DNA of 64,000 bases from positions 23,027,839 to 23,091,838 of the forward strand of contig CM049316.1 in assembly GCA_026874595.1 (NCBI GenBank), read 5' to 3'. The position numbers and the translations under genes were made by a program. Positions 1 through 64,000 of this stretch are shown piece by piece (the first letter of the stretch is position 1; the number at the start of each line of letters is the position of its first letter). The notes under the pieces were generated by a model. The model made no database searches and was not told where the DNA came from. It saw only the letters and a list, made by a program, of their open reading frames with translations. Origin of the DNA: Sipunculus nudus. Lineage: Eukaryota; Annelida; Sipuncula; Golfingiida; Sipunculidae.

Positions 1-869
1 GATCAAACAGTATCAAACAGTTTCCATGTTAACCGACGGACCGCCGGCCAGACGGATGATGGACAAAGGTCCATCGCATAGCTCAGATGACTCAGATGTA
101 TAAAGTACATGGGTGTAATAGAATCAATGTGAAAATCTGGCGGTAATACTGGATATTAGGCAAGTCTATATTTCGAAAGGACTGGAACCCCTTACGCGGC
201 AATCCCCTCTGTTATTTTGAGAAAGTTTAAACAGATTCTCTTTGAAATACTGTGATGGTTCTGTGCATGGTAGCCATATTGGACTTTGGGCAGGTCTGTA
301 ATATGCTAAGGCTAGGGCTCTCATGGACACGAATCATCCCTGGTTCCTGGAAATTACAGAAATATAAAACGCATCCTCTTCGGATAATGCAATTGAAAGA
401 AAATCGCCGATTTTGCTCTGTGGGCCATATCAGTTTCTGGATAGGCCTGACATTGGCTGGAGCCCTTATAATAAGGGGCGTAGCCAGAGGTGGGCCGCAG
501 AGGGCCATGCCCCCCACCCCTCCCGGTGGTATCCAGTACTTCCAATGTTCCCGGATTTCCCCTCAGTCCAATAATCATTAAATCATTAAAATTATAAAAA
601 TCCTTTCACTGGCATCTGCAGATTAAGGAATTTACCTGCAGTGTGGGTTTTTAATTGAACGTCACTTTTACAATGCCGACCCAACAAAAAAAACATTCCT
701 ATGCAAGTTCAAATGAAATCTCATTTTACAATATGCATTTATGTATTAGCTACGTATAGATTCAGAAAGGTTGGTTCTTAAAGATTTACTGATTGTATCA
801 GCTGCATTTTGTTTGATGGAAAAATATTTTATCCATTTTTGAATGCTTGCTTTACCAAGTAGATGTAGT
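1..869. other. Intergenic sequence with no supported gene
   Basis: No exon with splice sites or a recognisable domain is visible. A patch near 465-540 (AGGGGCGTAGCCAG followed by C-rich sequence) resembles the ends of non-autonomous DNA transposons, but no partner end was found. The small open frames here overlap on both strands and look fortuitous. Confidence 0.5.
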
Positions 870-1060
870 ATATACACCTGGAGAGTTCCATTCCGGTTTC
901 GGACTACGTGACAGGGGTAATACCCGATGATCCTGGTGTCAACCAGGTTCGGTGTACAGCTCCTGCTGGTCCTGATGTGTGTCATCCGCCTCGGCTATGA
1001 TTCGAACTCCCGGCTTTGAGTCCTGTGCTCTATCTCTGAGCCACAGAAGCCGGTTTTTGA
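870..1060 (-). mobile_element. tRNA-derived SINE, short copy
   Basis: Read on the minus strand from about 1053, the sequence has a Pol III promoter-like head: an A-box-like stretch (TGGCTCAGAGATAGAGC) and, about 30 bases on, a B box (GAGTTCGAATC). It is then followed by non-tRNA sequence. A second, longer copy with the same head and the same far end (ATTCCRKWCCGGTWTCGGA) lies at about 6300-6655. This copy lacks about 170 internal bases of the longer one. The pairing of tRNA-like head and shared body marks a SINE and not a tRNA gene. The exact ends are uncertain. Confidence 0.72.
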
Positions 1061-2185
1061 ATGAACACCGATAATGAAATTTAAATGATGAGCTGATCAA
1101 CATATTGACTTAAAAACTGATATCACCAGCTTCATGTCTTTCCACTTATTATCAGAGGCCAGACCCCCTGAGTTCAGTTCATTTACATGTAGTCGATTCT
1201 TAAAGAATCATTTATTTTGAACACTAGGGATCACCCTAAGCGCGAACACCCAAATTATCAATCTCCCTTAACGGGGACCACCGCGGACCCCTAATAAATA
1301 TGTCTTATTATTTACCTAAACCATTTTGTTATTTAAATTATTAAGTGGCATGTGCAAATAATCTATGGAATAAACTAGGATATCAATAAGTTTGCGTTAT
1401 TGGATATTTGTCCCCGTTTTCCGAACGAGACTTATGAGGTGGCCCGCAGGCTATGTCAGGGGCGGGTCAAGGATTTTCATTTTACCATAAGTGGTCCAAC
1501 CCGGGATGGCTAATAACTAAAAAGAAAACCTGAATACGGTTCCAGGCCTGAACAAGTCTTAAAAAGAGGGGTGTAGAATACCTATATTGTATTGAAACTC
1601 TTTAAAGGTTGCGGCTGCTGAAACGAATGTGAATCGGGCCCACGCCTAGCTGGAGCCCGATTCGCCCCATATCAGGGCAGAGCAATTGTATTTTAGTAAA
1701 CGTCGGCCAATGGATTAACCACAACATTAGCAAGGCATTTTGATGCATGTTTAACAGTATGTATATATGTGAACACGTACATTTTACGGTTCTCAAGAAC
1801 ACAATAAAAACATATCAAAATATACATTTAAAACGTCTGGCACATGACATTACTGACATAAATGCTGTCATGGTATACTAGTTAAACCCAGACTAGTTAA
1901 AAAGTAACGCTTAGATGGGGATCATTAGAAACAAACTAATGGCCTTTTCCACTACATTTTTATGCAGCGGACTTTCTTCGATTACTCCAGCGAATTGTAC
2001 TGCTGACAGCTGTACTTACACTTTAACAATTTGCGTTCTTTTAAGTGACTATAGATCAAACATTTTGCACACATATTAACTATAGCTTTGAAGTATACTG
2101 AAACGAAGTGACATAGAGCATAGAAATTTCCTGCCCACGACTGCCAACACGGGGTCAACACTAAAAGTTTTAATATATAAAACAC
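1061..2185. other. Intergenic, possible transposon end
   Basis: No gene is recognised. At 1456 the motif CAGGGGCGGGTC resembles the CAGGGGCGGATCC-type terminal repeat seen in reverse at about 31400, so a relic DNA-transposon end is possible. The first exon (signal peptide) of the lectin gene that follows should lie here, but I could not identify it. Confidence 0.4.
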
Positions 2186-2496
2186 GGTTCATCCATATGC
2201 AGGTCATTTCCGTAGGAAACAATGAAGGCTGTATGTCATGAAGAAATTGGTTGAAATATCTTTAGTATTTGGTAGGCATTTTTACCAAATAGAGAATTAT
2301 CAGGTAAAACGATCACTTTCCAGATCAGCTGATGTGGTAGGTAATGATATTTGACTTATGTCTAAGAAGTCTAATTTTTGTGCATAAGAAAGGCAGGGAT
2401 TATCTTTGTGAGATCTTAGTTCTATCAGGGACACGTTTCTTTTATATGAGCAATAGTGTATATAATGATATTTGCATTCGTACATATATTTTTCAG
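2186..2496 (+). repeat. Duplicated 5' flank of the lectin genes (copy 1)
   Basis: This flank aligns, with scattered substitutions and small gaps, to about 8870-9220 upstream of the third lectin copy. Shared words include ATGTCATGA, GGTTGAAATATC, AGATCAGCTGATGT and ATATTTGCATT before the splice acceptor. The duplicated unit therefore includes intron or upstream sequence as well as exons, which supports segmental tandem duplication about 6.7 kb apart. Confidence 0.7.
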
Positions 2497-3894
2497 GATT
2501 GTATTCTGCTGTAACGTGGCAAGTTGCGCCTTGTGTATCGGTATTTCCAATTTATGGCCACTGCTTGTCCGCCGATATGGAAATGCAAAGCATTGTGAAT
2601 CTTCTTCTTTCGATTAAACATGATGACCGTGCATTATATGCAAACAGAACAAGTAAGTGCGTATTCGTCATACTATTTTTCTATTCTCCAATGTATATGT
2701 TTTGTCATATTAAAGAATACTAGGTAGATAATTTAACCGTAGACATTATAATCGTGTTTCAGACAGCAACTTCATATATGGACATCGATTTCGGAACCCG
2801 GATGATACCATTTCATATTACAGCTTGGAGACAAAGCACATGGACTGGGACACCGCTAGAAGACGGTGTCTTGACAAAAGGGCAGACCTGATTAGCATAG
2901 AAACAAAACAAGAACAAGAGGATGTATGGAGATGGTTGATCAAGCAATATGTATTTGTTGCGAGGGACAACATATGGGGTAAATTAAATTACACATAGAT
3001 AATAGTGACTGTTGTGTGTTAAGAGATATTAGAATAATAGCCAAGGGTAAAATCAGTTTTCCTTTTGAATTTATGATAAATTATTTGATTTCAGTTTTAG
3101 TTTTGTATTTTAATCCACCCGTCATATGACGGGTATACCATGACCATGGTATACCCACCGTCCGTCCGTTCGTTAACTTTTAGTGTCGCCGCGTTAACTT
3201 ATGAAGAATAAGAAGATTTTGATAAATCTAATCACAAATGTTAATTAAAAATATATCTCGCCTTAGTTCGATTTCTACTAGAATCCATGCATATTTAATG
3301 AGGTCAGAAGTGACCGCCTTGGAGGTACCTTTGTGACTTACCATAAATCCTATGGATTTTCATGAAATTCATTATACATATTTACCATAAGAGTTTTTAC
3401 CTGAATTACCATGTAATCAAAAAATTCATGCATATTTAAAGAGGTCAGAGGGCACCAGACCCACGACGGTGTATTATGCACGTTTGTGGTGCTCTTGTCT
3501 TAATTGTGCTTATTAAATAATAAACATGTGATATATAATGATTTGGCAAATATCATACAACAAGCATCGTCTTTGAACAAAGATGTCAATATGACGCATG
3601 TGATATGGGATATGGTGAGAGAGATGATTTTTCCTCGTTACATTTCTGTTACGTGTTTACTTATCAGACGACTCCTATTGGTTGTCTCTGAATGACCGTG
3701 AACAAGAGGGAAAATTCGTGTGGGCAGCAACCAATAAATCCATCTACTTTGAAAACTGGGCTATTGCAGACCCTACTGGCTTTTATAAAGAAGACTGCGT
3801 TAGTCTGCACCATCCATCCCTTGGTAAATGGGTCGACAGGGAATGCGAGTCAGATGCGAAGTCCGTTTGTGAAAAGGTCATCAAAAATCCCTGA
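2497..3894 (+). CDS. C-type lectin domain protein, 3' exons of copy 1
   Basis: Three exons join in a consistent phase (phase 1 at each junction): 2497-2652, 2763-2978 and 3668-3894, ending in TGA. The first encodes a Cys-containing lead segment (WQVAPC..., YGHCLSAD). The second holds the first half of a CTLD (YSLETKHMDWDTARRRC...LISIE). The third holds the second half (DDSYWLSLND, FVWAATN, EDCVSL, KWVDREC, SVCEK). All four canonical CTLD cysteines are present: the RRRC/SVCEK pair and the EDC/REC pair. The usual WND is WVD, and where calcium-binding lectins carry EPN or QPD this copy reads ADP, so calcium-dependent sugar binding is doubtful. CTLD proteins of this size are usually secreted, often in innate immunity or mucus. 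The signal-peptide exon is not identified, so the gene is annotated as 5'-incomplete. No frameshift or stop is seen in these exons. Confidence 0.85.
3109..3494. mobile_element. Insertion element in lectin intron
   Basis: The related sequence at 7676-7720 runs straight from CAGTTTTAGTTT to CTTATTAA. In this intron the same flanks are separated by about 390 extra bases, so this copy carries an insertion (or the other a deletion). The insert opens with GTCATATGAC, a perfect palindrome, and a 12-bp inverted repeat at 3131-3156, followed by CCGTCCGTCCG. It also contains two similar blocks (CATGCATATTTAA, AGAGGTCAGA) near 3287 and 3430. No coding capacity is seen, so it is probably a non-autonomous element. 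Confidence 0.6.
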
Positions 3895-6299
3895 AAGGCA
3901 AGGAAGCAGATAATGAATACTCTGTAGGGAGCTGTTATAACACTTGACAGTTGACAGAAAAATATTACATTTATAAAGATAGATTGTGTCATAGACTAGT
4001 TCGCACTAGATACCATATTCACATTCCGTTAAAAGTTCTGGGGTTTCTTCCCAAACGCACAATAATTAAACGTTTACATTCTTAACCTTTTAAGAAAATG
4101 ATAAATGAGCGTGCATAATGTTTATGTAATTTATGGAGTTTATATACAGCAATGGTCATGTTAAATCATTTCCAATGAATACAAATAGCTCTGCGATGGT
4201 CGTTTTCAAAAAAATTCGTAAGGTGATATTTAACAGGATAAATCAAGTATTGTTTCTATTATAAATAACTAACAAAATGGGAAGAATCCTACGAGGTGTG
4301 TCAGATTTCATGAAACGTTAGCCACTGAGGGTTCACCAAGTATGATCGATGATAATCAAAGACGTAATCATGACATGTAGTTATGCTAGTAGTGCAAGTA
4401 TACGCTTATGAAAATCCTTGTTGTCGTTGATGGAAATGATATTGCTATAAGTAGTTATATATATTCTATATTAATTTTTCCTAAAATTCAAGTAGTTCAC
4501 AACAAGTATTTATTACTATAAAACTGATAAAAAGAAGAAGTGAAGATTCAAATATGGAATTTTCATATACATGTACCAAAAAATGTGGAATATTATATAA
4601 AGATTGTTGGTGGATAACTTAAGCAAACTTCAACAATTTATCACTTCTATATTTATAATCCAGAGATTGGTCACTGTGTCTTCATACTGGCAGATAACAA
4701 CATGAGTCTAATGTTTACTCCTGGTGTTGTCCTGTTGTTGTATCTTGTACATAATGAATATAGACTCATATATTCTGAATAGATTGCATTAAACCATTGT
4801 GGTTTGCAAGATGTTAATAGCAGAAGCTCAGATTTGACTGAGATGTCATTCTGAAAATACCAATAGGCACGAATATAGGACAATCAAATTAAAATCCTAG
4901 ATTTGATAATGAATCTGATAGAGTAGAAAACCAGTGCAAAGAAGAAATCTTACATGAAATTTTATCACCCGGACGTTTTAAGATACGCCTCTTTGCGGGG
5001 TTATCTCTGGATATTGACACCAAACCATGTGTATTTAGTATATTCAATGGTGCGTAGTAATAATAGCTGATTAGATGACAAGGTATAGATGCACAGTCAT
5101 TTACGTTTTAGAACATATATTATACATGCTACTGTTGTTTGCCGCTGACACTTTCTGTTGTCCGGGTAAACTGTTACTTGTATCATAAACTCTAATGAAC
5201 TATTTCCAGACGCGGAGTCTATCGTTGTTGGAAGCATACCATGACCGATTTATTACAGTGGTGCCCTGCTAGCTGTGTCACTAGCAGTGCAAGTATTTAA
5301 TGGATCCCGGGAGAGCTGTAGCCTAGATTTGATGCGAAATTCTTCAAAAATAACAAGACGTCTACTGAAATTTCAATATGTAGAAAGAGATTAAGGTTAC
5401 TGGAAAAGCTGAGGCAAATAGCTCAGATAATGTAAAAATTTTTAAATGTATTGCAGTTGATTCATTGAGAGTAAACAAATTTGATTTGCATGTTGTTAAA
5501 AAACGGTTACCTGGGGGCCTTAACACCTCTATAAAGTAATACAGTAACCTTATAAAAGATAACCAGATAATTGTACTTGATGTATTTGGATACATGTAAT
5601 AAGAATTAAGCAGGGCAAATTTCATAACGTATATCTTTATATGTTTTGTCATATTAAATATTTTATGAGAGTGATTATTTGACTATAATCTTTAGTTGTA
5701 TTGCTAACGTGTTTAGCATTATTATCATAAATTTGTGTAATTATTTCAGACTTACAGTTGGCTATTAAAAAAAATAATAAAGGAGCCTTCCTATGCATCT
5801 TTTACATTTTTCTGGATCCCGTCTTTTAGGATCTTGCATTAAGTAAAATTAATGTATTTAGAGGAACTACAAACACTGTAAGACATAAAAAACGTATGTA
5901 ACGCTAAAACTCACAAATTGGCCGTGCATCTGAAAAATATCAATGAATTTCCATTTTGGTATCCTTAGCAATACGGGGATGACTATTTTTGGACACAACT
6001 TCCCATCTAGATTAAATTATCTTAATTTGTGTCATGTCCAGCCACTTTATTTTGAAATCAAAATTGATAGGCGGAGATGCCTTTGGATAAGATAACATCA
6101 CAATCAATGAGAGTGTCCCTAAAAATTTCCTCCCTAAATACACAACTTTATTTTACATAAAAATGTAATGAATTTTGTTCATGTGATCGATATTGTGTAC
6201 GATTACATTTTACCAGCAGACATTTCAGCAGACATTTTTTTTTTGTGAAGGTGACCGCGTTCATTTTTTCAATGCTAACTTAACAACGCACATGATCAT
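3895..6299. other. Intergenic sequence with no supported gene
   Basis: AT-rich sequence without exon-like blocks, domain similarity or long repeats. Open frames here are short and encode nothing recognisable. Confidence 0.5.
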
Positions 6300-6655
6300 C
6301 TGCAGAATTCCATACCGGTATCGGAATAGGTGAAAGGGGAGTATCACACGCTTTACTCTCATTTTATATTCTGGCGTTAACCAGGCCCGGTGACTACTGC
6401 ACCTGCAAGCCCTTGGTGCCTAATAATCCCCATTGCTGGGTCAAACTACCGAGGTCCCCCTCGTATCATAAAGGCTCATTCGTTTGTGAGTGAAACATGG
6501 CCGTGGGGTGCGACATTCCCATTAAGCCTGCAAAGCGCGCACCTTGGGTGGGGGTCGACAGTGAGAAATCTCACCGCCACGGCTGAGATTCGAACTCACG
6601 ATCTCCCGGCTTTGAGTACTGAGATCTACCCTTGGGCCACAGAAGCCGGAAGCAA
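6300..6655 (-). mobile_element. tRNA-derived SINE, longer copy
   Basis: On the minus strand from about 6650 there is an A-box-like stretch (TGGCCCAAGGGTAGA) and a B box (GAGTTCGAATC), then a body of about 270 bases with a GTCGACCCCCACCC segment. The end near 6310-6330 matches the end of the copy at 870-1060. The 95-residue plus-strand frame across it is a by-product of the GC-rich SINE and not a gene. Confidence 0.75.
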
Positions 6656-7238
6656 TCATGCATGTTTGTTAATATGAGAATGATCATACGTTCGGGTGTA
6701 TTTTCTGCTTCTAAGAACTCACTGGTATTGTAGTAGAATACGGCAGTAATGCGGGTGAAGGGTCGGCGTTATATCACAAAACTGAACAACACAGAGGAGG
6801 CTTTCCCAGATAAGTTCCACTGAAGATATATATTGCAACGGCACGCGAAACAGTTTGCATGATATTGATATGGCGCTAAGGAATCAAAGGTGGTGTGCCA
6901 GCACCATTATTTATGGAAGTAAAAAATCTTTGATATAAGGAAAAACTGTGAATTGATATATCGGTAAAACATAGATACTTTTAATTTTTTTATAATTATT
7001 AAATCAAAACCCGTGAAATTAAATTTGTATTCGGATTTTGTTTTGTATCAAACAAACAGAAACCTGAATATGAATACTGGTTTGATGTGGGTAGACGGAC
7101 CGTAAGATTTCAGCCATGGGAAAATATATAATGAAAACTTGTTCTAAACAGAATAAGCAAACGCATTGCGTTACAGAATTTAATTGTCGGATTCTACCTG
7201 ACTTTTTTATTTATTTGTTCTTTTCCGAAAAGATATCC

Positions 7239-7241
<3 letters not shown>

Positions 7242-7292
<51 letters not shown>
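7242..7292. repeat. (TA)n microsatellite
   Basis: About 25 uninterrupted TA dinucleotides. The 66-residue frame reading a YI repeat across it is an artefact of the tract. Confidence 0.95.
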
Positions 7293-7296
<4 letters not shown>

Positions 7297-7389
7297 CATA
7301 TTTAGTGTTGTTTTAAAAACGACTGTCATTTCAACGTGCCAAAAGACTATCCTTTTCGTGTATTTGAACCGGGGCCAGAGACGCTGGAT

Positions 7390-7807
7390 GAAGAAAGTAT
7401 ATTCAGCAGAAAATAGAAAAAGTGACTAAGATGCACAAAAAAGACAACGTTAGGACAACGATGCGGACCTATTTAGTATAGGAACAACGCAAGAGCAAAT
7501 GGATGTATGGGGATGGTTGGTAAAAGAATATGTAATGTTGTCATGGAAACCATATGGTGTGAATAAAATTACACATAGATAATTATGATTGTTGTGTGTT
7601 AAGAGAAATAAGATAAATAGTAAAATGATAAAACTAATTTTATCTTTGAGAAAAACATATTAATGAATTTTTTTTTATTTCAGTTTTAGTTTCGTATTGT
7701 CTTATTTCTGCTTATTAATTAATAAAACGTGCTAAAGAATAATTGGGCAACTATCTCGCACCAGTCATCGTTCTTTGAACAAGGATGTCACTATGACGCT
7801 TGTGATA
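7390..7807 (+). pseudogene. Eroded C-type lectin exon (copy 2)
   Basis: About 7459-7558 matches the end of lectin exon 2 of copy 1. It still reads ADLFSIGTTQEQMDVW and WLVKEYV in place of ADLISIETKQEQEDVW and WLIKQYV, but an in-frame TAG lies just upstream and the splice donor is altered. Homology continues through the following intron (ACACATAGATAAT, GTTGTGTGTTAAGAG) to about 7807, where it stops before the last exon. It is a relic of the tandem lectin duplication and cannot encode a CTLD. It preserves the intron without the insertion found in copy 1. Confidence 0.75.
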
Positions 7808-8869
7808 GTCCAATCAAAGTCCCTCACCTGTAGCTAGAACAACATAACCACCTCATTTTGATCCCTCTAACCAATGCCGGAGACAACAAATACGGCTCCA
7901 AACTGAAGATCTTTGAGAGAGACCCGCCAGCTGCCCCATAAGTAACTGCGGCATTAACTCAAGAAGAACTTAACTGCGTATGCCAAGTGACAAGAGCACT
8001 TTTAAATTAATCTGCCGAACCATTATCAGAGGGCAGCACCTGTCGGTGCTCCCCATAGGCAGTACAGCCTATTGAAATTATTGGAAATCGGCCGCCACAT
8101 TGGACAAAGGGCGAAACCTGGCTGGCCAGAGGTTGAAATATATTTATATGGGAACAGAAAATATGCATGCCAAGTATCATGCTTGTATCCTTATTTCTGG
8201 CTACCCGCTCCACTAAATGTGCACACAAAGGCATAAAAAAATACTGTAAGGGTTGTGTGGTATCTTTGAAAAAAGTTAAAATGTATACTGAAATTTACCT
8301 GCTTTGCCTACCTGGCGAAGTTATTTAACAGAATATATAATATATATACTGACGTGCATATAAAAGGTCTCCTTCTGGATTTAGTAATTTCAGCATTGAC
8401 AATGCGAGAAATATTGATGGATTTTTAAAAGGGGGTAAATATATAAAATGCATCTATAAATTGGACACTCAATACACCTGCCACAGTATATTGTACGAGG
8501 TGACTGTGAGAGGTAAATTTGACAGTTGATAAAGGAATACATACGATACCTTAGCTTTAAAATCGATAATTATTTATACAGGCATTGTTTAAAGGACATC
8601 AGAACAAAAAGCCTTAGAAATTCTTTCCATGAGAGCGATGCCTTTCAAATTGACATCAAAACATATTATTGTGTTCTTTGTTTGAGCATAAATCAATAAA
8701 TCTTCTACACGTATCAACATGACATTAGAGCTATTTTGACATGTTGTTGCCCAGAACAAAGAAAGGATGTACATTCTATTTATGTTTGCCCACACAGAGG
8801 TAGAAAGGCTGTCGTATTCGGATGAACCTCCACTACAGTCTGTGATATATTAGGTATACGGTTTAATCC
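7808..8869. other. Intergenic sequence between lectin copies
   Basis: No exon or recognisable repeat is seen. From about 8870 homology to the upstream flank of copy 1 begins. Confidence 0.45.
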
Positions 8870-9220
8870 TATCCGGGTCATACCATCAGGAACAGGTGAA
8901 CACCGGATGTCATGAGGGAACGGGTTGAAATATCCTTAACCTTGGGTAGGTTTCCAAGAATTTCCGGGTAAAACTCAAGATCAGCTGATGTTACAGTAAA
9001 TGGCGTTTGCTATGGTTCAAGAAGAACGTTCAAAGATATTCGTGCATAAGTAAGAAAGTCGCTATGTTTGTGAGGTGAAGGTTGTATTAGTGGGACAGAT
9101 AACGTTTGATTTATATGAGTAATATTCCGGTTTCTTTGATTCTGTTGAGAGAGAATATGTAACCCTTATAATAAGATATGTACGTATAATAATATTTGCA
9201 TTTATACATATACTTCTCAG

Positions 9221-10496
9221 GAATGTGCTTTGCTGCATGGTGGAAGGTGGCGCCTTGTATACAAAAATGTCCAATTTATGGCAACTGCTTGTCCGCCGAT
9301 ATGGAACTGCAAGGCATCTTGAAACTTCTTCCGAGCAGATATCACAGCCGAGAAATTTGTAATTATATACGAATGCACTATATTTTCCCCCAGCGAAAAC
9401 CTTATACAAATGTCGATCTATCATGCATCAAAGGTCACCTAAAAATTTCTTCTTTCGTGGAAAGAAGGAAGGGTCTGCTGATGAAAATAAGTTATCATTT
9501 TTTGGATACATTTATTACGGATACACAGTTGTAACCAACTTTACAGACAGTTTTCAATTTAACTTAAATCTAATTAGTGAAATTCCTGCTTAAGAGAATA
9601 TCTTAATCTCTAAAAAGTCTGTTCTCTTATAAACCCGCCGCTTTATGTCAAAAGCAAGACTACAAGCAAAGATTTCATCGATACACTTCAAAGCATTTAT
9701 ATTTTGCTATTAAAGAGAAATAAATAATCGAAATGCCAAGGTTTCCGCATTGATGATATTCTTTAATAAATCAAATAACGCATCTTCCAGGCAAGTATAA
9801 GACTATGTAAAATTGTATTTACTCTTGTTGTATTTTTAAGTGTCACAATCCAACTTTCAACCTGTGCACCAATTCAAAAATAAAGATGGATCCATTTCCT
9901 ATTACAACATGGAGGAAGGGTTCATGCCGTATGATACAGCCAGAGGAACATGTCTTGAAAAAAATGCAAATTTGCTCAGCATAGAAACAGAAGAAGAGCA
10001 TGAATATATATGGAATTGGTTGAAAGGAGAAACTATTGAACTCAGACTAAACCCATACGGTAAAAAAAAATATTTTTAATTTTTCAGAATTAAATTGAAT
10101 AATATTAAAACATAGTGTTTCTGTATAACCCAGGATCCACAGAACATATTCCTGGCATAAAGTCACCTCTGACGTTCAAATGTGTCTCATAGAAAAGTTT
10201 TCGTCCGGTGGCTTACAGGCAAAAGGTTTCCACCAGCAGGCTACCAGGCATTTTTTTTTTCTGTTACAGACAACTCCTACTGGCTTTCGTTGAGGAGCCG
10301 TCGCGGGGATGGCACGTGGTATTGGGAGGCAACCAACAAGACGCTTGAATATGAATTCTGGGAATAAAGCCAACCTGACCTTTCTGGACCAAAAGCCTGC
10401 GCTGGCCTGCTGATGATGCGCAATGGGAGGTGGTTCGACAGGCCTTGTACTCTCAGTTCAAGAGTAATTTGCGAGAAGATCATGGTAGGGCCTTAA
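9221..10496 (+). pseudogene. C-type lectin copy 3 with one premature stop
   Basis: Three exons mirror copy 1 with matching phases: 9221-9358 (donor GTAATT), 9841-10059 and 10270-10496. They encode KVAPC/YGNCLSAD, then a CTLD first half (YYNMEEGFMPYDTARGTC...LLSIE), then the second half (DNSYWLSL, WYWEATN, RWFDRPC, VICEK). All four CTLD cysteines are kept, and beyond the stop there is a QPD triplet of the kind used for galactose-type calcium binding. A single TAA at 10365-10367 interrupts the last exon. The frame continues cleanly afterwards to TAA at 10494-10496. The copy is either a very young pseudogene, an allele with a nonsense change or a sequencing error. Without read-through the product would lack three of the four cysteines. 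Confidence 0.8.
10365..10367 (+). other. Premature TAA codon in lectin copy 3
   Basis: This is the only disabling change seen in the three exons. The codons before it (FWE) and after it (SQPDLSGPKAC) align to the CTLD long-loop region, so one base change would restore continuity. Confidence 0.8.
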
Positions 10497-10800
10497 TTTT
10501 GATAGGGATGTCATTAAAAATAAAGAAAAAAGTTGAGAGCGAAACTGCTTAAAGATATTTACACTGTGCCCGATCGAAAATGTGTAGTCATAAAAACATC
10601 CTTCCCATTAACCTCAATCAGGTTATTCTCTTAATGATTTTGTTTTAAATGATCGAGTCTAAAGCGTAAAAACTTATGCTGAGGTTGTTGTGATTCGGGG
10701 TTTACCATAAGTTGACAGTTCATTGAAGGTCTGTTCAGTATCTAGTAAATGATATCTGTATCATCATTAATAATAACACTTAACAATATATATATATATG

Positions 10801-10845
<45 letters not shown>

Positions 10846-10942
10846 GGTAGAGTTACCCTCCGTTGTAAAGTGCTCTATGGCCTATACAGACATAGTGAAA
10901 CAGACTTGTGAATTTACAGTGTTGTTTTTCTTCAGAGTTTTA

Positions 10943-10985
<43 letters not shown>

Positions 10986-12589
10986 TGTCATATACGAACA
11001 TTCTCATCGTTTGTAATATGAGTTTGTAGTTGTTTATCTCATGTATTAACTATATTTTTAGAAATAAAAGAACATACGGAAATTCTAAATTTATTTTTGG
11101 TCATTATTATTTAAGATTGATCTAAATAATTATTTAATAATCTCGTCTACACAGTTTAACATTACAGATAGAATTCTTAAAGTGATCTTAATAAGGATCA
11201 GTGTTTCTGTCCTATTTTTTGTGATATGTTCAAGTGAGGATCTTTAGTTAATACACGTCAGATATTGGAATAGGCCACTTTTAAGAAATACATCAATTAA
11301 AGCATAAAAGTGAAGGTGTGATGTATTCTTTTTTAAAACCTAGCCTTGGAATTCAGTATACCTTAGAGGTTTTCAAGCATATATCCATTAAAGAGTAATT
11401 TCAAACCAGGCAAAGTATTTTCCCGAAGCTTGCAAAATAAAAAAAAAGAAAACTTGTTCTATTGATTTAAACGATCTGTTATGGTTGTCCCCAATGCCTT
11501 TCCATTCTGTCGGACATAGTAGTTATTTAGCATCACATACATACGAGCTGTTCACCTACAGTTTCTGAAGAATTTAAGTGTTTTCTGGCTTACTCGTCGT
11601 ACATTTTTATGCACTCTCGGTAGCTCCTCTTGAGAAAATATGTTATAACGCCGCTGTGACTGATGTATGTGTTTGTTTATCTATAGGCTGTTAGTCAAAA
11701 CGACAGTGTTGACAAAAGGAAAAACCATGTATTCTGAGGTGGTTGTTTGCATATGTTTGGAAGTTCAAAGGTCACTTTTTTCAAAGTGCCTTTGTACATC
11801 TCTGGTTTGTCTGACTTGCTACCAGATGGCATTGCTCAACGTGTTTGGATTATTTTGCCGGGCCCCACAGTATATAAACACATTTATATAAACAAAACAA
11901 TTCGCGCGGCGTGATAGGCGTTTTCTGGCCTATTATTATAAAAGGTTTAAGGAGTTATATTTAATTTATACACGTCATATATTGGAATGGGGCCTCTAAC
12001 ATATCCATGGAACGGAGAAGAACACTGCTTTCGTTTTCCCTATTACGCTGCTATAGACGGGTACACTTTGACACAGGTTTTAACACAGTAGATCTAACAG
12101 AAACAAAGATAGTAAGTCATTTGGAAAAACTGCGTGTATTTAGTTCAAAGCCTGATCCAGCAATTTTTTTATGAAGTTATTATTATGACCATAAGGTAAT
12201 TCCATAACAAAGGGGGCTGCCGCATCAAGACTCGACGTCAAAAGTGACTTGACCTAACTTCTATGCTTTTCATCATCGATGCTGTAAAGGTCGATGATTG
12301 CCTCCCTCAGGAAACGTCAGTTTGTCGTTTTACACACAGTACTTAACCATGGCATTAAAGCAGTGTCATAGTAATATACCAGTGTCCTTTTTCGCCTGTG
12401 GAAAGCAAATTTTAAAACGGTACTGAAAAGAAAATGGTATGGTGTCACAACACATTTCAAACGTTTCGTTTGACAAAGAGGGAACAAGTTAAAGAGGTTT
12501 CATTTATGGTATATATATCTTGTGTTGGTTGAATGGGTTTGAGCAATTGTATATGAATTTTTTTCCCAAGTTAATTTATTTCGTTAAAT
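10497..12589. other. Intergenic with two (TA)n tracts
   Basis: (TA)n or (TATG)n tracts lie at about 10785-10842 and 10947-10977. The remainder is AT-rich with no recognised gene. The plus-strand frame at 11667-11891 shows no domain. Confidence 0.5.
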
Positions 12590-13275
12590 ACACATGGCAA
12601 ATCACCATGCGAAATATGCAACAGCCTTCCAGGTGCCCATCTACGATTTTAATTTGTTTAAAGAACCTACAAATGTCTGACAAACACATTCAAAATATGT
12701 CCGCTATATTTCCTGAAGTTTCATGGATATATTTTTCTTCTAAAGGGTACCAAACGCCAATTTATTCACTTGCTAGTCAATTTTAAGCATTCTTTACATT
12801 TTTGAAGGCAATATCTCAGCATAGAATGCATGTATAAAGCTGACACTGTAAAGGTACTACACATGAAAACAACTTTTAATGAAACTGTTAGCTTATTTTC
12901 ATTGTTTAAGCATGACAAATTCATTTTCGGAAATCTTCATAAAACTTTATTGAGCACTCGTGAGAATGTTGTCCAAGGAATATTCGTCACACTGTAGAAC
13001 TTACATTTTCAGGTAAATGGCTTTCTTAAAATTAAAATTACTCATAAGGTTCTCTGAGCTATAACAGCATTACTAAAAGGGTAAGACGGGTAAAATAGAC
13101 CATCAGACTCAGCAGGATTTGACAAGGTGGGAAACCACTCAGCCACTAAAATTTTGTTTAAGGAGAGGCTATCTATATGCCAACTTAGTGTCCAAATCTT
13201 TTAATCTCACTCAATTACTTTCACAGTTGAAAAATATTGTAAACTTTTTGGTTATTTATATACAAAAATCAGGAA
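12590..13275 (+). repeat. Left arm of long inverted repeat
   Basis: Read against the reverse complement of about 16510-17255, this arm aligns along almost its whole length with modest divergence. Anchors include GGCAAATCACC, TTTCATRGATATATTTTT, ATAAAACTTTATTGAG, GTTCTCTGAG, AAGGAGAGGCTATCTATATG and TTCACAGTTGAAAAA. It forms one terminus of the DNA transposon described separately. Confidence 0.85.
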
Positions 13276-13837
13276 ATATAAGTATTTATCTATAAGTCTA
13301 AGTTTTATGTGTTATATGCTTTGTTTTTGTCAATATTACATTGCAAAGCGGTATGTGGCAATATTAAAATACAAAAGGTTCACATTAGTAAAAATGATTT
13401 TATTATCTAAAATATGATTTATTTGTAGTAAATAAGATTTCAATACACAAGCAAGGGAAAAAAGCATAGATATTTAACATCTTTTTGTAATTGACTTTCT
13501 CTCACTAAACATCAAGTCAGCACTGTTCAAAAATATTTCAGCATGCTAAGCAGTCTGGTGTCACCTTTTCACATACAAGTCCATTGTTATATTCAAGAGC
13601 CTGTAAGAGCAGTACACACAAGAGAAGTGTTCTAATGCAAATAATCACAGTATCTGAATGACAAAATCACATATTATAATTATGGAAGCGAATCCAGGTA
13701 ATTCGGAAAAGTGTAGTATTGGTTACATGTTACATCAGGACTGTCATAAGACAGCGTTTGTTAGAAAATGTGGGTTATTGCTGATACGTGATTTGTGAGG
13801 AAGAGACAGACAACATTAAATTTGCAATGGAGAGCAG

Positions 13838-15660
13838 ATGTGCATGTATGTTAAGCATTCTGATACTATTTGTTTTCACCGTGAGAGAGTTTACATCTCT
13901 TGCTATGAAGGTTTACAGAGGCACTGTTGTGACGCTTTTCAACGCCACAAGAAACATGTGCTTAGTGAGTATAAATTTCAATTAAATCATAAATTAATCT
14001 GTGATACCATAGATCGTATACTCGAAAGGATGGTCAATCAGAAAATATTTCAATTATTACATAGCTCGGACATTTTATGAATTTTACTTAAAAAACAGTA
14101 TTAAACTAATACCTGTTTTATTTGATCAAATTAAGTAATGTCTTGTTTTAAATAATTCTATTATTGTTTAAATAATCACAACAATGATAATTATTTTACA
14201 CTCCTGTCGAGTAATTGGATTTCAATCGTGAAAAGAATAAAACATCTTACTTTTTTACTCTATGAGATTTTTGTTTCAGGTGCCCTTAAATGTGTGAGTG
14301 AAGAATTTGCTGAAAATTTTGGATTAAAACCTGGTCAGATGCTCGGTCAAAGGTGTGAAAATAAATATTTAAGAAAATTTGAAGGAAACTTATCCTAAGA
14401 TTTAAGTGCAGGAGAATTAGAGATCAAGGACTCATGAAGGACACAGTGAATGACAGTTCACAGCTACTTGGTAATATCCCCTTTAAATTCTGCTAGTGAG
14501 AGGGAAAAGAGAAGTACAAGGTATAAAAAGAGCTTCAAAATCAAAGTTAACCTACATTCTTGACATGGAGAGAAAAAAGAACTAACTTCAACATGGGAGG
14601 GGTCCGAGGATCTGGGCATCCTGCTTGATCTTCTGAAGAATAAGCGTCAACAAGCAACACGGAGAGAAAAGATCGAAATTATAGCACTTGTCACAGCTAG
14701 TTGGACTATTCAGAAGGTTACAGAAGTTTTTTTGTGTATCCAAGTATCTAGCAAAAGTCAAAAAGTCAAAAAGCCCAGGAAGGAGAAAAGTGTACTGGTA
14801 GATACAGTGGATATAGTAGGAAGACAATTAGAATAGGGCGCTTCTGTCATACCAGTAATCAGTGATTGCAGATAACTTCTGAAAAAAAAGTATGTAAAAC
14901 AACCAATGGGACCTTTATGTTACGTTAAAGAATGACGGGCACTATGTCTGATAGATGTGTTTTCTGTTATTTTGTTGAAGCAGATGATGTCATTAACTTT
15001 AAGCAGTGGGCACATACTGACCCTACAACCCTTATCTCTCTTTGACTTCCACTGAATGACTTCATAACGGAAGTCAGTACAGCATTTCATGAACCTCGAC
15101 ACCATCATCTTGTTTCAATAGCTCGAGCAAATTTCTTGAATGAATTTAAGGTAAACCCTCAAGATGCTGCTGATATTGTGCTGTTAGACTTTAAAGAAAA
15201 TTACAGTTTCATAATTCAAGATGCTGTGCAAGTCCATTTCTGGGACAACAGCCAGGCCACTTTGTATCCCTTTGTGATACACTACAAAGGTGCTGATTGT
15301 ATTGAAACTTCTGCTTCCTGTGTCGTATCAGATTGTCTCAAACATAATACAGATGCTGTTCGTGCATTTATTACCTCACTTATTCAACATATAAAAGAAG
15401 CTCACCCTAAGATTCACATATTTTTTTTTATTTTAGTGATGGAGCAGCCAGCCAATAAAAAAATGACAAGAACTTTTGAAATTTATGTCGCAATGAGCAG
15501 GATTTGGACTTCAGGCCGAGTGGCACTTTTTTTTTGCAACGAGCCACGGGAAAAGTCCATGCGATAGAATTTGAGACACAGTCAAGCGCTTGGTAGCATG
15601 ACTAGCCTGCATTCAACTACAGAGAACCAGATTCGCTCTGTTGAGGATATGTATAAGTTT
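13838..15660 (+). pseudogene. Transposase-like gene remnant, multi-exon, broken
   Basis: An upstream exon ends at 13964 (CCDAFQRHKKHVL, donor GTGAGT). It joins in phase to an exon at 14280 (ALKCVSEEF...LKPGQMLGQRC), a Cys-rich N-terminal region, followed by decayed sequence. The core resumes at about 14950 and has an open stretch from 15136: LLDFKENYSF, VHFWDNSQATLYPF, then after a frameshift at a T run near 15421 a block reading FSDGAASQ. After further breaks come NLCRNEQDLDF and, in a third frame, FATSHGKSPCD and TVKRLVA. The acidic and His positions (D in LLDF, SDG, SHGK) would suit a DDE-type nuclease, but that is inference. Stops lie near 15052, in the SDG block and after TVKRLVA. An AATAAA near 16545 could be the old poly(A) signal. 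Confidence 0.72.
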
Positions 15661-16509
15661 TCAGTTTGTTATGTACAGGGAATTTAACAGATTACTACAG
15701 CATTTGCTTAAGAACAGCGGTTCAGCTCCATAAAAAAAATGTTGCAAGTACATCACTCTTATTAACCTCTTTCTGCAGTGAAAAAAGAAATAAGGAGAGT
15801 GTCTGGTCATTAAATGTTCACACCAATTCACATTTGCTTTGAGTAAAAACAGCAAGCAGTCCAGCAGAGACATGAGAAAGCAGCCATTCCGTCTGCCAAC
15901 CTTAACTCCTCTAAACCTGAAAATATATTGCATGTATCCATAATCACTTCTGGTACATTGGTAGCATCAGAAAGAAGAATGATGATGAGTAGGACGAAAC
16001 AAAGTATGGCCTCCAGAAAATAGCAAAGACCAATGCTAGATGCCATTTCAGCATGTCATGTGTACAGTAGAAGCACCACTATTGGCTTACAGTAGTCGCA
16101 GAAGCGGTAAGCTTGACGAAAAAGTCCACAAAAGAGTGAAAGATCTTTTTAAGAAATTCAGATTTTAAAACTAGTGCATTTGTTATGAGAGAGCTTTTTT
16201 GACGATATAACTGATGCATGCATATAAACATGAATCATAGACACATAGGGCATATATAAAATGTTTGACAGTGTTTTTTTATTATTTGGTGTTTGACACT
16301 TAAACTGAGGCCACATTGATTAATTATAACCATGGTTTCTGCAAACTTTATAGAATTTAAATAATATATAACATGTAATTTTATGCTAGTCAAGTAATTG
16401 AATTCTTTCATTCTTAACTAATTGGACTGCTGGTTATGGTATTTTGTAGTTGTGCACCCCTCACACTAGAACTGACAGATAGAAAGGATGCAACATGGAG
16501 GACTAAACA

Positions 16510-17255
16510 GTCATTTTCTCTAATTTTTGTATATAAATAAAGTTGATGATTTTTTCAACTGTGAATTCATTTGAGTCAGAAAATTATATAATTGTATAAA
16601 AATATTTAATACAAAGTTGTCATATAGATAGCCTCTCCTTATAGAGAAAATTGAAGAGGATGTGTAGTTTCCCACGTGGTCAAATCCTACTGCGCCTTAA
16701 AGTCTATATTTGCCGTTTTACCGTCACATCCAATTTTAATGCTACAAAAACTCAGAGAACCTTTGACTGGTGACCATTATTTATTATTTTCAGAAAGTCA
16801 TTTGCAAGAATTTGCATATTCCACAAAAAGAAGCATATTCCTTGGATAACATTCTCACAAGACCTCAATAAAGTTTTATGACAATTTCCAAAAGTGAATA
16901 AACAAATAAATTTGTGGTGCTTTAACAATAAAAATAAACTCACAGTTCCATTTTTTAAAGGTTGTTTTCATATGTATGGTATCCATAAAGTGTACAAACA
17001 ACATTTAGAGTTATAAATGCAAGCTATGCTATGATATTGCTTTCCAAAAATGCTTCAAACTGACTCGCGAGTGAAAAAATGGGGTTTGGTACACTTTAGA
17101 TAAAAATATATCTATGAAACTACTGGGAATAAAAGTACACATATTTTGCATATGTTCCACAAACATCTATAGCAACTTGTAAAACAATTTTAATAAAATC
17201 TGAAATGGTCACTCGGGAAGGTTTTGAAATATGGGTGATTTGGCAAGGAATGACC
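16510..17255 (-). repeat. Right arm of long inverted repeat
   Basis: This is the partner of 12590-13275 in inverted orientation. The inner boundary is near 16510 (ATTTTTGTATATAAAT, matching the left arm in reverse complement). The outer boundary is near 17255, beyond which similarity fades. Confidence 0.85.
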
Positions 17256-17285
17256 CACATTATCTTTTTAAAAAAATTAGAGAAG

Positions 17286-17304
17286 TGCCCCTAGATGGCA
17301 GCAC
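17286..17304 (+). promoter_or_regulatory. CTCF-like core motif
   Basis: The sequence GTGCCCCTAGATGGCAGCAC contains TAGATGGCAGC, close to the conserved CTCF zinc-finger core known from animals. It lies just outside the transposon's right arm. Binding is not shown by sequence alone. Confidence 0.3.
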
Positions 17305-17546
17305 AAATAAACATACGGTACATTAAGTACTCAACCTCCACGCAGGGCCATGATCATTTGGGTCATATGAATCCTGCGGATTTAAGCGTACTTGACCTGA
17401 ATAAGTGACCCTGTTGCATTTTCATTAGGGCGAAAAACATGATTTCTTGGCCCCCGTTTGTTATTATACTAGAACCCCCCACCCCACCCCCATTCAAATT
17501 TCAGTCATCTGATATTTGACAAAAATTTAACACATAAGGAGCAATC

Positions 17547-17670
17547 ATCTATATATTAATAGCGTAAGGCGATTTTTGTGATTTTCCGTATCTCCTCTGA
17601 TACTACCGTACGGTTTGCCATGATTTCTGACATACATATGCTCAGGGTTTGTCCGAAGAGATTCCACCCA
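17547..17670 (+). repeat. Direct repeat, copy 1 of a ~120-bp sequence
   Basis: This aligns to 19424-19540 in the same orientation: both begin ATCTATATATTAATAGCGTAA, contain ACGGTTTGCC and ACATACATATGCTC, and end near ATTCCACC. It may be the end of a repeated element. The intervening 1.75 kb includes a separate inverted-repeat element. Confidence 0.7.
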
Positions 17671-18005
17671 CTTTTATTTGCAATAGCTGCGTATTACGTG
17701 CATAATTATTAATTTTAATATTTGCTCCCCCGCGGGCGCCTCTTTTCTTTGTGTCTTCGGGCCTGGTAACACAATGGCCACAGAGTGTTTGATGGCGGGA
17801 CAGAGTTTTTCTCCGGGGGCCCTATCTGGGCTATTCTTAAATTTGCGGTGACCGGCCCGAAATAATCCCCATTGGTGATCCCTTCTCAAAAGGCAACCTC
17901 CGCGCAGCGAAAAGGTCTATTGTGCACAAGGAGATCTCGCGTTAGGAAAATGCTTAAAAGGGGGATCTTTCAAAGAATGAAAATTTTCCGAGCGGTAGTG
18001 AATGC

Positions 18006-18992
18006 AGGGTAGTGTGTAAATCCCGAACCCTACGGTCCCTGGACCCCATAAACCTATTTCCTCATTTTCCATTATTTATACCGATAAAGACACCACTATT
18101 GTTGATGTAAGGACAGGGCAAAGTCCCTAAATATTACACATTTGTAAATGACCGATTCACTGAAAGATTTATAAATACAAAAATATTTCGATGAAGACGG
18201 ACCTCATTTACTTGAATTTGCCGACTGTTCAATTTTGGCGGACCCCAGTAACCACCGCTCATATTTTTATTTATGACTAAAAGAGGACAAAAATAGCACT
18301 CATGTCACACACTAAATATAATATTTGTTATTTTAAATGAAAATATAATAGTGCTGACACAATGGGGGAGATTTAATTTGAAATGCACTAACAGTTGAGC
18401 GGACCTGAGACTGATATATCAGAGCACTTCCACATAACAACAGGTTTCGTGCTCCGTTCATAACAACCATGCAATTTTAAAGTTGGCAATAATATAAATA
18501 CCGAAAGGAATTGTTGATTACTTGCAATTCAAGCAACTACAGGTTCCAAAATAATGATTATTTAAATGTTTTTAATTATTATACTTTTTAAAACGCTACA
18601 CAAATGAAATAAATAGCAAATATAAAATTATGAATTAAAACTGAGACAGAAATTTAAAAATACAGATACAAACACAATAATAAATTACAAGGGTGTTATG
18701 GCTAAACGTGATGTGAAATTCATGTATGTACTAAAGAAATGGTAAAACAACGAGAAAACGGGGTCCGTGTAATCCGTGAGGTCCGTGCGCCAGGGTCCGT
18801 AAGTGGTTTTTTTTTATCAAATTTTGTTGCAAAACAGACTATTTTTTATGTTTTAACCAAACATGATATAAAATATGTCTTTAGATAAGATTATGATAAA
18901 ATATCTGGACAAATTACATTGAGAGTTTAAGAATTACAAATTTTTCTTGGGGTCCGGGATCCGGAGTGGGATCCGGGTTTAACACACTGCCT
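18006..18992. mobile_element. Non-autonomous element with terminal inverted repeats
   Basis: The left end reads AGGGTAGTGTGTAAATCCCG and the right end, reverse-complemented, reads AGGCAGTGTGTTAAACCCGG. They enclose about 1 kb without an open frame, though GGTCCGTG/GGGTCCG words recur near both ends. Neighbouring TGAATGC and TAAACGC could be a diverged target duplication, but this is weak. The size and ends fit a hAT-like or similar non-autonomous DNA transposon. Confidence 0.5.
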
Positions 18993-19423
18993 AAACGCAG
19001 TGACTGTCTCACTGGAAAACATTGGCTCAGCTTTCAAACAGAAAGGAGTGCGTGATATTTAAAAATATATACAGCCATAAAATGTACCACATAATATAAT
19101 GCTACCACGAACGTTTGCGCAGCGGGATTGCCCGACCATGTTAATGCTCAGTTTTTGTGCGTTATACCCGGAATGCAATTATCGAGATCATGTCTCAGCG
19201 CAGTACTGTACTACCATGCAAGATAACAGGTTCCTTTACTGGCGGATTCACGGGCTCGGAGGGCAACTTTAAAGGCGATGTTTAGCATTATATATATTTT
19301 CATATAAAAATGATTTTATTTAACATATTTCTTCATTTTATTTAACACAACTTCTTCGAAAATTCTCCGGTCATCCTCACGGCTTCAATTAGAGTTTTAT
19401 GCATAACACCATGCATATAATTG

Positions 19424-19540
19424 ATCTATATATTAATAGCGTAACGCGATTGTGTGAATTTACATGTCTCCTTTGACACTACGGTTTGCCGTGATTTTTT
19501 ACATACATATGCTCCAGGTTTGTCCGAAGACATTCCACCA
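19424..19540 (+). repeat. Direct repeat, copy 2 of the ~120-bp sequence
   Basis: Partner of 17547-17670. The 103-residue open frame starting at 19454 begins inside this repeat and has no recognisable domain, so I do not call it a gene. Confidence 0.7.
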
Positions 19541-19551
19541 TTCGGACAAGA

Positions 19552-21780
19552 ACGTATTCGTCCAGGTCATTCAGACTCCGACACAAGGTTAACTCAGAGA
19601 CAGAACACTTATACCAAATGTCGGATTCAAAGAGACAGTAACATTGTACACCCAAGACCTGCAACTATGACAGACTATTTGACATCAGAACTAAATGCTC
19701 GCCCAAAACCGTGCGTAGCACGGGTAATTGCTTGTATGCATTATTTGAATTTACTTCGGTCATAATTAGAATGAATGCTGCCGATGCATGCTCTACAATT
19801 GTTCCACATTTTTTTAAAATTAAAATTCTCAAACGAAATAGCGCGATTTCGGCGTTACGAGGTACTGAGCAATAAATTTACGCAGAGGTTTCTCCTTGAC
19901 ATTCATTGATAAATACTCTCGTGTTGAGAATGACAAGTACCGTGTGCAAACATCCACTTTAGGAAGTTTATAAAAAGAACTGCAATGTATTGAATATAAA
20001 CGATACCCTTGTAAGATACTTTTACAGAATTTTTGTTATTTTCATATTAAAATATAATACAAATAATTTTAAAAATAATTAAAAAAAGTTCTGGAGGGAA
20101 AAACTACTGCGTTTCTGGCATAGTGAAACGTTGATAAAGTATCGCGTGCAGGTAGTTTAACTATCAAAACGGTCGACTTATATCCGTAAGCTAAATTTTC
20201 GGAAGAAACTGTTTGGATATTCGAGATTCTACTGTATATCTATCTGGTCATGAGAACAGTGCCCATTTTCTGTTACCTTCGTTATCTCCCTTGCAGGGGT
20301 TATGTTGTCAATGCCATTATCGAAGGCTGAAATATGGCAACTAACGCAGTGGGAGGATGTGGCTATATACCCCCCTCCCCTCCCCCCCTAAAAAAAAATA
20401 AATTACCTTTTTACGAGGAGGGATATCAATTGAATCACCACCTCCTATTCAGAGAAAAATATTTAAATATATTGGAAATTAAATGTTTAAATAATTAAAA
20501 TTATTGAGTTTGGTTACATTTCTTAGTGTACTTTGAAATATCATATATCTGATCCTTTTTTTAAGAATTAACTTATATCGGAAACATTATAGCTTATTTT
20601 TCAAAAGCTTGTATAATGTATTTGAAATATATGTGTCACATAGACAATTAAAGGTATTATACATATATATACATATATATTATATATGTGTGTGTAAAAA
20701 ACAAATGTCCAAACATTGATCAATGACGTCAAGCATACATAACACTATAACGAGAGAGCAATTGCCTCTGTCAGGCTGTGTGTGTCTGTGTGTCTGTGTT
20801 TTATTTGTTTGGAAAAAACACTCATGCAATCATAAAAAATTTTAAGGGCATATCAGGAATGGGCCAAGGAAGAATCGATAAGATTTTGGTGTTGACCCAG
20901 CATTTTTTCCGGATTCTGGAGGGTCATCAAGGAATATTCACAAATGTACGGTCACTTATGCACAAATGAACCTGGATATAGTGGCACAGGAATGTAATAT
21001 AAATATATTTGAGTTTTCACTTAAAAAAATAATATAAATATATTTAAAAACGAGCGGAATAGAATGCAGGCCTGAGTCAATACAGATTTGGCGAACCCTA
21101 TATTAAATATCACTCGGAAAAGTCTGCCTGGCGAGTGTGATTTCACAAATTGTTTCCACTGACTCATGTTTTTTTTTTGTTTTTTTTTTACATTTCCAAG
21201 CATTTTATTAGGCCATGTGATATTCTTTGCCCCGTCAGATATAAACCTAATATTAAGTTAATAACACCGTTTAAAACAAACGAGACTTCTTGTTTTTGTT
21301 CAATATTTTCTTTGGCCTTCGGAAACTCATGGGCCCGAGCCCCCTTCCTCTCTTTTTTTAGCAATCCTGAGAATCTATGCAAGTTAAAACAAAAAATAAA
21401 TAAACGTTTTCCACATTTTCAAGGATTTTATTTTCCCCATGACACTCATGATTGACCTGTTTAGCCTTCCCGATGATAGCTGTATATATATATATATATG
21501 TTAGTTACCATAATAGCCTAAGGAGAATAACTCATTTTTAAGAAACAACCTTGATTTCAGGCGTTTATCTGGCCACTCTCTACATGAAACGCCATTCCTA
21601 GTCCGGTCCACGATGAAAACTCATAATTAACCATCATGTATAAGCTAACACGAATGGAAAACGACATTTTTGCATTTTCAAGTGCCTCACAGAATAAAAT
21701 CCTGGCCGGCCCGGGCCTTCTTAGGCTGTCTTGACAAAAGCTATAAAAAAACAAGAATTGAGTATTCTACATGAAAATAT
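19552..21780. other. Intergenic sequence with no supported gene
   Basis: AT-rich, with a C-rich run near 20370-20390 and short (TA)n tracts near 20660 and 21480. No exon or domain is seen in the open frames. Confidence 0.5.
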
Positions 21781-21790
21781 TTTATAGAAG

Positions 21791-21896
21791 TGGCTAAATA
21801 GTCGGCAGAGTGCCGGCAGTTTAGTCCACAAGCTAAACAGCCGGCAGAGAAAACTGAACTTGCCGGTAGTCTAGCCCACAAGCTAAAGTGCCGGCA
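21791..21896. repeat. Tandem hairpin repeat with CCGGC stems
   Basis: Two hairpins about 50 bases apart share a plan. At 21811-21845 GCCGGCAGTTTAG pairs with CTAAACAGCCGGC around a CCACAAG loop. At 21861-21896 TGCCGGTAGTCTAG pairs with CTAAAGTGCCGGCA around the same loop. A half unit precedes them (GGCTAAATAGTCGGCAGAG). Function is unknown. Confidence 0.7.
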
Positions 21897-22494
21897 AATA
21901 AATGCATGCTTTATGTCAGTTATAGTTATATAGAGTAATAGTGTCATACTCCGTACTTTCCATTATTTTTTTTTACAAAAAGCTGACAGTATAGTGCTGA
22001 CTTAACTAATATAATATTTTGCTGGTCCATATGTAATATATATGTAGAGTATGTATTAAAAAGGCACATTTTGTGAAATTTAGAATTTATATATACTTTA
22101 GGAATTGAACTAAAGTCGATTAGCATATCAGCTGCTTATATATGCTTATGAGTAAACAATTGGGAATGTGTGAAAGCACAAACAACTCATGAGATGTCAT
22201 ATCAGAGGATATGTATATTCTTAGATTAAAGGTAGTCAAGCGATTAACTGTTTATACACTAGTATGGTTATGAGCAAACAAATAATTAGTTTGTGAATAC
22301 CGTGATCGCACTATTGTGTATTACCGAAGATGACCGTGATAGCACAAAGATGTGAGACCCAAACACCATGACTAACATAATGAACGCCAGAAAGCTCACC
22401 GTGATCATGCTGTGATCCGGGACTCAGACTAGTGGTGACCACACAATGTTGCTCGCCACAAGCTAACCATGCCCACACAATGATGGACGCGACA

Positions 22495-23684
22495 AGCTCA
22501 TCGTAATCACACTACGGTGTATTATCGAAGCTCATCGTGATCACACTACGGTGTATTATCGAAGCTCATCGTGATCACACTATGGTGTATAATCGAAGCT
22601 CATCGTAATCACACTATGGTGTATTATCGAAGCTCATCATAATCACACTATGGTGTATTATCGAAGCTCATCGTAATCACACTATGGTGTATTATCGAAG
22701 CTAATCGTAATCACACTATGGTGAATTACCGAAGCTCATCGTGATCACACTATGGTGTATTATCGAAGCTCATCGTGATCACACTACGGTGTATTATCGA
22801 AGCTCATCGTAATCACACTATGGTGTATTATCGAAGCTCATCGTAATCACACTATGGTGTATTATCGAAGCTCATCGTAATCACACTATGGCGTATTATC
22901 GAAGCTCATCGTAATCACACTATGGTGAATTACCGAAGCTCATCGTAATCACACTATGGTGTATTACCGAAGCTCATCGTAATCACACTATGGTGTATTA
23001 TCGCAGCTCATCGTAATCACACGATGGTGTATTATCGAAGCTCATCGTAATCACACGATGGCGTATTATCGAAGCTCATCGTAATCACACTACGGTGTAT
23101 TATCGAAGCTCATCGTAATCACACTATGGTGTATTATCGAAGCTCATCGTAATCACACAATGGTGTATTATCGAAGCTCATCGTAATCACACTATGGTGT
23201 ATTATCGAAGCTCATCGTAATCACACTATGGTGTATTATCGAAGCTCATCGTAATCACACTACGGTGTATTATCGAAGCTCATCGTAATCACACTACGGT
23301 GTATTATCGAAGCTCATCGTAATCACACAATGGTGTATTATCGAAGCTCATCGTAATCACACAATGGTGTATTATCGAAGCTCATCGTAATCACACTATG
23401 GTGTATTATCGAAGCTCATCGTAATCACACTATGGTGTATTATCGAAGCTCATCGTAATCACACTACGGTGTATTATCGAAGCTCATCGTAATCACACTA
23501 TGGTGTATTATCGAAGCTCATCGTAATCACACAATGGTGTATTATCGAAGCTCATCGTAATCACACAATGGTGTACTATCGAAGCTCATCGTAATCACAC
23601 AATGGTGTATTATCGAAGCTCATCGTAATCACACAATGGTGTATTATTAAAGCTCATCGTAATCAAACAATGGTGTTTTATCGA
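22495..23684 (+). repeat. Homogeneous 34-bp tandem array, 35 units
   Basis: The unit starts AGCTCATCGTAATCACACTA and ends GGTGTATTATCGA. From the first unit at 22495 to the start of the 35th at 23651 is 1156 bases, exactly 34 x 34, so there is no net length drift. Variation is concentrated at a few positions: GTAATC or GTGATC, and CACTATGG, CACTACGG, CACAATGG or CACGATGG. The 36th unit is partial and runs into diverged monomers. Confidence 0.92.
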
Positions 23685-26600
23685 AGCTCATCGTGATCGC
23701 TCTATGATGTTCGACCTAGACTTATCGCGACCATACTATGATGAACGGACAAGCTTACCGTGATCAAACTGGTGTATTATCGGAGCTCATCGTGATCACA
23801 TTATTTGGGACCCATACTCGCCGTGACCACATATTGATTAACGCCACAAGATCATCGTGATCACACTATAATGTGGAACCAATACTCTTGTTGACCACAC
23901 AATGATGAACGCCACAAGCTCACCGTCACCGCACAATGAAGGACGCCACAAGCTCACAGTAATCACACTATGATGTATTCCCGGAGCTCACCGTGATTAC
24001 ACAATGTTGAACACCACAGGATCCTTATGATCACACAATGATGTCGGGCCCAGACTCGCCTGACCAAACAGTGAAGAACAACACAAGCTCACCGTGATCA
24101 CAATGTGATGTAGGACCCAGACTCGTGTTGACCACACAATGGTGAACGTCACAAGCTCACCGTCACCACACAATGATGGACACCACAAGCTCACCATAAT
24201 AAGCCCAGGGTGTATTACCGGAGCTCACCGTGATCACACTATAATGAACGCCACAGGATCACTATGATCACACTTTGATGTTGGACCCAGGCTCGCCGTG
24301 ACCACACAATGATGTTCGATCTAGACTCACCGCGAACACACTATGAAGAACGGCACAAGGTCATCGTGATCACATTTTGTGGGACGCAGATTCACCATTA
24401 CCACATTATGATGGAAATCACGAGCTCAACGAGATAACACTATGACGTGCAAACGTCACAAGCTCACCGTCACCACACAATGATGCCCATGGACACCACA
24501 AGCTCACGGTAATAAGACTATGGTGTATTACCAGAGCTCATCGTGATCACACTATGATGAACGCCACAAGATCTCTATGATCACACTGTGATGTTGGACC
24601 CAGACTCGTCGTGACCACACAATGATGAACGTCACAGTTCACCGTGATTACACCATGTTGAACGGCACAAGCTCACCATGGTCACATTTTGTGGGACGCA
24701 GACTCACCATGACCACACAATGATGGAAATCAAAAGCTCAACGAGATTAAGGTATATTGATTAACGCAACAGGCTCTTCGTGATCACACTATAATGGAAA
24801 CCACAAGCTCATCGTAATAAGACTATGGTGTAATACCGGAGCTCACCTTGATCAAACAATGATGGTCGACCCAGAGTCACCGCGACCACACTATGATGTA
24901 TTACTGGAGCTCACCTAAATCATACATTGATACTTGATCTTGAATCACCGTGACCACTCTATGATGAACGCCACAAGCTCACCGTGATCACATTATGGTG
25001 TATTATCTAAGCACACCGTGACCACATTACGTTGGACCCTGAATCGTGGTGACCAAAAAATGTTGAAAGCCACGAGTTCACCATGATTACAATATGGTGA
25101 AATACCGAAGCTCATTAAAATAACACAATAATGTTCGACCTGACTGACCGCAACTACACTACGATGAACGGCACAAGCTCACCGTGATCACATTTTGTGG
25201 GACGTAGACCCACCGTGACCACCCAATGATGGAAATCACAAACTCGCTGAAATCACGGTATGATGTGAAACCCAGACTCGTGATGACGACACAATTATGA
25301 ACGCCACAAGCTCACCATCACCACGCAATGATGGACACAACAAGCTTACCGTAATCAGATGATGATATATTACCGGAGCTCACCGTGATCACACTATGAT
25401 AAACACCACAAGATCACTATGGTCACAGTTTGTTGTTGGACCCAGACTCGCCGTAACCACACAAATATGGACGCCACAAGCTCACCGTGATCACACCATG
25501 ATGAACGAAACAAGCTTACTGTGATCACGATTTGTGGGACGCAGACTCACCATGACCCAACAATAATGGAAATCACAAGATCACCGAGATCTAGGTATAT
25601 TGATTGACGCCACAAGCTCATTGTGGTCACACTATGATGTGGAACCAATACTCTTGTTCACCACACAATGATTAACGCCACAAGCTCATTGTTACCACAC
25701 TGTGATGAACGCCACAAGATCACTATCATCACAATATGACGTTTAGCCCAGACTCGCCAAGAACACTGTGAAGAACGACACAAGCTCAGCGTTATCACAA
25801 TGTGATGTGGGACCCGGACTCCCCGTGACGACACAATGATGAACGCCTCAAGCTCACTGTGATAACACTAGGGTGTATTGCCTAAGCTCACCTTGATCAC
25901 AAAATGATTTTCGACCTAGACTCACCGCGACCACACTATTATGAACGGCACAAGTTCACCGTGATCACCTTTTGTGGGATGCTGACTCACTATGACCACA
26001 CAATGATAAAAATCACAAGCTCACCGAGATCACGGTATGATGTGGAACCTGGTCACACTATGGTCTTTTGCCGAAGCTCACCTTGATCAAACAATGAGGT
26101 TAGACCCAAAGTCACCGTGAGCACACTATGATGTATCACCGGAGCTCACCTAAATCACACAATAAGCTTGATCTAGAATCACCGTGACCACTCTATAATT
26201 AACCCCACAAGCTCACCATGATCACATTATGGTGTTTTATTTAAGCTTATCGTGAAAACATTATGTGGGACCAAGACTCGCCGTGACCAAACAATGTTGA
26301 AAGCCACAAGCTCACCGTGATCACAATATGGTGTAGTACCGAAGCTCATTGAGATAACACAATAATGTTCGACCTAGGATCACCACGACCACACTATGAT
26401 GAACGGCACACGCTCACCGTGATCACATTTTGTGGGACGCAGACTGACCATAACCACACAATGATGGAAATTACAAGCTCACCGAGATCACGGTTGATGT
26501 GAAACCCAGACTCGTGTTGATGACACAATGATGAACGCCACAAGCTCACCGTCACCACGCAATCATGGACACCACAAGCTCATCGTAATAAGACTATGAT

Positions 26601-27147
26601 GTATTACCGGAACACACAATGATCCCACAATGATGAACGCCACAAGCTCACCGTGATCAAACTATGGTCTATTGCCGAAGCTCACCTAGATCAAACAATG
26701 ATGCTCGACCCAGAGTCACCGCGACCACACTATGATGTATTACCGATGCCTACCTTAATCACACAATCATACTTGACCTAGAATCACCGTAATCACAATG
26801 ATGAACGCCACAAGCTCACTGTGATACACTGGGGTGTATTGCCTAAGCTCACCTTGATCACAAAATGATTTTCGACGTAGACTCACTGCGACCATACTAT
26901 GATGAACGCCACAAGCTCACCTTCACCTCACAACCATGGACGCCATAAGCTCACCGTAATCACACTATGGTGTGTTACCGGAGCTCACAGTGATCACACT
27001 ATGATGAACGCATAAGATCACTATGATCACACTGTGATGTTGGACCAAGACTCGCCATGACCACACTATGATGAACGCCACCGTGATTACGCAATGGTGT
27101 ATTGCCAAAGCTCATCTTGTACACACAATTATTTTCGACCTAGACTC

Positions 27148-27345
27148 AAAGCGACCACACTGTGATGATCGTCACAGTTCACCGTGATCACACTGTGATG
27201 ATCGTCACAGTTCACCGTGATCACACTGTGATGATCGTCACAGTTCACCGTGATCACACTGTGATGATCGTCACAGTTCACCGTGATCACACTGTGATGA
27301 TCGTCACAGTTCACCGTGATCACACTGTGATGATCGTCACAGCTC
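27148..27345 (+). repeat. 33-bp sub-array, first copy (6 units)
   Basis: Units start ACCGTGATCACACTGTGATG and end ATCGTCACAGTTC. Five full units start at 27181, 27214, 27247, 27280 and 27313, with a variant unit before them. Because 33 is divisible by three, open frames of 73-75 residues arise on both strands. They are by-products. Confidence 0.93.
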
Positions 27346-27678
27346 ACCGTTATCACATTTTGTGGGACGCAGACTCACCGTGATCACATTTTGTGGGACG
27401 CAGACTCACCGTGACTACACAATAATGGAAATCACAAGCTTCACACTTAGATCACACTTAGATATGGGACCAAGTCTTATCCGCTAATTTTTTTTTAAAA
27501 ATAAGTTCAGGTTGGTCTTACAATGGTGTAAGACCAAAGCTCACCGTGATCACATAAAGATGTAGAGAAATAAAAAGTGTCAATAAAAGTAAGTTCAAGC
27601 TCACACAAGTAAGCCTATGTAAGGACACAAATCAGAGTGATCACACCGTTATCACACAATTATTTTTGACCTAGACTA

Positions 27679-27876
27679 AAAGCGACCACACTGTGATGAT
27701 CGTCACAGTTCACCGTGATCACACTGTGATGATCGTCACAGTTCACCGTGATCACACTGTGATGATCGTCACAGTTCACCGTGATCACACTGTGATGATC
27801 GTCACAGTTCACCGTGATCACACTGTGATGATCGTCACAGTTCACCGTGATCACACTGTGATGATCGTCACAGCTC
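27679..27876 (+). repeat. 33-bp sub-array, second copy (6 units)
   Basis: Identical in design to the array 531 bases upstream, and part of the same duplication. Confidence 0.93.
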
Positions 27877-28190
27877 ACCGTGATCACATTTTGTGGGACG
27901 CAGACTCACCGTGATCACATTTTGTGGGACGCAGACTCACCGTGACTACACAATAATGGAAATCACAAGCTTCACACTTAGATCACACTTAGATATGGGA
28001 CCAAGTCTTATCCGCTGATTTTTTTTAAAAATAAGTTCAGGTTGGTCTTACAATGGTGTAAGACCAAAGCTCACCGTGATCACATAAAGATGTAGCGAAA
28101 TAAAAAGTGTCAATAAAAGTAAGTCCAAGCTCACACAAGTAAGTCTATGTAAGGACACAAATCAGAGTGATCACACCGTCATGTAAGATA

Positions 28191-29082
28191 GAAAACAGTC
28201 TGCGGGGAATCAAGTATTCATGTGCAGACAGGAACTCACGTGATCACACAATTATTTGACCTGAGCATCGATCAAATGACATTTATAATACAGACCACAC
28301 AAATGAACGATATACGTGACATGCATATACCAGCACGTGCAGCTGGTGGGAAAATGCAGATGTTGACCTTTTTATTAGATAAGATCATCAAAACATCGAT
28401 CTTGTGTGTTTTCTGCATGAACATCGTAATCACCAATGTCAAGAACAACACCGCGTGGCCGCGCATATCCTTGTAGAAACCAAAGTCCAGGATGAAGGAA
28501 CCACGTTCCTAGGCTCAGACAACGTTAAAGCATACAAGTACTTAGAATTAAATGGGAACTATTTTTTACATATACTGTGTTAATGAGGACAGTAGCAGCG
28601 GATACAAGCTGTTTCAAACACACACATACACATAATGCAGTTTAACTTATGCAATAAAATCACCTTAAAAGACCACCCCGCTAGGTCGACCTTCCTCCGG
28701 TAAGAAAATCACTTTTTTCGGTCCCGCACTAATGTGATTATCATCATTAAATCTTCCCGCTAATACGATTCCGTGAAGCAAGGTTTATCATGTAATTATC
28801 TACGTTGGTTGATTCATCTGTTAGCAGTCGTATTTAAACGTTATACACAGACTAATGAGGGGGGCAGAAAGAACAATCCTAAACATTTTAGAGTTTACTT
28901 GGATAACCATAATATTTTAATTAAAGATGGGTTACCTTGTGAAAAAAAGAAGAATGAGTCATTCTTTCTTTAATGGTTTTAGGTGAACCTTTAATTGAAT
29001 GTAGATTTCCGAAAGGGGCGAGCGCACCGGTTATGCAATATCGAGTTGGTGAACTTGCCTCACATTTCTAATATAATTCTGT
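28191..29082. other. Spacer after the satellite, no supported gene
   Basis: The satellite ends near 28190. Open frames at 28222-28476 and 28773-28973 show no domain and no splice context that I can support. Confidence 0.45.
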
Positions 29083-29282
29083 CGCTACAAACTGTAAATT
29101 CCCCAAAATTAAAATACACAATACGAATTGTCTGACTTAAAAGTCTGTATACACGTTTTGTCTCATCTTTGTTCATGATTTTCGCTACAAACTGTAAATT
29201 CACAAAATCAAAATACACAATATGAATTGTCTGACCTAAAAGTCTGTAATCACGTTTTTTCTTAACTTTGTTCATAATTTTC
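29083..29282. repeat. 100-bp tandem duplication
   Basis: Two units start with CGCTACAAACTGTAAATTC at 29083 and 29183 and share AAAATACACAATA, GAATTGTCTGAC and AAAAGTCTGTA. The minus-strand 87-residue frame repeats itself because of this duplication and is not a recognised protein. Confidence 0.9.
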
Positions 29283-29385
29283 CGGTTGTATACTTTGTCT
29301 CGGGAAAATAATTTAAGTTGCACATCTGTACCAATTTACAGCAAGTTCACAATTTACAAAAATATCTGATCGTATATGTAGTGGA

Positions 29386-29434
<49 letters not shown>

Positions 29435-29470
29435 TATATTATGTATATATATATATATATATGTGTGTGT
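29386..29470. repeat. (TA)n microsatellite with TG tail
   Basis: A long TA tract interrupted by CATA and ATTATG, ending in TGTGTGTG. Confidence 0.95.
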
Positions 29471-29495
29471 ATGTTTTACAGTCAGTCTTTGTAAC

Positions 29496-29640
29496 CAGTC
29501 ATTTCATGAAATGCCAAAACACAACATCCATTTCGCGTAATACCTGTGACCACCAGTCATGACACGAAATGACTTAAATGTTCAGTCATTTCATGAAATA
29601 ACTGAAATTTATGTCCTGTCTTACACGTGATGACTGGATT
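29496..29640. repeat. Cluster of CAGTCAT-headed dyads
   Basis: CAGTCATTTCATGAAAT occurs at 29496 and 29583, and a variant (CAGTCATGACACGAAATGACT) lies near 29553. Each has an inverted-repeat core (ATTTCATGAAAT is a perfect palindrome). No coding is seen. Confidence 0.55.
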
Positions 29641-30806
29641 GAAAAAAAAGGAACACAGAATAACTTGATACAATGGTTTCTTTGTCAACAAAGATTCACC
29701 AAACAGTTGTAGTTTATGCAAATCCTCAGTGATACTCTATTTATTAAACTAGTATTTTACACTTAAACTTCTGTTTGAATTTGCTACTGTCAGATTGGCA
29801 TGGATTCAATTGCAATACAGTTGATTCTCTTTATGATTTTTTACACCTGAATTTTATTTGTTTTTGCATGAAAGACTATTCCGTGGCAGCGGCCGGGGCA
29901 TTTGATTTTGTTTTTGAAACACCTGCGTCTGTTAGATTCACATCTTCTTTTCTCAGATTTGTATCATAATTGATTTGTTTCCCATAATTGTATCATATAC
30001 ATCCATGGCTCCAAGCATTTGATTCCAGGCTAACTTTCATAATGACATATTTGTAAAGTATCAGTATTTCATCTATGCTAATGCAATATGCATGAAGATA
30101 CCCAATGGGATTACATGAAACCCTTTAAATTATAGAATCAGTAAGAAAGTGTAGATTAGCTGAGATATGATAATGTGTTTTTTTTATTAACCAAATTTAT
30201 TAACGAACTCGATTTTCATAAATAGAATTTCAAATCAGAATATATAGATATATCCAAGCAAAACGTTAAGTCAGTTGTGCAAAAAATGTCACGTGTCTGG
30301 AAAATGATAAAAATTAATCATTGAAATAATAAGACTTACCCTGTTTATTAACCTCTCACTTGCTACACATTTAACAATTATAAACAATAATATTTCTACA
30401 AAAATATTAATATGCCATCTCTTTTGACTTCACATTAATTGGAATAATTATAATTATTAACTTGTGCCCTGTGAAATTGCATTAATTTTAATTTTAACAT
30501 GAGAGCAAGAGCTTTCAGAACAATAAGGCTACTGAATCCGTGAGGGGATCTTAGATATATGATATCTTATCCCCTGCCATACATTTGTGTGCAGTATCTT
30601 AAAAAAAAGCTATACTCAATGGTGATAACTATTTGGGCTAGGCCACATATCATAGTTGAAACTTAGTCACCTGCTCAGCTAACACATTTGTGAAGAGCTT
30701 CCATGAAGCTACTAGCTACTAATAATGTGTGGTACACTCTAGTCCCATTGTAAACTAACATAAACATGGTGACTTTCCCGACTTCTTCTTACTCCTACCT
30801 GAGCTA

Positions 30807-30859
30807 CCAGAGGCCCATAGATGCAGGAGATATCCTAATAACCCCCAACTCAGTCGTGA

Positions 30860-30949
<90 letters not shown>

Positions 30950-31002
30950 ACACGACTTAGTTTGGGGTTATTAGGATATCTCCTGCATCTAATGGCCTCT
31001 GG
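30807..31002. mobile_element. Fold-back element with (TA)n(GA)n loop
   Basis: The left arm 30807-30862 and right arm 30947-31002 are near-perfect inverted repeats of 56 bases (CCAGAGGCC at the outer end, GTCGTG at the inner). The loop is a pure (TA)n at 30863-30904 followed by (GA)n to about 30947. Outside the arms, AAACTAACNTAAACAT also recurs inverted, with about 35 extra bases on the left side, so the original inverted repeat was longer. This is best explained as a MITE-like fold-back element whose centre became a compound microsatellite. Confidence 0.8.
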
Positions 31003-31975
31003 AGTAATGTTTAGTTAGTTTCCACTCTGCAAATTATTGAATATTGGAGTGAATCCATGATTACATTTTTACAAGAGATCTAATGTGACACTGTCCATAT
31101 TTAATACCTCTTTCTCCAGATCAACAGTAATTAAAAAAAATCAACTAAAAAATCATTATTCTGAAGTTTAAGAAGAGAAACAGGCCAGTTCTCGTTTTGT
31201 GATGACAAAGAATACTGATTCAGGTAACGCGTCTGATGATTCACCAATTATAACCTTTTGCACATCAAAGGTATACACTGCACACACACAAATATAAATA
31301 TATACGTATGTATAAAACAAGATAAATATCTATGGCAAGAGCCTGCACCCTAATATATGTATGTATGTATTGCAAAGTATCCACTAGCCCCCCACTTGAA
31401 AACTCCTGGATCCGCCCCTGTATCATGAAATTTATTATCGTGGTGACCTAAAACTGATGTTGTTATCAGACTTGGTGGGAAATTAGGCGTTGTATATCAG
31501 GTACTCTGATAATTGTATAGCAGTGAAAAAATCCTACACATCAACATACGTCACCCTGACCTAGGAGATGAAAACCTGACGCAAGGAATATAACATTACT
31601 CAATCCAGATATCTTAACGAAATAAAATGTAACCTGGGACCACATATACCCCTCCGCCCGGATCCTGGTAAAAATAAGTTGTTTGCTTCACGGAAAAAAA
31701 TATGGGTCACTATTCATCAACGTGATGGTTGAAGATCTAATATCACTAGATACATATAGTTCATAAAAATCAAATGAAACTAATCCTCAATCTGAATAAA
31801 TTATTTTATGTAAAAACAACTTGTAGAAGGCACCAAGATTTGTGCCAAGGGGGAAAAGCTATCCGATATGTATGGGTCTGCCAAATAAAATAAAAGTCCA
31901 TAAAGAAAAGGGCTTCTGTTGTGTGTACATATTTACGTGTTCTGTCAGAGGAGCAGTGTCAACACATGCACCAAA
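31003..31975. other. Spacer with a probable DNA-transposon end
   Basis: At about 31375-31423 the strand reads GGATCCGCCCCTG; its reverse complement begins CAGGGGCGGATCC, a recurrent transposon terminus in animal genomes. No partner end is found nearby. The rest holds no recognised gene. Confidence 0.45.
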
Positions 31976-32199
31976 GTCTAAGTGTAAGTCCGCTTACAAA
32001 CCCTTCGAGTCCACGGACAAGTCCGAGTCCTTTGGGTTCAAGGCGACGGTCAAGTCTTAGTCCTTTGTTTTTGAGTCCACGGTCAAGTCAGAGTCCTTTG
32101 GGTTTGAGTCCAAGGTCAAGTCAGAGTCCTTTGGGTTTAAGTCCACGGTCAAGTCCGAGTTCTTTTGGTTCGAGACCACGGTCAGGTCAGAGTCTTTTG

Positions 32200-34495
32200 T
32201 GTTTGAGTCCACGGTCAAGTCAGAGTCTTTTGGGTTCGAGTCCACGGTCAAGTCAGAGTCCTTTGGGTTTGAGTCAACGGTCAAGTCAGAGTCCTTTGGG
32301 TTCGAGACCACGGTCAAGTCAGAGTCCTTTGGGTTTGAGTCCACGGTCAAGTCAAAGTCCTTTGGGTTTGAGTCCACGGTCAAGTCAGAGTCCTTTGGTT
32401 TTGAGTCCGCTGTCAAGTCCGAGTCCTTTGGGTTTGAGTCCACGGTCAAGTCAGAGTCCTTTGGGTTTGAGTCCAAGGTCAAGTCAAAGTCCTTTGGGTT
32501 TGAGTCCACGGTCAAGTCAGAGTCCTTTGGGTTTGAGTCCAAGATCAAGTCAGAGTCCTTTGGGTTTGAGTCCAAGATCAAGTCAGAGTCCTTTGGGTTT
32601 GAGTCCAAGGTCAAGTCATAGTCCTTTGGGTTTGAGTCCACGGTCAAGTCAGAGTCCTTTGGGTTTGAGTCCACGGTCAAGTCAGAGTTCTTTTGGGTTC
32701 GGGTCAACGGACAAGTCAGAGTCCTTTGGGTTTGAGTCCACTGTCAAGTCAGAGTCCTTTGGGTTTGAGTCCACGGTCAAGTCAGAGTTCTTTGGGTTCG
32801 AGTCCACGGTCAAGTCAGAGTACTTTGTGTTTGAGTCTACGGTCAAGTCAGAGTTCTTTTGGGTTCGAGTCCACGGACAAGTCCGAGTTCTTTTGGTTCG
32901 AGACCACTGTCAAGTTAGAGTTCTTTGGGTTTTAGTCCACGGTCAAGTCAGAGTCCTTTGGGTTTGAGTCCCCGGTCAAGTCAGAGTCCTGTGGGTTTGA
33001 GTCCACGGTCAAGTCAGAGTCCTTTGGGTTTGAGTCCACTGTCAAGTCAGAGTCCTTTGGGTTTGAGTCCACGGTCAAGTCAGAGTCCTTTGGGTTTGAG
33101 TCCAAGGTCAAGTCTTAGTCCTTTGTTTTTGAGTCCACGGTCAAGTCTTAGTCCTTTGTTTTTGAGTCCACGGTCAAGTCAGAGTCCTTTGGGTTTGAGT
33201 CCACGGTCAAGTCAGAGTTCTTTGGGTTCGAGTCCACGGTCAAGTCAGAGTACTTTGTGTTTGATTCTACGGTCAAGTCAGAGTTCTTTTGGGTTCGAGT
33301 CCACGGACAAGTCCGAGTTCTTTTGGTTCGAGACCACTGTCAAGTTAGAGTTCTTTGGGTTTGAGTCCACGGTCAAGTCAGAGTCCTTTGGGTTTGAGTC
33401 CCCGGTCAAGTCAGAGTCCTGTGGGTTTGAGTCCACGGTCAAGTCAGAGTCCTTTGGGTTTGAGTCCACGGTCAAGTCAGAGTCCTTTGGGTTTGAGTCC
33501 ACGGTCAAGTCAGAGTCTTTTGGGTTCGAGTCCACGGTCAAGTCAGAGTCCTTTGGGTTTGAGTCAACGGTCAAGTCAGAGTCCTTTGGGTTCGAGACCA
33601 CGGTCAAGTCAGAGTCCTTTGGGTTTGAGTCCACGGTCAAGTCAAAGTCCTTTGGGTTTGAGTCCACGGTCAAGTCAGAGTCCTTTGGTTTTGAGTCCGC
33701 TGTCAAGTCCGAGTCCTTTGGGTTTGAGTCCACGGTCAAGTCAGAGTCCTTTGGGTTTGAGTCCAAGGTCAAGTCAAAGTCCTTTGGGTTTGAGTCCACG
33801 GTCAAGTCAGAGTCCTTTGGGTTTGAGTCCAAGATCAAGTCAGAGTCCTTTGGGTTTGAGTCAACGGTCAAGTCAGAGTCCTTTGGGTTTGAGTCCAAGG
33901 TCAAGTCATAGTCCTTTGGGTTTGAGTCCACGGTCAAGTCAGAGTCCTTTGGGTTTGAGTCCACGGTCAAGTCAGAGTTCTTTTGGGTTCGGGTCAACGG
34001 ACAAGTCAGAGTCCTTTGGGTTTGAGTCCACTGTCAAGTCAGAGTCCTTTGGGTTTGAGTCCACGGTCAAGTCAGAGTTCTTTGGGTTCGAGTCCACGGT
34101 CAAGTCAGAGTACTTTGTGTTTGAGTCTACGGTCAAGTCAGAGTTCTTTTGGGTTCGAGTCCACGGACAAGTCCGAGTTCTTTTGGTTCGAGACCACTGT
34201 CAAGTTAGAGTTCTTTGGGTTTTAGTCCACGGTCAAGTCAGAGTCCTTTGGGTTTGAGTCCCCGGTCAAGTCAGAGTCCTGTGGGTTTGAGTCCACGGTC
34301 AAGTCAGAGTCCTTTGGGTTTGAGTCCACTGTCAAGTCAGAGTCCTTTGGGTTTGAGTCCACGGTCAAGTCAGAGTCCTTTGGGTTTGAGTCCAAGGTCA
34401 AGTCTTAGTCCTTTGTTTTTGAGTCCACGGTCAAGTCTTAGTCCTTTGTTTTTGAGTCCACGGTCAAGTCAGAGTCCTTTGGGTTTGAGTCCAAG
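32200..34495 (+). repeat. Higher-order repeat at 1,290-bp offset
   Basis: Rare variants recur 1,290 bases apart: the GGGTCAACGGACAAG unit near 32700 and 33990, the TTTTAGTCC stop-creating unit near 32930 and 34220, and paired TCTTAGTCC units near 33115 and 34405. The similarity covers about 32200-33205 and 33490-34495. The offset is 39 units plus three bases, so a block of units was copied together. Confidence 0.85.
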
Positions 34496-34789
34496 GTCAA
34501 GTCAAAGTCCTTTGGGTTTAAGTCCACGGTCAAGTCCGAGTTCTTTTGGTTCGAGACCACGGTCAGGTCAGAGTCTTTTGGGTTTGAGTCCACGGTCAAG
34601 TCAGAGTCCTTTGGGTTCGAGACCACGGTCAAGTCAGAGTTCTTTGTGTTTGAGTCCACGGTCAAGTCAGAGTCCTTTGGGTTTGAGTCCACGGTCAAGT
34701 CAGAGTCCTTTGGGTTCGAGTCCACGGTCAAGTCAGAGTCCTTTGGGTTTGAGTCTAAGGTCAAGTCAGAGTCCTTTGGGTTTAAGTCC

Positions 34790-36010
34790 ATGGACAAGTC
34801 CGATTTCTTTTGGTTCGAGACCACGGTCAAATTAGAGTTCTTTGGGTTTGAGTCCCAGGTCAAGTCAGAGTCCTTTGGGTTCGAGTCCACGGTCAAGTCA
34901 GAGTACTTTTGGTTCGAGTCCACGGTCAAGTCAGAGTCTTTTGGTTTTGAGTCCACGGTCAAGTCAGAGTCCTTTGGGTTCGAGATCACGGTCAGGTCAG
35001 AGTCTTTTGGGTTTGAGTCCACGGTCAAGTCAGAGTCCTTTGGGTTCGAGACCACGGTCAAGTCAGAGTTCTTTGTGTTCGAGTCCACGGTCAAGTCAGA
35101 GTCCTTTGGGTTTGAGTCCAAGGTCAAGTCAGAGTTCTTCGGGTTTGAGTCCAAGGTCAAGTCAGAGTCCTTTGGGTTTAAGTCCACGGACAAGTCCGAG
35201 TTCTTTTGGTTCGAGACCACGGTCAAATTAGAGTTCTTTGGGTTTGAGTCCCCGGTCAAGTCAGAGTCCTTTGGGTTCGAGTCCACGGTCAAGTCAGAGT
35301 ACTTTTGGTTCGAGTCCACGGTCAAGTCAGAGTCCTTTGGGTTTGAGTCCACGGTCAAGTCAGAGTCTTTTGGGTTTGAGTCCACGGTCAAGTCAGAGTC
35401 CTTTGGGTTCGAGACCACAGTCAAGTCAGAGTTCTTTGGTTTCGAGTCCACGGTCAAGTCAGAGTCCTTTGGGTTTGAGTCCAAGGTCAAGTCAGAGTCC
35501 TTTGCTTTCGATACCACGGACAAGTCCGAGTTCTTTTGGTTCGAGACCACGGTCAAATTAGAGTTCTTTGGGTTTGAGTCCACGGTCAAGTCAGAGTCCT
35601 TTGGGTTCGAGTCCACGGTCAGGTCAGAGTACTTTTGGTTCGAGTCCACGGTCAAGTCAGAGTCCTTTGGGTTTGAGTCCACGGTCAAGTCAGAGTCCTT
35701 TGGGTTCGAGACCACGGTCAGGTCAGAGTCTTTTGGGTTTGAGTCCACTGTCAAGTCAGAGTCCTTTGGGTTCGAGACCACGGTCAAGTCAGAGTTCTTT
35801 GTGTTTGAGTCCACGGTCAAGTCAGAGTCCTTTGGGTTTGAGTCCACGGTCAAGTCAGACTCCTTTGGGTTCGAGTCCACGGTCAAGTCAGAGTCCTTTG
35901 GGTTTGAGTCCAAGGTCAAGTCAGAGTCCTTTGCTTTCGATACCACGGACAAGTCCGATTTCTTTTGGTTCGAGACCACGGTCAAATTAGAGTTCTTTGG
36001 GTTTGAGTCC
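34790..36010 (+). repeat. Shorter higher-order repeats, 10-13 units each
   Basis: A marker unit containing AAATTAGAGTTCTTTGGG recurs near 34830, 35226, 35556 and 35985. The spacings are 396, 330 and 429 bases, exactly 12, 10 and 13 units of 33. This is a second generation of block duplication, different from the 1,290-bp one upstream. Confidence 0.85.
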
Positions 36011-36193
36011 ACGGTCAAGTCAGAGTCCTTTGGGTTCGAGTCCACGGTCAAGTCAGAGTACTTTTGGTTCGAGTCCACGGTCAAGTCAGAGTCCTTTGGG
36101 TTGGAGTCCACGGTCTTCGAGTTCTTGGATTCAATTACAAGCCAATCGTCTTCGAGTCCGAGTCTCCTACAGCTCTAGGAGAAATCAGAGTTC

Positions 36194-36218
36194 AATAAAA
36201 TTTTTCTAAAAAAAAAAA
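36194..36218 (+). terminator. AATAAA followed by an 11-A run after the minisatellite
   Basis: AATAAA at 36194-36199 is followed within nine bases by 11 consecutive A at 36208-36218. Together they look like the 3' end of a polyadenylated transcript copied into the genome, or a working poly(A) site beside an A-rich stretch. Confidence 0.45.
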
Positions 36219-36309
36219 TGTTTGAAGGGACTTCTTAGAATATCATGCATATTTTTTTATAGTTTATACATGTTTTATTTTAATGTTTAAATACATTTCG
36301 CTCCCAATA

Positions 36310-36360
36310 TAAAGCTCCCTCTCTCTCTCTTTCTCTATCTATCTATCTATCTTTATATAT

Positions 36361-36413
<53 letters not shown>
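36310..36413. repeat. (CT)n, (ATCT)n and (TA)n compound microsatellite
   Basis: Successive simple tracts in this order. Just beyond, near 36537, a lone diverged unit (TTTGAGTCCGTGACCAAATC) resembles the 33-bp minisatellite. Confidence 0.85.
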
Positions 36414-36415
<2 letters not shown>

Positions 36416-36970
36416 TTGTCTGTCAAAAGGTCATATATGAGACTCTGAAGTGTGTTCGGCAATCTGAACGGCCAACTTTGTGACCGAGGATCTTTCACTT
36501 GAATTCGAGATGAACTGGGCCTGCCATATCCGTACCTTTGAGTCCGTGACCAAATCCTCGGTCCTGGACACCCGAGCCCAAGTCCAAATCCCAAAGCGGT
36601 TAATCTTTCTAAAAAGTTACGACACAATTTCCTTTCTCGTTGAGATTTGCAGTCATGTTTTCGAAATGCACGTGTCGCCACTCTGACATCCCGTAGGTTC
36701 AGATTGATTAATTAACTGCCGCTGTATTTTGCTTGCGCAGGCCAACTCAGGTACCACATTTTCAGTTATCTCGTGCACATTTGTGGTTTGGTTGGAAGAA
36801 CTCTGTCTCCTCTTGTGGTCTTCTTTAGTTAAGTAACCTTAACATACATACATTATACAACATTATAATACACCAACGATCGTTTCCCGCATAATTATTT
36901 TTTTCAGAAAATGTCAACAAACAAAGGCGATATACGCATACTCTTTAATTACTAAACACCCTGGGGGGGG

Positions 36971-37240
36971 CGATATACGAGTTATCTTTTATCACTCAAC
37001 CCATTGATTATTGTCAATATACGAGTAAACCTTTATCACTTCACACACTGATAATAGGCGATTTACGATTTATCATTTAGTACTCAAACCCTTGTTGTAT
37101 ATTGGGATATACGAGTAATCTGATATCACTCGAAACACTGAGTATGGTCGATATACGAGTAATCTTGATTGCTTGATACACTGAGTATTGGCGATATACG
37201 AGTAATCCTTTACGGTATAGCGTCATATCGACCCTTTGGC
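36971..37240. repeat. 44-bp minisatellite, block 1 (6 units)
   Basis: The motif CGATATACGAG, or a close variant, recurs at about 36971, 37015, 37059, 37105, 37149 and 37192, a period of 43-46 bases. It is followed in each unit by TAATCTTTATCACTC-like and ACACTGAGTATGG-like segments. Confidence 0.8.
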
Positions 37241-37810
37241 ATTACTACCAGATTACTGGCGCCAGAGTGTCTTTACATCTAAGTCTGAGGAACGCATTAT
37301 AGGGCCTTATGAAGATGCAAATATTTTCGTCAATTTCTGACAACGCTTAATGGCTTACAGGTACACTGTCAATCAACATAAACGAAACCAATCGTTAGCA
37401 TTTTTTGTGTAAAAGGTAAAAAGGTTCCAAACATGGAGAAAAAAGTTCCGTTCTAACCCAGCATATTGGTTAATCCATCGACATGTTTGTTGAATTTATG
37501 ACCACATGAACACAAGCTTAGCCCCCACGGGTTACATGGAGCTTGCGATATAGGAAATGATCCGTGTCCATGGAGATGGTGTTTCAGTTTAGATTGTAAG
37601 CTCACATGTATCCTGTGGTGTTAATCTATCATTCTTAGCATAATATTGAGATTATAGGCCGTTTGCAACAATATGAATGCAACATATGCAAGACCACTGC
37701 CATACTTTCTTAGATATTACTTGTATCACGACTCGAGTAGGCTTACCAGCCCAATTATGCGATTGCTTACAGAGTCGGGTTGTCACGACTACACATGGTA
37801 TGGGGTGGGG

Positions 37811-37930
37811 GGATATATGAGTTATCTTTTATTTCTCAACACACTTTGTATGGGCGATATACGAGTAATCTCATATATCTCAACAGAATAAGTATGGGCG
37901 ATGTACGAGTTGTCATATAACTCTTAACCA
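37811..37930. repeat. 44-bp minisatellite, block 2 (3 units)
   Basis: The same unit as the block about 600 bases upstream, at about 37811, 37855 and 37899 with exact 44-base spacing. The 570 bases between the blocks are not repeated. Confidence 0.8.
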
Positions 37931-40440
37931 GACCTTGGGCCAATTCTTAATTGAATTTGCATTCAATTGAAATTGAGAGAAAAACTGACTGAATTGATCC
38001 ATTCAAGTGAATTGAAGAAAAAGAACATTTAAATTAGAATTAAATTTGAATTGAAGTTTACAGGCTACACGGAATGATCTTAATTGATGAAAAAAACTCT
38101 TATTATCCCAAGTGTCACTCGTTGGAAGTTGCTCAAGGTCAGTTTTAAAATCAGACTTGAAGCTTTTGGTTAAAGTCAAACAAAATCTTCTCATGGATAA
38201 CACAGGTATCATGATAACAGAATTTCTTCTTTATCACTTATTTCTAGATTGTTTGTATAAGCAGTTTCAGCACACCAGAATTGAGATAATATTTATATAA
38301 TAATAAAATGTAATGTTGAACTTTTGAATGAATTTCAACATGGCAGCCATTTGTAACATACTTCTGTTTATATTTGTTCTTGTGAGCACCGTAGAAGAAT
38401 TCAAATGGTAGCAACATCCATGTTTGTGATACCAAGATATAAATCTAAGTAGTTGCCGTACTCGTTACTAGGTATGGCTTGGACAATATTGAATTTCATA
38501 ATGACCACCAATTAATCCGCATTTACTTATATCGGATCTTTGAGCACGGGATAAGATTTTAAACTTCTATAAACTTCTATGTTTGTGATACTGGCGAATC
38601 AATTAAAGCCATGGCCATCCAAATTATTCTTAATTTATTATCTAAAATTATTGATCCAAATTCTGCGCTTTCATAATAGTTCGGCGGTCTTGTGAATTTA
38701 AGATATATGAAAATCTTTGCTGGTATCTCTGCCTGTCCAATAGAGAAGAACCCAGGTTTATAAATGATGCCAAAATCCACATTCATGATGAAGAGGATCT
38801 AGTTTTCTTCATGTCTCACACTTGTAAGATGAATTCAACCGCAATGTTTGGTATACATATGGCCGATATCGAAAATCATTGTAAGACGTGTGAGTAAATG
38901 TAATCTAAACGCATTTTGCAACTGATATCCTCACCTAACATGCAATTTAAATAAACCATTTAAAATTAAGGTCATTAGTTTCAACGAAACATTTCCTGAA
39001 AGGAGACGTCACGTAAATCTTTGAAAGGTCTTGATCACGTAAAACACGCATAGAGCTGTGCACTGGACAGTTATTACTTCAAAGAGACCTGTCAAGCCAG
39101 CCAACCTCGAATTTCGTTAATTGTGGATTGCATGACATTTCAGATTATTTTTTTTTCAAGATGTCATACTGCAAAGATGCTTAAAAGACGTTTAAGCAGG
39201 GCGCATTGCTGATTATGTATTATTAGGGTTTTGGCGTATTGTCCTGGGCAAAACTAAATTATTAATCATGCAGTCACATCAGGAACAAATTTAGTGGGCG
39301 ATTATTGTCAAGTTATGAAGGAGACCTTTAACCAATTGATAACTCATTATACACTGTTGTGTCTTGCAAAAGTCACATCAGCTTATGTCTCTGGTCCTTG
39401 ACACAAAAACTTGGTCCTATTTTGTATGAGAGGGCATTGAAGCTGCAGTCTTCAACAGGGAAATGCAACCTAGTGAGAGCTGGGGAGCTTTAGGCCTGAT
39501 TGTTTGTTTTGCTTCACGCTGTCACAAAGTATATAGAAGGCAGCTCTTTTGAATTCAACAACGTTGAAGCTGGTTATTATTCCTAAGCGAGCGACAAGTC
39601 GCCGAACCAGCACTGGAAAACAATTAGAAATATAGAAAACAATTTGACCAACATAATGGCCTCTCACGACCTCCTCTTTCAGCATCATTGCAGCAATAAA
39701 AGGATTTTTCTAAAATGCCATGTATCCAGCAAATGGTCACCATACGATTCGAGCTGGTGTGACAAATGTATTTAACGAAGTACCATGATTTCTTCAGAGG
39801 AGGGTTCCATGTTATATGTTACTAAGATTGAACTGTCTCGCTTGTTCTTTAGAGCAGGAGGATAGTTCCCTTGATTTGCTTTAATTAAGCAACCAAGTAG
39901 TGATATGAGGAAAAGATTAGTAGTTTCTACAGCAGATAATTCTATTTAGGATCCAATAGAGCTAAGGATTTTCAATATTTGCAAAGAAGAGGCATTAAAA
40001 ATTGGGTTAAGAGAAGATCGATAACTATTAGCAAAGCTGCTTTTAGTTCAGTAGTCTTTCCCTATCGTGCTGTAGTCTCTGAGTAAGACAATTAGTAGAA
40101 ACAGGTTTCCTGTTTTCTAAAGGTACCTCTTCTCGTTCAATGGTTTTCTTCTTAATCCAACTAACAAACGCCTTTGTTCTAGCAAATAACGGTGCAAAAT
40201 TGAGCCTTAAAGTGAATCAGATTCAACTGCATCACACACAGAAGAGAAACGATACACTATATACATTACCTATGACTACTTCTCTGCTTTTGTGAACTCC
40301 TTTGTTTGAACGTCCATACCACAATAGCTGAGTATGGTGAAGGGCTGGGTATCTTTGATAGAAATACATAAAACCAGGAAATCAAGGATTATTTTCGGTG
40401 GCCATTAAGGAAAACTTGCATATATTTCACTTACTAATGG
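37931..40440. other. Repeat-rich spacer with no supported gene
   Basis: At about 38330-38450 a segment (ATGGCAGCCATTTGTAAC, GTGAGCACCGTAGAAGAA, CCAAGATATAA) is an inverted relative of the element at 41020-41520. The rest, to 40440, shows no exon or domain. Confidence 0.5.
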
Positions 40441-41530
40441 AGGTCTAAGTTGTGTCTTTGGAAAAATTCCTATGGCCCTGAGGTACTTCCATGTCGCCGA
40501 AGGCGCCGTCGGCGGGGAATATTGACATAGCGAGCGTCCGTCTTTCCAAATAATTGCCCCCGCCGTCGCCGAAAGTGCCGTTGGCAGGGTACATAGAGAT
40601 GGCGAGAGGCCGTTTTTCCGTACGCGTGCCATCTGTCCGTCCCATCCGCCTGTCCATCCGTCACACATTTGTTAACGCAATAACTCGAACAGAATTCCAG
40701 GTACAATCACCAACCTTGCAGCAACGGTGCACCATATCAAGGCCTAGTTCGAACATGGATGACCTTGATGCATTTTTTTAAGTCACAGCGGCGATAATGC
40801 TAAAATTATGTTAACACAATAACTCGAAAGAATTTGAGCTTGCAGCATTGATGGACCATATTGGGGGCTTAGTCAAGTTTAAACCTGGATGACTTAAACA
40901 CATTTTTCAAGGTCACATAGGCGATAATGCTGAAATGATGTAACGCAATAACACGAAATGAATCTGAGGCACGATCACCAAACTTGTAGCATAGATGCAA
41001 CCCCTACGGCAAAGGGTTTTAAAATCAGTAAAAAATGGCGGCCATTTGGATTTTATTTAATACGGCCTAACCCAATTTGAAGCAAGCACGGCAATTGCTT
41101 TTATTTATATCTTGGTATAACAAATATGGAAGTTTATTTTCTTCTACGGTGCTCATAAGAAAAGAGATAAACAAAAGTTTGTTACAATCGGCGGTCATTT
41201 TGAAATTCAAAATGGCGGCCTAACCTTATTTGTAAAATTTATGACAATGGCTTTAATGGAATCCCTGCCAATACAAACATAGATGTTGCTACCATGAGTA
41301 TTCTTCTAGGGTGCTCAGAAATCCAGATGTAGAAGAAAATGTAACAAGAATTGCGGCCATGTTGAAATGGTGCCCTAATCCAATTTGAAGCAAGTATGGC
41401 AATGGCTTGATTAGGACCCCTTGTATGAAAAAATAGGGTGTTGCTACCATTTATATTACTCTAAATTGCTATATATAAGAATATATAAGAAAAATGGCGG
41501 CCGTTTGAAATTCAAAATTACGCATTAAGA
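40440..41530. mobile_element. Internally tandem interspersed element
   Basis: The first part holds paired GCCGTCGGCGG/GCCGTTGGCAGG segments and CCGTCC-rich sequence. Then come three spaced copies of TAACGCAATAACTCGAA-like sequence near 40675, 40812 and 40945 (period about 135). After that come AATGGCGGCC or GCGGCCATGTTGAAATGG blocks near 41034, 41212, 41365 and 41504, each followed by AATTTGAAGCAAG and GGTGCTCA segments. Such arrays are typical of non-coding interspersed repeats in marine invertebrates. No protein is encoded: the overlapping minus-strand frames at 40405-40706 are GC-driven. Confidence 0.65.
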
Positions 41531-42124
41531 AGCGGCTGAAAAAAATCAGCAGCCCCTAATTGACCCTCAGTTAGCGAATAATGCCATTTTGGCAAGAAAA
41601 AATCCAGCTGGATCAAAATATCTGACAACATACTCTACTGTTTCTCTAAATAGATGGGCCTTTCAACCAACAACTATTAAAAGAAGTCAATGTTTCCGGC
41701 GCAACATTTGCAAATGCCCGGCCACTAAACTACTGGCTGAATATAAGGAATGATTTGATGAATTGAGAATACAATGCGGAGGAGACCAGTTAAGTAATAT
41801 ATTTCGGCGCCAGACTCTCTGATTTGCTATAAGACATATATCAGATATTTTGTAGACGAAAAGCTGATTACGTTTCCTAGCCAGTGTAGATATAAAGAAG
41901 CTGACACACAAAACTGTTTCATTAAATGCGTAACTTGAAAATGTTAAGACGAAGCTGAAGACAGCTTGCATGTTGTACACGGCCTCTTTCTGACAACAAA
42001 GCATGGCAGTTTTAGGGTGGGCGGGTTTGCATATTAAATGTTATCGTGGCATGGAAACATATGGTAGACGCCCATGCTATAAATAAAACAACAGATGTTC
42101 CAGCCAATCCCTTCAGCCATCGCC

Positions 42125-42158
42125 TATAAAAATAAAGGCCCATGGTCCCTCGTCAGTC
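42125..42158 (+). promoter_or_regulatory. Core promoter: TATA box and initiator
   Basis: TATAAAAA at 42125-42132 and TCAGTC at 42153-42158, whose A at 42155 falls 30 bases from the TATA start, the standard geometry for TATA-driven animal genes. The ATG of the protease follows 29 bases later, giving a very short 5' untranslated region. A second TATAAATA near 42078 is probably not used. Confidence 0.75.
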
Positions 42159-42183
42159 TGCACTCACGACCGGAACCGGAACC

Positions 42184-44987
42184 ATGTGGACGATCCTTGC
42201 TCTCTGTTTCCTAGCTGCCGGTAAGCACCGTATCTCAGCAAAAATTAACCATAAATAATGAGGTAAAGGTTGACTGAACAACAAAGTTTTGCATTTTTTT
42301 CTTTATTTATCGTCATCGTCTTAAAATCTGCAAATGGTCCTTGCTTGATTTTTTGGACATTGCTAGGTCATCTACATGCCTAGTTACGTGTAGATACTTT
42401 ACAATTGTCTAATTGATATAGATATTTTACAAAATTAACATAAATGAAATGTCAACCATAAAGCACGTGTCGGTGTATTGTATACCAACAGTGGCAGAAT
42501 TTACTGATTGGGCACAACCGACCCCACTCCAACGTTGATCGGCCAGTCCAGTGTAGGGGTAGCCGCCTGTGCCGACGAAACGTCTTGCACCGTTAACGGA
42601 GGACTGTTTCGTCGCCTCCCCATATATAGAGATAAGTGGTATTTGACCACGATACGATCGTATTTTCCGGAAAAGGCTGTTTTATTTTCAGTTTAACTGA
42701 TGGGGTGACATTAAAACTTCTTCAATATGGCAAAAGTATCTTATTTTCAATACAACTGCAACATTTTGGCAACTGTAAGTGCAATTTACTTTAGTTATTG
42801 TGCATTTTGGTCTCAGGAGACACGGGTCATTCTGCTCATAACCGCCATGACAGAAGCAGTTAGAATGTATATGTAGCGGTGACAATGTTTTAAGTACTGG
42901 TCCAGTTTTATAAGAGATATATAATTAATTAAGCTGGGTATTAATGCAATTAGCTTATCATAACAGAAGTTTGTCTATAAAAAATGAGATACACGAGTTA
43001 CTGAGCGGTTTTCTCCCTTTTATAGACACAGATCATACAGAGGTAAGAATCCCACCCAAGTGCATACATGAGGTGGTGACTATAAACTGTACTCTCAGAT
43101 ATATCTAACATTTTATAGTCACCCTCGGTGGCCAGTGTAGGGGCGGCTTCTCGTGCTCCTGGACTTGGAGCAGTACTGAAGGGATAGGACAGTTTTTAGA
43201 GCAGTACTGAAGGGATAGGACAGTTTTTAGAGCAGTACTGAAGGGATAGGACAGTTTTTAGAGCAGTAATGAGAGGCTGGGCAGTCTGATTCGGACCATC
43301 GCGTGCTCTATGATATGTGAGGATTCGTTGCAACATCAAGCGAAATTTTTTGAAAGATACAAGGGATCAATTACGTATTTAAATAAAGGATTGGCAATAT
43401 CTTGACAGGGAGATATTCAAGAAATAAACGGAATTTTACGGTCAGGGATATCCTAATTGAATTACAACATAAATTCTATGCAACAAATGGTTTAATAAGA
43501 CGTTAAACAGCTAAGGAATGATAGTTGAATTATAGTGTAAATACAATAATTATTAAATATAAATCTGACCCCAGTATTGCAGTATTTGGGATTTAGAATG
43601 TGTGAATCCCTGAATTATAATGTATGCACGATCTCTTCTATTCCTATGAGTAAAATAGTAATATGTCTTTAAACTTCGGTATAATTAGTCATGTATGTGA
43701 AATCCGTCTTATAATAGATGTCGCTTCCTGCTTTATTCATTTTCACTTTTTTATTTCCTCTACTTATTATCTTAACTACGCCCCAGTATCGTTAAATACA
43801 GCACCGAATTCTTTACCATACAAGATCTTTTTATTTCCAGTGTAATTCGACCATGTTCCAAGATCGCCTTTCGCGCGTTTCCTCTCGTTAAATTTTTTTT
43901 ACTAAAATCAATAAATAAAGTTACCTCCATTTTGCAAGACTGCGTTTCCAGGCGTGGTAAAGAAAACTAGTGTAAATCATACTTATACTTTTTCCATGAC
44001 GTTCCATGCCTGTTCCAGGCTGAACTGTATATCGTAGAAGTGCAAGTTACATGAATGTTATTTGTGTTGATAACAATTTCTGCCAAAGTTTTACCTATCA
44101 ATATCGTGTCCGCGACCATGAAAATATGCCAATTACTTACAGGTGTCTTTTCCATGCAGGTAGTGACTGATTTACATGTGATTTGAGCCAACTAAATTCC
44201 ATGATGTCACAATCAAAAACATTAAAACCTACGTTCTTCTCATTTGAAACGATAAAAATTAAGTTTTCTGAAAAAGGAATATATATAATATTGAATATAT
44301 TTTTAAGAGTAAAGTAACAAACAGTCAAGGGTCATTTGTTTTTTATGTACTTATGATTGAAGTGACAAGTGCAGTATTAGATCATTTTCCCTGCTGAGTT
44401 GCACAATGCTGATTCTCTCCTCTGTATCAAAGTATAATAAAAATAATCTATACATTGCATACATTCAATACAGAGGCCTATATATACTCTATTTATTAAG
44501 GCATTAACATCAGATTAATAAGTTTTCTATTTTCAAATCGCACTTAAACCAATACATTACTATTCAGCTAACGTCAACCCGCGGTCTTCCACGCCCAGCA
44601 GATTTGTTTAATCAGCTCGACCAAACACGCATAATTACACAAAATATTCCAATTTTGTCATTAAAATATCTTGTGATTCGTGTATAGATTATTTTGTTAC
44701 ATTCATATTAATAATTCACGGTTCGCTGTGTATGTGATATTTGGCTTTGTTAAATTTCGGAACAAATATATGTAATGAAAAAAATAAATGCAGAATGAAA
44801 GCAGAATTTTAATTTCACTTTATTTTAGTTATACGTGTATTTTAATAAAAGGACCGGACAGCTGGGAGGACTTCTTAAATGGCACGCGGCAATCCGACAG
44901 TCCGTCCATCCAACACCTTCTTTTACCTGATAGCTCTGAAAATTAATTTTGGATTATACAATAAACAAGAAAGCTTAACGTCCAAAT

Positions 44988-45053
<66 letters not shown>

Positions 45054-45160
45054 CACTTTTGAAAAAAAATGAAACTCTGATTTGGACCTACTTTGTCCGA
45101 CCACAGTGGTATTTTCCCTTTAAATTTGGATAATACAGTAAAAATGAAAGTTGAAGCCTC

Positions 45161-45208
<48 letters not shown>

Positions 45209-48200
45209 TGTTACGAAGACAAATTGTTCAGGGGGAAATACTGGGCCGATCCGGGATTCGAACCCATGTCGGTGGCGCTCATGTCCGGCGTTCCAACCGC
45301 TTCGCTAGAAAAGCAAGCTTCACTAACGAAAGACTTTGGTCCGCTTTTTATGTCACCCCATAACACACCCCTCTCTTAAGAGCGTTCTGCTGTCAGAACA
45401 AGAGTAATTATCCCAGGAGTCCCACTTTGATGAGCTTATTCCCTGGGCCACAAAGTTTACCGTCGAGTTGGAAGAGCCCCCATTTTGTTACGAAGACAAA
45501 TTGTTCGGGGAAAACATTTGGCCGATCCCGGTTTCGAAACCATGTCGGTGGCGCACAAGTCCGGCGTTCCAACCGCTTCATGCCCAAGTTGTTATTTTTT
45601 TCTTCTTCTTTTCGCGCAACCTGATCCTCTATGTCTCAGACTTTTACGATACATAAAACAGCCGTCTGAGAAAATGCGACATTCAAAGTTAACAATTCGA
45701 GGAAAATCATTTGTTGTATTTAAAGATAAAAGAGGTCCAATCACTATGTCTTGTGGTACCCAAGAGTCTACATGTGTCCATTCTGAGGCTTATCTATCTA
45801 CAACGACTCGTTGAGATATCTCGAAAGAATGATGAAATCCATTTATGTATGCTACCGTTGACGCGGTAATTTGACTGATTTTTGTAGCCGTAGATGCTGT
45901 GGTAGAGTATCAAAAGACTCAAAATGTCTAAAACAGTAATTTCCACTTTGATGTTTTGATTTTTATATTCCATAATGTCTTGAACCTTTGTGATAAGTTG
46001 TGAAACACGTGTCCCGGCCTAAAATCAATATTGGAGCACATCATTTTGAAAGTTATCAGGTCAAGGCGCTCTATGCATTATTAGTTTCTTTATTAGTTAA
46101 GTAACCCCCGAATATTGAATGTCCAGTTCCCCGCTATCCGGAGCCATTGGGTAGAAGGGGTTTGGGGGATTTTCAATGATTTCTTTAGTGAAGACACTCA
46201 TGAATTGTTAATTAAGTATTTCTGCCTTATTCTTACTCTAGTCTATAACTCAGCCTCTATAAAAAAAACGGGGGGGGGGGGGGGGGGGGCTACTCCTATG
46301 CTCTCGTATTTCCGTGATATGACAAATCGCTGTCGGAGTGTAGTGTGTTAATTCAAATAAACTGGTCTCTCAGAATGATGGACGAAACGAGTTGTTCATT
46401 GCAGTATTTCCCCCCTAATTATTTCCTATTGTGACTATAGAGTGTTCAACACACATTTTGTCTTCAATTCTATTTTTTTTTATATAAAAAAGTTGAGGCA
46501 CGCCCTCGCACGGAGTTCTTTGCGAGCTTTGACGTACCAAGGATTGTGAACGGCTCTCCTGCATCCAAGGGCCAGTTCCCCTTTCAGTTGTCACTCCAGT
46601 ACGAAGACTGGTTGTTCGGATATAGCCACACCTGTGGCGCCAGCCTGCTCAGCTCCCGCAAGGCCCTCACAGCTGCTCATTGTACTGACGGAAGGTAAGG
46701 TCACCGTCACCACGATGGGCGATATTACAAGCACTTTCCCTACGCGGGTTATTATCACTTAATTCTTTCCTTTTTTTGCGCACTTATAATGCGATTACAT
46801 TTTGAAGCTCACCGTGTAATTATATTTACAAATTCGTGTTAATTCCATTCGTAAATAAGGATTATGGCCAAAACAAAACATTTATTTTTTAAAGAGAATA
46901 GTTTATTGGTGAAAAAATCTATGTGAATTAATATATATACTTTCAATATATTCCACATACATGTGCAAATCTTTATATAATACCTGAAGATATAAAAAGA
47001 AAAAGATTACTCGGAAGTAATTGATACTCAATGTAATAGAAACATTAGAACAAGCGTAAATTATTATGTTATATCCTTTAATACAGGGTTGGGTTCCGTG
47101 TCCGTGCTGGAGCCACCACACTGAGCCCATCTGATCATGAAGGCCAGGCCACCGTCAGCCTTATCCGTGAGGTAATTGATCTTAACCAGATTTTTTAACG
47201 AAATAAAAGTATTTTGGCATGCGTTACGAATATAAGTAATACAAATGTCTGATAAAATTTCGATTATCTTTGATACTGAACAGTAGAGGAAATAGAAAAA
47301 CGTAAATTATTAATTTCTGTATATAGTAAGCGCTTTCTATAGGAATATATAATTGATGCATTAGATATTTATCCATAAATGGTCAATATTCAAAACCAAT
47401 CAACTGGTGTAGAACCCCCTCCCCCTTCAGGTACAACAGTATTTTTTCGACGGCATTAGATTTCTGCCTTTATTAGAGTAAGTTTTGTTCAGTTTTAAAC
47501 GCTGTCATTGGTAGAAAATCAATGTTTAACTATTTTGCTGTAAATATTGTGCATGAATTCAGAAAAAAATAATAAACATTAAGTTAGAAATGGCAGGAGT
47601 GATTGAAATGGCAAAAATAACAAATTAAATCTTTTAACATGTGAGATCTTGTTGGTGTCAAATTTTGCCTAAATATTTTGTACCTGGTAAAGTTTATCTG
47701 ATACTTTCCTTGAATTTCCTTATAAGTGATCCATAACGTTTGAATTATTTCAGCACCCCAACTACAGTGGGTCAGCTGCAGGCATTCCCAATGACGTCTG
47801 CACACTAGGTTTGGCCAGCGCCATTTTCTCCGGCGGAGCCATTGGTTACGCAACCTTGGCATCCTCTACCGCCCCATCCTACGCTGGAAACACTGCCTAC
47901 ATTTCCGGTTGGGGAAAAATAAGTAATGTACCTTTATATTGAAACTATATACAGTTCTAGTTCACATACAATCACCTTTCAACAAGCACAAGAGTTATTG
48001 TTTTCCCTGAAGCTTGTCCTGTCTATTGATGCCAAATCCGAGCATCAAACGTTTTGCAGTAGCCTGTCCTACCAAGGGTGTTTATCCATTTTTGGAATTA
48101 TTTATTTGGAAAGTTACTCCAGAAGTGATTGTTCTCCGGTATTTACTTCGAAGGAATCCAAACCCGTACCATACACACGATTTATTTAACATTCGAGAAA

Positions 48201-50817
48201 ATCCAGTCTTTTTGTCTTGGCATATTCACTGAAGCGAATTGGGCATTACATCTATTGATAGACGTTAACTGGAATCTTCGATTTCGGCAAGCAGGTTGGT
48301 ATGTCTGTTTGTGGGTCGGTTTGTTTGTTTGCTTGTCAGTACTCTCCTGGCCACAATTTTGTAGCAATCAATCTGAAACTTACAGGTTAATTGAAAGTAA
48401 AATTTCCTGGAAGCCTGTGGTTTTTGGTCAACATACGTCAAAATTCAAGGTCAAGGTCATAAAAAGTCGAAATTTTATTTTCATCATAACTTTGTCAATA
48501 TTTATCCTTTACAAACTTAGGCTCACTTTCTTCCTCTGCGTCTTCTGCATAACATGGTCTTGTCATCTTTTCTCAACTTTGTGTCACTTTGTCAATATGT
48601 CTGTCTGTCTGTCAGTTGCCCTCAATTTCACCTTCTTGCTGGTGCTTGTGTCTTACATATAGCATTCTACAGGCCACTGTTTTGCAGGAATCCTTTTGAA
48701 ACTGATACATCTTATGCCATAAACTAACATCTCGAAAGCTATTTTTCAGTTTCAGAAAATAGCCGCTAGGTGGCGCTGCACATGAAACAATACAACATAT
48801 TTTTTTGGTCATATCTCCAAAACTTTAAACCTAAATTTCATGAACTATAGCTTATTTTCTTCTTCTCTGTCTTCTTCATAACATAGTTTAGTCTTCTTGA
48901 CTTAATTTTCTACCGCTTTCTCAGCATGTCGTTGACTTTAAATCACTTCAAAATGTTATTTTCCAAATAACTTTGTCAATTCTGGTCCTATCTTCACAAA
49001 CTTTGGCTTATGTTTTTACCTTCTTCTTCTGCATAACTTCGTCTAGTCAATTGGTCTCAACTTTGGGTCACTTTGTCAATATGTCATTCTGTTTGCAAGT
49101 TGTCCTTAATGTTGCATTTTTTATGGTTCTTGCCTCTGTTATAATAACATTCTACAGGCCACAGTTTACAAGGAATTACTTTGCAACTTTCATCTATCGT
49201 ATATTGGAAAGATTTCTTGAAGTTGTATGTGTATTTTCAAATAGGTCAAAGTTCAAGGTCAAAGTCATGAAAACACGTCAGATTACAATTATCATCGTAA
49301 CTTTATCAATATTGGTCCAATCTTTACAAACAATGGCTCATTTTCTTCCTCTTTGTCCTCTTTATGACATGTTAGGTTATCTGTCTTCCAATCTGGGTCA
49401 GAGTGTTTCCGGCAAACGCGTGACCTCTGGTCGTCTTGTTTGTTTGGGTTTTTTTTTCGTTACAATATACACACTAACCTAAAAAAGCAGGTTGCGAAGT
49501 AGAGTCTAAATGCATTTGCATTTGCCTTTTAATTAAAATTGGTAATGCATTTAAATTTAGATTTCATAATATTTGATACTTATTAGTCATTTGCCTGCTA
49601 GTACTAACTTGGAAATGTAATTAGTGTCTCTCAACTCCTGTATCTATACATTGTATTATTTACTCGGTAAAAGTGGAAGCCAAACCTGAAGAATGTTAAG
49701 AACTCAGACCCTGTAATACTCTTGATATAAATATAGTGCGGACGATAGGCGTAGTGTTATTATTCATGATGCTGGACAACTGTTTTTATATTTTAAGGTG
49801 GTACCGCCAGCTCAGGTTCTAATACCTTGCTTTATGCCGCGATACCTATTCTTTCCGTGGATGATTGCAAAGCCCGGATGCCTAGTAACCTCGCCGGAGG
49901 CGTTAGTAGCATGCACATCTGTGTCCACGGCGGAGGAGCCGGCTCCTGCCAGGTTGGTATTTGGTGGTGTTATAATAGGGCCGTAGCCACGGAGTAAGGT
50001 CTGCAATTTAAATGATACAATGGTCAACCTTTTAGTGTAAAAAATTACAGTATGGAGGCTTTTTCCAGAATAGGAAAAAATAAGTGGACCATTGAGTTTC
50101 ATTTATGCCATAAACAAAGAAATAATTGATCAATGAATTACGAATTCACAACTCCTGTTTTTCATAGACCCATTTTTTTTTTGGAAATTACGTACAGGCC
50201 CTCGGCAACTGCTGCTCTTTCAAATTTCTGCTATAGCACAAACACCTATAAAGTATTCTTAAAGGACAAAATATTGTGCTGATCATACATCATTCCGATA
50301 TTTGCAGAAAAAAAATATTCGTATTTTGCTCGCAGGATTGCAGAATTACACTTGCTGTCTATCCCAGGCAATAAAAAGTGCTTATGCTTGTGTGTGCATG
50401 TCCTAATGGAATCTTCCATTTGCAGCCATTTACATTCGTATATTAATTTTGCTTGTTGTTGAATCATGGACGACAAATTATCGATCAGTTTGCAATCTGA
50501 TTCATTGTAATGAATTTGGGTTACTGCCTGACAAAATTTGATAAATCCGACCTGGTTTTCACTGAATGTCTTGAGACATGTCACAAAGTATATCACGAAC
50601 AAATGATTCAATATGCGGTTAAAACAAATTAGACGGATAGATAATTAGTCTAAATATGCATCGCGAATACATAGCGAATATTATCGACAAATGATGCGTC
50701 TGTGTGCAACCTAGAATACCTATCTATGAGGCACTGTAGGTAGCATTTTACGTTACATAACTGAATTCCGGATTAATCTTTCCGTGAATTATTTATCTTT
50801 ATATATTATATATTGTA

Positions 50818-50884
<67 letters not shown>

Positions 50885-51104
50885 TGTCCCCAACATGTAA
50901 ATTCTGTATAGAATCAAATCGGTTTTATTTATTTTTTTAATTATTTAGGGTGACTCTGGCGGCCCGATGACTCATGCCAGCAACGGACTATTGATCGGTG
51001 TAACGTCATGGGGCGTTGGGACCAGCAGTGACTCCTGTATGACTGCGTACCCATCTGTGTACGCTCGTGTCAGCTACTTCCGCAGCTGGATTGACGCCAA
51101 CTAA
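42184..51104 (+). CDS. Secreted chymotrypsin-like serine protease (S1 family), 6 exons
   Basis: Exons are 42184-42220, 46493-46694, 47087-47171, 47754-47922, 49798-49952 and 50949-51104, all with GT-AG introns and matching phases. They total 804 bases (267 residues plus TAA). Residues 1-15 are a signal peptide (MWTILALCFLAAVEA), followed by a short propeptide ending at R29 and the activated start IVNG. The triad is H75 (TAAHC), D122 (NDV) and S219 (GDSGGP). Cysteines for the 42-58, 168-182 and 191-220 bridges are present; the 136-201 pair is not. In chymotrypsin numbering the specificity pocket has Gly189, Ser190, Gly216 and Ser226. It therefore is not trypsin-like (no Asp189) and is nearer chymotrypsin, elastase or brachyurin types. 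The likely role is an extracellular digestive protease. A TATA promoter lies upstream and a poly(A) signal downstream. Confidence 0.93.
43168..43260 (+). repeat. 31-bp tandem repeat, 3 units, in intron 1
   Basis: Three identical units of GAGCAGTACTGAAGGGATAG plus AGGACAGTTTTTA-type continuation start at 43168, 43199 and 43230, with a diverged fourth start at 43261. A word just upstream (CCAGTGTAGGGGCGGC) resembles CCAGTGTAGGGGTAGCC near 42547. Confidence 0.9.
44995..45208. repeat. Two (TA)n tracts in intron 1
   Basis: Tracts at about 44995-45050 and 45165-45208 flank a shared spacer (CCGACCACAGTGG, TTTTCCCTTTAAATTTGGA). Frames reading YI repeats across them are artefacts. Confidence 0.9.
45209..45335 (-). 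mobile_element. tRNA-derived SINE fragment, copy 1
   Basis: On the minus strand there is an A box (TAGCGAAGCGGTTGG) and about 30 bases later a B box (GGGTTCGAATCCC), then a tail ending CTTCGTAACA next to a (TA)n tract. Spacing and boxes fit a tRNA-like head, but the rest does not fold as a tRNA. Confidence 0.7.
45486..45592 (-). mobile_element. tRNA-derived SINE fragment, copy 2
   Basis: Shares about 95 bases with the copy at 45209 (TGTTACGAAGACAAATTGTTC to TCCAACCGCTTC). The A-box side is lost and the B box is altered to GGTTTCGAAACC on the minus strand. It lies in the same orientation 277 bases away, so the intervening piece may be part of one longer element with repeated ends. Confidence 0.65.
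46270..46289 (+). repeat. Poly-G run of 20
   Basis: Twenty consecutive G in protease intron 1, about 200 bases before exon 2. Such a tract can form G-quadruplexes and is prone to assembly error. Confidence 0.9.
48270..49455. mobile_element. Repeat insertion in protease intron 4
   Basis: The duplicate copy matches up to GATAGACGTTAACTGGA (48270) and again from GTTACAATATACACACTAACC (49465), but not between. The insert is internally repetitive: CTGGCCACAATTTTG, CAGGCCACTGTTTTG and CAGGCCACAGTTTAC at 48349, 48670 and 49155; TCACTTTGTCAATATGTC near 48585 and 49065; and TTCTTCTGCATAAC-like words. Frames of 177 and 169 residues within it are low-complexity and not recognised. Confidence 0.7.
48763..48780 (+). 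promoter_or_regulatory. CTCF-like motif
   Basis: GCCGCTAGGTGGCGCTGC is a close match to the animal CTCF core (AGGTGGCGCT). It lies in the intron 4 insertion, so it may have been brought by the element. Confidence 0.4.
50819..50880. repeat. (TA)n microsatellite in intron 5
   Basis: About 30 TA units 70 bases before the last exon. The duplicate copy has only a few TA at the matching place. Confidence 0.95.
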
Positions 51105-51120
51105 ATACAAGTCTGGTGAT

Positions 51121-51126
51121 AATAAA
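51121..51126 (+). terminator. Poly(A) signal of the protease gene
   Basis: AATAAA 17 bases after the TAA stop. The same signal is retained in the duplicate at 62104-62109. Confidence 0.75.
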
Positions 51127-51683
51127 CTGATTAATGAGACACAAAATATTGTCCTCTTTACTCTGATATATCATTCCTGTATATAACTACTCAGCTGATG
51201 GTTAAAGTACAATATCATATATCACTGAGGACAAAACACATAAATGATATAACCTAAGATAACTAAATAAAAGTATTGTGCTGCGGACACTGGTAATAAG
51301 GAATATGAATCGAGCGAGCGGTTTTTTTCTTTCCCGGTCGAAGCAGAATACGTGGAATTTGATATCTTCACAAGAACATTGGCTTAAATTCATTAAATGT
51401 TCATATGATCACCACACATAAGGGTATCTCAACTTGAGTCTTCATTATTACTTACGGTAAACCGTAATTGCATGCCAGCGCAATTTTGTGTGCATTTCGT
51501 TAAACATATAATGTTTTGAGTAAGATATTATAACTGTGTAATTCCTTTGTAAACTTTTATACATTTGCGTGGATTGCTAACGAGAATATAGAACGTTTCA
51601 CTTTGTTGAGCTGAAAAATTATTTAAGCTAACATTTAATTGAAAAGATAGATATCTTAAAATGCCAAGTCGTTCAACATTTGA

Positions 51684-51700
51684 ATACTAGATGGCGCTGA
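51684..51700 (+). promoter_or_regulatory. CTCF-like motif downstream of the protease
   Basis: TACTAGATGGCGCTGAAA fits the CTCF core. The duplicate has TACTAGATGACGCTGAAA at about 62342, one base off. Confidence 0.35.
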
Positions 51701-53519
51701 AATACAAGCGTGTTAGTTACCGTTAATAACAAGCATCGTGTTCAAAGGAACCCAATCAAGTCCATTGTCCACCCTTTAAAGAATTCAGTAAAGGAATTGT
51801 GCCATATCACGCATAAGCAACATTTATGATGACCTGGTCTCAATTTGCAAATAAGAAAAAAATATCGAAGAAAAATGTTAGAATGTAACATTCTTTATGT
51901 TTTGCCATGAATCTGTAATAATTGCTAAGAAGATTTTCACTTATTCTTCTCCAAATGATTTCTATGTGTATACCAGAATGGAATCCTGTATACCGCCGTC
52001 AGGAAAAACAGAATTTCTAAATTTATCCTGATCAGCACAAAAATTGGTTTATAATCCTCTTACCACCTACCCATATATAAATTGAAATTTCAAGGAAATT
52101 CACTGCATAATCGAGAGCCAATATTGACAACAGAAGAATAGTCTTGTTACTTATGAATTTACTTACTTCAACACCAACCAGCGCTGTGTGACGGCCACCT
52201 CATCTTTAGGGTGTTAACTTTAAATGTATTATTATGAAATTCTCGAATTGCACGTACTTGTAATCAAGCCTTCTACCTCAGTATAAAGGAGACATAAAAG
52301 AATATATAAAGTAGAAAAAGACAGAGGGACTGTAGGTTAATGAGAGAAGGAGAAAGGCCCTTTAATTTGAAAGTTTTAAATTATTTATTCTAAGTATGTA
52401 TATATATCATTTTTTTAAATATTGTTATCATGAATGAAAAATGAATAAAAAATTCAAAAATACGATAGATACATATAAGAGAATCTCATACAAGAGTCAA
52501 TTATATTGTGAATTGCAATTATACTCATGGGTATAAAAGTAGTTTAAAGTCTGTGACGGAAACATTTTTAAAATATATGACTGAATTACGGCTGTACATT
52601 TTCTGTCACACCCACACAAATAGGGGACAACTACACGGTAAAATATACCCTGCAAAGTACTCCGCAACGATTTACTGCTCAATGAGTGGAACTAATGATC
52701 GTATTGTTATGACCATCTTGAGTCAATAGAATACCATGATATTCATTGAGCAAGTGCTTTCGATAGAAAGAAAAACTGGAGAGTCTAGGAAGCTTCATGT
52801 AGTGTGTATCAAACAAAGCGTTCGAATGCTGTTCAACTTTTATTTCACTGCAATCCCTGGTTAGATACTGGAGTGAGGGTGAAAAACTACATCAAAATAA
52901 ATAAACAATAATTAGATTGATATTGAAGCAGATACTGTCAGTCCTAAATTATAACACTGACATGTTAATAATTGAAGTAATAATAGCAATACAAAAGATT
53001 CAACAGGTTTTGTTGAGGTCTCAAAATTACGAGCATATGGCCCCCTATGTCGAGTTACAGACCAGTGAATATATTATGCATATTATCTACGTTGACATGT
53101 TATACTATAACGTAGCTAAGCAATAAATGAAATAAATAGTAACTCTGACAGATAGTGGTAAGCCTATAGGAAACAAATCTTTGTTTATGTGATCCGGGAG
53201 ATATGTAGTCTACAAAATATTACTAAATCTTTGTATAGCTTAGCTCAAAGACAAATTATATTAAATGAGGGCCTTGAGGTTCTGTACTTCAATTCACAAG
53301 GTAAGCAACGGATAATACCGTGCAAATAAACTATAGAATTGCATATCTAAGTCTGCACAAATACAACAAAATATATCAAAATCATGATTAATCCAGATAG
53401 ATCCTGATGAGAAGACTATTTAAAGAGATGTCAACGATTAGTACAGACAACTCGTCAATTAACCATTTCGGCATTGTCTGTCATCTTGACAAAAAAACAC
53501 ATCTAAACGGATGCTCGAC

Positions 53520-53767
53520 ATTTCAAACAGTGCTTCCTCCTTAAACGATACATTGTCATACCTACAGGACCTGGCTAACTACTAAATACTGAACATTATA
53601 AGAATTAACAAATAGTATAGCAATAACTTACTCCTTGGAGAGGCCAGAATCGCCAAAACACGATGAAGCAAACTGCGTTGCCGCGACATCATTATCGTAC
53701 CAAACGTTACCTATAAAACTCAATTCCCAATACCGGAAGAGCCGTATCCTATAACACCTAACACCGT
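53520..53767 (-). repeat. Possible LTR of a Bel/Pao-like element
   Basis: On the minus strand, directly after the integrase remnant, sequence starting TGTTAGGTGTTATAGGATACG has the composition and position expected of a 3' LTR. The 85-residue minus-strand frame at 53628-53885 lies across it. No second LTR is in the window, and the far end is not defined. Confidence 0.4.
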
Positions 53768-53829
53768 ACGAGCCGTAATCTCGATACGGGTCCGCACGCG
53801 CATTCCCTGATTTCTTTAAGAAACTAACT

Positions 53830-54190
53830 TTATAAATATACCCCTTTAATATTATAGATAGGCCATTTTTTAGCTTTCTGCACAACGCCTGTTAGCCAGT
53901 GACTGAGCGAACAATTGACGTTTTTGATTAAAAACAAAATCTCCTGATTTAAGAATCGTGTTATGCTATTGCCATTTCCTTCATGATTGCCAGCCATGGT
54001 TGTACTTAGATTTCCATCTTTGCCAGAACTCATTGGCCACAGTCTGCATGCGCTTCCATGTAGATCTGAACGGTTCCTTAGGGCTTAACTGAGGAAATGG
54101 ATTCACATCACAATAAGCTTTTGTGGTCAACAACATGGCAGGCGTAATCAACATAGGAGACACAAGCTCATCGAAAACATCAGCTTAAAC
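53830..54190 (-). pseudogene. Bel/Pao-like retrotransposon polyprotein C-terminus, broken
   Basis: Read on the minus strand, the pieces match the region after the integrase core in Bel/Pao polyproteins: LITPAMLLTTK, then WKRMQTVANEFWQRWKSKY, a stop, then in a shifted frame EILFLIKNVN and SHWLTGVV. In the family these are the PAMLL..K, RWRxVQxLANxFWxRW, GDxVLxxDxN and WPLGRV blocks. A TAA lies upstream and a frameshift in the middle. Only about 110 residues survive, so it is a dead 3' fragment between the two protease copies. Confidence 0.72.
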
Positions 54191-55380
54191 ATTAATGGTC
54201 CTTTATTTTGTGATAATTTTAATATTAATGCACATACAGCAGGCCATAAGCAGGTGGAGTTGTAGATCTCTTTGTTGCCTTTAATGATCTTCTAAAATTC
54301 ATTTAAAACTTATCCATGAACATTGTATACACATTGGCAAAGTAATGAATAAGGTAACTTTTCTTATTATTTCTTAGGTCAAATGTATTATTGTCTATTC
54401 TGGTTCTTCTGCCTCTGCTCTCATGTCAATGTACTGAGCCAGTGAATCACAAAATGTGACTTATGCTGACCCATTCATACCGGATCTCGCAACCATACCC
54501 TTTTTTAGTTATTGCATGAAACTGCGTTACTATGTTAAAGCATAACATTTGTTAACATAATACCTTGGTTTTTCTGACCAAAACTTTTAGTTTTACATTT
54601 TCTGAACCGCATATTTTCAAATAATTCAGTCTTATACTGTAACCTTATATCATGTTCACATCCCGGTGGTGCCTGGTGAGTTTTTGTCACTCTCTGCACT
54701 CGACGAATTACGTCTGCAGTCCTTTGTACTTTTCATATCGATATATGACGGTAGTTATATTATAAACCTATTAATGCTTCTTGGATTAGAATTATGAAAA
54801 TATAAAAATATCTTAAATTTATCTTAAATTTTTCTCTGTCCAATTGTAGCAATTTCAGAGTTGGTTAATGATCAAGAGGTAGTATTTCTCAAACATTGCA
54901 ACAAAATTATAAAAGAAATAGAATTCATTCTCGCCGATACCTAAATACTACACAGGTAATCGAATCTTGATTATATGTATACCCATCAGATTTATTTACA
55001 AAGGCGAGAAAGATTGTATCTGGGGTACTTGTTCATGAATATATGATGTATCCATCGGTGACGATTTTCCTTAAAACAATTGAAGATTGGGCCACGTTTG
55101 AGAAAAAAAAATAAATTATCCTTATAACAAGCTGTAAGAACAGTTTAAATTAGAAATATCAACATTGTGAGCTTATTCTGCAAACTGAAGAGTTTTCAAT
55201 GTTTTTCACATATTAACTGGTAAATGACACTTGAAATATATGCGGAATTGTGAAATTTAGAGAGGATTTATAAATTTATAAATATTCCATCGTAAGAGGT
55301 AGTACCAGGTTGTTAAGCCTTCTGTTGTTAAAGATCCTGTATTGGCCGATCCAAAAGTACGTTTCTTGATGGTCATTTAT

Positions 55381-55438
<58 letters not shown>

Positions 55439-56929
55439 TATATTATTTCAGTAGCAGACAATGTTGGATATGAAAAATGCATAGATTAAAACATAAAGCG
55501 AGCTCGCCAGTCAGTGTAATTAGATTAAAAGTTAAATTTTCAAGGTTTAAACATAGAAAGTAAATTTTATTAATACTTCTTATGTTCCCAGCAGACAAAA
55601 AAAAATCTCGGTATTTTACTGGCTTAATCACAAAACATCCTCGATATCTTTATTTTACATTTTAAATTTTAGATAAAGATATCTCCAACTGTTGCTTGCA
55701 TGACATATGTGCAGTAACGTTAATAATGTCTATAAATAATCGACCCCTTATGATTTGTTTAACTTTTAAAAAATATACCTTCATTTTTTAGATTTAGTTA
55801 AGATTTAAACTTGAATCTTAACTTAAATATCTGAAGACCACTATTCTTGAGTCGTTTATCGAATAACACTTCTCGTAATGAGTATGGCGTGGTGTATGTG
55901 CATTAATGTGATAACTGGGCATCTAATATCACGCAATAAGTGACTTTCTATGTTTTTTTTTCTTTTTTTAAATATTAAAATTTAAAACCGCTCTTAAACA
56001 TTTTCCCTAAAGCAGATTTTATCGGATTTTGGATATGTCATTCTACAGGTCAAAAAACACACAGATCAGCTTTCTGTCCTTTTTCTTTCTACACTAAATA
56101 TTTGGCTTCAACGACCAGACTATTAAGGGACAGGACTGTTGATTCGAACCCTCAGGTGCTGAATGACAGGTTGAATTTCATTTCAATTACAAGCTTAATG
56201 TTGTTAAAGATATAAAGGTTCGATTATGAACAAATATTACAGGAAACAAATATGTCTGAGATATGTGTGAGATACAGAAACAAAATTTAATAAATCTGAA
56301 TAAATAAACATTCTTACAAATCAGTTAGTATAATGGCTTTGTAGAGCACGGCAGTGAATTACACTGTATATATAAACGTATTTATATATGCTTTACTTTT
56401 GTTATAGTTTCAAATATAATAATATAAATGTTATATTTTCAAATTTAATAAAAGTGTAAAGATAACTCTTTCGTCAGTGATATGTTTACAGAAACAATAT
56501 ACGTACATAGCCTAGATAAAGTATTTCTGTTGATCAGAGGGGCCTAAATAGGTTCCGTAGCCACCTGGGTATCGAAGAGCCAAAATACGGCGTTGGATCA
56601 ACGGGTGGAATTGGCTACATCGTGTTCGAATGGTCAATAACATTATAGAATGCATGCAGTATTATTCTATTTGTTGTAACATTCCATAAACATTGATGGA
56701 AATTTTAATTAAGAAATAAGCAGCTGATAGCGTGCATTCTGTAAGTAGGCTGGCAAAGTACTAGAGACCTGCGAATGCCCGCAATATAAACTTTATAATA
56801 GTGAGGGACCAGTTCAAAAATAATGTTTCATACTATGAACAACAAAGTCCAAAACATGATCAGTTCTTCAAAATATTGTGTTAAGCCACATATACGTCAT
56901 ATAAGACGTTCATTGTATAAATTCTTTCA
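54191..56929. other. Unique spacer between duplicated blocks
   Basis: AT-rich, with a (TA)n tract at about 55387-55440. No exon, domain or duplicated segment is seen, and it has no match to sequence upstream of 44305. Confidence 0.5.
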
Positions 56930-58073
56930 GAGTTAAGTAACAGTAACGGGTCATTTGTTATGTTATTTACTTATGATTGAAATGACATGTTCAGCATTCG
57001 GACCATTGTCTCCTGCCAAGTTGAATAATGCTTAGTCTCTCCTCTGAAGTTAAGTTTTCTGTTTTAAATCGCACTTAAACCAAAACAAGACTATCCAGCT
57101 AGTGTCAACCCGCAGTCATCCCCGCCAAGCAGTCTCTTTGACTCAGCTCGCCCAACCCTGCAAATTTGGTTTATTTTCTACCCATAATGCCCCACACAGA
57201 AACACAAAATATTCCACTTTTGTCATTAACAAATCAAACCCGGATCTTGTGATTCGTGTAGAGATTACGGTGATTGACAAAAAATTCTTTTTATATTGTA
57301 GAGTTGGCTGTGTATGTGATATTCGGCTTTGTTAAATATCGTACATATGGCGTCAGTCTGAGAGACAATATCTATTTATCCATGTATATTTTAGGAGCAG
57401 CGTAACCAAGCGTGAAGTACGAATACCAGTGTGACGTCATCTTTATGAATCGTCAGATGGATTTAGTTTAAGATCGTCACTGGTATGTCGGAAGACAAAT
57501 TTTGTGTTCAGTTATTTTAGACCCCCAACGCAAGAAGGAAGGATTACTTAAATGGCATGGATCCGTCCGTCCGGCTGTCCGTCCCTCCACCACCTTTTTT
57601 TATAGCTCTGCAACCCTCGCTGAGTTCTTCACCAAATTTTACTCATAAGTTAATCACAGGACGAGAATGTCATTGTATCTTGCAGATGGTTCCACCTGTT
57701 TTAGACATACTTTTTCCGACCACAGTTGTGTTTTCCCTTTAAATTTGGACAATACAGGCCTACAAATTATATATATATACAAATTCCGTGAAGCAAAGGG
57801 GGTTAAATGAAATGAAATGTAATAGGATGATTTTTCAAATCAAGGTTTAATATGTCTTTGAGTTTTGCTGATCACTAAATTCTGTATTTTTATAACTCCA
57901 TATTTTATATATATATAACTCATATATTTTTGGTGAGCTGCCGCAAAGATGACCATGTTGGGCGGACACAATCGTCATCTGAATGCTATTTGATTTTCAG
58001 CCGCAGATGGCACCGACCGTGGTCGTGTCCTCTTTGTTAGGTAAAATGGTATATATGTTATTCTTTAAAACAG

Positions 58074-61000
58074 GAGTGTATTCCTTGTCCGGGCTGGAGC
58101 CACCTCACTTAGCCCATCTGATCATGAAAGCCAGGCGACCGTCAACCTTATCCGTGAGGTAATTTTCTTTTAAATTTTTCAATGAATAAAGTATTTTTTA
58201 CAACAAATAACTGATAAAATACTGATTCTCTTTAATATTGAACAACAGAGGAATTAGTAATAAGTAAAACAGGAAAAAGTAATGTAATTATATTTAAGTA
58301 AGCGCTTTCTATAGGAATGTATAAATGATGCATTAGATATTTATCCATAAATGGTCAATATTCAAACCAATCAGCTATTGCAGATAACTCCACTCTCCCT
58401 GTTGTAATATTCATTTCCATTGCATTAGATTTCTGCCTTAATCCGGGAAATTGTGTTCAGTTTAAATAGCTGTCATATGGATAACATCAAGGATTTCCTA
58501 TTTTGCTGTAAGTATTGTAAATGAACTTATGAAAAATATTTAATTTTATATTAAAAAAGCATAAATGATTCATATGGCAATAAATCACATATTAATTCTT
58601 TAAACATGTCAAATCTTATTGGTGTAAAATTTTACTCCTAAAAATGTTGCACCTGGTAAAATATTTCTGATACTTTCCTTTAATTCTCTTAAAAGAGTGA
58701 GCCTTAATCTAATAAAGTATGAATCATTTCAGCATTCCAACATTCCAACTACAGTGGGTCAGCGCAAGGCGTTCCAAGTTGCCATCTTCTCGACCGGAAC
58801 TTACGCCGGAATCACTGTCTACATTCCTGGTTGGGAAAAACATGTAATGTATCTGTATATTGAAATAATATACAGTTATAATATATATACAATCGCTTTA
58901 CAGCAAGCCCAAAAGTTATTGTGTTCCCTGAAGCTAACAACACCAAACGCCCGCATCAAACATTTTGCTGTAGCCAGTCCCACCAAGGGATGTTCATCGA
59001 ATTTTTTAAAATTATTTATTTCATCTAGTATTTACTTCGAAGGGATCGAACACCGTACCCTACACGCACTTAATTTAACGTCCGATAAAATTCAGTCTTT
59101 ATGTCTCGGCATATTCACTTAAGTGATTAGGATATTACATCAATCGATAGACGTTAACTGGATGACGGTTGTAATCGACACCATAAAGATAACAAATGCA
59201 AATTACCAAACAATAACAATCTTAACAATTACAGTGGAACCCCACAATTACGACCACCCTGGGGACTGAGCAAAGTGGTCACGGTCGTAATCTGGGGTTG
59301 GTCGTATTTGTGATCTCTTACCTTATTTTCATATAACACGCCGATGTTTAATTTGTATCAGTGTGTATTAATTGCATATCTTTAATGTTAATTATAACAA
59401 AATGTTTTACTTTGCATGTGACCCTTTATATGTATTTTGTGTGTGTGTGTAGTTAAAAAGAAAACAACATTGTTTTTTTTTAATATTTATTCATGGTAAA
59501 AATAAATATACATGCATGTACACATACGTAACGCCTGACGATTGACTCAGAATGACCCTAAAGGCAATAGAAAGACCTAACCGAATTCACATTGAACATA
59601 CTTCGTGGCAGTATAGGTGCACGAAAGACGTGGAACTTGAAATGTTGATGGCACTGTGATTTTAGAATATCATTAGATGTTAATTCTTCACAAATGAGTC
59701 CAAAGTAGTTTGTCTTGAGGTCACGCACATGAGTCACAGGCACAGCCAATGTGCGCTGAATGCATCCTGGTGTTGTCGCCCTGATTTAATGCCACTTTTT
59801 TCTTACAAGGAAGAGCTCTCTCCGAGGCATGGTCGCACAACAGCAAGCAATTAAAACGCAGAATGAATCAGTATAAAAATAAACTGACAATGATCTATCT
59901 GATAAGGCGGGACAATGTGTTGGATTTGTCTACATGCAAGCAATATTTTTGTACATTTTACTGACTTCTCAATACTCAGTGTAAGGTGTGAGCACATTTA
60001 GGATTAACTAGGTTGTTAATTGGACCAATGAGGATATAACAAGATGTGATGAGTAGAAATACTAAGCCCTCACACCGCAATTAGGGTAGGCTCTTTAATT
60101 AATCAGTCCGATGGTTACCCTCTTTGATCTATCACGTATACCTCAACGAGTCTTGGCGAGGACACTGATTCAGGAAGATATGCGGGACCAGATTAACACT
60201 CGGGTAGGGATGAAATCTAATTTTTAAGCTACCTTAGTGATAACAGATATTTGAACGTCCATAATGTTGTTACTCAGGCTTGTGTTAAAATATATATGTA
60301 TTTGCAATAGCTTTATGAAATGATGCATCTGAATTTGTCTTTGAAACAGAGCTAAAAGTTGCACTGAATTTCCATTGAAATTTTGAGCTACAAGTAACTC
60401 AGTATTTGCATTATTGTTATATTAATTCTACCAACAATGATTTCAGCTGCTGCCTAGTTTTTTTTTGTTACAATATACACACTAACCTTAAAAACAGTTA
60501 GGATAGTAGAGCAATTGCATTTGCATTTTTAATGAGGAATGCATTTACATTCAAATTTCATAATATTAAATATTACTCACGTTCTTTATAATCATTTGAT
60601 TGTTAGCAAATATTTGGAAATGTAATCGTCTCTCAAATCTTGTATCTATTAATTGTATCATTTATTCGGTTAAAGAGGCTGACATCATGCTTTCCCTGTT
60701 TAGTTTATTTATTTTTCTGTGTTCCGCTTGACTTAATTGAAAGCAAAACATTTATCAACCTGAAGAATCTTAAGAACTCTAACTCAGTACTACTCTTGAT
60801 ATCATTGTAGTGAGGACGATAGGCTTTGTGTTACTATTCATGATTTTGGACATCTTTTTTTTTATTTCAAGGTGGCACCCTAGCTCAGGTCTTAATATCT
60901 TTAACTGTGCAGCGACAACTGTTCTTTACGAACCCCAATGCAGAAACAATTTGCCAAATACCATTGACGGAAATTTCAGTAACATGCACGTCTGTGTCCA

Positions 61001-62087
61001 TGGCGGAGGACCCGGCTCTTGCCAGGTTGGTATTTGATGGTGTTTTTAGAGGGCCGTAGACACGGGAAGGGGGTCTGCAATTTAAATGATACAATGGTCA
61101 ACCCTTTAGTGTAAAAATTAGTGGAACATTGGGTTCATTAAGGCCATATAAAAAAGAAATTATTGATCTACGAATGACGACCTATTGTTTGCAAATTACG
61201 TCCCGGTCTTCGGAAATTGCTGCTGTTTCAAATTTCTGCTATGGCATATACATTTTGATTATTCTGAAATGTATTAAAAACTGAAAAAAATATATGTTGT
61301 TTATATATCATGCCGATATTTGAGGTAAAATTCGTATTTTGCTTGAAGGATGGCAAAATTACACTTGCTGTGTCTTACCAGGAATTACATAGAGCTTATG
61401 TTTGTGTGTTCATGTCCTAATGGATTCTTCCATTTGCAGCCATTTAGATACGTTCGTATTTGAATTTTGCCTGCCGTTGAATCATGGACGACAAATAATA
61501 CATCAATTTGCATTAAATTGATACTTTCTTATGCATTGTAAATATTTCTGTGTGTTTTGGTTACAGGCTGACGTATTTCGATAAAACCGTCCTCGTTTTC
61601 ACTGACGGTCATGAGACATGTCACGAAGTATATATCACAAACTCATGATTCAATATGTTAAAGCGCATCAGACAGATAGATAAATAGTTCATATTTGCAG
61701 TGTGCACTATATTGCGGATGTTATCGACAAATGATGCGTCTGTGTGCAACCTAGAATATATATCTGTGATACATTGCAGGTTCATGGTGCGTTAATATTC
61801 ATTTTTGCTATACATAACTGAATTCTGGATTAATCTTTTATCCTTATATACATATATTTATATATACTTCATGTGCCCAACATGTAAAATTTGTATAGCA
61901 TCAAATCGGTTTTGTTTGTTGTTTTATTAAGGGTGACTCAGGCGGCCCGATGACTCATGCCAGCAACGGGCTGATGATCGATGTGACGTCATGGGATGTT
62001 GGAACCAGCAGCGACAGCTGTACGACTTCGTACCAATTTGTGTACGCTCGTGTCAGCTACCTCCGCAGCTGGATTGACGCCAACTAA
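58074..62087 (+). pseudogene. Serine protease duplicate lacking exons 1-2
   Basis: Exons matching 3-6 of the intact protease lie at 58074-58158, 58733-58843, 60872-61025 and 61932-62087. No signal-peptide exon and no exon with the TAAHC histidine is present. Exon 4 has a doubled CATTCCAA and two deletions that remove the Asp region (111 against 169 bases), and GGTTGGGG has lost a G. Exon 5 is one base short. Joined to exon 4 in its phase it meets a TAG within four codons, yet read in its ancestral phase it is open (SGLNIFNCAATT, MHVCVHGGG). The last exon keeps GDSGGP, but Gly216 has become Asp (SWDVG). Splice sites and the poly(A) signal survive. It cannot make an active protease. Confidence 0.9.
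59165..60460. mobile_element. Insertion in intron 4 of the pseudogene
   Basis: This sequence is absent from the other copy. Near 59233 it contains TTACAGTGGAACCCC, which resembles the end of a pogo/Tigger-type element with TA target, followed by ATTACGACCACCCTGGGG and an inverted GGTCGTAATC. A 63-residue minus-strand frame at 59558-59749 is unrecognised. The other end was not found. Confidence 0.45.
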
Positions 62088-62103
62088 ATACAAGTCTGTG
62101 GAC

Positions 62104-62109
62104 AATAAA
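62104..62109 (+). terminator. Retained poly(A) signal of the pseudogene
   Basis: AATAAA in the same position relative to the stop as in the intact gene. Confidence 0.6.
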
Positions 62110-63676
62110 CTGATAAATGAGATAATAAGTAGTGTTCTTCTTACTCTGAAATATCACACCTGTATATAAACACTCAACTAATGGTTAAAGTACACTGTCA
62201 TTTATCACTGAAGACAACAAACAACAATCATATCACCTAAGATAACACAAAAACAGTATTGTGCTACGCGCCGTGGTAATAATGAAAATGCAATGAGCGG
62301 GCGATTTTTTCTTTCCTGGTCGAGACAAAATAACGTTTGAATACTAGATGACGCTGAAAAGCAAGTGCGGTAGTTACCCATAAATAACAAGAATCGTGTT
62401 CAAAGGTACCTAATTAAATCCATTTTTCATCCCTTAAAGAATTCAGTCAAGGAGTTGTGCCAAATCACACATAAAAAAACATTAATAATGACCTGGTCTT
62501 AATTTGGAAATAAGAAAATATAACAAAAATTGTTTGCCGATTATCCGTAGAACAACATTCTTTTTGTTTGGCCATAAATTATTAATGATTGCTAAGATTT
62601 TTACTTTATTTTTCTCCAAATGAGTTTTATGTGTGTACCAGAATGATACCCTGTACACCACGTACCGCCGCCAGGGCAAAACAAATTAATCCTGGTCAGC
62701 ACCAAAATTGGTTTATAATCCTGTTATCACCTACCCATACTAAAATTCAAATTCCGAAAAAAAATGCTATATTAACGAGAGCCAATATCGACCACAGATG
62801 TTAGTAATGCATTTACTTACGTTAAACACCAACCGGCGCTGATGGACGGCCAGGTCATATTTAGTGTGTAAATTATCAAGGTATATTTTAAGGAAATTCT
62901 AGAATTGCAAATACGTTTAAACAAGCGTTCTCCCTCAGTATAAAATGAGGCCTATAGAGGAATATATATAGTACAAAAAAGACAGATGGACTGTAGGTTT
63001 ATGAGAGAGAGAGAGCTTTAAACTTTAATGTTTTAAATTACTGGTTGATTCCAAATATGTACATATGGCTTTTTTAAATAAAATATTGATATCATGAACG
63101 ATACATGAATGAAAAAGTACATAAACATGATAGATAAATCTTATTTAAGGGTCAATTGTATTATGTTTACTGTTCGATGAAATTCAACTATTTATGCTCA
63201 TGGGTATAAAAGTGGTTTTCAGTCTGTGAAGGATGCTGTTAAATTTTATAACATCACAAATATTAAATTACACATGCACATCTTCTACAAAACACGCACA
63301 CAAATGGGGGTCACCTACACGGTAAAATTTACCCTGCAAAGTACGACCTCACGATTCATTGCTCAATGAGTGGAACTACTAATCGCATTGTTATGACCGT
63401 CTTGAGTCAATAGACTCCCTTGATGTTCATAGGGCCAGTGCCTTAATGGGAAGATTAATTGGAGAGTCCCGGAAGTTTAATGAAATATGTATCAAACAAA
63501 ATGTTCGAATGCTGAACAACTTTTATTACATTGCAATCCCCGGGTAAGTATTGAAGTCTGGGTGAAGAACTACATCAAAATTAAAAAAACAGTAATAAGA
63601 TTTTCATAGAAACAGACACTGTCATTCCTAAATTAACAAAATAAACAATCATATTTTCATAATTACAGTAATAATA
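62110..63676. other. Duplicated 3' flank with no gene
   Basis: Matches 51127-53000, including CACCAACCGGCGCTG near 62829 (CACCAACCAGCGCTG near 52175) and CACGGTAAAATTTACCCTGC near 63318. The short frames here have no domain. Confidence 0.6.
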
Positions 63677-64000
63677 GCAATACAAAAGAAAAAACCTACA
63701 GTGTTTTAATTATTGTTTGGCATCCGGTGAAATGACCCCAAGCCAAAGACAAGCAATAATTACATTAATTGAAAAAACAGGCAAATATATCAGATTATTT
63801 AAATCATGGCGTCCAATTAGCCTTATCAACGTGGATGTTAAAATTCTAAGTACAGTACTTTGCAATAGGTTAAAAAGAATTTTGCCTGAGTTAATAAAAG
63901 GAGACCAGTGTGCATTTTTATATGGAAGGTACATTGGCGTACCATTAAGAATTATATCAGATGTCATGAGATATACAGAACAAGAAAATATGTCCGGTAA
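63677..64000 (+). mobile_element. L1/Tx1-like LINE reverse transcriptase fragment
   Basis: One open frame from about 63677 to the window edge reads the start of a non-LTR reverse transcriptase: ASGEMTPSQRQAIITLIEK, KSWRPISLINVDVKILS, NRLKRILPELI, DQCAFLYGRYIG, and ISDVMRYTE. In this family these blocks are the palm entry (SxSQRxxxxxLIxKK, NWRPISLLNVDYKI, ANRLKxxL, QxGFVxGRxI). The catalytic FADD block would lie beyond the window. The frame is closed upstream by three stops in the duplicated flank, so the element is 5'-truncated exactly at the end of the protease duplication. No frameshift is seen in the visible 108 codons. Confidence 0.88.

Follow-up and report, generated by a model that had tools for sequence, protein, structure and literature searches.

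The stretch of DNA analysed here (the window, 64,000 nucleotides of the Sipunculus nudus genome) contains two long arms in inverted orientation that enclose the pieces of a broken transposase gene. The left arm occupies positions 12593 to 13288 on the plus strand and the right arm positions 16504 to 17256 on the minus strand, and the two are approximately 69% identical over approximately 700 bp. By blastn, 12646-13288 pairs with 16504-17194 (reverse complement) in an alignment of 702 columns with 68.7% identity (E 1.8e-69), which scores 248 bits compared to at most 29.7 bits in 100 block shuffles of the control, and shorter ungapped pieces of the arms were recovered independently of this alignment. 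The terminal homology extends outward to 12593 on the left and to 17256 on the right. Direct repeat families of at least 20 bp were looked for in window 12000-18000 and none was found; the arms are inverted. Inward of the left arm lies an interior spacer (13300 to 13874, plus strand). A further copy in the genome (L040, contig C14) has arm and spacer in colinear arrangement, and the region 12653-13874 aligns to it by blastn at 68.6%.

The right arm ends in GGGTCATTCCTTGCCAAATCACC, read inward from 17256, a terminus that is common to other copies in the genome. The left arm has lost its outermost bases (approximately 9-12): the terminus is present without its first nine bases, with CATGGCAAATCACC starting at 12593. 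Directly outside the right arm lies ACAT (17257 to 17260, no strand assigned), where the 4-bp duplications of related copies lead one to expect the right half of a target duplication. ACAT is present at 12592-12595 as well, where the left copy of the duplication is not readable with certainty; its position there is weakly compatible with a small deletion between CAT repeats. The limits given by the first-pass annotation (12590-17255) agree with these re-measured ones to within 3 bases, the true outer left tip having been lost, and its description of DNA transposon remains with long inverted termini is borne out, as arms of about 0.7 kb do enclose a broken transposase gene.

The pieces of this gene lie in order but in shifted frames, with a core at 15046-15598 and weaker similarity that begins at 14564 and reaches 15989, all on the plus strand. 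The upstream piece (14564 to 14833) matches a frame of the related locus L004 by blastp (E 5e-5) and is followed by a piece containing DDVINFKQWAHTD (14929 to 15042), which matches frames of L003, L004, and L010 (E 0.004-0.014). The main remnant (15046 to 15432) carries the first catalytic-type aspartate in LLDFKENY (codon 15187-15189), and the open frame 15046-15567 contains both DFKENY and WDNSQATLYPF. The second aspartate (codon 15438-15440) lies within FSDGAASQ (15432 to 15455), in a shifted frame that then runs into a stop; tblastn matches of relatives cover 15429-15593, this stretch included. A third frame (15497 to 15598, one internal stop) runs from FGLQAEWHFFFATSHGKSPCD to TVKRLVA, with FATSHGKSPCD at 15533-15565 and TVKRLVA at 15578-15598, and holds the third aspartate (codon 15563-15565); it is 50-55% identical to four relatives by tblastn and 70% identical to L003 by blastp. 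A probable C-terminal piece (YIACIHNHFWYIGSIRKKNDD, 15921 to 15989) matches a frame of L039 (E 6.7e-5), with weak tblastn matches to L014 (0.010) and L005 (0.023). The codons of all three aspartates are thus present, and the copy in the window is dead. Proteins with such blocks probably recur in invertebrates, as the first-pass annotation remarks. The four blocks that had been picked out from the letters of the window (WDNSQATLYPF, FSDGAASQ, FATSHGKSPCD, and TVKRLVA) are confirmed, and between 15046 and 15595 the window is matched in this order by the proteins of its relatives elsewhere in the genome.

These relatives were found by searching the whole genome (1.43 Gb, 153 contigs) with a 129-aa piece from the window, scoring the best 150 of 314 candidates. 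At least 29 matches were obtained, the piece itself included; of these, seven fall within open frames longer than 600 aa (two pairs among the seven being near-identical copies), and six contain internal stops. The nearest relatives among the scored matches, L003, L004, and L010, are all broken remnants. A second whole-genome search, with a frame of L003, gave 150 matches from the best 150 of 525 candidates scored. Of these, 27 (L003 itself included) extend over the front part of the frame and were for this reason taken as true relatives; the other 123 fall on its tail. This tail (G000 C12:35608971-35609327) matches at least 123 places at 47-93% identity and is probably a dispersed repeat that inserted into the old gene.

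In an alignment of the window piece with 11 of the 28 other matches, to which it is 20-27% identical, the first aspartate (that of DFSENY) is present in 12 of 12 sequences and the second is nearly invariant; at the third, L012 has a serine and L007 stops short of the position. A separate alignment of five proteins has all three (D388, D474, and D515 of L016) invariant in five of five. The conservation of the aspartates in LLDF and SDG, predicted in the first-pass annotation, is therefore borne out by the alignments of relatives, which add a third in HGKxPxD, and the transposase of the relatives appears, by alignment, to have a DDD-type residue set. A single-sequence fold model of the 129 aa reached a mean pLDDT of 43.3, too poor for a fold search, and comparison with the PDB by sequence gave no convincing match (E of at least 0.29 for the window piece and at least 0.043 for the profile of the first alignment). 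No Pfam family lies above its cut-off in the window piece or in six relatives, and no transposase match was seen in these six.

Target duplications could be read in related copies. An exact 4-bp duplication flanks six of the nine copies with both ends readable (TTAG, ATAA, AATT, ATTT, GGCT, and AGCC), and three have no exact one: L012 (TAAC/TATA), L058 (AAAC/ATAT), and L060 (AAAC/AAGC). Since the flanks were visible while the ends were being placed, each matching duplication carries slightly less weight than its chance of 1 in 256 would suggest; outside this count stand family A (L045 and L046, right end unplaceable) and the copy at L019 (both ends missing). Family B (L047 and L048) consists of two copies that are 99.7% identical over 4.76 kb, compared to 4.66 kb for the element in the window, with an intact gene, 19-bp inverted ends GGGGCATTTCACGGTATTT, and the duplications TTAG and ATAA. 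Family F (L049 and L050) starts with GGGTTGTTT, has 17-bp ends and the duplications AATT and ATTT, and includes an open frame of 955 aa in L030. In family C (L012 and L018, genes broken), the inverted match is 14 bp long and lies four bases inside the ends, with a GGCT duplication at L018 and none at L012. The inverted ends of these three families measure only 14-19 bp, and long arms are thus not a trait of the whole group.

A pattern search with the window-type terminus (up to 3 mismatches) found 20 sites, including the window's own, compared to none for the reversed control. Three copies with this terminus have both ends readable, and one of the three has an exact 4-bp duplication: L063, a 1,180-bp copy with inverted ends of approximately 255 bp that are 86% alike, flanked by AGCC; the other two are short, old copies (L058, 237 bp; L060, 280 bp). 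L063-L066 share the terminus GGGTCATTCCATGCCAAATCAACCAATTTC and a terminal block that is 79-91% alike; the other three copies of this group were fetched with one end only within the stretch taken, and a transposase match was looked for in L063-L066 and not found. The literature matches listed for the terminal 10-mer concerned unrelated subjects and were dropped.

Long inverted ends are also what a Mutator-like element (MULE), or another superfamily with such ends, would display, and relatively long terminal inverted repeats are usual in MULEs according to the part of the published account we draw on (PMC10741241). However, the same account gives MULEs duplications of 7-12 bp, whereas the related copies here have 4-bp duplications or no exact one, with lengths of 1-10 bp tried for seven copies, and the Pfam transposase match is missing in the six relatives; we consider this assignment hardly credible. 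KolobokP, in the portion of its description used here (PMC9587614), likewise has animal hosts and long terminal repeats (approximately 450 or 660 bp), but these are direct, while the arms in the window are inverted.

Whether the arms and the gene belong together can be judged from their other occurrences. Arm searches found 10 places outside the window, and neither the gene nor a second long arm is present at any of the five that were fetched at length. Arms were also looked for at the closest relative of the gene (L003 in L039) and not found, and the window is the only place seen with both. Such observations are what would be expected if an old inverted repeat or foldback element had been invaded by an unrelated copy of the transposase gene. 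Against such chance nesting, an arm in L040 is still joined to approximately 575 bp of interior, arranged as in the window, and the length suits an autonomous element. In addition, the ends of family B, whose elements carry an intact gene for a protein of this family, are similar to the arm terminus: over the initial 13 bases of the family B terminus (GGGGCATTTCACG), 10 agree, counted by eye. We therefore regard the nesting as very unlikely and infer that the arms and the gene belong to a single element. Near the gene remnant L010, a 15-of-21 match to the terminus was considered as a further link and rejected, as the adjoining sequence has no arm match and such matches are at chance level (approximately 0.6 times per 51 kb). 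The first-pass annotation had named arms occurring independently of the gene throughout the genome as one observation that would speak against its reading. This is part of what was found, and the gene-less places count against a tight link between arms and gene, yet they fit non-autonomous and truncated old copies. It had also pointed to intact relatives and their target duplications as a check; 4-bp duplications were read, but a second locus with both arms and gene was not found.

Taken as one element, the remains in the window are probably those of a cut-and-paste DNA transposon of the Sola kind, old and now dead. Sola elements are described as having a DDD transposase, 4-bp target duplications, a size of mostly 2-9 kb, and inverted repeats of 11-1124 bp (PMC10741241, in the part concerned with them). 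The same traits recur here: the DDD residues in the alignments of relatives, where catalysis is predicted; the 4-bp duplication in the six related copies, the window's own not being readable; the size; and inverted repeats that, at approximately 0.7 kb in the window, approximately 255 bp in L063, and 19, 17, and 14 bp in families B, F, and C, fall in the published range. The likeness to Sola1, Sola2, and Sola3 is one of published description (PMC10741241, in part) and not of protein sequence comparison, so that the name is one we infer. Sola2 elements of amoebozoa (DFa and PPa families) have AT-rich 4-bp duplications, as do family F and one copy of family B, but their inverted ends are 12-21 bp long, compared to the arms of approximately 0.7 kb in the window (PMC3627910, in the passages on these families). 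Sola transposons have been reported in bivalves (PMC10294476, in the passage concerned). The earlier view that no named superfamily fits the protein and its termini was not supported, as the duplications, the DDD residues, and the repeat range together match the Sola description as far as the cited account gives it (PMC10741241).

The alternative is that these DDD transposons form an unnamed superfamily of their own, or a fourth Sola-like group, marked by 4-bp duplications and, in this lineage, by ends that start with GGG and by long inverted arms. Several negative results would suit it: the six relatives fall below the Pfam cut-offs, no NCBIfam or PHROGs family matches the four relatives compared, the relatives were not found in the viral contigs (five scans) or prokaryote genomes (one scan) searched, and the conserved-motif strings are absent from the literature searched. 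However, Sola may itself be without a Pfam model, and little can be concluded from the missing Pfam match. The structural traits compared also fall inside the Sola description as far as it is set out in PMC10741241, and we judge a separate group unlikely. Similarly doubtful is its evolutionary extension, in which a transposase lineage outside Sola1-3 with 4-bp duplications would include one animal subfamily whose arms grew from less than 20 bp to approximately 0.7 kb, leaving arm-only copies behind. Most likely, the element is a mildly unusual member of a known group and not a new class.

For a Sola-like element, a DDD transposase whose active site is predicted, with its fold, to be of the RNase H type would bind the GGGTCATTCCATGCC ends within the long arms, excise the element, and join it to a target cut with a 4-base stagger, giving the 4-bp duplication; the proposed cut-and-join chemistry is modelled on that of DDD/E transposases. 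Probably a trait of the lineage, the long arms may provide additional, putative binding sites, and copies that consist of arms without the gene would be derivatives, either non-autonomous or truncated. On the assumption that the two arms were the same when the element inserted, their 31% divergence makes the copy in the window very old. However, the arms of L063 are 86% alike; arms may thus be unequal at the outset or diverge rapidly, which makes this age a loose bound.

Elsewhere, the window contains several tandem repeats. A large tandem region at 22494-27945 has a 34-bp unit in 35.8 copies (95% matches) together with diverged units of 31 to 313 bp. At 32007-36115, 124 copies of a 33-bp unit form an array that has several open frames on each of the two strands, the longest of 578 aa, and is either a minisatellite or a repeat-protein gene. 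Two separate blocks of 44-bp repeats, starting with GGCGATATACGAG, lie at 36969-37212 and 37808-37910.

Intact copies of the transposase family are present in this genome, and in the comparisons made the family matched no Pfam, NCBIfam, or PHROG model; annotation will therefore probably leave its genes without a name. With a model that combines the protein with its termini and the 4-bp footprint, annotators could recognise such genes as transposons. Furthermore, inverted ends that range from less than 20 bp to approximately 0.7 kb within one transposase group offer a small comparative case for the origin of long arms.
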